In this document: positions 1 to 47,961 of the stretch, piece by piece
Layout: the number at the start of each line of letters is the position of its first letter
Numbering within the stretch: position 1 is the first letter of the stretch
DNA from: an uncultured Oxalobacter sp.
GTDB lineage: Bacteria > Pseudomonadota > Gammaproteobacteria > Burkholderiales > Burkholderiaceae_D
Length of the DNA: 47,961 nucleotides
NCBI GenBank assembly: GCA_934401755.1
Contig: CAKRSU010000015.1
Coordinates: forward strand, 1 to 47,961
Reading direction: 5' to 3'
Made by a program: the position numbers and the translations under genes
The notes under the pieces: generated by a model
Database searches by the model: none
The model's input: the letters and a program-made list of their open reading frames with translations, nothing else
What the model was told of the DNA's origin: nothing

Positions 1-61
1 ATTCCGATATAATGGGTGTCATGGGAATGCTCCTTTTCTTGGCTTGGAATGGATTTCCCTT

Positions 62-98
62 AGGCATAACATGTTTTCGATGTTGTGCCTATTTTTTT
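62..98 (+). terminator. Rho-independent terminator of an upstream gene
   Basis: An 11-bp stem (AGGCATAACAT at 62-72 with ATGTTGTGCCT at 80-90, one mismatched or wobble pair) has a short loop and is followed by a run of seven T on the plus strand. It would end a plus-strand transcript entering from the left. No coding region for that transcript can be recognised in bases 1-61. Confidence 0.6.
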
Positions 99-105
99 AG
101 CATTT

Positions 106-170
106 CCCCTCTTTTTGAGGGAGAGCCCATAAAATTCCATAAAAATAACGTTTAGCCTCTTTTTGAGGGA
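106..170. repeat. Two copies of a 15-bp hairpin repeat
   Basis: CCTCTTTTTGAGGGA occurs at 108-122 and again at 156-170. Each copy is a small inverted repeat (CCTC, five T, GAGG); the first extends to CCCTC/GAGGG. They lie between the upstream terminator and the 3' end of the phosphopantetheinyl transferase gene, which reads toward them on the minus strand. They may be weak minus-strand terminators or a protein or RNA site; the sequence does not decide. Confidence 0.5.
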
Positions 171-177
171 AATTGAT

Positions 178-975
178 TTATGGCAAAAGCGTTGATTGAG
201 AATCGTTTTCCGTGATCACTTTATTAAAAATATTAGAAGCATTCTCTATATCGTATGATGAGCTTTTGGGTAATGTAAATTTGAGTGAAGGATCACTTTG
301 ACAGACAGTAACAAGTAAATCATTGCCTGGATAAAGGGTTTTCCATTGGAAACGTTTATCTGTTAGACAGTCAATTTGCCAAAATAGATCATTGTGAATA
401 CCATTAAATCGTGCTGAAAGTAATTTATAACATGCTTCTTTGCGAGTCCATAGTTCGTAGTAGTTTTGGCATGATTCTTTAGCAGGCTTTGATTCTAACC
501 AGTTATTTTCATTTTGATTAAAAGCAATTTTCGTTGGTATAGAAATTTCTCTGGAAGCATCAGCTATTTCTATATCTAGTCCAATGAGATGTGAGTGACT
601 GATGGCACATGCTGCATAATCATAGCGGTAAGCGAGGCTATAATAAAGAGGCTTTTTAATCGGTGGTATTGCACGAAGACAGGGAGCATTCCCTCGTTGT
701 TCAATCATTGCAAATTCTTGAATAGGACGATTAAGTAGTTTTGAAACGGCGTATTTCATTAATAAACGCCCAATAACGAATTGTTTCCGACGTTGGTTTC
801 GGCTGAGTTCGTTATAACGTAAAACCGAGCTATTATGCAAAATTTCAATAATATCTTCTGGTGTTAGAATAGGCATTTTTCGGATATCTAATAGCCAAAC
901 TGAACAATCGGTAAATACATTGATCTGTTGGACGAGTCGATTCAGAAAATCAGGGGAAAAATGAGTTTTAATCAT
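178..975 (-). CDS. 4'-phosphopantetheinyl transferase superfamily protein (Sfp/EntD/AcpT type)
   Basis: This 265-residue enzyme is expected to move the phosphopantetheine arm of coenzyme A onto a serine of acyl- or peptidyl-carrier proteins in the cytoplasm. Two family signatures are visible: GLDIE at residues 132-136 (Mg-binding Asp134 and Glu136) and WTRKEA at 176-181 (Glu180). The length and two-half architecture fit Sfp-type rather than the short AcpS-type enzymes. No carrier protein, polyketide or nonribosomal peptide gene lies in the window, so the substrate is unknown; candidates are fatty-acid ACP or a siderophore or aryl-polyene system elsewhere. It is transcribed alone, divergently from the Sel1-repeat gene. 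Confidence 0.88.
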   Translation of the reverse strand: MIKTHFSPDFLNRLVQQINVFTDCSVWLLDIRKMPILTPEDIIEILHNSSVLRYNELSRNQRRKQFVIGRLLMKYAVSKLLNRPIQEFAMIEQRGNAPCLRAIPPIKKPLYYSLAYRYDYAACAISHSHLIGLDIEIADASREISIPTKIAFNQNENNWLESKPAKESCQNYYELWTRKEACYKLLSARFNGIHNDLFWQIDCLTDKRFQWKTLYPGNDLLVTVCQSDPSLKFTLPKSSSYDIENASNIFNKVITENDSQSTLLP

Positions 976-1076
976 ATCGTTTAAGAAAATAATAGCATTA
1001 GGCTGCCTAAAAAATTATATATATTTTGTTGTATTTTCTAGTTAAGTCAAACTATATTAGTCATAAGGAAAATGTA

Positions 1077-1661
1077 ATGAATCTTCGTATTTTATCTACT
1101 AAAACTGTAATTATCGTTGCATTATTACTTATTTCGATCATTTCTAAAGTCTTTGCTCAAGTAAAAGATATTTCTACAAATAATAATGAATCCCAAAAGT
1201 TTACTAAAGTACTACAGCTCGCAGAATCAGGGGATGCTCAAGCACAATTTGAGGTAGCTTGTGCTTATCAAACAGGACGGGGAGTTAATGTTGATGATCA
1301 AAAAGCCGTTAAATGGTTAAGCAAAGCGGCAGAACAAGGTCTTGTTGCCGCTGAAACAGCGCTAGGAAGTGCTTATGATATTGGAATGGGAGTTCCCCTT
1401 AATAATCAAAAAGCGATTTTTTGGTGGCAGAAAGCGGCTAGACATGGGAGCAATTATGCATTGAAATGCTTAGGTTACTCTTATATTGAAGGTAGAGGTG
1501 TTGAACAAAGCAATTTATATGCTTATGCCATTTGGCAACAGTTGCCCCCAAATGATGAAGAAGCCGTTGATGTGATGAAAGCACTTCGTAAAAATTTATC
1601 AGCAGATGATGTTTCTAAAGCGGAAAAAATGACATTGGATGACATATTCGAAACAAAATAA
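1077..1661 (+). CDS. Secreted Sel1-like repeat (SLR) protein
   Basis: The start is placed at ATG 1077 because AAGGA lies about eight bases upstream and a signal peptide begins there; a TTG at 1026 would add 17 residues without a ribosome site. The 194-residue product has a hydrophobic N-terminus (residues about 10-24) ending in KVFAQ, a plausible signal peptidase I site. Two to three tandem Sel1/TPR-like helical repeats of about 36 residues follow, with the hallmarks AQFEVACAYQTGRGV, KAVKWLSKAAEQG and KAIFWWQKAARHG. SLR proteins usually act as protein-protein scaffolds in the periplasm or outside the cell; the partner here is unknown. Confidence 0.85.
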   Translation: MNLRILSTKTVIIVALLLISIISKVFAQVKDISTNNNESQKFTKVLQLAESGDAQAQFEVACAYQTGRGVNVDDQKAVKWLSKAAEQGLVAAETALGSAYDIGMGVPLNNQKAIFWWQKAARHGSNYALKCLGYSYIEGRGVEQSNLYAYAIWQQLPPNDEEAVDVMKALRKNLSADDVSKAEKMTLDDIFETK

Positions 1662-1700
1662 CACGCGATATGATAAATATTTTAAAGAGCTAAATAAGGG

Positions 1701-3242
1701 TTAACCAAAGATTAAACCACTGCCAAACCAACAAAATGTACTAATGATAATAATAGAAATGAGATTTAACCAAAAACCAGCACGAATCATTTCACCAATA
1801 CGGATATGTCCAGTACTAAACACAATGGCATTTGGCGGTGTTGCAACAGGCATCATGAATGCAGCAGATGCACTAAACGTTGTTGTTAAAAGTAATACAC
1901 CCGGTTCAATTCCTAGAGGTTCTGCAGCAACTGATAATAACGGCATCATGGTGGCAGCTAAAGCGGTGTTAGATGTGATTTCTGTTGCAAATACAACAAG
2001 TGTTGTAATGCCGAGAATAACAATAAATTTTGGCATTCCTGCAAGGGCAGCAGCTTGAGCACTCATTAATCCTTCACAACCCGTTGATGAAATTGCAGCA
2101 GCCATTGATAATCCACCACCAAATAATAAAAGCAATCCTAAAGGTAGTTGGCGGCAGTGCTCCCAAGATAAAGTACGCTGATTCAATTTGCTATTTAATG
2201 GCATAAGGAATAATAAGAGTCCTCCAAAAATTGCAATTGAAGCATCTGAGATTCCAGCAAAAGGTTTGAGCCCGTTTGATAATGTAATCATTTTTAAATA
2301 CGGACTACTAATCCATAGGAATACGGTGAATAGAAAAATACCAAGTACTAATTTCTCACCGCGAGACATTGGTCCCATTCGTTTGATTTCATTGTTGATC
2401 CATTCACGCCCGCCTGGGATTTCATCAATTTGATCACGATACAATATTTTATTTAAGAGTAGCCATGTGATAGGGAGTAAAGTTAGCATTAATGGCATCC
2501 CAACCTTCATCCAGTCAAGCACGGATATTTCTTGATGGTATGTATGTTCCATGAAACGCACAAAAATACCATTTGGCGGGGAGCCTAATATTGTCCCCAT
2601 GCCACCAATACTTGCGCCATATGCAACACACAAGAGCATGCAAATTGCAAAATTATGTTCTTGGCGATTCGAGCGACTACTCCCATGACATTCGGAACGG
2701 AATAAGTGCAAAATTGCAGAGACGATAGGAACCATCATTGCTGCAGTTGCGGTATTGGATACCCACATGGCTAAAAGCGCTGTAGCAGTCATTAGTCCAG
2801 CACTGATCTGATTAGGACGAGTGCCCATAATGCGGATGGTATAAAGTGCTAAACGGCGATCAAGATTCCATCGTTGAATACCAGCGGCTAATAGAAATCC
2901 TCCTAAAAATAGGAAAATAGTGCTACTACCATAGGGGATACAAGCATCTTTAAGTGAAGTAACGCCGAGTATGGGGAAAATTGCAATAGGAATTAATGCA
3001 GTAGCAGCGATGGGAATTGCTTCAGTAAACCAATAAATACTCATCAACACAACAACAGCAAGACATGCTTTTGCGGGATGTTCTAACTGGATTATCTGCC
3101 CTGTTGCATTGCTATAAGTATCAGGCAACATAAAATAAACAGCTATAGCAAGTAGCGGCCCAATAATTAGAATCGAGTGTTTAAGGTTACGGAAAAAACG
3201 ACCGATTCGGCCTGATATTGGGTTAAAACCTCTCCGTATCAC
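1701..3242 (-). CDS. DASS/SLC13-family divalent anion:Na+ symporter
   Basis: This 513-residue inner-membrane carrier probably imports di- or tricarboxylates (succinate, malate, citrate) with sodium. It has about a dozen hydrophobic segments and the two diagnostic SNT motifs, WVSNTATAAMMVP near residue 160 and TSNTALAATMMP near 425, which form the substrate and Na+ sites. The C-terminal signature MMPVATPPNAIVFSTG is also present. The start is GTG at 3242, supported by GGGAG seven bases upstream; no better ATG exists. The substrate cannot be fixed from sequence. It converges with the Sel1 gene and stands alone. Confidence 0.9.
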   Translation of the reverse strand: MIRRGFNPISGRIGRFFRNLKHSILIIGPLLAIAVYFMLPDTYSNATGQIIQLEHPAKACLAVVVLMSIYWFTEAIPIAATALIPIAIFPILGVTSLKDACIPYGSSTIFLFLGGFLLAAGIQRWNLDRRLALYTIRIMGTRPNQISAGLMTATALLAMWVSNTATAAMMVPIVSAILHLFRSECHGSSRSNRQEHNFAICMLLCVAYGASIGGMGTILGSPPNGIFVRFMEHTYHQEISVLDWMKVGMPLMLTLLPITWLLLNKILYRDQIDEIPGGREWINNEIKRMGPMSRGEKLVLGIFLFTVFLWISSPYLKMITLSNGLKPFAGISDASIAIFGGLLLFLMPLNSKLNQRTLSWEHCRQLPLGLLLLFGGGLSMAAAISSTGCEGLMSAQAAALAGMPKFIVILGITTLVVFATEITSNTALAATMMPLLSVAAEPLGIEPGVLLLTTTFSASAAFMMPVATPPNAIVFSTGHIRIGEMIRAGFWLNLISIIIISTFCWFGSGLIFG

Positions 3243-3781
3243 AAAAATCTCCCATACTTGAAAGTACTAAGTCATACTAGGTCCACTATCCCCATAATAA
3301 AAAGAGAGGGACTGTTCTCAAACACTAAAAGACTATTCTACTACACCTATCTTACTAAATTATAGCGACCTTTTAAAAATGCAATATTTTGCAGAGAGTT
3401 ATATAAAATTTATTTGAGTTAAATTACTTGATTATTTAAAACTAGCAACTTTCCATAGATATCTGAAGATGCTCATATCTTGCTAGCAAAATAACGTTTA
3501 TTTTTATAACGATAAGAGAATAATACGGCATCAGTTAAGGAAATACGATTTTTATTTGTGAAAAATGAATCACTAAATGATAGTATTTTAATTCAGTGAG
3601 TTAAAGATATGGAAGTGAAGTGCGACAATCGACCATTTCGGACCAATGATCATGAAAAGAATGCCATAAAAGTCGAAACTTTCGTTTGTTATGCGAAGAA
3701 AGCCTGAAAAATAATAACAACGATTATTTTAAAGTGAATATTTTGTTTGTCTCTTAAAGTATTAGAGGAAATTGAGAAAAT
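3243..3781. other. 539-bp intergenic region between the DASS and exbB genes
   Basis: No convincing gene is seen here. It must hold the divergent promoters of the symporter gene (minus) and exbB-exbD-tonB (plus). A TATAAT-like box for the minus strand is at 3364-3359. ATAACGATAAGAG around 3500-3520 loosely resembles a half Fur box but matches the consensus poorly, so iron control of this operon is not shown. AGAGGA at 3764-3769 is the exbB ribosome site. Confidence 0.5.
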
Positions 3782-4207
3782 ATGGATTGGTTTGCGAATT
3801 TGATCGATTATGGCGTCGTCGGTATTTTGCTTAGTTTGTCTATTATTGTTGTTGCTCTGGCTATAGAGCGCTTTCTTTTTTTTAAAAGTATCTGTGCTGA
3901 AATATATACATCTCGTCATCAACTTGAATATGATCTTTCAAAGCATTTACATATTATTGGACTGATTGCTGGCAATGTTCCATATGTTGGGCTTTTAGGG
4001 ACTGTTTTGGGGATTATGATGACGTTTTATCAGATAGGAACGACAGGGACGATGGATTCGCGTACGATTATGGTCGGGTTAGCGCTTGCACTTAAAGCGA
4101 CAGCCATCGGTTTGGTTGTCGCGATTATTTCTGTTGCACTCTATAATCTATTAGTACGCCGCGCAAAAAATTTACTTTTATTGTGGGATTGTACTCATGA
4201 AAAATAG
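3782..4207 (+). CDS. exbB: ExbB-type proton channel subunit
   Basis: This 141-residue MotA/TolQ/ExbB-family inner-membrane protein forms, with ExbD, the proton channel that energises TonB. One N-terminal helix (residues about 8-30) is followed by a cytoplasmic loop and two C-terminal helices. The family core is clear: NVPYVGLLGTVLGIMMTF and LALALKATAIGLVVAI. It is shorter than E. coli ExbB (about 240) and resembles the compact ExbB of Helicobacter or Neisseria. AGAGGA precedes the ATG. Its last 11 bases overlap exbD, which indicates coupled translation. The following exbD and tonB make ExbB more likely than TolQ. Confidence 0.92.
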   Translation: MDWFANLIDYGVVGILLSLSIIVVALAIERFLFFKSICAEIYTSRHQLEYDLSKHLHIIGLIAGNVPYVGLLGTVLGIMMTFYQIGTTGTMDSRTIMVGLALALKATAIGLVVAIISVALYNLLVRRAKNLLLLWDCTHEK

Positions 4208-4598
4208 TTTTTCAGAACAAGATGGATTCACTGAGATCAACATGATTCCTTTAATTGATATCATGCTTGTTCTTGTTGTTATTCTTTTGATGACGACTCA
4301 CTTTATTGTTTCTAGTCAAGAGATTAAAGGGCTTCATGTTAGTTTGCCAAGTGCAAAAAGTGTCGCAATTATTTCTGATGCTCCTGTTCGAATTGAATTG
4401 GATAGCAATGGGCAGTTACGGTATGAAGATGCATTAATTGATATTTCTACTTTACAGACTTTATTATCAGACATCCCACGTGAACGCATGATTCTGATTT
4501 CTGCAGATAAAGAACTTCGTTTACAGACGTTTATTACGGTTATGGATACCTTAAAACGACAGGGCTTTTCTCGTATTAATGTTCAAACACGGTCATAG
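4197..4598 (+). CDS. exbD: ExbD-type biopolymer transport protein
   Basis: ExbD pairs with ExbB and carries the proton-accepting aspartate. The 133-residue protein has a short cytoplasmic N-terminus, one transmembrane helix (about 17-40) containing NMIPLIDIMLVLVVILLMTT with Asp21 at the conserved place, and a periplasmic domain. Its ATG lies inside the end of exbB (11-base overlap), and its stop is six bases before tonB, so the three genes form a tight operon. Confidence 0.93.
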   Translation: MKNSFSEQDGFTEINMIPLIDIMLVLVVILLMTTHFIVSSQEIKGLHVSLPSAKSVAIISDAPVRIELDSNGQLRYEDALIDISTLQTLLSDIPRERMILISADKELRLQTFITVMDTLKRQGFSRINVQTRS

Positions 4599-4604
4599 AG
4601 TACG

Positions 4605-5375
4605 ATGAATCTCTTAATTAAAGGAGGGGTAATTTCTCTCATTATTCATCTTTTGATTGGAGGAATGATTGGTATCATCGTCTGGAGTCGTTGTTTCGAT
4701 AGCGATGTTATTGAGATTGATTTAACTCAGGTTGATTGGCATCATGAAGGAATAGGTGGTGGCAAGGAAGGTAAAGGCGTTGAAAGAGCAAATAGCCCTA
4801 TCTTAAATAGCCGACAAGATGTTATAACGACCAAAAGGAAATTAATCGATGAAAAAGTAGCGGTTTCGACCACTAATGATACTCAAATAGCATATCGTAA
4901 ATCTCGGCATACTTCTTTGGAGAGTTTTGATCATTCGGATACGGCTCTTTCTAATGAAAATCAATCTTCTGTAGGATCCTCTGGAAATGGTGTTGGGATG
5001 GCGTCTGGCGCTGGCATTGGATCAGGCGCACAAGGCAATAATGGAAGGGGATCTGGAAATGGAGCCGGAGATGGAGGAGGGACAAAAGGGGGCATCAAGC
5101 ATTATTTAAGTGCTCATTACAATTATATTATTACTCGTATTCAGCAGCATCTTATTTATCCGAATCAAGCACGCATGATGGGAATTTCTGGCAAAGCGAT
5201 TTATAGTTTCGTGATTCATCAAGACGGTAGTATTGATGCGCTTACGCTGATTAAAAGTGCCGGTTTAAGCGCTTTGGATGAAGCGGGAATGAGAGCAATT
5301 CGTCGTGCAAGTCCTTTTCCTTCTCCGCCAGCTGCTGCTCGTATTAAAATTCCCATTGTTTTTTCGCTGCATTAA
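4605..5375 (+). CDS. tonB: TonB energy-transducing protein with a Gly-rich linker
   Basis: TonB spans the periplasm and passes proton-motive energy to TonB-dependent outer-membrane receptors for iron, haem or vitamin B12. The 256-residue product has an N-terminal signal-anchor helix (about 5-28), a long hydrophilic linker, and a C-terminal TonB domain (about 165-256). The domain shows the typical start YPNQARMMGISGKA and the core VIHQDGSIDALTLIKSAG. The linker is unusual: instead of Pro-Glu/Pro-Lys repeats it is Gly/Ser/Asn-rich (about residues 125-165, GSGAQGNNGRGSGNG). No receptor gene is present in the window. Confidence 0.92.
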   Translation: MNLLIKGGVISLIIHLLIGGMIGIIVWSRCFDSDVIEIDLTQVDWHHEGIGGGKEGKGVERANSPILNSRQDVITTKRKLIDEKVAVSTTNDTQIAYRKSRHTSLESFDHSDTALSNENQSSVGSSGNGVGMASGAGIGSGAQGNNGRGSGNGAGDGGGTKGGIKHYLSAHYNYIITRIQQHLIYPNQARMMGISGKAIYSFVIHQDGSIDALTLIKSAGLSALDEAGMRAIRRASPFPSPPAAARIKIPIVFSLH

Positions 5376-5394
5376 AAAACGCATTAAATTAAGG

Positions 5395-5424
5395 AAAAGC
5401 TCATTTCTAGTATGTGGCTTTTAA
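5395..5424 (+). terminator. Weak terminator candidate after tonB
   Basis: AAAAGC (5395-5400) can pair with GCTTTT (5417-5422), with additional CAT/ATG pairing inside, and ends in a short T run. It lies about 20 bases after the tonB stop. The stem is imperfect and the T tract short, so this is only a candidate. Confidence 0.3.
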
Positions 5425-5503
5425 GAAATATCAACTTTTCTGAGAGTTAATTAATGTTCGTGCAAAATAGAATGATTGTCTTTTTTTAATATTTTTTAGT
5501 TTG

Positions 5504-6697
5504 ATGAATATCCCTTTAGAAGATGCGCAAGGTTTGCCCAAATGGCTCGTTTTTATTCTTGCGATGATTACAGCAGTAACATTAAGCAATTGCTACTATA
5601 TTCAACCTTTATTAGGAACAATTTCACAAGAATTAGTGAGTAGTCAATTCGCTGCTAATTTTATTGTCACAATGACCCAAATAGGTTATGGACTCGGACT
5701 TTTTTTTCTGGTTCCTTTAGGTGATTTGATTTCTGCACGAAAAATGACGACGGCTAATTTTCTTGTTTTAATTGTTGCTTTAGGATTAACAGCCATTGCA
5801 GGAAATGTTTCAATTATTTGGGTTTTATCGCTTTTTATCGGTGCATGTTCGGTGATGCCGCAGATTTATATTCCATTTGCTGCTCGTTATTCCCTGCCTA
5901 ATGAACGATCAAAAAATATCAGTATTATCGTTTCGGGATTGCTGGTTGGTATTTTAGGGTCACGTATTATTAGCGGTTATATTAGCGAGCATTTTGGGTG
6001 GCGTTATGTTTTCTGGATGGGATGTGTTCTTATGTTTTTGTGCTTGGTTGTTAATTTTTTTGTGTTACCGAAACAAGCGCATACGTCATTTCAAGGGACT
6101 TATCGACAATTAATTGGATCGATTTGGGATATTTTTAAAAAATATCCTTATTTACGAATTGCGGCATTTCGTGCAGCGACGATTCAAGGTTCTTTTTTTG
6201 CGCTTTGGGCCCCACTTTCCTTTAAATTGCAAGGATCTCCATTTTATGCGGGCGATGATGTTATTGGTTTTATGGGGATTTTTGGCATTATTGGTGCGGT
6301 TTCTGTGATTTTTATTGGTCGTTATATTAATATTCTTGGGGTAAAAAAAGTTTCAATGATTGGCGCTATTATGGGCGTTATTGCATGGAGTATTGCATGG
6401 ATTTTGCAGGATTATTATATTGGGATTATTCTTTGCATCTTGTTGCTTGATGCGGGCACTCAGTGCTCTCATTTAGCCAATCAGTCTAGTGTTGTTTCTC
6501 TTGATCCGAAGGCGATTAATCGGATTAATACGATTTATATGACTATTTTTTTTGTCGTTAGTCCAATGGGGACGCTTATCGCAGGAGCAGGATGGACTTG
6601 GTGGGGGTGGGAAGGTGTTGTCTGTACAGGCCTTCTTTTTACCATTGCTTCATTATTAACGAATTTATGGGATAAGGGGCAGAAAAGCAATATTTGA
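5504..6697 (+). CDS. Major facilitator superfamily transporter (DHA1-like, 12 TM)
   Basis: This 397-residue MFS permease has about twelve hydrophobic helices. The loop between helices 2 and 3 carries the MFS signature GDLISARK (family consensus GxLaDrxGrr-like). The early sequence TLSNCYYIQPLLG and the overall length resemble the YnfM/arabinose-efflux-like group of putative drug or metabolite exporters. The substrate is unknown. ATG 5504 is chosen over the adjacent TTG 5501; no clear Shine-Dalgarno sequence is visible. It follows tonB by 128 bases and may be transcribed separately. Confidence 0.85.
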   Translation: MNIPLEDAQGLPKWLVFILAMITAVTLSNCYYIQPLLGTISQELVSSQFAANFIVTMTQIGYGLGLFFLVPLGDLISARKMTTANFLVLIVALGLTAIAGNVSIIWVLSLFIGACSVMPQIYIPFAARYSLPNERSKNISIIVSGLLVGILGSRIISGYISEHFGWRYVFWMGCVLMFLCLVVNFFVLPKQAHTSFQGTYRQLIGSIWDIFKKYPYLRIAAFRAATIQGSFFALWAPLSFKLQGSPFYAGDDVIGFMGIFGIIGAVSVIFIGRYINILGVKKVSMIGAIMGVIAWSIAWILQDYYIGIILCILLLDAGTQCSHLANQSSVVSLDPKAINRINTIYMTIFFVVSPMGTLIAGAGWTWWGWEGVVCTGLLFTIASLLTNLWDKGQKSNI

Positions 6698-6723
6698 ACA
6701 GCAAGAAATATTGTGGGGGTAAA

Positions 6724-7041
6724 TTAGTGGTTAGGGATTTTATGGTCAGCCAATTCATCTTCAGCATACCACCATGCATGTTGGGATACCGTAGCCCAAC
6801 TACCCCCATGACGATATATGAAAAGAATCCCGTGTTGGCGGCAAAAGTTGACGAATTCAAGCCGTTCCATACTACCGAGTAACCAAAGTAATCCACCTTG
6901 CGATCGTTTATCATAGTACCGAAGTCCGGCTGCTTTAATAAGTTCAACGACATCTATGCGAGATGCTTTGATTCGTTGTTTTGACGCTTCTATTCTTGTT
7001 TGAGTTAATGCGTGAATATCTGGTTTTTGTTTTCTTTTCAT
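6724..7041 (-). CDS. Small hypothetical protein downstream of a metallophosphoesterase
   Basis: This 105-residue, basic, soluble protein has no signal or membrane segment. It starts 12 bases after the metallophosphoesterase stop on the same strand, so the two are probably cotranscribed. The core LRYYDKRSQGGLLWLLGS followed by HGGSWATVSQHAWWY looks like a small module I recall at the C-terminus of some helicase-like and uncharacterised proteins (pattern DkRsxGGxLWvxG...GGraTxxrpAWw). That resemblance is from memory and is not proof of function. It converges with the MFS gene. Confidence 0.6.
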   Translation of the reverse strand: MKRKQKPDIHALTQTRIEASKQRIKASRIDVVELIKAAGLRYYDKRSQGGLLWLLGSMERLEFVNFCRQHGILFIYRHGGSWATVSQHAWWYAEDELADHKIPNH

Positions 7042-7053
7042 GAGATATTGAAG

Positions 7054-8205
7054 TTATTCATTAATCATTGTGTTATCGGCAGGGTGTAGTATGAGTTCTG
7101 TAATTTCGGAGGGTTTGCCTAAACGAATTAAGAATCCATTCCATAAACCGGTGCCATTACTGACATAAAGTTGCATTCCATCTACATTGTATAATCCCGA
7201 AACATATCCGTCATTCATCCATTGATTGAGCCAGTGAATACCAAATACTTGTCCGCCATGGGTATGCCCCGAAAGTTGTAGATCTACTTCTGCAGCTGCA
7301 TTTTTATTGGCGCCTTTCGGTTGATGTGCCATTAAAATAACAGGGGTATCTTTAGGTTTTCCAGTTAATGCTTTTTGAATGTTGGGTTCAGGCAATCCAA
7401 ATTGGGAGGCAACACGATCGGTTGTTCCTGCTAAAACGATTTTCTGTCCATGATCGTTTAATACAACATGTTCATTATTTAAGATATGTAATCCCATATT
7501 CTTAAAATATTGCATCCAGCTGAGATAATTGGAGTAGTATTCATGATTTCCTGTGACAATATATACACCAAGGCGAGCACTCAGATCTTTATAAGGCGCA
7601 ACATCATTTGTTCGATTAACCGTAAGTCCATCAACTAAATCTCCTGTGATTAGAATTAAATCAGGATTTAGTCGATTGGTTTTATTAACGACAGCGCGAG
7701 TCCATTCTGCGTTCATGAGCTGAGATGCATGTAAATCAGTTAATTGAACAATACGAAATCCATCTAGTGCTTTAGGTAAGTGCCGTACATTAATATGCAC
7801 TTGCTTTATATCGGGGACACGAATTCCTTGCCATGTCCCAATTAGCGATAAAATGATCGCTAATCCGCATAAGCCGACTCCCCAATGCCAACTTAATCTG
7901 AGTTTTGTGGACCACATTCCTATCTTTGCGCCTGTCCAAAGTATTATTGAGATAATATCTTTGAAAATCAAAAAACATAACAGAAGAATAAAGGTTCCTG
8001 TTGCCCATCCCGCTAGAATAATGACATATTTTGGAACTTCAGGAGAAGCCATGCCGCCGAATAAATTTGTGATTAATCCCCATTGTGAAATCAGTACAAT
8101 TATTAACGCAATAAGAATTTTCCAATTTCTACCGATGGGCAATTCAGGAACGAACCGCCAAACAATAAAAGCAGCAAATAATGCAGGAATAATCGTAAAT
8201 ATCAT
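7054..8205 (-). CDS. Membrane-anchored metallophosphoesterase (YaeI/YkuE-like)
   Basis: A predicted dinuclear-metal phosphohydrolase of 383 residues. The first about 125 residues are mainly hydrophobic, with about four transmembrane segments; the catalytic domain follows. Calcineurin-like motifs occur in order: TDLHA (Asp157, His159), GDLVDG (Asp189), GNHEYY (219-224), MAHQP (His294) and GHTHGGQ (313-319). YaeI/YkuE proteins have been linked to lipid phosphoesters such as UDP-diacylglucosamine in some bacteria; the substrate here is unknown. Four membrane helices are more than in YaeI, so a separate subfamily is likely. It is followed by the 105-residue unknown gene. Confidence 0.87.
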   Translation of the reverse strand: MIFTIIPALFAAFIVWRFVPELPIGRNWKILIALIIVLISQWGLITNLFGGMASPEVPKYVIILAGWATGTFILLLCFLIFKDIISIILWTGAKIGMWSTKLRLSWHWGVGLCGLAIILSLIGTWQGIRVPDIKQVHINVRHLPKALDGFRIVQLTDLHASQLMNAEWTRAVVNKTNRLNPDLILITGDLVDGLTVNRTNDVAPYKDLSARLGVYIVTGNHEYYSNYLSWMQYFKNMGLHILNNEHVVLNDHGQKIVLAGTTDRVASQFGLPEPNIQKALTGKPKDTPVILMAHQPKGANKNAAAEVDLQLSGHTHGGQVFGIHWLNQWMNDGYVSGLYNVDGMQLYVSNGTGLWNGFLIRLGKPSEITELILHPADNTMINE

Positions 8206-8307
8206 AAATTTTATTCGGCCTTAAAAAATGATTTATTAAGTTTTTAATGATGTAATTTTATTTTCCAAAAATAAAAAGTGATGCCAGGCAGATATTATTC
8301 CATTATG

Positions 8308-8889
8308 TTAGTCGGCATTATCTATTGAACGAATAATTTTCGCAGGAACGCCACCTACTATTGTATTCGGTAAAACATTTTTTGTAACAACAGCTCCTGC
8401 GGCAATGATTGCACCATCTCCAACAGTAACACCACCGACAATTGTGACATTAGCGCCAATCCAGACATTTTTTCCGAGTATGATTGGTGCTGGGTGAATA
8501 TTTGCTCGGTTTATCGGATCAAAATCGTGGTTTAATGTGGCTAATACACAGTTATGCCCAATGAGACAGCCATCCCCAATTGTAATGCCACCTTGATCTT
8601 GAAAACGACATCCTGAATTAATGAATACTCGTTTGCCGATTTTTAGGTTTTTTCCACAATCTGTGGTAAATGGTGGAAATAGCATGAAGTCATCCGGAAT
8701 GGGGCTCATGGTGATTTTTGCCATAATGGCTCGAATTTCTTCAGGGGTGTGATATTGTGAATTGAGCGCCATTGTTAAACGGATTGCTTCTTGTGCAAAT
8801 GCATAAAATGTTTCTCCAAGTTCGGAATCCATGGTGACTGGGAGCTTTGCGGCCATTATTTCTCGGAATTTATCAACAGATAACGTCAT
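8308..8889 (-). CDS. Sugar O-acetyltransferase, hexapeptide-repeat (Maa/LacA/NodL type)
   Basis: This 193-residue acetyl-CoA-dependent acetyltransferase has an N-terminal helical Mac domain (about 5-60) and a left-handed beta-helix built from hexapeptide repeats (about 80-190: [38 protein letters not shown] and similar). The catalytic His is in LNHDFDP (His121). Family members acetylate maltose, glucose, galactosides or Nod factors; the acceptor cannot be read from sequence. The gene is divergent from the broken LysR gene across 176 bp, which makes it a natural candidate target of that regulator. Confidence 0.88.
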
Positions 8890-9065
8890 ATCAATATCAT
8901 TTAATGATTATTAGAAATAGAATATTAAGAGAACTATTGATATTGTTCTCTCACTTTCCTCATTGCAATATAAATGTAAGCTTTCGAAATGTCTAATGCC
9001 TATAATTTATTTCATGTTATGCTTACTAAGCATTAATCCTTTATTTTTGAAAAGGCCGTTATTCG

Positions 9066-9968
9066 ATGGAAATTAGGGTATTACGTTACTTTCTTGAGGT
9101 CGCATGAGAAGGAAATATTACACGTGCTGCTGCACGTTTACATCTTACTCAACCTACGCTTTCTCGTCAGCTTAAGGCACTTGAAGAAGAATTGGGGAAA
9201 AAACTCTTTGTACGAGGAAGTTTTAATATTCGCCTGACAGATGAAGGACGTTTACTAAGAGAACGCGCTGAAGATATCTTAGGTATGGTTGATCGTACTT
9301 GTGCTGAATTTAAAGCATTTGATGATGTAACGGGTGGAGATCTCTATATTGGTTGTGCAGAATCTTTTGGAATTCGCTATCTTGCAAATGCGGTACATTC
9401 TCTACAGAAAAAGTATCCACGTATTCGATTGCATTTACATAGCGGGAATGCTGAAGATGTCACAGGCCGTCTTGATCGTGGGCTATTAGAATTTGCGATT
9501 ATTGTTCGAGAGCCTGATGCTGATCGATATGATAATCTGATGATTCCTCATCATGATAGTTGGGGAATTATTATGCCGTATGAGCATCCACTGGCAGAAA
9601 AAGATAGGATATCGCTTGAGGATATTAAAGGAATTCCTCTGATTTGCTCCCATCAAACAATGAGTGCTGATTTTCGTCGATGGTTTGGTAATGATTTTGA
9701 CAAATTAAATATTGTTGCCACTTATAACCTTATGTTTAATGCGGTTGTTATGGTCAAGGCAGGAATTGGATGTGCGATTGGTTTTGATCATTTAATCGAG
9801 ACGGGACCTAATAGTGGACTTTGCACTCGACCACTTAATCCTCCTTTATATTCACCGATGCATATTATCTGGCGTCGGCATCAAACATTTACACCTGTTG
9901 GCAAACTTTTACTTGAAACAATGAAGCGTATGATTCACGATGAATGTCATGCATCCTCTTTTAAGTAA
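9066..9968 (+). pseudogene. LysR-family regulator interrupted by an in-frame TGA at codon 14
   Basis: Read from ATG 9066, the frame encodes MEIRVLRYFLEVA, then TGA (9105-9107), then EGNITRAAARLHLTQPTLS and a complete LysR protein to 9968, about 300 codons in all. Family members usually have Arg or a similar residue at this point, so one change CGA to TGA explains the stop. The stop falls inside the winged helix-turn-helix, and no good in-frame start follows before the HTH ends. The C-terminal effector-binding domain is intact and uninterrupted, so the lesion looks recent, or is a sequencing error. It is divergent from the acetyltransferase gene. Confidence 0.85.
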
Positions 9969-10118
9969 GTATTTTTAAGATGGTAAATATAGGTAATAAG
10001 TTATTAAAAAATAATAGTAAGCGATAAAAAGAGGAATTGAATCTGAAGTAAGAATGTTGTTATTCAAGAAGTTGTCATGAGATTAGTATAAAGTGTTTTG
10101 TTATTATTTTTTTAATCA

Positions 10119-11006
10119 ATGATCATGCAGATTTCACAGAATATTATCCTCAATAATGGGATAAAAATGCCTCGAATTGGGTTTGGTGTATTTCAAATAA
10201 CGGATTTGTTGGTTTGTGAGAGGGCAATAATTAATGCGATTGACGTGGGTTATCGATTAATCGATACAGCAAGCAGTTATCAAAATGAAGAAGCAGTTGG
10301 TAATGCGATTCGAAAAAGTGGCGTAAATCGGCAAAATCTTTTTATTACAACGAAAGCTTTTGTTCATGAAATGGGCTATGAAAATACGAAAGAAGCTTTT
10401 GAACGTTCTTGTCAGAAAATAGGAACAAATTATCTTGATTTATACTTAATCCATATGCCCTATTCTGATTATTATGGAGCCTGGCGAGCAATGGAAGAAC
10501 TATATCAAGCAGGAAGGATTCGTGCTATTGGTGTTTGTAATTTCTTACCTGATCGGCTGATTGATTTTTGTGAAAATGTCAAAATTATTCCAGCAATTAA
10601 TCAAATTGAAATTCATCCGTTTTATCAGCGAGAAGATGAACGATTACTCATGAAAACCTATGATATTCAGCCTGAGGCTTGGGCGCCTTTTGCAGAAGGG
10701 ATGAATAATATGTTTTCAAACCCGATACTTTCGGCAATTGCTAAGACCCATCGTAAAACGGTTGCTCAAATCGTTCTTCGTTGGAATCTGCAATGTGACA
10801 ATATTGTCATTTCAAAAACAGTCCATCAGGAACGCATGATTGAAAATATTAATATTTGGGATTTTGAGCTCACTCATGAAGAAATGCAAAAAATTACGGC
10901 ACTTGATTTAAAACATCCTCAAATGCTGGATACGCGCATGCCAAGTGAAGTGCGGCGTATTTATAATTATTTAAAGAATCCTATATTAACGAGTTTATCA
11001 AAATAG
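10119..11006 (+). CDS. Aldo/keto reductase (2,5-diketo-gluconate reductase-like)
   Basis: This 295-residue NADPH-dependent carbonyl reductase is predicted to be a TIM barrel. The full catalytic tetrad is visible: Asp49 and Tyr54 in DTASSYQNEEAVG, Lys79 in TTKAF, and His112 in LIHMP. The C-terminal cofactor segment VISKTVHQERMIENI is typical of AKR3/AKR5-type enzymes. A second ATG at 10125 is equally possible as start. It acts on aldehydes or ketones; the physiological substrate is unknown. It stands alone after the broken LysR gene. Confidence 0.9.
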   Translation: MIMQISQNIILNNGIKMPRIGFGVFQITDLLVCERAIINAIDVGYRLIDTASSYQNEEAVGNAIRKSGVNRQNLFITTKAFVHEMGYENTKEAFERSCQKIGTNYLDLYLIHMPYSDYYGAWRAMEELYQAGRIRAIGVCNFLPDRLIDFCENVKIIPAINQIEIHPFYQREDERLLMKTYDIQPEAWAPFAEGMNNMFSNPILSAIAKTHRKTVAQIVLRWNLQCDNIVISKTVHQERMIENINIWDFELTHEEMQKITALDLKHPQMLDTRMPSEVRRIYNYLKNPILTSLSK

Positions 11007-11031
11007 TGAAAAAATTTTCAATGATATTTTG

Positions 11032-11068
11032 ATCGCGTATCCAAAATAGATATCGCGATGAATTTTTT
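11032..11068 (+). terminator. Possible terminator after the aldo/keto reductase gene
   Basis: ATCGCG (11032-11037) and CGCGAT (11054-11059) form a 6-bp GC-containing stem with a 16-base loop, followed shortly by AATTTTTTAA. The loop is long and the T tract is offset by three bases, so confidence is low. Confidence 0.35.
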
Positions 11069-11241
11069 AAGAATTCAATCCAAAGTCAATAGAAAATATT
11101 GATAACATTAAAATGTTAAGTTCAATATAAAACGATATTAAGTGAGCAAATTGATTAATCAATGCTAATTTCTTTGAGTAAATCGCTGATTTTTAGCGAC
11201 ATAAAACAAAAAAGAATCAATGCATTCGATAAAGAAGTTAA

Positions 11242-12210
11242 TTATTTTTTTGATACTTTATTTTCAAGAATTGATTCTTTGCATTCAAAAAGCATTTCAA
11301 CGTGCGCAATAGCGTGATCGCCTGGAATACCATGAGTGATACTTGAAAGAATGAAATTAGATCCTGTACTGTAGGCGGCTTTAAGAACGTCATATGGTGT
11401 TGGAGATGTTTCTTTAAAGAGACTAGCCGGGACTAAGTCTGGACGTTTTCCGCCAATCATTGCGGTTCCAATAGGATTCGTCCCGATCAGTTCGCCTTCA
11501 AAGCAAGCAATGAGAAGATGTCGACAAGCTGTGACACCTGTGATCCCGAAAAGATTTTTTCCACAAACAGGACAGTGCCAATGAGGCGTTTTAGTATATG
11601 CCCATTTTGTACAGATAATTTGCTTTTTGCTTCCATCTTCAAAAACAGGCTCTTCTAAAGGCGCTGTTTTGCTTTGTTGATCGTCTGTAATATCGCCTGA
11701 AAGTTGAGTTCGCCAAGCAATGGCATAGCGGTCAACGAGATTAGTACTGTGTTTTATATGAGTATCTTGTACGCAATCGTCTTCAGACCAATTTTTGGGT
11801 AAAGGAAGAATTCCCGATATATAAAGGACAATTTGTTCAACAATGGAATAAGTGGTTGCCATTTCTGTTTCCATGTCTTCAATTTCGAAGTCAATTGGAA
11901 GCGAGGTGGTCCACTGATTTCCGTGCTGCATTTTGGCTAGTTCAAGCTTGCGCGTACAGATATATTCAAGTAGTCGCAGATGTTCGAGCATATCATTGGA
12001 ATTCCATGTATTGCGATTATTACAATAATGATTATTCCAATCACATAGAAATGTGCGAAGATCAGAAACAATGAATGTGTGTGATTGTAGGATTTCCCAA
12101 TTGCTGTGCCATTCACAAAGCATGCTGACAATATGATGCATGGCGACATTAGCTGCATTTTCAAGGTTAGGGGCGTTGTCAATATCTTCCATTTTTGTTT
12201 TTTGATCCAT
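11242..12210 (-). CDS. Uncharacterised protein with a zinc-ribbon-like Cys/His cluster
   Basis: I do not recognise this 322-residue protein. The N-terminal two thirds are helical and rich in Trp, Asn and His. A compact cluster near the C-terminus, HWHCPVCGKNLFG then TACRHLL, gives CxxC plus C-x-H and looks like a metal-binding knuckle. The last 80 residues are mixed, with several Gly/Pro turns. There is no signal peptide or membrane segment. It follows the HAD nucleotidase gene by 15 bases on the same strand, so the two probably form an operon controlled from the region shared with the divergent S24-type repressor. Such genes are common in prophage and accessory blocks, but no phage structural gene is present. 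Confidence 0.7.
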   Translation of the reverse strand: MDQKTKMEDIDNAPNLENAANVAMHHIVSMLCEWHSNWEILQSHTFIVSDLRTFLCDWNNHYCNNRNTWNSNDMLEHLRLLEYICTRKLELAKMQHGNQWTTSLPIDFEIEDMETEMATTYSIVEQIVLYISGILPLPKNWSEDDCVQDTHIKHSTNLVDRYAIAWRTQLSGDITDDQQSKTAPLEEPVFEDGSKKQIICTKWAYTKTPHWHCPVCGKNLFGITGVTACRHLLIACFEGELIGTNPIGTAMIGGKRPDLVPASLFKETSPTPYDVLKAAYSTGSNFILSSITHGIPGDHAIAHVEMLFECKESILENKVSKK

Positions 12211-12225
12211 TCATTTTGCACAGGT

Positions 12226-12726
12226 CTATAAGATACCGCGTTCTCTGAGTTCTGCCATGACCTGCGTCAGATTTTTGCAAAGGATACCGATTCCTCCTGC
12301 CAAATGCCATTCAGCGATATTACTGGGACTATCGTCAATGAGAATATCATTAGTGTTTGTACAGTAATATTGTTTATGAGCCGTTTGAACGACAATGTTA
12401 ATTGTGATTGTTTTTGAAAGAGTGCGTCTAACCCAAGCGATTTTATCGTCATGTGATGTTGGCATATTGCGTTTTGGTTTAGGCAATGCCGTAAGAATCT
12501 CACAGCGAGGACCATATTTTTGGTAAAGCTGATCAAAAAGATCTTTGGCCCCGCTGATTATGTCGAGGGTGTCAAAGTAATGTGGCACTTTATTTAGAAT
12601 ATGCCACATCGCGTCATTGTCTGGAATAGCAATCCCTGTTAATTCTTTTGATCGAGTCCAGAAATCGGCCATAACACCATCAAGATCAATGAAGATTTTT
12701 CCTGTGTGAATGGAAGGCGTAACCAT
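12226..12726 (-). CDS. HAD-family 5'(3')-deoxyribonucleotidase-like phosphatase
   Basis: This 166-residue cytosolic HAD phosphatase is of the NT5C (deoxyribonucleotidase) type, which dephosphorylates nucleoside monophosphates. Motif I is FIDLDGVMADF (nucleophile Asp14, acid/base Asp16), motif II is the Thr in LTALP (Thr79), and motif IV is ILIDDSPSNI (Asp131, Asp132). The short cap after DGVMADF fits this subfamily. It is the first gene of a two-gene operon with the zinc-ribbon protein and is divergent from the repressor gene. Similar small nucleotidases are often carried by phages and accessory islands, which fits the surroundings. Confidence 0.83.
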   Translation of the reverse strand: MVTPSIHTGKIFIDLDGVMADFWTRSKELTGIAIPDNDAMWHILNKVPHYFDTLDIISGAKDLFDQLYQKYGPRCEILTALPKPKRNMPTSHDDKIAWVRRTLSKTITINIVVQTAHKQYYCTNTNDILIDDSPSNIAEWHLAGGIGILCKNLTQVMAELRERGIL

Positions 12727-12982
12727 GTTTTATTTTTTCTTTTCAAGAATCCAGCCTTTAAGTATATAGCGACGTTTTATATAGGAACAGAAAAATATGA
12801 CATATTGTTTAAGCGTGTTAAAAAATTTATATCATGTAAATTCGAATCAAGTATTAAATTGTAAGGTATTTTAGATAAATTTATTCCAAATTAACATAAT
12901 TTAGCCGCAACTTCTATTTCTTTGTGCTAGGCAATACGGTAGTATGATTAATGGATTTTTTTTGTTCTAGATGGGAGACAAA

Positions 12983-13828
12983 GTGACCGACAAAATTCAA
13001 GATCCCAATGTAGAAATTATTTCTGATGAAACGGAAAAGCAGCCATCTAATTGGTCGCTATTAGAATCTGAAGTGATGCCTTTGCCATTACAGGATATGG
13101 CTTTAAAGGAAGAAAAGCGAGAGCAAAAAGAGGATAGTAGTTATGACTTTACCCTTTTGACAGGGCGTTTGAGAGCTGCAATGTCAAAATTGGGTATAAC
13201 ACAAGCACAATTAGCGCGTGCTTGTAATGTAAAGCCTCCCAGTGTTAATGGATGGCTTAATGGTAAAGCAAAATACTTAAAAGGTAAGAATCTATTATTA
13301 GCGGCTAAAGCGCTTAATGTTTCTCAAGAATGGCTAGCGACAGGAAAAGGCGCAATGATGCCTTATGAGGATGCATTTACGGCTGTTCCGAATTTACCGT
13401 CAAATGAGTTTATTCAAGTCCCCGTGCTAAATACTCGTCAATCGGTAATGGATGATCATTTTGAGGAACATTTATTTGAGGAAAAAGTTGTATTTCGTAA
13501 AGCTGATTTAGTGTCGCTCAATGTGCAGAGTCAAAATGCTCGTGTGTTGTTGGTTCATGATAATGGGATGCTGCCGACATTACAGATGAATTGTTCTGTA
13601 TTAATTGATGTTGCCGATACAATATTGCAGGACACGAAAGTTTATGCGGTATTTTATGACGGACATTTATTTTTTCGGCGTTTAATATATGATTTCAATG
13701 TTGTGGCAGGTCAACGTACATGGGTAATGCGTTGTGATAATCCTGATCGATTACAATATCCTGACCGACTTTTGCCACCCGATGTGACGATATTGGGACG
13801 TGCTGTTTGGTTTACGGGATTTCTTTAA
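12983..13828 (+). CDS. XRE/S24-type repressor with degenerate peptidase active site
   Basis: A CI/LexA-like transcriptional repressor. I prefer GTG 12983 as start because GGGAG sits five bases before it; ATG 12971, in the same frame, has no ribosome site. Residue numbers here count from 12971. An acidic leader of about 58 residues comes first, then an HTH (about 62-125, ITQAQLARACNVKPPSVNGW), then an S24 peptidase-fold domain (about 145-285). The usual self-cleavage serine (consensus GDSMEPT) is replaced: the sequence reads HDNGMLPT, with Gly199 at the Ser position. The catalytic Lys (consensus VKRL) reads FFRRL, with Arg236. It should therefore dimerise but not self-cleave. It may control the divergent nucleotidase operon. 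Confidence 0.85.
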   Translation: MTDKIQDPNVEIISDETEKQPSNWSLLESEVMPLPLQDMALKEEKREQKEDSSYDFTLLTGRLRAAMSKLGITQAQLARACNVKPPSVNGWLNGKAKYLKGKNLLLAAKALNVSQEWLATGKGAMMPYEDAFTAVPNLPSNEFIQVPVLNTRQSVMDDHFEEHLFEEKVVFRKADLVSLNVQSQNARVLLVHDNGMLPTLQMNCSVLIDVADTILQDTKVYAVFYDGHLFFRRLIYDFNVVAGQRTWVMRCDNPDRLQYPDRLLPPDVTILGRAVWFTGFL

Positions 13829-14035
13829 AAGATGTGTCAATTAAGATACCCATAAAGTTTTAATCGGAATGCAAGGGTATTATGATTTTGCGAAAAAATT
13901 GAAAATACTGACACAGTTTTTTATAGGGTTGAGCGATCTTTTAAAGGTTTTCTCTCTGCTAGAATGGATACTGGTGATATTCTTGCTGAGTTTTTATCAT
14001 TTTAGAGTTCGTTTTATTGTGGGGGAGGTAATATT

Positions 14036-14344
14036 ATGGACATTGGCAATGCGATCAAAACTTGTCGTATTCGTAAGGGATTGTCCCAGACAAAACTTGC
14101 AGAGCTTGCTGATTGTTCTGTTTCATATCTTTCCTTGATTGAGCATAATCATCGAGATGTCACATTGTCGACATTGCGTCGGATTTGTCTTGCTTTAAAT
14201 ATTCCAATGGGGATTTTACTTTTTTTGGGGACTTCTCAAGAGGAAATGGGGGCTATTTCGAAAGAGCTTGAATCCGAACTTGCAAAGAATATATTGTCTC
14301 TTTTAAATACGCCGCCAGCGGCTTCGAAAGTGCAACTTGTATAA
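14036..14344 (+). CDS. Small XRE-family HTH regulator
   Basis: This 102-residue DNA-binding protein has an N-terminal XRE helix-turn-helix (about 4-60: LSQTKLAELADCSVSYLSLIEHN) and a short C-terminal helical tail likely used for dimerisation. GGGGGAGG lies nine bases before the ATG, a very strong ribosome site. It follows the S24-type repressor gene by 207 bp and has its own terminator, so it is probably monocistronic. Its targets are unknown. It may be autoregulatory or part of the same accessory block. Confidence 0.88.
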   Translation: MDIGNAIKTCRIRKGLSQTKLAELADCSVSYLSLIEHNHRDVTLSTLRRICLALNIPMGILLFLGTSQEEMGAISKELESELAKNILSLLNTPPAASKVQLV

Positions 14345-14375
14345 GTCATACGCCAATATATGAGTTTTTATCGTT

Positions 14376-14404
14376 ATGCCGAACGAGTTAGTTCGGCATT
14401 TTTA
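14376..14404 (+). terminator. Rho-independent terminator after the small XRE gene
   Basis: A perfect 9-bp stem, ATGCCGAAC (14376-14384) and GTTCGGCAT (14391-14399), with a 6-base loop is followed by a T run. It lies about 30 bases after the XRE stop. Confidence 0.88.
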
Positions 14405-14594
14405 TTAGATTGTTGCTGTTTTTCAAGAAAAATTCGAATCATATCGAATAATCAAATTTTTGATGCTGAAGATAAAAATTTCTTGAGAATTTAACTATAA
14501 ATAGAAACTTTATTGGGAAAATTTATTGTTCGGTTGTTTGTCATTTTTAGCCGTTTTACCATAAACTACGTTTTTTGTTTGATAGATACCCGTT

Positions 14595-15143
14595 ATGGAA
14601 AACAAAGACCAATCTGAAACTGTGATGCGTGAAGCACAAGAGATTAATAAGTTGTTAACTCAAAAACTCAATGCGAGCAAAGTCAGTTCTGATGAGGAAT
14701 TTAAAACGTTACTACATGCGGTAACGGTACCGATGATGACGCTAACGGCAAAATTGTCAGGGGAATCTGAAGTATTTGTGCAAGATGTTTGCGATGAGGT
14801 TTTTAAGGCAATGACAGGCAAAGCTCCTAGTCGTGATGATTTAGGCAGAATCAAGAGTACTCATTCAGGGGAACCAACCGATGCAACGACCTTATTTGAG
14901 TCAACAATGAGCGATCCAGATATGGTGAAGGGCGCTGAAATAGCAAATTATGCATTAGCCGCTGCAATGCAGCAAATGGCCGATACGCATTGGGGACGCC
15001 CGGTTATTCGGGCGCGTATTATGGTGATGGTCATTGTTGGACTTTTAAATCGTATTGCTGTCGAAGCAACCTATCCTCTTGATCATTTTGATACAGTTCG
15101 TGATGCAATGAAGAATATTGAGCAAAATATGGGGTGGTTTTAA
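14595..15143 (+). CDS. Hypothetical protein
   Basis: I do not recognise this 182-residue, mainly helical, acidic protein. It has no signal peptide. One moderately hydrophobic Met-rich stretch near residues 140-155 (RARIMVMVIVGLLNRIAV) looks like a buried helix rather than a membrane anchor. The start ATG has no strong ribosome site. It lies alone between the small XRE gene with its terminator and the first Fur-box unit. Confidence 0.65.
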   Translation: MENKDQSETVMREAQEINKLLTQKLNASKVSSDEEFKTLLHAVTVPMMTLTAKLSGESEVFVQDVCDEVFKAMTGKAPSRDDLGRIKSTHSGEPTDATTLFESTMSDPDMVKGAEIANYALAAAMQQMADTHWGRPVIRARIMVMVIVGLLNRIAVEATYPLDHFDTVRDAMKNIEQNMGWF

Positions 15144-15255
15144 TCGTATCTGTGTTTTTCTCAAGAATCGACGGTTGCGTTTCATGCGAGTTCGTCTATT
15201 TGTCGCAAAGTTGGTTTTATTTTTCTATTAAGTGAGCTGTTAGTTTTTTACTAAA

Positions 15256-15270
15256 TGATAATAATTATCA
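15256..15270. promoter_or_regulatory. Fur box 1 (perfect 7-1-7 palindrome)
   Basis: TGATAATAATTATCA is an exact TGATAAT-A-ATTATCA inverted repeat, matching the 7-1-7 form of the Fur consensus. It sits directly before a promoter-like pair, TTGCGT (15272-15277) and TAAAAT (15296-15301) with an 18-base spacer, so bound Fur would block the transcript that follows. Confidence 0.8.
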
Positions 15271-15307
15271 CTTGCGTTTAAAAGAAAAAGAAGTGTAAAA
15301 TAATTTT

Positions 15308-15413
15308 TGTAGGCTTAAGAGACATTGATGCAGAAAGTCTCCTCTGATCAATGTAAGTCTGCGTTATGCCAGTCTTTTTACCTCGCCCGTTGAATGATCA
15401 GCGGGTTTTTTTT
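15308..15413 (+). ncRNA. Candidate Fur-regulated small RNA 1 (RyhB/PrrF-like in organisation)
   Basis: The predicted start is about seven bases after the -10 TAAAAT, and the end is an intrinsic terminator: CCCGTTGA (15386-15393), loop ATGA, TCAGCGGG (15398-15405), then eight T. This gives an RNA of about 106 bases. No ORF is present. Inside, ACATTGAT (15322-15329) can pair with ATCAATGT (15347-15354), giving a first hairpin. The layout of Fur box, promoter, about 100 untranslated bases and terminator is that of iron-sparing sRNAs such as RyhB or PrrF. Primary sequence similarity to those RNAs is not evident to me, so the name is by organisation only. Confidence 0.62.
15386..15413 (+). terminator. 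Intrinsic terminator of candidate sRNA 1
   Basis: An 8-bp stem (one G-T pair) with tetraloop ATGA is followed by eight T. It is too far (about 240 bases) from the preceding CDS to be its obvious terminator. Confidence 0.88.
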
Positions 15414-15436
15414 GTTTGAAATGGTTCTATAAATAT

Positions 15437-15457
15437 GTAAACGAGAATCATTTGCAT
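15437..15457. promoter_or_regulatory. Fur box 2 overlapping a -35 element
   Basis: CGAGAATCATTTGCA (15442-15456) within 15437-15455 matches 13 of 19 positions of the GATAATGATAATCATTATC Fur consensus. It overlaps TTGCAT (15452-15457), which is spaced 16 bases from a perfect TATAAT (15474-15479). Repression by Fur with iron is the expected outcome. Confidence 0.7.
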
Positions 15458-15479
15458 TTAATAAAAGTTAAGGTATAAT
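15452..15479 (+). promoter_or_regulatory. Sigma-70 promoter of candidate sRNA 2
   Basis: TTGCAT, a 16-base spacer and a perfect TATAAT. Transcription would start near 15486. No ORF with a ribosome site follows before the terminator at 15565-15598. Confidence 0.7.
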
Positions 15480-15485
15480 CTCTTT

Positions 15486-15598
15486 TCAGAAGATTGAAGA
15501 AAACTCGGTGTTTTTTTCGCCTCTAAGATCGGGTTTTATTAATCTTTGGTTGCCCGCAAATTGAACGCCCAATGTTAGAACGCATTGGGCGTTTTTTT
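15486..15598 (+). ncRNA. Candidate Fur-regulated small RNA 2
   Basis: An RNA of about 113 bases is predicted between the promoter at 15452-15479 and the strong terminator at 15565-15598. It is U-rich and contains no credible ORF. It lies 73 bases after the end of candidate sRNA 1 on the same strand, so two separately terminated, separately Fur-controlled units stand in tandem, as PrrF1 and PrrF2 do in Pseudomonas. The two RNAs do not look alike in sequence, so they may have distinct targets rather than being duplicates. Confidence 0.6.
15565..15598 (+). terminator. Intrinsic terminator of candidate sRNA 2
   Basis: A perfect 10-bp stem, ACGCCCAATG (15565-15574) and CATTGGGCGT (15583-15592), has an 8-base loop and a seven-T tail. 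Confidence 0.9.
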
Positions 15599-15676
15599 AT
15601 ATTGTTTTTATTCTATAAAATTTTTGAAAAGTTAATTGCGTTTTATCTATTCATCTTCATTTTGCCAATACTCTAG

Positions 15677-16324
15677 CTATTCTTTGATGGTGAGCATTTC
15701 GTCTAAAGGGACTCGAAGGGAACGATAATTGTTAATAGGATGACTAGATCGATAGCCGAGTCCAATTCCGATAGCAATTAGTTCATCTTCAGGAATACCT
15801 AAATATTGACGGATCATGTCAGGAAATTTTACAAATTCATAAGCGGGAATGGAATCAATTCCTTTATTAGCGGCGCTTAGCATCAGTGTTTGTTCAAATC
15901 CTCCCATATCCATAATAGCCCATTCGGGAGAATTTTTAGGGATTGTAATGTAGATCGCTGCACTACAGTGATAAAGATTTTCTTGTGTTTTATAAAATTC
16001 AGAGAAATCTTCTTTTACATAATTGCCAAGGTGCTTTGTTAATGCTTGCATATTTTTAAAAGGATAAGCACCGAATGATTCTCGTGGAACACGGGTAAAG
16101 TCAGAATAGCCTTTTTCGCCTGATTGTACTTTAATCAGATGATTTTGTTTGATGGTCTCTAGTGTTTTGCCTGTTGCAATGTAAACTTTCCATGGTTGGG
16201 AATTAACCCAAGAGGGCGCCCATTGAGCTTCTGCAACAATTGCTTTTAATGTATCTTTAGGAATTGGCAGTCCATTAAAATCTCGAATGGATCGACGTTT
16301 TTTGATAACCTGGCTAAATTCCAT
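15677..16324 (-). CDS. Nitroreductase-family FMN oxidoreductase
   Basis: This 215-residue cytoplasmic flavoenzyme reduces nitro compounds, quinones or similar acceptors with NAD(P)H and works as a dimer. The FMN-phosphate motif KRRSIRDF (residues 8-15), the following APSWVNSQPW segment, and the C-terminal IAIGIGLGY block are typical of the family. The length is normal. The physiological substrate is unknown. It converges with candidate sRNA 2, whose terminator lies 79 bases past its stop. Confidence 0.88.
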   Translation of the reverse strand: MEFSQVIKKRRSIRDFNGLPIPKDTLKAIVAEAQWAPSWVNSQPWKVYIATGKTLETIKQNHLIKVQSGEKGYSDFTRVPRESFGAYPFKNMQALTKHLGNYVKEDFSEFYKTQENLYHCSAAIYITIPKNSPEWAIMDMGGFEQTLMLSAANKGIDSIPAYEFVKFPDMIRQYLGIPEDELIAIGIGLGYRSSHPINNYRSLRVPLDEMLTIKE

Positions 16325-16562
16325 TGTTAAAATCCTTATCGTTCATTATATTCAAGTAGTATGGATGAATTTCTATGAGGAAACAAGGTTTGTTCTTAAT
16401 CAGAAAAAAGGATCTTAAAAATAAAGCTCGGTGTAAAAGAACCAATTTAATTAAATTAGCCGATTAGGATAAGGGTAAATATTTTTATTGAAAGTCACGT
16501 TCTTTTGAAGATATAGGACGATGAGAGATAAAAACAGCGGGCAGTTTATGTAAAGGTTAAGT

Positions 16563-17132
16563 ATGAAAATTAGAAGATTGTTGTTAGGAACGATGATATT
16601 AGCTGTTATGGCAGGTTGCGTTACAAGAAAAGGAGATGATTGTTCAACTCAAGATGCGCAAATATCGGTCATTAAATGGCTTAAAGAAGGAGGTGTCAAA
16701 CGAATTGTTCAGCAAGGGTATATGGAGACCGATGAAGCTCGTCAAATGTTAGAAAGATTAGATTTTTCTTTTGATTCTGTGGGGAGTACAAAAAAAGAAG
16801 AGGATGGATCTTTAGTTTGTAAGGGGAAGTTTCTGGTTCAACCTAAGCCTGATTTTGCAATAGATCTTGAAAAAGCTGCAGAAGAACAGCGTGAAAAAGG
16901 AACAATACTTAAAAACTATGGGTTTAAAGGGATTGCAGAAAGATCAGGTTATCTCGCCGATGGCGATAATAAAGCAACATTTATGCTAGATTTTACTGTA
17001 GCCAGAAAGAATGGAAAAATTACAGCAGAAGCAGATTGGGAAAATACAGGGTACTTTAGTGATTTTATGGCAAATATTGCAGAATCATTAACACATGCTA
17101 AAAGAGATGATAAAACCATACTCAGCGAGTAA
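16563..17132 (+). CDS. Predicted lipoprotein of unknown function
   Basis: This 189-residue protein has a lipoprotein signal: basic MKIRR, a hydrophobic stretch, and lipobox VMAGC with Cys19 as the lipidation site. The mature part is hydrophilic, mixed alpha/beta, with one further Cys pair (Cys27 and the Cys in LVCKGKF) that could form a disulfide. No Asp at +2, so outer-membrane sorting is likely. AAGG lies eight bases before the ATG. I do not recognise the family. It stands alone, converging with the PBP gene. Confidence 0.75.
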   Translation: MKIRRLLLGTMILAVMAGCVTRKGDDCSTQDAQISVIKWLKEGGVKRIVQQGYMETDEARQMLERLDFSFDSVGSTKKEEDGSLVCKGKFLVQPKPDFAIDLEKAAEEQREKGTILKNYGFKGIAERSGYLADGDNKATFMLDFTVARKNGKITAEADWENTGYFSDFMANIAESLTHAKRDDKTILSE

Positions 17133-17173
17133 AATGAGATGGATCGTTTAATTGTTTTTGAGTTTTGCGTAAC

Positions 17174-18745
17174 TTAATCATAAAAATCAGTATCGTCAGA
17201 AATATTTCCACGAGAAAAAGATCTTAATCTCGAATTATTGGATGGGTCAGTGTGGGTCATCCAATTTTTAATATTTCTGGCATCTACGATTCGAGCGCCT
17301 TTAGGGCCAACAACATTGAGCAGTACGACGACAACAGGGCGGTTATCAATTAAAGTTTTCATAACGAGGCATTGACCCGCTTCGCGGATATACCCTGTTT
17401 TTTGGAGTAAGATCTTCCAACTAGAACTGTGTGTCAAACGGTTAGTACTCCCGTAATTGAGTGCTTTGCCGTTAGTATAGACCGTATAATATTCAGTCGT
17501 TGAATATCGACGAATTAACGGATATTCAGAAGCAGCCATGACTAATTTTGCCAGATCTCGAGCACAAGAGACATTCTGTGGGGAGAGGCCATTTGTATCC
17601 ACATAGCGGGTATTGGTCATGCCCAATATTGCTGCTTTTAGATTCATTGCATTAATAAAAGCAGTTTTACCTCCAGGGTAATAACGTCCTAAAGCAGAAG
17701 CAGCTCGATTTTCAGAGCTCATCAAAGCTAATTTCAATAATTCACCACGAGTTAAACGTGTTCCAATACTTAATCTTGAACCCGTTCCCTTTAATCGATC
17801 GATATCGTCTTCTGAAATTGTCAAGATTTCATTCATATTTTGCATAGACTCAATAACGACCAGCGCCGTCATTAATTTAGTAATTGAGGCCATCGGCATG
17901 CGTGTTGTACTGTTACGTTCATAAAGAATTTTTAAGTTATTTTCATCTAAGACTAAAGCCGCTTTTGCTCGCGTATTCGGGCCATTAGGGGTTTCGTTGA
18001 TATAAATCGGCTTTCTTTCAGGCAGTTTAGTATTTAAAGAGACGTAAGTCGATGAAGATGAGGTTTTCTCATTTAATTTTCCGAATGAAGAGATGGGAGG
18101 GGTAATGGCTGCTGATTGAGGAGTCGCTTTAGGAATTACAATATCAGCAGGAGAAGATATTGTGGGCGAATTTTTCGTAGTATCTAAGCCTGATGTTGTA
18201 AATGCTGGCAATAATGCATGATTTGGGACTTGCTTTTCCTTAGTCTTTATCGTCATTGTTGTATTTAGCGGAGGAGTTTGACGAGAACTATTCAAAACAG
18301 GCGCTGATTTTTTAGCAGAACTATGCGGTGTTAACGATAAATTATTGGGTTTTAAAGCAATGGGTTTGGTATTAACGATTTTCGTTGCTTGTTTTGTTTT
18401 GTTAGATTCTTTTTTGGGTTGATTTATCGCTTTCGATTTTGATTGAATTTCAGTCGTTTTTATCGTTTTATTTTTAACGGATGGACGGATCTTTATAGAA
18501 TTTAAAGATTCTTTAGGTTTATTCGTATTCTTAATGGGGCGTGTTGCTTTAGCCGTATTTTTAAGACGATTGGATGAAGTCGATATGGGTTGAGTGACTT
18601 TTTTTTCTTTTACGAGAGCGGTTTTATTGGGATTGGATTTTTTGGTAGGGGCAAGGGTGACCATTTTTACTGATGCAGTTACAGGGGAGGCTATAAACAA
18701 ACTTGTAACTAATATTGATAGCAACCCTACTGTAAATTTTTGCAT
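17174..18745 (-). CDS. pbpG: D-alanyl-D-alanine endopeptidase, PBP7/PbpG-like (S11) with long linker
   Basis: A periplasmic serine DD-peptidase that would cleave D-Ala-mDAP crosslinks in peptidoglycan. The 523-residue protein has a signal peptide (about 1-25), then about 230 residues of Lys/Thr/Ser/Asn/Pro-rich low complexity, then the S11 catalytic domain (about 258-500). All three active-site motifs are present: SITK (Ser287, Lys290), SEN (344-346) and KTG (449-451). E. coli PBP7 is about 310 residues, so the linker is the odd feature; its basic, Pro-rich composition could let the enzyme reach across or bind the wall. Opposite strand to the smc operon. Confidence 0.85.
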   Translation of the reverse strand: MQKFTVGLLSILVTSLFIASPVTASVKMVTLAPTKKSNPNKTALVKEKKVTQPISTSSNRLKNTAKATRPIKNTNKPKESLNSIKIRPSVKNKTIKTTEIQSKSKAINQPKKESNKTKQATKIVNTKPIALKPNNLSLTPHSSAKKSAPVLNSSRQTPPLNTTMTIKTKEKQVPNHALLPAFTTSGLDTTKNSPTISSPADIVIPKATPQSAAITPPISSFGKLNEKTSSSSTYVSLNTKLPERKPIYINETPNGPNTRAKAALVLDENNLKILYERNSTTRMPMASITKLMTALVVIESMQNMNEILTISEDDIDRLKGTGSRLSIGTRLTRGELLKLALMSSENRAASALGRYYPGGKTAFINAMNLKAAILGMTNTRYVDTNGLSPQNVSCARDLAKLVMAASEYPLIRRYSTTEYYTVYTNGKALNYGSTNRLTHSSSWKILLQKTGYIREAGQCLVMKTLIDNRPVVVVLLNVVGPKGARIVDARNIKNWMTHTDPSNNSRLRSFSRGNISDDTDFYD

Positions 18746-19013
18746 AATACAATCACCTTCCTAGAAAAGTCTTTCAGTATACCGAAAATTAACCTTTAAA
18801 AAATGAAAAAATCGTAATTTCTAAGGTTTATTTTATATATATCCTGTAATAGATTTTAATTGATGGCGTTATATTTACTTAATAAAAGTAATCTCAATTT
18901 TGATTTTTCTCGTTTTTTGAGTGGATCTATTGCATGATAATGCTTAGTAGGCGGTTAGTTACGTTTGTATACGGGAATGCTATGATTATACTTTTTCCGA
19001 TATCTTTATTTGA

Positions 19014-22000
19014 GTGAAACTAACAGCCATTAAATTATCTGGATTCAAGTCATTTGTTGATCCGACAACTATTCATTTTCAAGGCAAGCTCAATGGTATT
19101 GTTGGGCCTAATGGCTGCGGAAAGTCAAATATTATGGATGCTATCCGCTGGGTCTTGGGCGAATCTCGTGCGTCTGAGTTGCGCGGAGAATCCATGAAAG
19201 ATGTGGTCTTTAGTGGAACGACTGTTCGTAAGCCTGCTGGACGCGCATCCGTTGAATTGGTTTTCGATAATAGCGATGGGCGTATTGGCGGACAATGGGG
19301 ACAATATACTGAATTAGCTGTGCGTAGGGTGTTAACCCGAGAGGGGCGATCTTCTTATTCTATTAATGGAATAACGGTTCGTCGTAGAGATATTCACGAT
19401 ATTTTTATGGGAACAGGACTAGGTCCTCGTGCATATGCCATCATTGGTCAGGGCATGATTTCACGGATTATTGAGGCTCGTCCTGAGGAATTACGGATAT
19501 TTTTAGAAGAAGTGGCAGGAGTTTCAAAGTATAAAGAGCGCAGAAAGGAAACGGCATATCGATTAATGGATTCGCAAGAAAATCTAAGTCGTGTCCTTGA
19601 TATTTTAGCGGAACAGGAAAAGCAGTTAGAGAAACTCAAGCAACATGCTGAATTAGCAAATACGTACCACCATCTTTCAAAGCGTCGTAGTCAGTGTCAA
19701 CAATTTTTGTGGTTATTACAAAAGCAATCTAATGAAAAGTGTCGAGAATCTTTAAGACAGCAGATCGAAAATGCTCAAATACAACTTGAAAATAGTCGAG
19801 CAACCATCTATCGAAATGATGCCTTATTTGAGGAATTGCGTATTCAAAATGAAAAAGCCAATCAAACATTACATGATACTCAAGGAGATTTGTATGGTAT
19901 TAACGCTGAAATTGGACGCTTAACCGCACAGATTAATTATATTGCTGAGACACGGAAACGTCTTGAAAAACAGTTGGCTACTTTTGAAACACAAAAAAAA
20001 CAATGGAATGAACAGCTTCCTGAATTAGAATCTCATTTAAGTGAGGTCAAAGAATCTTTAGTTGCACAACAAACGGAAAGTGAGATCATTAAAGCGCGTT
20101 TATCCGAACAACAAGATAAATTGCCAGAGTATGAAGAGATATTGGTCCAATATCGAAAAGAAGACGCTCGATTAAAAGAGGATACGCAACAAATTCAACA
20201 ACAGATCGCGGTTGCTACGAATACCTATAAAAGTTTGCAAAATGGGCTAACAGATTGTTTTGCAAAACGAGAAGATGTTGTCAAGCGCCATCAGCAAATT
20301 AAAGTTCCGAATAAAGTTTTATTGCAAAAACAAATTTCTGACAAGGAGGAAATCGAACAATATTTGCAAGAACTCCGATATCGTTTAGAGAATTTAGAAG
20401 AAGCGTTACCGGTATTACAGGAAAATCAGCATCAAGAATCTTCTCAAGTTCGCCATTATCGAGAAGCCATTATTCAGCATAAAGCACGATTGGATGCACT
20501 TTGCCAAATTGAAGAAAGTCGTGAAGGGCAGTTTGAGCAATGGATTAAAGAGAATCAATTGGATAAATTGATGCCGTTATGGCGCCATATGACTTGTTTG
20601 CCGGAATGGGAAATTGCAGTAGAGATCGTTTTGTCTGAAAGATTAAAAGCCGTTGCTTTATCTAGGCTTGAACGGGTGGAAGATTTTGCCAAGGAAAACT
20701 TACCCGGTAAGGTGAGTTTTTATGATATTCCAGAAAAAATAAGTAATCTCAGTATGACGCCGCCGTTTAAATGGAAGCCTTTATCGGATCAAATCAAAAC
20801 GGATATTCCTGGTTTAGTCCCATTAATAGAGAATTGGTTATATGGCGTATATACTGCGTCTAGTCTACATGATGCTCTTCAATTGCGAAATCAACTACCG
20901 ACCGGAGCCTATTTTATTGTTCCTGAAGGACATCGTGTTGATAGGCATAGTGTTCGATTGTATGTTCTTGAATCCGATCAAGAAGGATTTTTTTCTCGCC
21001 GGCAGGAAATGAATCGTCTTGAGACCATTTGCGAGCAATCTCAGACACAGTTAGATCAAGCTATGGTGCGTTTTCAAAATGCGCAACGACAACTTAATGA
21101 TCAAAAGGAAGCCGTGCAGCAAACTAAGAGCGCGATTGAACAGCAAGAAAAGAAGCTCAATCAAATCCATTTTGCCATTTTAAAAGAAGAAGAACAGCAG
21201 CATTATTATGCCATTCAGCAAAAACAAATCATTCAGCAATTAGATGATTGGGATAAGGAAATTCAAGAAAAACAAGCCAATATTGCCAAGCAGGAAAAAG
21301 TACTTGAAGCGCTTGAACGGCAATTAGTCGAAAAACAAGAAAAAGCCAATCGTCATTATGAAACAGTTATTGTTTCAGAAGAAACCTTAAAACAGGCTCG
21401 TGAAAGTTGTCATGAGTTAGAAAAACAGGCGCAACAGATTTCGTTTGCAATACAGACATCTAATCAGCGTCAGTTAGAAATTAATCGTCAAATAGAAACT
21501 ACTAATCAGCAAATCAAGCAAGTTGATGAAGGAATTCGTTTTAATCAGCAGGAAATGGCGAATTTGACGGATAATGCTCAAGAAAATCAACGCCAGATTT
21601 TACTTGATCAACGAATAGCCCATGAAAATTTATTAGCAGAGAAACGTTTTGCGCTTGATGAAATTGCTAAACAAATAAAAAGTGTTAAAGAAGAACGTTT
21701 GCAAGCTGAACAATGTTTACAATCTCAGCAAGAAAAAATTGTTGCTTTGCAACTCAAAGAACAAGAGGCAAGACTTCAAATTGAACAATATACTCAGAAA
21801 TTGCATGAAGTTGGCATTCATGAACAAGAACTCTTAGCATTGTTTTCAGACGATAACCCTTCATTATTGCAGCAAGAGATAACAGAACTAACGGCAAAAA
21901 TAAAGGCATTAGGTCCTGTTAATTTAGCAGCTTTTGAAGAACTAAAACACGAACAAGAACGAAGGCAATATCTTCAAGAACAGCATAAAGATCTAACAGA

Positions 22001-22535
22001 AGCCATTTCAACGCTTGAAAATGCGATTAAACGTATTGATCGGGAAACACGACATCAACTTCAAGCGACTTTTAATCAGGTTAATCAATCGTTAGATGAA
22101 ATATTTCCAATGTTGTTTGGTGGTGGTAAAGCGCAGCTTATTATGAATGGTGATGAGATTTTAGATGCTGGCATCCAAATTATGGCACAACCTCCAGGTA
22201 AAAAAAATGCGACAATACATTTGTTGTCTGGGGGAGAAAAAGCGTTGACAGCACTTGCTTTGGTTTTTTCATTATTCCAGTTAAATCCAGCGCCGTTTTG
22301 TTTATTAGATGAGGTTGATGCGCCGTTAGATGATGCAAATACTGCTCGTTTTAGCAAGTTAGTGACAAAAATGGCTGAAAATACACAATTTTTATTTATT
22401 TCACATAATCAGATTGCGATGGAAATGGCCGAAGAATTAATTGGAGTGACTATGCAGGAAAAAGGGGTTTCCCGTATTGTTAGCGTTAATCTCAGTGATA
22501 CAAGGAAATTTGTAGAAAAAGGGAGAACCCAATGA
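19014..22535 (+). CDS. smc: Chromosome partition protein Smc
   Basis: This 1173-residue SMC ATPase organises and segregates the chromosome together with ScpA/ScpB. Walker A is GPNGCGKSN (31-39), followed by the R-loop region. Long coiled coils flank a hinge near residues 500-650, and the C-terminal head carries signature LLSGGEKAL and Walker B CLLDEVDAPLD. GTG is the start, matching the usual MKLTAIKLSGFKSF beginning of the family; the ribosome site is poor. The stop overlaps the zipA start by four bases. Smc rather than MukB argues against Enterobacterales, Pasteurellales and Vibrionales. Confidence 0.97.
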   Translation: MKLTAIKLSGFKSFVDPTTIHFQGKLNGIVGPNGCGKSNIMDAIRWVLGESRASELRGESMKDVVFSGTTVRKPAGRASVELVFDNSDGRIGGQWGQYTELAVRRVLTREGRSSYSINGITVRRRDIHDIFMGTGLGPRAYAIIGQGMISRIIEARPEELRIFLEEVAGVSKYKERRKETAYRLMDSQENLSRVLDILAEQEKQLEKLKQHAELANTYHHLSKRRSQCQQFLWLLQKQSNEKCRESLRQQIENAQIQLENSRATIYRNDALFEELRIQNEKANQTLHDTQGDLYGINAEIGRLTAQINYIAETRKRLEKQLATFETQKKQWNEQLPELESHLSEVKESLVAQQTESEIIKARLSEQQDKLPEYEEILVQYRKEDARLKEDTQQIQQQIAVATNTYKSLQNGLTDCFAKREDVVKRHQQIKVPNKVLLQKQISDKEEIEQYLQELRYRLENLEEALPVLQENQHQESSQVRHYREAIIQHKARLDALCQIEESREGQFEQWIKENQLDKLMPLWRHMTCLPEWEIAVEIVLSERLKAVALSRLERVEDFAKENLPGKVSFYDIPEKISNLSMTPPFKWKPLSDQIKTDIPGLVPLIENWLYGVYTASSLHDALQLRNQLPTGAYFIVPEGHRVDRHSVRLYVLESDQEGFFSRRQEMNRLETICEQSQTQLDQAMVRFQNAQRQLNDQKEAVQQTKSAIEQQEKKLNQIHFAILKEEEQQHYYAIQQKQIIQQLDDWDKEIQEKQANIAKQEKVLEALERQLVEKQEKANRHYETVIVSEETLKQARESCHELEKQAQQISFAIQTSNQRQLEINRQIETTNQQIKQVDEGIRFNQQEMANLTDNAQENQRQILLDQRIAHENLLAEKRFALDEIAKQIKSVKEERLQAEQCLQSQQEKIVALQLKEQEARLQIEQYTQKLHEVGIHEQELLALFSDDNPSLLQQEITELTAKIKALGPVNLAAFEELKHEQERRQYLQEQHKDLTEAISTLENAIKRIDRETRHQLQATFNQVNQSLDEIFPMLFGGGKAQLIMNGDEILDAGIQIMAQPPGKKNATIHLLSGGEKALTALALVFSLFQLNPAPFCLLDEVDAPLDDANTARFSKLVTKMAENTQFLFISHNQIAMEMAEELIGVTMQEKGVSRIVSVNLSDTRKFVEKGRTQ

Positions 22536-23590
22536 CTGGTTTGACAGATTTGCAGTTAATTCTCATTGCTGGAGGTATTGCGCTTATATTATTTATCGTT
22601 ATTTATAATCGCATTAGGGCGAATCGACTTCGAAAAGTCGAAATGGCTAAACAACTGGAAAAGCAAACCCAAGACACACCATGTGTTTCTGGAGAAAATT
22701 CTCAAATTAATGGAGATAAAGCCCATAAAGAGAATGATGCGCTTATTCAGGCAGAAAACGCTCATTTAAAAAAAGAATGGCCTATTGATGAGATTATTGA
22801 ATGTGTGATTACGATTACCCCTGAGACTGACATTGCTGCGGAAGAATTATTACCGTTATTGCAATCTTGGTCATATGCCGGGCAGTTGCCAGTTCGTTTT
22901 GTTGGGCGTATTGAGCATTCTGATGATCATAATGGTTGGCATGCTATTTGTCCTTCTCATCACTATTGCCAATTAAAAGTATGTGTTTTATTGGCGAATC
23001 GTCAAATGGTTTTAACAGATATTGCATTTTCTAGTCTTATTGCACAATTGAATTTATTGACTTCGACAATTAATGCCGAGATGGATGTTCCTGATATGAT
23101 GGCCGTTATTGCTCAAGCGCAGGCATTGTATCAATTTATATCGACACATGATTTAAAGATTCGGCTCACCATTCAAGCAAATACTCAACCATGGCCAAAA
23201 ACATGGGTTGAAAAAATACTTGAGAAAAAGCAGTATCAACCGCGCTCTGATGGGATATGGGTTAAAAATGATAGAGAAGAGGATGAAGAATGTGAATTGT
23301 TCTTAGTAGGGATCTTTGGTAAAAAAGAGTCAGAGACCGCTTTAGGGCTTATTTTTAATCTTGATGTTCCTTGTGTTCCACGTGAAAAAGATCCATTTGG
23401 TCAAATGGTTGCTTGTGCAAAAAATCTTTGTGAAGAATTAGAGGGCCGTTTGATTGATGAACAAGGAAATCTTTTAACGGATAAGCATATTGCCGTTATC
23501 TCTGAGCAACTTGAACAATACTACCAAGTTATGCAAGCTGCGTCGCTACATGCAGGATCTCTTCGTTCTTTGAGACTTTTTCATCAATAG
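22532..23590 (+). CDS. zipA: Cell division protein ZipA
   Basis: ZipA anchors FtsZ to the inner membrane. The 352-residue product has one N-terminal helix (about 6-27, LILIAGGIALILFIVIY) followed by basic residues, then a linker that is short compared with E. coli, and a C-terminal FtsZ-binding domain (about 205-340). ATG overlaps the smc stop (ATGA), so translation is coupled. Position between smc and ligA is the standard gammaproteobacterial arrangement and confirms the identity where sequence similarity is low. Confidence 0.9.
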   Translation: MTGLTDLQLILIAGGIALILFIVIYNRIRANRLRKVEMAKQLEKQTQDTPCVSGENSQINGDKAHKENDALIQAENAHLKKEWPIDEIIECVITITPETDIAAEELLPLLQSWSYAGQLPVRFVGRIEHSDDHNGWHAICPSHHYCQLKVCVLLANRQMVLTDIAFSSLIAQLNLLTSTINAEMDVPDMMAVIAQAQALYQFISTHDLKIRLTIQANTQPWPKTWVEKILEKKQYQPRSDGIWVKNDREEDEECELFLVGIFGKKESETALGLIFNLDVPCVPREKDPFGQMVACAKNLCEELEGRLIDEQGNLLTDKHIAVISEQLEQYYQVMQAASLHAGSLRSLRLFHQ

Positions 23591-23597
23591 CTAATAA

Positions 23598-25640
<2,043 letters not shown>

Positions 25641-25651
25641 CGGGGCAGATT

Positions 25652-26179
25652 ATGAGTGTTAGAAAAATTCTTAAAATGGGGAGAGAGCTTTTGCTTGAAA
25701 AATCAGCCCCTATTACAGCATTTAATACGCCAGAACTTCATCAATTAATTGCAGATCTTTGGGAGACCATGAAAGATGCCGATGGTGCTGGGTTAGCTGC
25801 ACCTCAAATTGGAATATTAAAACAAGTGGTTGTTTTTGGCTATGATAAAGATTATTACCCAGAAAATATGCAAGAAGTTCCCGCAACGGTTTTAATTAAT
25901 CCTAAGTTAATGCCGCTAACTGACGAATTTGATGAACGTTGGGAAGGGTGTTTATCTATTCCTGGCATGCGTGGGCTGGTACCTCGATATACGAAGATTC
26001 GAATCGAGGCATTTGATGTTTTTGGTCATAAATTTAGCCGTGATGTAAAGGGGTTCCATGCACGTGTTGCACAACATGAATGCGATCATTTAGACGGTAT
26101 TCTTTATCCGATGCAAATGCCTGATTTAGACTATTTTGGGTTTAATGAAGCTTTTGATGAAGATGATGACGGTAAATAA
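25652..26179 (+). CDS. def: Peptide deformylase
   Basis: This 175-residue metalloenzyme removes the formyl group from nascent N-terminal methionine. The three family motifs are intact: GAGLAAPQIG (45-54), EGCLS with metal ligand Cys100, and QHECDHLDG with ligands His142 and His146 and catalytic Glu143. Its place at the end of a smc-zipA-ligA operon rather than beside fmt is less usual; many bacteria carry more than one def, so a second copy may exist elsewhere. It converges with the pseudouridine synthase gene. Confidence 0.93.
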   Translation: MSVRKILKMGRELLLEKSAPITAFNTPELHQLIADLWETMKDADGAGLAAPQIGILKQVVVFGYDKDYYPENMQEVPATVLINPKLMPLTDEFDERWEGCLSIPGMRGLVPRYTKIRIEAFDVFGHKFSRDVKGFHARVAQHECDHLDGILYPMQMPDLDYFGFNEAFDEDDDGK

Positions 26180-26208
26180 GTCTTTATCCTTGATCAAGCT
26201 AGTTGACG

Positions 26209-26955
26209 TTAGAATATCTCGCCTTTACGTAAATAACGCCATTTCCCGGGTGGAAGTGCTCCTAATCGGACCTTCCCAATACGGACTCGCTTAAGTCCGA
26301 TGACTTTTAATCCGACTGCTTCGCACATTCTGCGGATTTGGCGTTTTTTGCCCTCATGGAGTACAAAACGCAATTGATCGTCATTTTGCCATGTTACTTT
26401 CGCAGGCAGTAACGCTTTGCCATCAAGCGTTAAACCATGTTGTAGTAGTTTGAGGTCTTTATCAGGCAAACGCCCAGGCTTTTGATATTTGACACGTACC
26501 AGATATTCCTTATCTGTTGAAGAATTTTCTCCAATGAGTTGTTTGGCAATACGACCGTCTTGAGTGAGGACTAATAGACCAACAGAATCAATATCTAGAC
26601 GGCCGGCGGGGACTAAACCACGTTTTTGAGCGGGATTAAAACGGATGTTTGAGGGATCTTCTGACCAGTGAGACTGTTCATTAATTAGTGCGACGGCGGG
26701 TTTATAACCATTTTCTGCTTGGCCGCTGACATAGCCAACAGGTTTATTGATTAAAATAGTTACGCGTTGCCCTTGTTCTTTAACAGCACGTTTATCGACT
26801 GAGATTTTCTGGTGAGGCAATACCTTGCTTCCTAATTGGGAAACGATTTTGCCATCAACACGAACCCAGCCTCGTTCGATCCAAACATCAGCTTCTCGTC
26901 GGGAACAAAGTCCTAGTTCTGACATGCGTTTAGAGAGTCGAATCAATTCATCCAT
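26209..26955 (-). CDS. RsuA/RluB/E/F-family rRNA pseudouridine synthase
   Basis: This protein of 248 residues isomerises a uridine of ribosomal RNA. An N-terminal S4 RNA-binding domain ([20 protein letters not shown]) precedes the catalytic domain, where [16 protein letters not shown] holds the active Asp and [13 protein letters not shown] is the C-terminal family motif. The [13 protein letters not shown] insertion is closer to RluF-like enzymes than to RsuA, but the target uridine is not certain. ATG 26955 is used; an adjacent TTG gives one more residue. It is 22 bases after glnD on the same strand and probably cotranscribed. Confidence 0.88.
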
Positions 26956-26977
26956 CAAAAATTCTCACTAAAAAGGA

Positions 26978-29545
26978 TTATAAACGTGGGTTTAATACAT
27001 TAATCATATCGCGTTCAAAGTCAATTTGTCGGCGAGGATGCTTTAAAACGTCTCCATCGATTAAAAAAACGTCTTCAATTCGTTCACCGAGTGTCATAAT
27101 TTTTGCGGCATGTAAGTTGATATGATATTTACTAAAAACACATGCGATAGCATACAACAATCCTCGATAATCATTGCCAACAATACTTAATACAAACTTA
27201 TTGCCATCATCGGTTCGTAAATCAATCGAAGGTGAGACCGGAAAAAAACGAGATTTTCGTGGTAATTTGGGTCTAGATGGTTTAGGTAAATCGCCAGGAG
27301 ACTTTAATATTTCACTAAGATCATGTTCAACTTGTGAGATGATATCTCGATAATTTTTTTCAAATCCTTTTCGAGTAGCAATGAATGTATCTAATGCGTA
27401 GTGCTGTTTTGTCGTATGAATTTTTGCATCTAAGATCGCAAAATTTTTGCGTTCAAAATAACTGCAAATCCAAGCAAATAAATCAGCACGATCTGGCATA
27501 TAAACCGCAATTTGAAGCCCTTCACCGACTTGAGATAGACGGCATTGAACAATAGGATCGGGAGAGTTGATTCGCCAGTATAGTTTTCGGGTGTGCCATG
27601 CGATATCTGAAGCATCATTGCGTAAAAAATAGACAATATCGAGTTGTTTCCAAAAATTTTCATGAGCAGAGTCTGGTAAACCATAAAGTCTTAAAATGAC
27701 TTTAGCTTCTTCTTGTCGTTTTTCAAACTCATGATCAATAGAGAGGTCTTCTCCTCCTAAAACTCGTCGAGTTTGGTATAAAAGGTTTTCAAGCAACTGA
27801 CTTTTCCAGGCATTCCAGATCGTAGGGTTTGTGCCGCGAATATCGGCAACGGTTAACAAGTATAAAGCGGTAAGATGTCGTTCATCTTTAACAATACTTG
27901 CAAATGTATTGATTACATCAGGGTCTGATAGATCTTTTTTCTGAGCAAATGTTGAAAGGGATAAATGTTCTTTAACGAGAAAGACAACAAGTTCAGTATC
28001 TTGTTCATTCATGCCATGTTGAATGCAAAACTGTTTGGCATCAATCATTCCTAATTGTGAATGATCACCGCCTCGGCCTTTCGCAATATCATGAAATAGT
28101 GCTGCAACATATAATACCCATTTTCGATCAAAACTCGTCATCAATCGACTGCATAGCGGATTTTCATGCGCATAGCGGGCGCGAGAGAAATGGTGTAAGT
28201 TTTCTAGTACTTTAATGGTGTGTTGATCAACAGTAAATTGGTGAAAGAGATCATATTGCATTTGCCCAATAATTTTGCCGAAATTGGGCAGATAGCGTCC
28301 CAGTATGCCTAGGCGATTCATATAATCTAATGCACGGACAACAAATCGTTCAGATTGGAGAATTTTTAGAAAAAAAGCATGGTTGGTCTTATTGCGACGA
28401 AAATGCTTATCAATATTTATTCTGGCATGCCACATGGCTCTTAAGGCTCGTACCGTCATTTCTTTTAAATCAACGCGTTGTGCTAGCAAATAAAAGGCTT
28501 CGAGAATTGCTGAAGGATATTTAAGAAATAAATCATCTTCAGCAATATCAAGTAGCCCATTGACCTCATTGAAATGATTGTTGATTTTGATGGTGCGTTG
28601 AGGTTTTGGAAAAAGCTTGAATTGAATGTTTTGTAGCAAAATCATGTTCAATTGTCGTACGGAGTGTGCGGCTCGATAATATCGTTGCATCATGCATTCG
28701 CTAGCGGCTCGAGGATTTAATAATTCGCCATTTTTTTGAAATCCAAATGTTTTAGCAATAGGCATTTGCAAATCAAAAAGGAGCCGATCTTCTTCTCTTT
28801 GCGCTTGGATATGCAAGCGAATGCGAATGTCTTTAAAAGCATGTTCTTTTTTATATAATTGTTGCGCTTCAGAGGTTGTTAATAATCCTTTTTCAGCCAG
28901 TTCATTCCATGAAGCGCCTAGTTTTGCCGCTTTAGCTGTCCATAGAATCACTTGTAGATCACGAAGACCGCCAGGTCCATCTTTGCAATTGGGTTCCAGA
29001 CTATAAGGGGTATCACCAAATTTTTGATGTCGCTGTTGTGTTTCAAGCATTTTTGCAATGAAAAAAGCTTGAGGATCCATACGATGATCGTAGCGATTAC
29101 ACATATCATGAAAAAGTGTACGGTTACCTGTAATAAAGCGAGCGTCCAGCAAACTTGTTTGAATGGTAATGTCTTTTTCAGCGTTTTCGATACATTCATC
29201 TACGGTACGTATGCTATGGCCAATTGTGAGTCCTAATGACCATAGTTGTTGAATAAAAGATTCTAGTTGCTTATTTAATGGGTTATCTGGCTTATTGCCT
29301 AATAGGACGAGGATATCAATATCAGAATGGGGAAAAAGTTCTCCTCGGCCATATCCGCCAACGGCTATTAGCGCATGGGTGTTGGGTAAATGAAGAGATG
29401 TCCAGATGTTGATGAGAATATTGTCTACACCGTGACAAAATGCTGTCAATAATTGCTGTGAATGGTGGTGTACTTTGAAATCTGCAATGACAGATTCACG
29501 TAAATTCATGAGCTGCTGTTTAAACGTAATATCAGATTCCATCAT
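26978..29545 (-). CDS. glnD: Bifunctional [protein-PII] uridylyltransferase / uridylyl-removing enzyme
   Basis: GlnD senses glutamine and (de)uridylylates PII proteins, steering nitrogen metabolism. Start ATG 29545 is chosen because AAGG lies seven bases upstream; an upstream TTG or similar would add ten residues. The 855-residue protein has an N-terminal nucleotidyltransferase domain (GGYGRGELFPHSDIDIL), a linker, an HD domain (VAALFHDIAKGRGGDHS) and two C-terminal ACT domains for glutamine binding. All motifs are intact. It is followed by the pseudouridine synthase gene and preceded by map on the same strand. Confidence 0.96.
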   Translation of the reverse strand: MMESDITFKQQLMNLRESVIADFKVHHHSQQLLTAFCHGVDNILINIWTSLHLPNTHALIAVGGYGRGELFPHSDIDILVLLGNKPDNPLNKQLESFIQQLWSLGLTIGHSIRTVDECIENAEKDITIQTSLLDARFITGNRTLFHDMCNRYDHRMDPQAFFIAKMLETQQRHQKFGDTPYSLEPNCKDGPGGLRDLQVILWTAKAAKLGASWNELAEKGLLTTSEAQQLYKKEHAFKDIRIRLHIQAQREEDRLLFDLQMPIAKTFGFQKNGELLNPRAASECMMQRYYRAAHSVRQLNMILLQNIQFKLFPKPQRTIKINNHFNEVNGLLDIAEDDLFLKYPSAILEAFYLLAQRVDLKEMTVRALRAMWHARINIDKHFRRNKTNHAFFLKILQSERFVVRALDYMNRLGILGRYLPNFGKIIGQMQYDLFHQFTVDQHTIKVLENLHHFSRARYAHENPLCSRLMTSFDRKWVLYVAALFHDIAKGRGGDHSQLGMIDAKQFCIQHGMNEQDTELVVFLVKEHLSLSTFAQKKDLSDPDVINTFASIVKDERHLTALYLLTVADIRGTNPTIWNAWKSQLLENLLYQTRRVLGGEDLSIDHEFEKRQEEAKVILRLYGLPDSAHENFWKQLDIVYFLRNDASDIAWHTRKLYWRINSPDPIVQCRLSQVGEGLQIAVYMPDRADLFAWICSYFERKNFAILDAKIHTTKQHYALDTFIATRKGFEKNYRDIISQVEHDLSEILKSPGDLPKPSRPKLPRKSRFFPVSPSIDLRTDDGNKFVLSIVGNDYRGLLYAIACVFSKYHINLHAAKIMTLGERIEDVFLIDGDVLKHPRRQIDFERDMINVLNPRL

Positions 29546-29702
29546 GATCTGGCCTTTTTTGAATATTTTCTGCAATTAATTTAAGAAGGTATTATGCGCT
29601 ATGCCTTGTTGCATGGGGATATTTATTTTTCTTGGTAATCAAAAATAGAAATAGAATCAAAGGATTAAGGAAGTGTATTTAGAGGATATCTTATTGAAAA
29701 GA

Positions 29703-29738
29703 TAAAAAACGTTCTACGAAAATTTTTTCGTAGAACGT
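29703..29738 (-). terminator. Intrinsic terminator after map
   Basis: A perfect 12-bp stem, ACGTTCTACGAA (29709-29720) and TTCGTAGAACGT (29727-29738), has a 6-base loop. On the minus strand it is followed by six T. It lies about 40 bases beyond the map stop and separates map from glnD. Confidence 0.87.
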
Positions 29739-29779
29739 AAATATCCGAGTGAAAAATGAATTCAGTTATTTAATGTAAA

Positions 29780-30592
29780 TTAATTAGTCTCTGTGATAAA
29801 TTTTGGGGGAGCCGGCATATTGGGAGATACTGTTAGAACTTCATAGCCTGTTTCTGTGACTAAGATTGTATGTTCCCATTGCGCGGATGGTTTTCTATCT
29901 TTTGTTCGGATTGTCCAACCGTCAGGTAATTGGGTAATAAAACGATGACCCGCGTTAATCATCGGTTCAATGGTAAAGATCATGCCCGGTTTTATTTCAG
30001 GACCTTCTCCTCGTTGCCCATAATGCAAAACTTGTGGTTCTTCATGGAATTCAATACCCACGCCATGACCACAGAATTCACGAACAACGCTGTAGCCAAC
30101 ATTTTCGGCAAATTGTTGAATAACATAACCAATATCACCAATATGATTACCTGGTTTCACTTCACGGATGCCAAGCCACATACATTGATAAGTGATATTA
30201 GCGAGTCGTTTTGCCATAATAGAAGGTTCTCCGGCAAAATACATTCGGCTCGTATCGCCAAAATAACCATCTAAAATTACGGTTACATCAATATTTAAAG
30301 CATCTCCCTTTTTGAGTCGTTTATTAAAATTTGGAATGCCATGACAAACAACTTCATTAAGTGAAATGCAGGTTGCTTTTGGATAAGGTTTGTAGCCAGG
30401 AGGACAATAATTTAGAGGGGCAGGAATAGCATTATGGTCAGTAATAAATTCGTGACACAATCTATCCAATTCACCTGTTGAAATACCAGGTTTCACAAAT
30501 GGTTCAATATAATCAAGGACTTCTGCTGCAAGTTTACTTGCTTTACGAATTCCTTCAATCTGTTCTGGTGTTTTTATATAAATTCCAGCCAT
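29780..30592 (-). CDS. map: Methionine aminopeptidase, type I
   Basis: This 270-residue enzyme removes the initiator methionine from new proteins, acting after deformylase. The pita-bread fold residues are all present: His84 (VCHGIPN), metal ligands Asp102 and Asp113 (NIDVTVILDGYFGDTS), His176 (GHGVGIEFH), Glu209 (FTIEPM) and Glu240 (QWEHT). This is E. coli numbering plus five. There is no N-terminal SH3 or zinc domain, so it is type Ia. Its own terminator follows. Confidence 0.96.
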   Translation of the reverse strand: MAGIYIKTPEQIEGIRKASKLAAEVLDYIEPFVKPGISTGELDRLCHEFITDHNAIPAPLNYCPPGYKPYPKATCISLNEVVCHGIPNFNKRLKKGDALNIDVTVILDGYFGDTSRMYFAGEPSIMAKRLANITYQCMWLGIREVKPGNHIGDIGYVIQQFAENVGYSVVREFCGHGVGIEFHEEPQVLHYGQRGEGPEIKPGMIFTIEPMINAGHRFITQLPDGWTIRTKDRKPSAQWEHTILVTETGYEVLTVSPNMPAPPKFITETN

Positions 30593-30694
30593 GGCTATTA
30601 ATTAGTAATTCTTAAAAATCTAGATGAGAACCATTATTATATGCCACGTATATTACTCTTGCCTAAAACATCAGTAAAAATTAAGGAATCCTGA

Positions 30695-30700
30695 TATAAT
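30695..30700 (+). promoter_or_regulatory. -10 box of the tRNA-Ser promoter
   Basis: A perfect TATAAT lies 18 bases before the mature tRNA 5' end. No good -35 box is seen at the expected distance. Confidence 0.5.
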
Positions 30701-30718
30701 CATCCATTCGAATATGAA

Positions 30719-30808
30719 GGAGGGGTGGCAGAGTGGTTGAATGCGCCGGACTCGAAATCCGGTATACGGGCAACCGTATCGGGGGTTCAAATCCCTTCTC
30801 CTCCGCCA
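30719..30808 (+). tRNA. tRNA-Ser (anticodon CGA)
   Basis: This 90-base class II tRNA reads UCG codons. The acceptor stem GGAGGGG pairs with CTCCTCC (30798-30804), the discriminator base is G, and CCA is encoded (30806-30808). The anticodon stem CCGGA/TCCGG carries loop CTCGAAA, with anticodon CGA at 30753-30755. A long variable arm (ACGG...CCGT) and the T loop GGTTCAAAT are visible. It is divergent from map and is followed by its own terminator and a stretch of degenerate sequence. Confidence 0.96.
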
Positions 30809-30820
30809 TTTTCCAGTAAC

Positions 30821-30846
30821 AAGCCGTCTCAATAACGGCTTTTTTA
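30821..30846 (+). terminator. Intrinsic terminator of tRNA-Ser
   Basis: AAGCCGT (30821-30827) and ACGGCTT (30835-30841) form a 7-bp stem with a 7-base loop, followed by a T run. It begins 12 bases after the CCA end. Confidence 0.85.
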
Positions 30847-31439
30847 TTATATAAATCAACACATTCCCTTGCAAGGCGGTACAATTAGGTATCACCACAT
30901 TCCATAGAATCTTGCATAAATTAGGACAGAAATTAGGCTATAGCATGATTTGGCCATATTTTTATGGCCAAATTGGAAGAGAAAATATGGCTAAACGGCC
31001 TTAGACGGCGGTTAACTGGTACTCAAATCAAAAAAGGCAAAGCCAGATCCCACTAAACAGATCCTCTTACAAGATAGAGAGCCACTATATTTTGAAATTG
31101 ATTGGTCCTACATCAAAAAGGGGCATCAATTCATTCCAAACCATTCGATTAATCGTTATTAATATTCCAAAAAACATATATACAACAGGATTAATGGTCA
31201 CAGAGGACTCTGACTCTTAAACGGTAGTTCTCAAAGTTTCTAAAGCCATAGGAGCTCTTCTTTGAATGAATTTCGTTTTTTGATGAAAGACTAGTATTAA
31301 TCAAGATAAATACAAAGATAGATTAATGCATTTCATAAAAAAACAACACCTTGAACATCGCATAATACTTATTAACGGATGTTGACTGAACGGCAAAGCC
31401 AGACAGCAACATCAATTGATGTCTAGAAAGGGCAACAAG
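30847..31439 (+). other. Degenerate non-coding stretch between tRNA-Ser and the autotransporter gene
   Basis: No intact gene is seen in these 593 bases. It holds a perfect 11-bp inverted repeat, ATTTGGCCATA (30948-30958) and TATGGCCAAAT (30963-30973), without a T tail. A plus-strand open stretch from 31016 to a stop at 31159 (about 48 codons, including LYFEIDWSYIKKGHQF) seems to continue in another frame (IYTTGLMVTEDSDS to about 31220). It reads like a broken gene of unknown type. GGCAAAGCCAGA occurs at 31036-31047 and 31392-31403. Bases about 31345-31390 resemble the leader at about 47072-47118. A position directly after a tRNA gene fits a decayed insertion. Confidence 0.5.
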
Positions 31440-33409
31440 ATGAATCGGATATTCAAAATCATCTTTAATAAAACACTTGGTCAATACACCGCAGTTAGCG
31501 AATTAGCACGAACAGCCGGCAAAAAACGACAAATATCAATCATTAAAAAAATTGTTCCAGTTCTAGGCATTGGAACATTACTAATGACTGCAATACCGTC
31601 CTCTGCAGCAGTAAACAACTTTTGGAATGACTATACGATACAGCACTAACTACGACTAATAATGGTTATGAATCTCGTACAAATTCAAGAACAGGAGAAA
31701 CAAGCTTAACCATAAAACAAGAGAATGCTGCTGGTGTAAAAACCGTTATTGCTCATCCAAATGCAAGCGGATCATATCTTCCGGGGACAAGCGATTCTAG
31801 TCTTATTCTTTATGAACAAGAGAAGGGCTCTAATACATTTGTTGGCAAAATGACAGTAGGTTCAGACGTTTACACCATAACTGCGACATATGATGAAAAC
31901 TCTGAATCTAACAACAAATGGAATATTACCTGTACTAACAAAGATGGCAAAGACTCTGGACTTGATATAAGTACAAAAAATATGCAAATTGAGGAATTAC
32001 AAGATATTGAATATTCATCAGGAAAGATAGAAAAAGTTGAATCTGGCTCAAAAGATCAGCAAGGATATTTCCAGACAAACACAGTAACAAAAACAGGACA
32101 AGTTACAGGAAAAGAAGAGGAATCTTCCACAAGAACAAGAATTGGTGATGTTGTTAAAGCTTCAACTTCAAAAGACGGAAAAACACTAACTGTTTCTGTT
32201 AATGGTGAACGTGCATCACTAACAGATACTGACACCCAATACGAACTCAAGCAAAGTACAGTTGCGACAGAGAATAAAACCACCATTTCCTTAGTTGATT
32301 CTTCTAATGGAGAAACTGTATCATCAGCATCAATAAAAGGAGACGACACAGTAACAATTGAGAATGATGGTAAAGGAAAAGATGGTGGTGCAATAATCTC
32401 CGTAAAAGACACTTACTATCAAACAGATGATGGAAAAGCAAAAGTTAAACCAGGACAAACTCTTGGCATCAAGGGTGGATCAAACATCAGTACATCCGTT
32501 GAAAATGGTGAAATCAAAGTGGGACTAAAAGACGATATTAATGTTAAAAGCATTACCGCTGCAGATGGAAAAGTTCGAATCGATAGAGATGGAACCGTTC
32601 GTATTGGTGGTAGTGGCAATAATGCAAATACCACCTTGTATGAAGATGGCACCATTACTAGCAAAGTTGGAGATACCACATTAATTGTTGGTAAAGATCG
32701 TGTCTCCATGGGAAATGGTAATAACCAAGTTGTCGTAACCAAAGACGGTGTTGGCATTGCTGGTAATACAGGAGTTAACGGTAACCTAGGTGTTAGTGGA
32801 AGCGTTGGTGTTGGCGGAAATCTAGCGGTTGCAGGAGACATTGGTGCTACAAACATCACAGCATCTGAAACGGTAAGTGCTAAAAACATAACCGCTTCTG
32901 AAAACGTTAATGCGAAAAACATCAATGCCTCAGAAAGCGTAAATGTTGGAAACACTTCTGTTAAAAGCGAAGGCATCACCATTAAAGGCAACAAAGACAA
33001 TAATTCATCCATCGTCTTTACCCAAGACAAAATTGACATGGGTAACCGACAAATCCACGGCGTAGCTGCTGGTACAGCAGATACCGATGCTGTTAACTTC
33101 GCTCAATTGAAAGCGACCGAAGCCAACTTCAACCAGAAATTGGGCAACATGGACAAACACATCAATCGAGTTGAAGACAATGCCTATGCCGGTGTTGCAA
33201 TGGCATTAGCAACAGCTGGTTTACCTCAGGCCTGGCAGCCAGGTAAGAGCATGATTGCAGCTGCTGCCGGTACCTACATGGGAGAACAAGGCTATGCAAT
33301 CGGCTTCTCTCATAACACTGAAAACGGTAAATGGACCTTAAAAGCCACCGCTTCTGGCAATAGCCAAGGTCACTTTGGTGGAACCGTTGGTGCTGGTTAC
33401 ATGTGGTAA
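31440..33409 (+). pseudogene. YadA-type trimeric autotransporter adhesin, frameshifted after the signal peptide
   Basis: Frame one from ATG 31440 encodes an extended signal peptide (MNRIFKIIFNKTLGQ..., ESPR type, with hydrophobic core VLGIGTLLMTAIPSSAA) and stops at TAA 31647-31649. A second frame is open from 31631 to 33409 and continues without break (YDTALTTTNNGYES...). One base lost near 31630-31640 would explain this. The passenger has a beta-helix-like run (GNLGVSGSVGVGGNLAV), three 11-residue repeats, a neck (NRQIHGVAAGTADTDAVNF) and an intact YadA anchor ending GGTVGAGYMW. If joined, about 656 residues: a trimeric outer-membrane adhesin. GAAAGGG precedes the start. Confidence 0.87.
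32852..32950 (+). repeat. Three tandem 33-bp (11-codon) repeats in the autotransporter stalk
   Basis: Units at 32852-32884, 32885-32917 and 32918-32950 encode NITASETVSAK, NITASENVNAK and NINASESVNVG. This is a period seen in coiled-coil or beta-helix stalks of YadA-like adhesins. DNA identity between units is high but not perfect. Confidence 0.8.
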
Positions 33410-33423
33410 CCAATCGCTCCCAA

Positions 33424-33453
33424 TATCAAGATAAACTCTCCTTTATCTTGATA
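33424..33453. other. 12-bp inverted repeat after the autotransporter gene
   Basis: A perfect stem, TATCAAGATAAA (33424-33435) and TTTATCTTGATA (33442-33453), has a 6-base loop. No T tail follows on the plus strand. It may be a transcript-end stabiliser placed just before the true terminator. Confidence 0.6.
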
Positions 33454-33468
33454 AAGCATTAAATGATT

Positions 33469-33501
33469 GCCCTGTGAAATATCTTTTCATAGGGCTTTTT
33501 A
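33469..33501 (+). terminator. Intrinsic terminator of the autotransporter gene
   Basis: GCCCTGTGAAA (33469-33479) and TTTCATAGGGC (33485-33495) form an 11-bp stem (one G-T pair) with a 5-base loop, followed by five T. Confidence 0.85.
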
Positions 33502-33617
33502 ATAAATATTATTTAAGTATCTTAAAAACAGTTCAAGGATATAATTTAAATATTCTTTGAATATCTTTAAAATATTGAATATTTAAATTGGTATTTAGAA
33601 AAATTATCAGTATTGAT

Positions 33618-35465
33618 TTAAACGACTAAACGGTCTATTAATCCAGATTGACGATTAGATGTTCGTTGCAATGCTTGTTTGAAAATGGTCTTTCTTCCAC
33701 AAATAGTTACTTGTTGTTTAGCTCTTGTAATACCCGTATAAAGTAATTCTTGGGTCAGAAGATTAGAATCCTCATCAGGGAGAATAATGAGAACATTGCT
33801 AAATTCTGAACCTTGTGATTGATGAATGGTAAGCGCAAATGCCGTATCATGTTCCCCGATTTGTGACAGAGCAATATCATTAAAAGCTGTATAGTCTCCA
33901 TTGGTTGGAAAACAGACAACCCAATCTGAAAAGTGAGTCAATGATGATCCTTGTAATTTGGGGAGTACGATTCCAATATCCCCGTTCATAAGACCGGTTG
34001 CATAGTTATTTTTTCTAACAATAAGTGGTTTTCCAATAAATAAGGATTCTCTTCCAGTGAAATAACTAAAAGTATCTTCAGCCATCCATTGTGATAGCAC
34101 AGTATTCGTTGTATTGATTCCTAAAGGACCATTACGTACGGCACAGAGAATCCGAACGGCATCAAAAGCTTTAAAAATAGCTTTCCGGTTGAATGGATTT
34201 TGACGGATCGTTTCTCGGTAAGTATTAAATGCTGCTCGTAGATGATGTGCAATATATTGAATATTTTGGCCAGTTGCCATTTCTATCCAATTTAATTCTT
34301 GATAGGTATTAAAGAGTTGAAGGAATCGATCATGCTGCATTGGATCCAAAGTACATTTAGCAAGTTGTCCAATGGCTGAATCATCAGTGAAACGATAACT
34401 TTTGTTTAACCAAACTGCATTATTAACAAAATGATTATCTTGATTTTCATGATGCAATGGAAAGATATCGGATGGATATCCCGTTAATTGGGAGAGTTGT
34501 TCGCAACAATTCTTGGAAAATAAGCAACGGTCGCTTAGTGCGGCAAAAACAGCTCCTGCTTCGACAGCGCTTAATTGATTTTTATCGCCCAATAGAATTA
34601 ACCGCGCAGTAGAAGGAATCGCTTGTAGTAAATGGCTCGCTAAAGCCATATCTAACATTGAAGCTTCATCAATAATTAGCGTATCAACAGAGAGGGGGCG
34701 CGTTTTATTGAAATGCGGCGTGCCATAGTCTTGAGAAATACCTAGTAGTCGATGAACGGTTTGTGCTTCGGGCAATTTATCGATCAAAGATTCTGGCAAT
34801 ATATTAGTTTGTTTACGAAGAGATTCCATCATGCGAGAAGCCGCTTTTCCAGTTGGTGCCGCAAGTAAGATTCGATGGTTTTCATCAATTTCCAGGAGTA
34901 TTCGCAGTAAAAATGCAGTAATTGTTGTTTTTCCCGTACCAGGGCCACCCGAAATAGCAAGAAAACGTCGGCACAGAGCTAAGGCAACCGCAATTTTTTG
35001 CCAGTTAATGCCGTTGGTTGGATTATCGGAAAATAAACGATTCAATAAAATAGAGAGATCTTTTGTATCAGGTAGACCAGTTGCAGGTTGATTAAGAGGA
35101 ATGAGTGCTTCAGCAAACTTGATTTCAAACCAAAAGTCTCTACTTAAATAAAGCCTATTTTTTTGATCAAGGGTCAATGGTTTTTGCATATAAGCAGTTT
35201 CATCACCCAGAATAAAGGATTGTTGCAGGCATTGAGCTGTTTCATCATCGATAGACAAACAAAGACTACCGTTTTCGCGAGCATCAATCAATTGGCAAAC
35301 CGTTGAGATCAAAACGTTTCGAACGGCAATCGGAAAAGTCAATTGTTGTTTTGAATATTCGACTGTCGCCCAATTTGCCATATATTCTGCCATGCCTTGA
35401 GCAAAATGAGAAAATTCCTTGGAAGCTATATCTTTATTCAATTGAATGTCGTTTATAAAAGCCAT
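33618..35465 (-). CDS. recD: Exodeoxyribonuclease V alpha subunit RecD
   Basis: RecD is the 5'-3' helicase motor of RecBCD, which processes double-strand breaks. Start ATG 35465 is preferred because GGGAAA lies about eight bases upstream and it starts 16 bases after the recB stop; a TTG at 35504 would overlap recB. The 615-residue protein shows Walker A GGPGTGKTT, motif II IIDEASMLD, the late motif TIHQSQGSEF and motif VI YTGITRAKQQV. All SF1B helicase motifs are intact. It is the last gene of recC-recB-recD. Confidence 0.95.
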   Translation of the reverse strand: MAFINDIQLNKDIASKEFSHFAQGMAEYMANWATVEYSKQQLTFPIAVRNVLISTVCQLIDARENGSLCLSIDDETAQCLQQSFILGDETAYMQKPLTLDQKNRLYLSRDFWFEIKFAEALIPLNQPATGLPDTKDLSILLNRLFSDNPTNGINWQKIAVALALCRRFLAISGGPGTGKTTITAFLLRILLEIDENHRILLAAPTGKAASRMMESLRKQTNILPESLIDKLPEAQTVHRLLGISQDYGTPHFNKTRPLSVDTLIIDEASMLDMALASHLLQAIPSTARLILLGDKNQLSAVEAGAVFAALSDRCLFSKNCCEQLSQLTGYPSDIFPLHHENQDNHFVNNAVWLNKSYRFTDDSAIGQLAKCTLDPMQHDRFLQLFNTYQELNWIEMATGQNIQYIAHHLRAAFNTYRETIRQNPFNRKAIFKAFDAVRILCAVRNGPLGINTTNTVLSQWMAEDTFSYFTGRESLFIGKPLIVRKNNYATGLMNGDIGIVLPKLQGSSLTHFSDWVVCFPTNGDYTAFNDIALSQIGEHDTAFALTIHQSQGSEFSNVLIILPDEDSNLLTQELLYTGITRAKQQVTICGRKTIFKQALQRTSNRQSGLIDRLVV

Positions 35466-35481
35466 AGAAAATTTCCCATTA

Positions 35482-38400
35482 TCAATAATTTGCTGAGGCT
35501 GCAATATCTATTGCTGGATTATTAAAGACTTGATCAAGTGATGTAATCAGTGCTTTGCTCGGTTTTCGATAAAATACGCCTGTGGGAGATCCATCAATAT
35601 TTTTCCAATCAGGACGAATTCCTCGGATAAACAGATAGAGTACGCCGCCAATATGTTTATCGTAATCATAATCTTGGTCTTGGATGTTGTTTTTAAGAAA
35701 ACGATGCAATGCGATCGTATATAAAAGATATTGCCAATGATAGCCATGCTTATTCATTTCTTGCATGATATTGGCTGTAGAATAATTTTCTGAGGTATTC
35801 CCAAGATGATTAGATTTCCAGTCTAAGACATAAAAGCGTCCATTATGTTCAAAGATGAGATCAATCACCCCATTTAAGTAGGTCCGAATTCTATCGTCAG
35901 ATAATAGGGCAAATTGAATACCATCTTTGGCAAATTCCGAAGAGAATGCTTTAACGATTTTGTTGAGATCATTTCCAGAAAAATCAGCAGATTGGAAACA
36001 AAAGGGGAGCTCACTTAAACGGTGTTCCATAGGGATGGTTTTTAATAGAATATTTTCGGTTAGTGGCGTATTTAAAACATTCTGCAACATATGGTAGAGC
36101 ATTTGTTGACAGGAAGGATATGATTCTTCTGCATTACGATCTTTAAGTATTTGTGGGTATTGTTGGAGTGCCTTTTTGATCGCATTATTCCAGCTATTAG
36201 GTAATGATGTTTTATCATTAGAGTACTCAGAAAAGTCAGCTTGCTCAAAAACAGCATGAATACATGATCCAGCATAAGTGCCAGTAGGAAAATCACATAT
36301 ATCCTGCTGAGTTAGCTCGTTTTCAAAGGATAATGAAAGATGTGTCTTATCATAGTTATCCATATCGCGAGGAGAGGGTTCTATTCCTTGTTCTACCTGA
36401 GTTGTTGTTAATTGGCTATGTTCAATCAGTCCAGAAAAACTATTCATTCGCCAATGTGGACGCATTTTTCGATTGAAAATTGCCGCATGAAGTGTTTTGG
36501 GATCTTCTTGATTTAAATGAAAAGTCGATGCGATAAATTTTGCTTGAGGGAGTGCAGTGACATGAAAAGCATCTTGGTTTTTATTTAAGGCGTTCCATTT
36601 ATAGGCAATTGTTTCTGAAAGAGGTGGGATGGAATTGTTCGATTCTGGTGTCGGGTTTTGACGACCATTTAGCCAGTCGTCAGTGGTTATTGACCAATTA
36701 GCAGATAACCAATTAAGTGGGTGTCGTCTTGAACGTATATCGCTTTTTCCGTTTCCTCTTTTTTCATAGTAACAGCCCGCAACAATAGTACAGCGATATT
36801 TTGCGCGAGTTAGTGCCACATAAATTAAACGAATATCTTCTGCGTAGCGGTCAATTTGTTGAATTTTTTCATAGTCTTCTGAATTTGATTGTTCTTGTGG
36901 CATGAAATCAATGCAATGGTTGTAGATTGATAATTGATTCGTATCAGAAAGCTTTTGAGGTTGAATGTATTCTTTTCCATCGGCAAGACCGCTATAAGGT
37001 ATTGATGGGACTGACCAAATAAGGGGACAAAATACAAAAGGATACTCTAGTCCTTTAGAGCGGTGAAAAGTGATCACTTGAACGAGATGATTGTCTGTTT
37101 CAAGACGAAGTTCATCATCATCTGCTCTTTTTTTACCGATACGGCGATTGTGATACCATCGTAGCAAAGCATCCGGTGTTTTTGAGACTTGGCTTTCTTT
37201 GCTAATCATTTCCAGTAAATGGCGGAGGTTGGTTAAACGCCGTTCTCCATCGGGTTTGATGAGTAAGCGTTTTAAAATGCCTTCCTGGTTGATCATTTGT
37301 TGAAGCGCAAAGGCAATTCCCTTTCTAAGCCAAAGTTGATGATAGGCATCAAAGCGACTGATAATGTTTGGGAGTTCTCCTTCATTGTGATTTAGAGCAA
37401 AAAGATCGATGGCATTTCTGCCTAACATTTCTGTGGCGAGTGCTGCACGTAAGTGACTCTCTTTCATCGGAGAGCGTATTGCGTAAAGAATATGTTCTAA
37501 TTCTAATGCTTCAGATGAGTCGAAAACGGATTCTTGAGAATGCGTGATACTCGCAATTCCCCGTCTTTCCAGTGTTTTTTGGACTAACTGAGCATGACGG
37601 TGACTTCTTACTAAAACGGCAATGTCCCCAGAACAGACATTTCGTTCGCCGTGATTATCTTTGATTCGTAGTTTTCCTATCGTGCCTTCGTTGATGATGG
37701 TGGCAATTTCATCTGCCATTATTTCAAGCGAATGTTCAGTTGCATCCTGTTGTAAAGGAGGTGAAGATGCGTCATTTAGGAGGTATACGGTAAAGGGATG
37801 AGGGAAAATATGATTCTCATCAATGAGTTGATCGGATTTTTCCAGTGGTATTTTGACCTTATTAAAAGTAATGCCTTCTTGGAAAAAGGCTTGAGGGTTT
37901 TGTTCAAATAAGTGGTTACAGGCTTGAATTAGTGCAGGAGAAGAACGAAAGTTTGTCTCTAAGTAATAACGCCGAATGGGAATTTTTGTGACGTGAAGGC
38001 TATTATTTTCTTTTGTATGGCGATACCCTTCTTTTGCCATTAAATAGGTATGTAGATCTGCTCCTCGAAAACTATAAATGGCTTGTTTGGGATCTCCCAC
38101 CATAAAAACAGGGTCATCTGGCGCGTAAATCCAACTGAAGATATCATACTGCATCGTATCTGTATCTTGAAATTCATCAATTAAGGCGGCAGGAAATTGC
38201 CATTTTAAGGTGTTGGATAAGGCAGTATGCTGACGAAGGGCTTTATGTAGATTAAAGAGCATATCCATATAAGAAATCGTTTGTTGCTCTTTTTTTTGAA
38301 GGGTAATCTGATCTGGCGCAGTATTTAGAAATTTATAAATGAGTTTTAATCGAGTTGTTTCTAATTGCTGTTCCATCATTTGAATTGCGGTTAATAAAGA

Positions 38401-39375
38401 ATCCATGCAATCAAAAAAATGATGTTGAGGCGTATCTTTGCCTTTTTTAGTCATTTTTTGCAAGTAACTGGAACAGCAGTAACGATAAATTTGATGATTC
38501 CCAATTAGGGAAATTAAGTTGTCATCAGAAAATAATTGCTGACAGTTTTCTGATAATTGAAAGAGTACATTATCAGTATAAGTTCGACGATTTAATGAAG
38601 ATTGAGAGGATTGGATGATGCAATCAATGGCTTCTTTCCCAGTATTTTCCCAGCAAATTTTAGCGGTTATAAAACAAGATTTGAGTTCAGTAATAGCCGC
38701 TTCAAAATTCAATGTATCGTCATTTGATGTAATTTCTGATGGCCATATTTCTTTGGCCATGGGTTTGTCTAAGCGCCGTTTGAGTAACTGCTTTAGAGCA
38801 TCGGGTGAAAAGGATCGAGACTTTAGCCATTGAATTAAAAAAGGGTGTTGCTTTTCTCCAGCTAAGTGATTGCGCCAGAAATCATTAACAGTTTCGTTAA
38901 TCAATTCTTCATCATCATTTTCAACTGATTGCGAAAAAGGCAATCCAGAAGAAAAGGCAGCAATCGCAAGTGCTCGTTGGCAGAATCCATGAATTGTGAA
39001 AATGGCCGCTTGATCAAAAGATTGAAAAGCCAATTCTAAAATATTTTGAACAATATTTAGATCATGATCATTATCTTTTAGGTGTGAAATGAATTGATCA
39101 ATAAAGGGATCTTTAGGAGAAATATCTGGGGATTTTAAAATAGCTAATGTTTCTTCGATACGTTTTCGTAACCGATCTTTTAATTCATTGGCTGCAGCGC
39201 GGGTGAATGTCATGACTAAAATTTGTTGAACTGTTAGCATTTTTTCAACAAGAAGTCTCAGATAAAGTCCTGCAATATTCCATGTTTTACCGGTTCCCGC
39301 AGACGCTTCAAGTAATACCCATTGGTTAAGTGGACATTTCAAAATATTAAAAGATTCAAAAGATTGATCATTCAT
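35482..39375 (-). CDS. recB: Exodeoxyribonuclease V beta subunit RecB
   Basis: RecB carries the 3'-5' helicase and the nuclease of RecBCD. The 1297-residue protein begins with Walker A EASAGTGKTW, then motif Ia TFTRAAANELKDR, DEFQDTD, QAIYSFRGAD and motif VI YVALTRAKYR. The C-terminal PD-(D/E)XK nuclease is visible as GVIDLIF and VLDWKSN. Length is about 100 more than E. coli RecB. Its start overlaps the recC end by eight bases, so translation is coupled. Confidence 0.96.
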   Translation of the reverse strand: MNDQSFESFNILKCPLNQWVLLEASAGTGKTWNIAGLYLRLLVEKMLTVQQILVMTFTRAAANELKDRLRKRIEETLAILKSPDISPKDPFIDQFISHLKDNDHDLNIVQNILELAFQSFDQAAIFTIHGFCQRALAIAAFSSGLPFSQSVENDDEELINETVNDFWRNHLAGEKQHPFLIQWLKSRSFSPDALKQLLKRRLDKPMAKEIWPSEITSNDDTLNFEAAITELKSCFITAKICWENTGKEAIDCIIQSSQSSLNRRTYTDNVLFQLSENCQQLFSDDNLISLIGNHQIYRYCCSSYLQKMTKKGKDTPQHHFFDCMDSLLTAIQMMEQQLETTRLKLIYKFLNTAPDQITLQKKEQQTISYMDMLFNLHKALRQHTALSNTLKWQFPAALIDEFQDTDTMQYDIFSWIYAPDDPVFMVGDPKQAIYSFRGADLHTYLMAKEGYRHTKENNSLHVTKIPIRRYYLETNFRSSPALIQACNHLFEQNPQAFFQEGITFNKVKIPLEKSDQLIDENHIFPHPFTVYLLNDASSPPLQQDATEHSLEIMADEIATIINEGTIGKLRIKDNHGERNVCSGDIAVLVRSHRHAQLVQKTLERRGIASITHSQESVFDSSEALELEHILYAIRSPMKESHLRAALATEMLGRNAIDLFALNHNEGELPNIISRFDAYHQLWLRKGIAFALQQMINQEGILKRLLIKPDGERRLTNLRHLLEMISKESQVSKTPDALLRWYHNRRIGKKRADDDELRLETDNHLVQVITFHRSKGLEYPFVFCPLIWSVPSIPYSGLADGKEYIQPQKLSDTNQLSIYNHCIDFMPQEQSNSEDYEKIQQIDRYAEDIRLIYVALTRAKYRCTIVAGCYYEKRGNGKSDIRSRRHPLNWLSANWSITTDDWLNGRQNPTPESNNSIPPLSETIAYKWNALNKNQDAFHVTALPQAKFIASTFHLNQEDPKTLHAAIFNRKMRPHWRMNSFSGLIEHSQLTTTQVEQGIEPSPRDMDNYDKTHLSLSFENELTQQDICDFPTGTYAGSCIHAVFEQADFSEYSNDKTSLPNSWNNAIKKALQQYPQILKDRNAEESYPSCQQMLYHMLQNVLNTPLTENILLKTIPMEHRLSELPFCFQSADFSGNDLNKIVKAFSSEFAKDGIQFALLSDDRIRTYLNGVIDLIFEHNGRFYVLDWKSNHLGNTSENYSTANIMQEMNKHGYHWQYLLYTIALHRFLKNNIQDQDYDYDKHIGGVLYLFIRGIRPDWKNIDGSPTGVFYRKPSKALITSLDQVFNNPAIDIAASANY

Positions 39376-42300
39376 GGGTGTTTTCCTGTGTCATATTAGT
39401 TAACATGGGATGGAAAATGCGATTAGCAAGTATCTCGAAATTTTTATCGAGCGGATTGGGAATTTTTCGCATGGCAAGTTGAATAAATTCATCTGTTGAC
39501 TCGCCTCCCCAGTAATTCGGTCTTTCCCAACTGGCAATGGCGTTTTTCAGAGCATTTTCAGGAGGTTGATTTAAACAGATATCGGCATAAAGATATGAGG
39601 TTTTTGGAAAGAAATGAATCGGATAGTGCAGACCCTCTTGATAGATTGCAGTAAGATCTTTTAATTGTTCAAATGCATTTTCGCAAGGTGAAAAAACGTT
39701 GGTTGAATCTTTAAAATAAATTTGAGTTGTATAGGAAATACCCTTAGGCGCGCAAATATTGAGAAATAAGTGTTCAATCCATGCGGATAATAGTCGAGAG
39801 ATACTACAGTTGTGATAATAGTAATAGATCAGTCCATTTTTTCTGATGTTAGAAAGGTTTCCTGTTAATGACCAAATATCGCCATTGATATCAAAATGAA
39901 ATGTTTGAGATAGCGGTTGAATGGGAGGTTCTACTAGGTTCGCAGAAAATGTTGAAGCAAAAGCTGTCAGTTTTTTTATTTCTTGCGCTAAACAATCATG
40001 ACCAAATGTTCCACTAGGAAATTCGTTACCAGCAGATGCTGCTGTAAATAGTTCTTTATCGGTCAGTCCTTTCAAAATAGAAGGAAGTATTCGATCAGCG
40101 AGCGCTATTGTTGAGAGGCCGTCTGGGATAAGTGGTTCATCAATCTCATGTTCTTCTTCGTAATTAGGAAAATTAATGCCCAGACGATTTCTGAGTAAGT
40201 AACGACAAGGATTACTAAAAAATATTTGCAAATCCACTAATGAGAGGATTTGTTCTTTATTATCTTGTTCTGGCAGGCAATAATCATTCGGAAAAAACGA
40301 TGGATGATTTTCAAAGAGAGGTGAATCCTTTTTAGGGGAATTCGAAATTGTTGATGTGTCTAATGTTTCTTTTTTAAGAATATCCAAACGTTTTTTGATA
40401 GCATCGCAATAGTCATCGCGATAACTTTTTAAGGAAGATGATTTCTTAAAATATTGAATAGAAAATGGTTGAAGCGGATGTTCAATGGTTAAATATTGTG
40501 CAGCAGAGGGGATATTGGCTGTATTTAATGCATCGAAGAGTTCAGATAATAAGATAGAAGGGGGAATAATACTGTCGTCTTTTTGGTTTTTTCCTGTATA
40601 AGTAATCGTTAAACTTTTTTTGGCAGACATTAATAGATCAAGAAATACATTTTTTTCAGTATTGCGGTAGATACGGTCCGTGGGTTTAGGACTAACTTGG
40701 ATAAGATCAAATTCCTGGGGATGGCGGTTAGATGGAAAGGTCCCATCATTCATGCCAAGGACGTAAATGTGATCAAAAGGTATCCACCGCAAACTTTCTA
40801 TTGGTGCAATAGTGACAGAACCAGAGGGAACACTTCCTGCACGACTTTCTGCTAATGCGAGTTCTAATGCTTTTGATACGATCTTAAAAGAAAGTGTTCC
40901 TGACATGGCTTGCATATCATCAAATAGTTTGCCGATTCGTTCTCGAACGATTTGGTCAAATGGCTGTAAATCTTGATTGATATCGATAAAATCAGATAAT
41001 GTTTCAAGAATACATAGTCGCCATGCCTGAGCATTCTTATCAATTGATAGTGTTTGTCGAAGTTTGCGTAGTTTTTCAATAAAAAATCTGAATTGCCCGA
41101 GTAAGGCAGATTGATTCCCTTGAATATGTCCTGCCGGAAGAATTCCTCCGATCGGTGTATCACATCCATCTGGCATTGCATAAGCAAGAAATAGTCGGTT
41201 CATGCCATCGTCAAAACTATGACGATTATTAGCAGGAACATTAAATGTTTGTTTATGCATGCCATCTAAGGCCCAACAGATACGCGTTTGCTCAATCCAA
41301 TTGTCGATAGTTTCAAAATCATCAGGAAAATCAAATTTTCGATTAATTTCAGGCAATGCCAAAATATCGGAAACATCAGTTGATGTTATTCTAGAAACAG
41401 CTAAAGAGAGTATCCGTATTAGGGCATTAGCCACAGGGTTGCTATCAGATTCTCGTTGTCCTGTTAATGTATAAGGAATCCGGAAATCAGGATTTCCGTT
41501 GTTAAAAACGGATTCAATCATGGGAGCAGCTGTATTCAAATCAGTTGCAACAATTAAAATCTGATCAGGAGAAACAGAAGGGTCAGATAAACGATCAAGT
41601 AACAAATCGTGGAGAATTTCGATTTCGCGAAGCAGAGAATGGGCTGAATGAATTGTTAGGCTATGATCAAAAGAAGTGTCTTGGAGGATAGAGGTTAGAT
41701 CATTATCATTTCTTAAAATAGTATTTTGTAAACGAGAAAGTACAGTTGATTTTTCATTAAACGATAAAGAATCATATTCAATATCATTTTGGGGTTCTTC
41801 AAAAATGTCTGGTGCGTCACTGAATCGTTCCTGAAGGGCATTTAAAGCCGCTTGTTCTTGTTTTCCCCACGATATTAAAAGGGGGTTTCCAATATCAAAA
41901 TGTTGTTGATCAGGATCAATCCCTTGTAACTTAAATTGAAGATAACGCTTTGAATCAATCGTATCTTGCCAATATTCGGTGCAAGGGGTGAATAAATAAA
42001 GGTGAATATCAATGTAATTGGAGAGTTGTTTAAGTGCATCTAAGTAAATAGGTGCAATGAAAGGCTCACAAAATAAATGGATATGTTTTTTATTTGAATA
42101 GTTATTTGTTGAAGCCGTATGGGCCAAGATTTTATTAAGTGCAATTCGTAGGTCAAAAACAGATGTTTCTAATTCTGTCGAATAGATAGTTTGCCATAGT
42201 GCTGCTTGCCATATTTGATCTTCTTGAATTTGTTGTATTTGTTCATTGTTTTTGCTTGTTATGGGTGTTATTTCAACATATTTTCCATCGATCCATGATT

Positions 42301-42730
42301 GCAACCATTCTGGACGGTAAGTGATGTATTCTTCGAAACGTTTCGCAATTTGTAAAGCAAAATCAAATCGCATCGTATCGTTGGCATTTGCTAAATAAGT
42401 GAATAGTCGATTGGGGGTTGGTAGACTATTGATAAACGAAGCATTATCGAATTGTTCAAGAATTTTCCAGGTGAGTATATTGGCAGAGAAGGGGGCTGTT
42501 TGTTCTGCTCCTGTTTGTTGCCATAACCATTGCGCAAGAAAAGGAAAATCAATATTGGTACAAATTCCCATTCTGTCGGCAATATCTAATGTTAATCGTC
42601 TTTTAATGGCTAAACTTGAAACGATAATGGTCTGTTTAGTGAAAATAGAAGGTGTTTTATAGGTGTTCAAGTTATTGCAGAGCCGATCAAGTAAGTATTC
42701 AAATCGGGGGGAGACGATTGTATGGATCAT
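39368..42730 (-). CDS. recC: Exodeoxyribonuclease V gamma subunit RecC
   Basis: RecC splits the DNA duplex and scans for Chi; it has a helicase-like fold without active motifs. The 1120-residue product begins in the family manner (IVSSLAIKRRLTLDIADRMG, then FPFLAQWLWQQ) and contains the family block VYVLGMNDGTFPSNRHPQEFD (split here as VLGMNDGTFP and NRHPQEFDLI). It is the first gene of the operon. The start ATG has no strong ribosome site. Chi-recognition residues cannot be compared by eye, so the Chi sequence is unknown. Confidence 0.94.
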   Translation of the reverse strand: MIHTIVSPRFEYLLDRLCNNLNTYKTPSIFTKQTIIVSSLAIKRRLTLDIADRMGICTNIDFPFLAQWLWQQTGAEQTAPFSANILTWKILEQFDNASFINSLPTPNRLFTYLANANDTMRFDFALQIAKRFEEYITYRPEWLQSWIDGKYVEITPITSKNNEQIQQIQEDQIWQAALWQTIYSTELETSVFDLRIALNKILAHTASTNNYSNKKHIHLFCEPFIAPIYLDALKQLSNYIDIHLYLFTPCTEYWQDTIDSKRYLQFKLQGIDPDQQHFDIGNPLLISWGKQEQAALNALQERFSDAPDIFEEPQNDIEYDSLSFNEKSTVLSRLQNTILRNDNDLTSILQDTSFDHSLTIHSAHSLLREIEILHDLLLDRLSDPSVSPDQILIVATDLNTAAPMIESVFNNGNPDFRIPYTLTGQRESDSNPVANALIRILSLAVSRITSTDVSDILALPEINRKFDFPDDFETIDNWIEQTRICWALDGMHKQTFNVPANNRHSFDDGMNRLFLAYAMPDGCDTPIGGILPAGHIQGNQSALLGQFRFFIEKLRKLRQTLSIDKNAQAWRLCILETLSDFIDINQDLQPFDQIVRERIGKLFDDMQAMSGTLSFKIVSKALELALAESRAGSVPSGSVTIAPIESLRWIPFDHIYVLGMNDGTFPSNRHPQEFDLIQVSPKPTDRIYRNTEKNVFLDLLMSAKKSLTITYTGKNQKDDSIIPPSILLSELFDALNTANIPSAAQYLTIEHPLQPFSIQYFKKSSSLKSYRDDYCDAIKKRLDILKKETLDTSTISNSPKKDSPLFENHPSFFPNDYCLPEQDNKEQILSLVDLQIFFSNPCRYLLRNRLGINFPNYEEEHEIDEPLIPDGLSTIALADRILPSILKGLTDKELFTAASAGNEFPSGTFGHDCLAQEIKKLTAFASTFSANLVEPPIQPLSQTFHFDINGDIWSLTGNLSNIRKNGLIYYYYHNCSISRLLSAWIEHLFLNICAPKGISYTTQIYFKDSTNVFSPCENAFEQLKDLTAIYQEGLHYPIHFFPKTSYLYADICLNQPPENALKNAIASWERPNYWGGESTDEFIQLAMRKIPNPLDKNFEILANRIFHPMLTNMTQENTHE

Positions 42731-43149
42731 AATTTTTAATCCGATTCATTGTAAAAATTTTTAACCAGCTATAGGATACAGGAAAATCTTTAATATTCTT
42801 TGCATGATCTAAGTAAAAGTTTTTTAGTGAATTAGATTACTTAACGATTTATGCCGTGGACTTTCATGACACTAACACAAAAGAGACAAAGACAAATTTG
42901 TCTAGACTAGATAAGCTGTAATAATATTCCAAAATGCCATTAAATTTCAGATTCATATTATTGCAGGGAAAATATTGATTGTTACCAATATAGATGTTTA
43001 TCGATGAGTGATGGCTGAAATTTAAACTGAGGATTTATTCATTCAGCTACAGTAAATAGCTAAAGATGTTTTTAAGCTTGGAGTTTCTGATGAAGATCGA
43101 ATATACTAAAAAAACATTATGAGGTGTTTGTTCTTTGTTGGAGGGAAAG
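42731..43149. other. 419-bp intergenic region between recC and the lipoprotein operon
   Basis: No gene is seen. It must hold the divergent promoters of recCBD and the lipoproteins. A perfect 14-bp palindrome, AGACAAATTTGTCT (42890-42903), is immediately followed by CTAGACTAG and could be an operator. GGAGGGAAAG before 43150 is the ribosome site of the first lipoprotein gene. Confidence 0.45.
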
Positions 43150-43599
43150 ATGGAATTTACAAAACTTGCATCAATTCTTTTACCAGTAGTTATTTTAGCT
43201 ACTGGTTGTACTGCGATGAATCATCGTCAGCAGGTTCAAGATAACACAGTTGGCAATAATTTAACTGTTGGTATAGTTCAGAAAGAAATTCGGGTTGGCA
43301 TGAGTGCTGCTGATGTAGCTACAGTTATGGGAACGCCTAATATAGTTACAACAGATGAAAATCGTAATGAAGTTTGGATTTATGACAAAGTAGCTACTGA
43401 CCATGCTTATTCAAAGAGTAGTGGGGGGATTAGTGCTCTTTTTTTAGGTTTTGGCTCTAATGCTGGTGGTATTGGGGGAACTGGCTATAATGCCGATAGT
43501 GGAGCATCATCTACAAGTCAGAGAACACTTACTGTAGTCATTAAATTTGATAAACAGAATAAAGTTAGGGATTTTTCATACCATACATCAAAATTCTGA
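43150..43599 (+). CDS. SmpA/OmlA (BamE-like) domain lipoprotein
   Basis: The start is ATG 43150, preceded by GGAGGG at ideal distance; upstream TTG codons would disturb the signal. The 149-residue product has a lipoprotein signal with lipobox LATGC (Cys20). The mature part contains the SmpA/OmlA pattern IRVGMSAADVATVMGTPNIVTTDENRNEVWIYD (seen as VGMSAADVATVMGTP and NEVWIYD), the fold of BamE. A Gly/Ser-rich insertion (about 95-125) is unlike true BamE, so it is more likely a BamE-fold relative than the Bam subunit itself. It is nine bases from the next gene: operon. Confidence 0.85.
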   Translation: MEFTKLASILLPVVILATGCTAMNHRQQVQDNTVGNNLTVGIVQKEIRVGMSAADVATVMGTPNIVTTDENRNEVWIYDKVATDHAYSKSSGGISALFLGFGSNAGGIGGTGYNADSGASSTSQRTLTVVIKFDKQNKVRDFSYHTSKF

Positions 43600-43608
43600 G
43601 GCTAAAGT

Positions 43609-44151
43609 ATGAAGAAAAAGCTAACAATGTTATGTTGTTCAGTCTTGCTTTTCGCAGGCTGTACAATAGAGCCACCTAAAGATTTGTTTGTTTCAACGCC
43701 ACAAATGTTGGAACAACGGCAACTTGAATCTCGCCGATATGATGGTTTAAATAAAGAAGAGATTCTATCTGCTAGTGCTGCTGTTCTTCAGGATATGGGG
43801 TATACCATGAATGAAAGCGAAACAAAACTTGGTATTATTACTGCATCTAAGGCACGAGATGCAAGTAGTGCGGGTGAGATAGCAGGTGCTGTTGCAATGG
43901 CTATTTTATTTGGTGCGACTATGCCAACTAGTCAATCACAGACAATTACTATATCTCTTGTGGTTAGGCCTATTTTTGATGCACAGGGCAATCCTGTTGA
44001 AAAAAGTCATAATGTACGTATTACTTTTCAACAAATTGTTCATATGTCTGATGGGACAATTAGAGCAGAGATCTTAAAAGATCCTGAGCTTTTTGTTGGT
44101 TTTCATGACAAACTATCTAAAGCAGTTTTTCTTGAGGCGCAAAAATTATGA
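43609..44151 (+). CDS. Lipoprotein, paralogue of the next gene
   Basis: This 180-residue protein has lipobox LFAGC (Cys18). The mature domain begins QRQLESRRYDGLNKEEILSA, then AAVLQDMGYTMNESETKLGI and ITASKARD, a pattern I remember in many uncharacterised proteobacterial lipoproteins. A hydrophobic Gly/Ala segment (about 90-105, EIAGAVAMAILFGATMP) is present here and missing from the next gene. It overlaps the following ATG by four bases. Function unknown; an outer-membrane or periplasmic scaffold role with the BamE-like protein is inference from the operon. Confidence 0.8.
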   Translation: MKKKLTMLCCSVLLFAGCTIEPPKDLFVSTPQMLEQRQLESRRYDGLNKEEILSASAAVLQDMGYTMNESETKLGIITASKARDASSAGEIAGAVAMAILFGATMPTSQSQTITISLVVRPIFDAQGNPVEKSHNVRITFQQIVHMSDGTIRAEILKDPELFVGFHDKLSKAVFLEAQKL

Positions 44152-44573
44152 AGAAATTGTTAATAGCGAGTGTTATGGGATGCTCGATTCTTTGCACAGG
44201 TTGTGAGACTACTGCAGATAGAGTTTTTGATAATGGTGATCAGACACAACTACAAAAGCGTAGTTATCAGTCTCGTTCTTTCGATACAAGTGATAAAGCC
44301 AAGGTTATGAATGCAACTATTGCAACTCTCCAAGATTTTGGTTTTATCATTAATAAAGCTGATTTTACGCTCGGTAGTGTTTCTGCTTCACGGTTTCAGA
44401 ATAGTGGTAATATTGTTATGACTGTTGTTGCTAGGTCTAGAGGGGCAAAACAGATTGTTGTTAGAACAAATGCACAGTTTGGTCTAAAGCCAATTGAAGA
44501 TCCTAAACTATATCAGGATTTTTATAGTGCTTTAAGTAAATCTCTTTTTTTACAGGCTAATAATGTAGACTAA
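44148..44573 (+). CDS. Lipoprotein, paralogue of the preceding gene
   Basis: This 141-residue protein has lipobox LCTGC (Cys19). QLQKRSYQSRSFDTSDKAKV followed by NATIATLQDFGFIINKADFT aligns with the preceding lipoprotein, so the pair arose by duplication; this copy lacks the Gly/Ala segment. Its ATG overlaps the previous stop (ATGA), so the two are translated together. A small 6-bp hairpin (TAGACT/AGTCTA, 44566-44580) followed by TTTT may end the operon. Confidence 0.8.
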   Translation: MKKLLIASVMGCSILCTGCETTADRVFDNGDQTQLQKRSYQSRSFDTSDKAKVMNATIATLQDFGFIINKADFTLGSVSASRFQNSGNIVMTVVARSRGAKQIVVRTNAQFGLKPIEDPKLYQDFYSALSKSLFLQANNVD

Positions 44574-44586
44574 TAGTCTAGTTTTC
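44566..44586 (+). terminator. Weak terminator candidate of the lipoprotein operon
   Basis: TAGACT (44566-44571), loop AAT, AGTCTA (44575-44580), then GTTTTCTT. The short AT-rich stem overlaps the stop codon of the last lipoprotein gene. Confidence 0.3.
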
Positions 44587-44639
44587 TTGAAATAAAAGGC
44601 TACAGTCTATTGGAAAAGTCCTGATAAATGAATTCTTGT

Positions 44640-45480
44640 CCCGAAGTAGAATATTTTATGAGTCATAAAATTGGGCTAACTGATCTCAGTACTGAATTGG
44701 AGTCAGGTAGCCTCGTTTTTCTAGATATACTGTCTGTTATAATATCTAACGTATTCCTTAATCAAGGCTGTTGCCTGTTTGAAAGTCAGCTTCCGTTGTC
44801 CTTTCTCTAATCTCGGATAGGACCATTCACACATCATTGCGTCATTAAAATTCTTTATTAGGATTTGCCTGGAGCCGTTTTTTCTAGCAGGTTTTGCTTG
44901 AGCCCCATATCCTTGAGCATTTTTCCGAACAGGGGTGAGTGTATATATGTCCATGATCTGTATGGCATATGCCGTTCTTTCTGGTTTTTCCTTTTAGCTA
45001 TTTCAGTATTTCGAATTCAAGTGAGATCATTTGTGATTTCAATGTCGCACAGGCAACTATCTTCAGAAGTTAGTTTTTTCACAATGGGGACATAGCGCTA
45101 GCCGCTATCATAGATGAGGCAATAGGTAGATCACTGATAAGTTTCTCACTTGTTTTTTTTAGTTTAGAATTCCCGCTTGATGATGTTTTCTGGCAGATGA
45201 GGTCTTTTTGTTGGTGAGACACTGCACTGCTGGTTACATTTCTTTCTGATGATGTTGAGGCCATTTTTTTGCATCAATTTGGCGACACTCTTGTGATTGA
45301 TAAGCCAGTTGAGCCCAACTCAACGGTTATTCTGTCGATACCATAAGTGTGATGGTGTTTTTTCTGAATCTACCTGATTTTCTGGACGATCTTTTGGTAT
45401 CATCCAAAGCTTTAGATCTATAGAGACAATGCTCCTGTTCATTTTGAGTGAAAGTACATGTTCTATGCAACCCAATCCTT
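44640..45480 (-). mobile_element. Decayed IS3-family transposase (OrfB) remnant
   Basis: Minus-strand translation gives IS3 OrfB pieces in different frames, in the right order: HHTYGIDRITVELG (about 45320-45365), INHKSVAKLMQKNGLNIIRK and ENIIKREF (about 45160-45310), a D-containing piece with YCLIYDSG, HTDHGHIYT (the second catalytic Asp, about 44940-44965), SPLFGKMLKDMGLKQ, then LTFKQATALIKEYVRYYNRQ (about 44725-44790) and TPIQY near the end. Many frameshifts and stops make it inactive. No clear OrfA or terminal inverted repeats were found, so the ends are approximate. Confidence 0.75.
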
Positions 45481-45550
45481 TTTTTAAGTTGTGCGCAACT
45501 TAAAGGGACGGTTCAATAATATTACGATAACAATGCTATATTATTCTACA

Positions 45551-46459
45551 TTATACTAAGTGGCGAGGAACACCAGATGCGGAATTTGTGATCTTTGCTT
45601 TTTCTGATTCCCTGATTCTATCGGCCATTTTCTGAATTTTGTTGGTAATCCACATATATGCAGTGGTTCCCTCAGAGTAGTCTGCTTCCGCATACATATC
45701 GACACGGCCATCTTCACGCATCTGCTCAACTTGTTGCATAGCCTTTAAGTATCCTTTTGGATAAATAGCAAATGTTGCGCCGCCACCCTTTTTTACAACA
45801 GAAAAAGCAGGGATATCACTAGGTCCGTCTGCAATATAGATCATATTTTCAAAATGAACTCTACGATTTTCTTCGGGGATTTTTGAGTTGACTTCAATTC
45901 CATCAATTTTTCCAATTCCCTTATTTATTTCAAATATAGCTCTGGTTTTCGAGGTATTGTCAATGGTATAAACTATTTCACTAATGACAAGTTCATTATC
46001 TGCATTTTTTGTTTCGAGAAGCTCACATCCCCATACGTCATCGACAAAAGGCATCAAATTTGAACCTCGGATAATTTCGGCAAATCCTGTGCTAACGATG
46101 TAATGCTCAACTTGAATGCCGTATTCGGCATAGCTTTTATTATCTTTGAACATATTCTTGGTTTTTTCAAAGATTTCAGGAATGCCTTTATAGAATTTCT
46201 GTTTTTTCCCATATGTTCTGAGTTTTTTATTGTTAAGACCTTTCAGTTTTCCATCATGCGCACATTGAATAAAATAGTTCAAATAATATGTATCCCGGTT
46301 AACTCTAATGCCTTGCTTTGCAAGTTCGTTAGGGAGAGTATTAACCTTTTTCCAAAATTCAACAGGATCTATATCATAATCTTCGAAAATTGGATCTTGC
46401 ATATATCCGTCAATCAATGTTTTATCGCAATCCCAAATAACGGCAATGATATTTGCCAT
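45551..46459 (-). CDS. HAD-superfamily phosphatase (PSP-like)
   Basis: This 302-residue cytoplasmic phosphatase is of the haloacid dehalogenase fold. Motif I is IWDCDKTLI (nucleophile Asp10, acid/base Asp12), motif II is the Ser in YIVSTGFAE, and motif IV is IADGPSDIPAF. A large helical cap lies between motif I and motif II (about 15-115). The DCDKTL and DGPSD motifs are like phosphoserine phosphatase relatives; the substrate is unknown. AAAGGA lies ten bases before the ATG. It sits between an IS3 remnant and a gene-poor gap, so it may have been acquired. Confidence 0.83.
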   Translation of the reverse strand: MANIIAVIWDCDKTLIDGYMQDPIFEDYDIDPVEFWKKVNTLPNELAKQGIRVNRDTYYLNYFIQCAHDGKLKGLNNKKLRTYGKKQKFYKGIPEIFEKTKNMFKDNKSYAEYGIQVEHYIVSTGFAEIIRGSNLMPFVDDVWGCELLETKNADNELVISEIVYTIDNTSKTRAIFEINKGIGKIDGIEVNSKIPEENRRVHFENMIYIADGPSDIPAFSVVKKGGGATFAIYPKGYLKAMQQVEQMREDGRVDMYAEADYSEGTTAYMWITNKIQKMADRIRESEKAKITNSASGVPRHLV

Positions 46460-47159
46460 AACAGAAATTTCCTTTCAAAAGTGAAATTTATTACCATAAT
46501 TGTATTTACATTGTTCTCTCAATCATCTACCAGATACTATCCATATGGATAATCTTGCATTCATTGCAGATACAGAAAAGATATTGCCTAAAGAGTATAT
46601 TGAAAAAAGCGATGATATTTGAATAGCTATTGTTATAGCAATAGGAGATATAAAGCAAATCTTCAATGAAAGTGAAGTTAATATAGTGATGATCAGCTTT
46701 GCCCGATAGCTCATTCATTCAGAACATAATTTCCATAATAGATCATTTCGAAGGCATATTGAAGAGATACTTTATTATGGATGAAATCATACCATGCGGT
46801 CCAATATGTTCATCATAATCAGTTATTTGTATTGTTTTCTCATTCTAAACTTTTTGAGGGTAATTTCGAATAAGGTCGTGTTGTTGCTAAAGAGAAACAT
46901 CCATTAATAAGCATTAAATGATGTAAAGCATTGTAACAAAAATCCCCAATTTGAAAACTAACCAATTGAATCTAAAAGCAAATTTTTAGATCTATCTATC
47001 ATAAATTTTGAAGAAATAATAAAAGAAATTCAATATCTCTTATTCAAAAATCCAATAAAAACAATCAATTACTCATGAATTGAATATCCGGTAATGCTTA
47101 TTAACGGATATAAGCTGAAAAATATTATCAATAAGCATAAAAGAATAAAGAAGGAAAAA
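46460..47159. other. 700-bp gene-poor stretch before the HTH gene
   Basis: No intact gene is seen. A plus-strand frame from ATG 46544 (MDNLAFIADTEKILPKEY...) is broken by TGA after about 25 codons and then continues (IAIVIAIGDIKQIFNES) to about 46710, which looks like a gene fragment of unknown origin. The last part (about 47072-47118) matches the leader of the autotransporter gene in 23 of 28 positions over its core. The gap between is very AT-rich. Confidence 0.45.
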
Positions 47160-47546
47160 GTGGAATTGGTAAAGAGAATAGATTTTCAAATCGGATATTC
47201 ATTAAATACTCACTTTAAGGCAGGAAATATACAGGCTTTTATGCAAATAATAAATAAACTGATTAGTGCCTATGGGGTTACTCATTTTTCTAAAATAAGT
47301 GGCATAGATCGTGTGACCTTATGGCGCTTTATGAAAGGAGATAGATTACCGAGGGTAGATATCTTTCGAAAGATATTAGAAGAACTTGGTATCCAAGTTC
47401 AATTCAGTTTCGATGAACGAATGCTTAAATTTGTTGAATACATGCATTCCAAACAACAATGGGAATGTGAATTAAAAAAGCATTCTGGTTCAGCAAAATC
47501 TATTAACCATCATGCAGAACAATTAAAACAAGAGGTATCTGCATGA
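47160..47546 (+). CDS. HTH DNA-binding protein (antitoxin/addiction-module-like)
   Basis: GTG 47160 is preferred: AAGGA lies five to six bases before it, and the preceding in-frame codons from ATG 47094 fall in a sequence that is repeated, non-coding, upstream of the autotransporter. The product has 128 residues. A helix-turn-helix follows an N-terminal helical region: FSKISGIDRVTLWRFMKGDR, then VDIFRKILEELGIQVQFS. This resembles HigA-2/addiction-module antidotes, but no toxin gene is next to it. Its stop overlaps the glycosyltransferase start by four bases, so it may regulate that gene. Confidence 0.7.
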   Translation: MELVKRIDFQIGYSLNTHFKAGNIQAFMQIINKLISAYGVTHFSKISGIDRVTLWRFMKGDRLPRVDIFRKILEELGIQVQFSFDERMLKFVEYMHSKQQWECELKKHSGSAKSINHHAEQLKQEVSA

Positions 47547-47961
47547 CAAAACCTATCTTAATGAGCGACAGTCATTATATTTCAGCTCGCCCTCAAACAA
47601 AAAAAGATAACATTCTCGGACACTCCATTTCACCTGCAAACAAAGAACGAGCAGGAATCGTCTTCACATTAGACAGAGGGTACCTCAAACAACTGAGCGT
47701 CATGTTGGCATCCATCATTGAGCATGCCAACGAGAAAAAAACATACGACCTCATCGTCTATGAAAACACCTTCACCGAAAAAGACCGTCGCCAACTCAAA
47801 GCTCAATGTCCACAAAACATCAGCTTACGATTTTTCGACGTCACCCATCGCCTAAAAACTGACCTAAAAGGCATCACCCTTTATACACGGTCCTGGTGGA
47901 CAAACGCCATCTGGTACAAATGCCTCATACCCTTTGTCATGCGCCAATACCGTCAAACCCT
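47543..47961 (+). CDS. Glycosyltransferase family 8-like protein (5' part, cut by window end)
   Basis: ATG 47543 overlaps the preceding stop (ATGA). About 139 codons are visible with no stop. After a 37-residue hydrophilic leader comes the GT8 start, GIVFTLDRGYLKQLSVMLAS, with the nucleotide-sugar binding strand and helix, then YDLIVYENTF and SLRFFDVTHRL. Family members (LgtC, WaaJ-like) transfer galactose or glucose to lipopolysaccharide or proteins. The DxD motif would lie beyond the window edge. Codons end in C far more often than in the neighbours (AAC, ATC, GAC, CTC, TAC), a sign of different origin. Confidence 0.82.
   Translation, partial: MTKPILMSDSHYISARPQTKKDNILGHSISPANKERAGIVFTLDRGYLKQLSVMLASIIEHANEKKTYDLIVYENTFTEKDRRQLKAQCPQNISLRFFDVTHRLKTDLKGITLYTRSWWTNAIWYKCLIPFVMRQYRQT

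Follow-up and report, generated by a model that had tools for sequence, protein, structure and literature searches.

Iron-sparing small RNAs of unrelated sequence occur in several groups of bacteria. In enterobacteria, RyhB (presumably Rfam entry RF00057) has a Fur box at its own promoter and ends at an intrinsic terminator; NrrF of Neisseria is a betaproteobacterial, Fur-controlled small RNA; and PrrH of Pseudomonas is a joint read-through RNA. RyhB targets sodB, sdhD, and iscS at sites overlapping the Shine-Dalgarno sequence and pairs with sodB through its loop II (PMC3650055); PrrF of Pseudomonas was found by its Fur box and terminator and is tandem in P. aeruginosa, where PrrF1 and PrrF2 are 95% identical (PMC4211561); and NrrF is named iron-responsive and HrrF of Haemophilus is described as conserved in the Pasteurellaceae (PMC4144887). 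Within the order Burkholderiales, BrrF of Burkholderia is a low-iron small RNA that acts on sodB, fumA, acnA, sdhA, sdhC, and katB; it is released by cleavage from the 3′ end of hemP mRNA, with no dedicated Fur box (PMC7377471). A limited literature search on Oxalobacter, small RNA, and iron/Fur found no earlier account of an iron-linked small RNA in Oxalobacter.

We analyzed a 47,961-nt stretch of DNA from an uncultured Oxalobacter sp., referred to here in its entirety as the window. A first-pass annotation had predicted two iron-responsive small RNAs from a pair of successive units that lack ORFs, each equipped with a Fur box, a promoter, and a terminator. Both units are present at 15256–15598, each with a promoter and a strong terminator, as borne out by the sequence itself and by promoter and terminator scans, and no + strand ORF of at least 40 aa (ATG, GTG, or TTG start) lies within 15144–15676. 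The features of the locus are as follows.

15256–15270, no strand assigned: Fur box 1, TGATAAT-A-ATTATCA, directly before the −35 of unit 1 and aligned in three relatives.
15272–15301, + strand: predicted unit 1 promoter, with −35-like TTGCGT at 15272–15277 and −10 TAAAAT at 15296–15301, read from the sequence; the −10 aligns with relatives.
15309–15413, + strand: predicted unit 1 RNA, ~105 nt, with a probable start at 15308–15309; conserved in the related loci L001, L002, and L013.
15309–15362, + strand: unit 1 5′ domain, a stem (GUAGGC/GUCUGC) around a hairpin with a loop that shows GUCUCC, from a consensus fold of four sequences.
15357–15383, + strand: 27-nt conserved stretch of unit 1 (the linker), GUCUGCGUUAUGCCAGUCUUUUUACCU, with a U run; predicted to pair with targets and to be single-stranded from ~15363.
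15385–15413, + strand: unit 1 intrinsic terminator, from terminator scan, fold, and consensus fold.
15439–15459, no strand assigned: Fur box 2, AAACGAGAATCATTTGCATTT, which overlaps the −35 of unit 2 and aligns with AAATAAGAATCATTTGCAAAT in L001.
15451–15479, + strand: predicted unit 2 promoter, TTTGCA-17-TATAAT, with −35 at 15451–15456 and −10 at 15474–15479.
15486–15600, + strand: predicted unit 2 RNA, ~115 nt from its likely start, a long hairpin and a terminator at 15563–15594.
15677–16324, − strand: nitroreductase-family protein (Pfam PF00881).

We consider it very likely that unit 1 is a Fur-repressed, iron-sparing small RNA that acts in trans. When iron is low, Fur would leave the box at 15256–15270 and an RNA of ~105 nt would be made. 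Its conserved linker, UUAUGCCAGUCUUUUUACC, would then pair, probably with Hfq, with sites that cover the Shine-Dalgarno sequence and start codon of sodB, lie just upstream of iscS behind iscR, or lie just before the AUG of a fumarase gene. In the manner of RyhB, pairing would block translation and hasten decay, and so lower products that use iron or build Fe-S clusters; by analogy with the RyhB sites, unit 1 is expected to keep sodB, iscS, and fumA from being translated when iron is scarce. The architecture, conservation, structure, and complementarity behind this model were computed; transcription, Fur binding, a need for Hfq, and the direction of regulation are what we infer from them.

Box 1 (TGATAATAATTATCA) had been described as a perfect TGATAAT-A-ATTATCA, and it matches the 7-1-7 consensus TGATAATNATTATCA with 0 mismatches, the sole exact match in the window. 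Exact matches to TGATAATNATTATCA are rare by chance, arising in 1 of 1,500 dinucleotide shuffles of the whole window and in 0 of 20,000 shuffles of 15144–15676. The corresponding boxes of the relatives, TAAGAATAATTCTTA, TAAGAATAATTATTG, and TGAAAATGATTCTTA, have 3–4 mismatches to this consensus and are less perfect than that of the window. We corrected the −10 element assigned earlier to unit 1: the homologous −10 is TAAAAT at 15296–15301, which aligns with TAGAAT of three relatives and fits a start near 15308–15309. Thus, by sequence, unit 1 has its own predicted promoter under a Fur-type box. The unit 2 box, with core AGAATCATTTGCA at 15444–15456, was correctly said to overlap the −35 of a promoter with a perfect TATAAT. 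Box 2 alone is no rarity: the window contains a single exact copy of AGAATNATTTGCA, and with two mismatches 17 matches were found compared to 16.8 expected. Between 13000 and 18000, the unit 2 promoter scored best of 17 promoter-like sites, a number no different from chance (17.7 in shuffles), and there were 8 terminator-like sites compared to 3.5 expected, with the terminators of unit 1 (15385–15406) and unit 2 (15563–15594) among them.

To see whether these boxes are Fur boxes, a matrix built solely from six boxes of units 1 and 2 was used to scan the regions upstream of 1,472 genes of the related genome G002; these genes came from a home-made caller, which covered ~1.70 of 1.8 Mb and may have some starts wrong. 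Among distinct sites, rank 2 was the promoter region between the divergent genes tonB and hutX, the latter a ChuX/HutX haem-utilisation gene, and rank 4 belonged to a 4Fe-4S protein gene. These genes also came out on top of a plain consensus scan of G002. We do not take as evidence rank 1 (uvrD/porin, names partly by eye), which lies inside a likely mis-called porin start, or rank 3 (a methionine-aminopeptidase-like protein, by eye), a gene with no known link to iron. By eye, the tonB/hutX divergent promoter region of G002 (L123, 14697–14839) has more than one Fur-like box. The window has its own gene for a TonB C-terminal protein (4605–5372); even with up to 3 mismatches allowed, no 7-1-7 Fur-like box turned up around the start of this gene. 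A Fur-family protein is encoded in 13/13 genomes of the genus and Hfq in 12/13, including all three genomes that carry unit 1 (G001, G002, and G006). In each carrier, hfq shares a contig with unit 1 and is ~6–7 kb away from it (G001:C20:22735, G002:C5:65735, and G006:C37:6512).

The window is from a betaproteobacterium nearest to Oxalobacter MAGs: its SMC protein shares 64% and 63% identity with those of the Oxalobacter sp. MAG loci L001 and L002 (7 loci were returned). Its GC content is 37%, compared to 50–54% in these relatives. Synteny with L001 and L002 extends downstream from the nitroreductase gene through carboxypeptidase and SMC genes and beyond, and the nitroreductase (E 1e-30) and unit 1 co-occur in exactly the same 3 of 13 genus genomes. 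On the upstream side, ORF 14595–15143 matches no Pfam or NCBIfam family. The window genes at 11242–15143 encode an unknown protein of 322 aa, an NT5C-type nucleotidase, an S24/HTH repressor-like protein, and an unknown protein of 182 aa; their G002 homologues are grouped on a separate contig (L125), which places a rearrangement breakpoint between 15143 and unit 1. Farther away, at 31850–33406, the window encodes a protein with YadA anchor and stalk domains, of the trimeric autotransporter type. These surroundings bear on the reading that the boxes serve a divergent or unannotated neighbor, or that what we call unit 1 is not a separate gene but the 3′-terminal part of the upstream gene's message. 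Although the Fur box is symmetric and unit 1 begins ~165 bases after ORF 14595–15143, the gene upstream varies (this ORF in the window; adenylosuccinate synthetase, purA, recognized by eye before unit 1 in L001 and L002), whereas the unit 1 box and −10 stay. We therefore regard such an arrangement as very improbable.

The unit 1 stretch is 78% identical to L001 and 76% identical to L002, and when the L001 stretch served as query against 148 relatives, 4 of them had a match, which added G006; a match in G085 was 31 bases long and was judged to be chance. The Fur box, −10, hairpin, linker, and terminator are all traceable in an alignment of four genomes (the window and three relatives), in which 26 of 27 columns of the linker, 21 of 33 of the hairpin, and 13 of 23 of the terminator are invariant. 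The predicted fold of unit 1 is more stable than that of 200/200 shuffles (z of −3.25 and −4.81 for the two starts tried), and the same holds for unit 2 (z −4.15; 200/200). In the consensus fold, 1 of 26 pairs has changed on both sides and several one-sided changes keep pairing (four sequences), which supports a functional RNA structure in unit 1 modestly but consistently. A covariance search in relatives had been named as a check, and a model built from the window, L001, L002, and L013 (R1) recovers unit 1 from the three carriers among the 13 genomes of the genus, with a Fur-type box, −10, hairpin, and terminator. Across 399 genomes sampled from the order, R1 under strict filters returned G001 itself and one doubtful place, a 35-bit match in G337 that by eye has a terminator but no Fur box and that we judged to be chance.

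The first-pass annotation had also held that the RNAs do not resemble RyhB or PrrF, and Rfam searches agree. No Rfam family reached its cut-off over the units, the only match in the window being a tRNA. In a lax search of 15200–15650 (E up to 10), all 22 hits were below cut-off, and RyhB and PrrF were absent among them. The best of these hits, STnc240 (29.6 bits, against a cut-off of 55), falls on the terminator of unit 2 and was set aside; NrrF (RF01416) gave a 16-bit match to the opposite strand of unit 2 (E 0.91; cut-off 60).

We give the least credence to a reading, on which the alignment also bears, in which both units are genes for small peptides under Fur control and not for regulatory RNAs. 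By eye, a frame runs from an ATG in the linker of unit 1 in all four genomes; however, this ATG has no preceding Shine-Dalgarno sequence, the linker is no more variable at third positions than at the rest, and the frame enters the terminator and shifts in L013. In unit 2, a ribosome site may precede an ATG frame of the L001 sequence, but the unit differs in length between the window and L001 and the frame is not clearly kept (all by eye). The best reading of these results is that unit 1 is a well-supported candidate for a new family of iron-sparing small RNAs in the Oxalobacter lineage.

If unit 1 acts in this way, then its conserved linker should be complementary to messages for iron-using proteins. 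The carrier leaders compared were those of the relatives G001, G002, and G006. The sodB leader had been suggested beforehand as a target, and the linker is complementary to it in 3 of 3 carriers, covering the Shine-Dalgarno sequence and AUG at −20.6 (G001), −21.0 (G002), and −17.0 (G006) kcal/mol, with fractions of 0.004, 0, and 0.014, respectively, of 500 shuffles as good; the fraction for each carrier depends on the run and on the region taken, reaching 0.027 for G006. Ranked by raw linker energy near the start codon, sodB is 10th of 1,444 genes in G002. For all 10 non-carriers (nine scored with the G002 linker, plus G010), the best sodB pairing was −7.6 to −11.6 kcal/mol, with 0.21 to 0.83 of shuffles as good. 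The non-carriers have another type of sodB leader, some nearly identical, so the contrast with carriers may reflect one evolutionary event.

Upstream of the iscS start, behind iscR (recognized by eye), the sequence GGCATAAC is kept in 3/3 carriers and is complementary to GUUAUGCC. When the three genomes are aligned, no other run of unchanged columns before the start is as long (8 bases; next longest, 7), and iscR of G006 stops upstream of GGCATAAC, indicating that coding does not explain its conservation in that genome. Per-genome values for iscS over a wider region were 0.20, 0.03, and 0.17. For fumA, a class I Fe-S fumarase gene, GGCATAACG lies just before the AUG in G002 (the one carrier read), and the best duplex has a 10-bp core with distal pairs across an 18-nt target loop. 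In a joint, background-corrected test against 600 shuffled linkers, 0 were as good as the linker for sodB (three genomes), 3 for iscS (three genomes), and 1 for fumA, although the values for iscS and fumA are optimistic because both genes surfaced in scans before testing. This test used the linker end of G001, G002, and the window also for G006, whose own end gives the sodB energy of −17.0. The linker is thus complementary, at the level of predicted pairing, to messages for iron-using proteins near their translation starts.

Aconitase, a further target suggested for unit 1, did not hold up: ~90 of 600 shuffled linkers were as good for acn in three genomes (0.15), and we rejected it. The hairpin loop segment gave values of 0.017–0.03 for acn in G002, 0.27 in G001, and 0.64 in G006. 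Motif searches recognized no sdh or catalase gene in the G002 set (~1.70 of 1.8 Mb). In a blind genome-wide scan of G002, predicted sites at −12 did not exceed those for 12 shuffles (loop, 235 sites compared to 209, SD 48; linker, 150 compared to 135, SD 39). Across 329 G002/G006 gene pairs and 24 shuffles, the linker showed an excess only at weak energies: 108 compared to 78.8 at −8 (1/24 as good), 39 compared to 26.7 at −10 (3/24), and 7 compared to 7.1 at −12 (14/24). The hairpin loop was rejected as the main seed, with no excess over shuffles either genome-wide or in gene pairs.

This lack of a genome-wide excess would be expected if unit 1 were Fur-controlled but had another job, for example acting on porin or uptake genes or as an RNA sponge, and the sodB, iscS, and fumA matches were chance; the conserved anti-Shine-Dalgarno-like loop GUCUCCUCU could, moreover, act on many messages. 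We nonetheless think this unlikely, because 0 of 600 shuffled linkers equaled the four-gene set in G002, sodB was named before any target was scored, and the iscS 8-mer is kept in three genomes. Iron sparing through the linker is our preferred account of unit 1.

Unit 2 is less uniformly conserved. Its Fur box and TATAAT are kept in L001, where the two units are ~600 bases apart with an ORF between them; in L002 the RNA body is recognizable and the stretch with the Fur box and promoter is missing. A covariance model built from the window, L001, and L002 (R2) gave strong matches in G001 and G002 among the 13 genus genomes, with the rest at E 0.0039 or weaker, and gave no match in G006 at E 1. 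We did not count the weaker matches in G003, G005, G008, G012, and G013 (E 0.0039 to 0.92) or two opposite-strand matches over unit 2 itself. A search for the box-2 pattern in G001, G002, and G006 found the G001 unit 2 box alone. The two RNAs had been described as unlike each other, and comparing them by blastn gave no match at E 10; they are not two similar copies of the PrrF kind. The PrrF-like tandem layout proposed for the pair is seen in the window alone, given the ~600 bases and ORF in L001, the missing promoter in L002, and the lack of a match in G006. Of the proposed pair of iron-sparing RNAs, the part concerning unit 1 gains from its conservation and target complementarity, and the part concerning unit 2 is weakened by its poorer conservation.

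Pairing of unit 2 with the sodB, acn, iscS, and fumA leaders was mixed, and the window and L001 sequences disagree. The middle segment of the window unit 2 pairs with the acn leaders of G001 at −24.0 (0/300 shuffles as good) and G002 at −23.7 (0.003), a result picked from 5 segments × 7 leaders, whereas with G001's own unit 2 a fraction of 0.37 of shuffles was as good for acn. The second unit probably encodes another RNA under Fur control in the same lineage, either younger or being lost; it is a plausible though unstable companion of unit 1. A division of labor between two unrelated Fur-controlled RNAs, in which unit 1 would act on sodB, iscS, and fumA through the linker, unit 2 on aconitase, and read-through of terminator 1 would yield a third, joint RNA comparable to PrrH, strikes us as doubtful.

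Compared to the described systems, unit 1 resembles known iron-sparing small RNAs in its predicted layout, matches no Rfam family tested, and differs from BrrF in origin. Like RyhB, it has its own Fur box and terminator and start-region sites on sodB and iscS; unlike RyhB, which pairs with sodB through loop II (PMC3650055), it would use its linker. Units 1 and 2 are mutually dissimilar and are not adjacent in L001, in contrast to PrrF1 and PrrF2 (PMC4211561). BrrF shares the order Burkholderiales with the host of unit 1, but unit 1 has its own box and promoter, and its neighbors are ORF 14595–15143 and the nitroreductase gene. HrrF, set beside unit 1 here by its published description (PMC4144887), is another sequence-unrelated iron-sparing case. 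To the iron-sparing RNAs of these groups, unit 1 would add a candidate from the Oxalobacter lineage for which the pairing region is specified and three targets can be put to the test.
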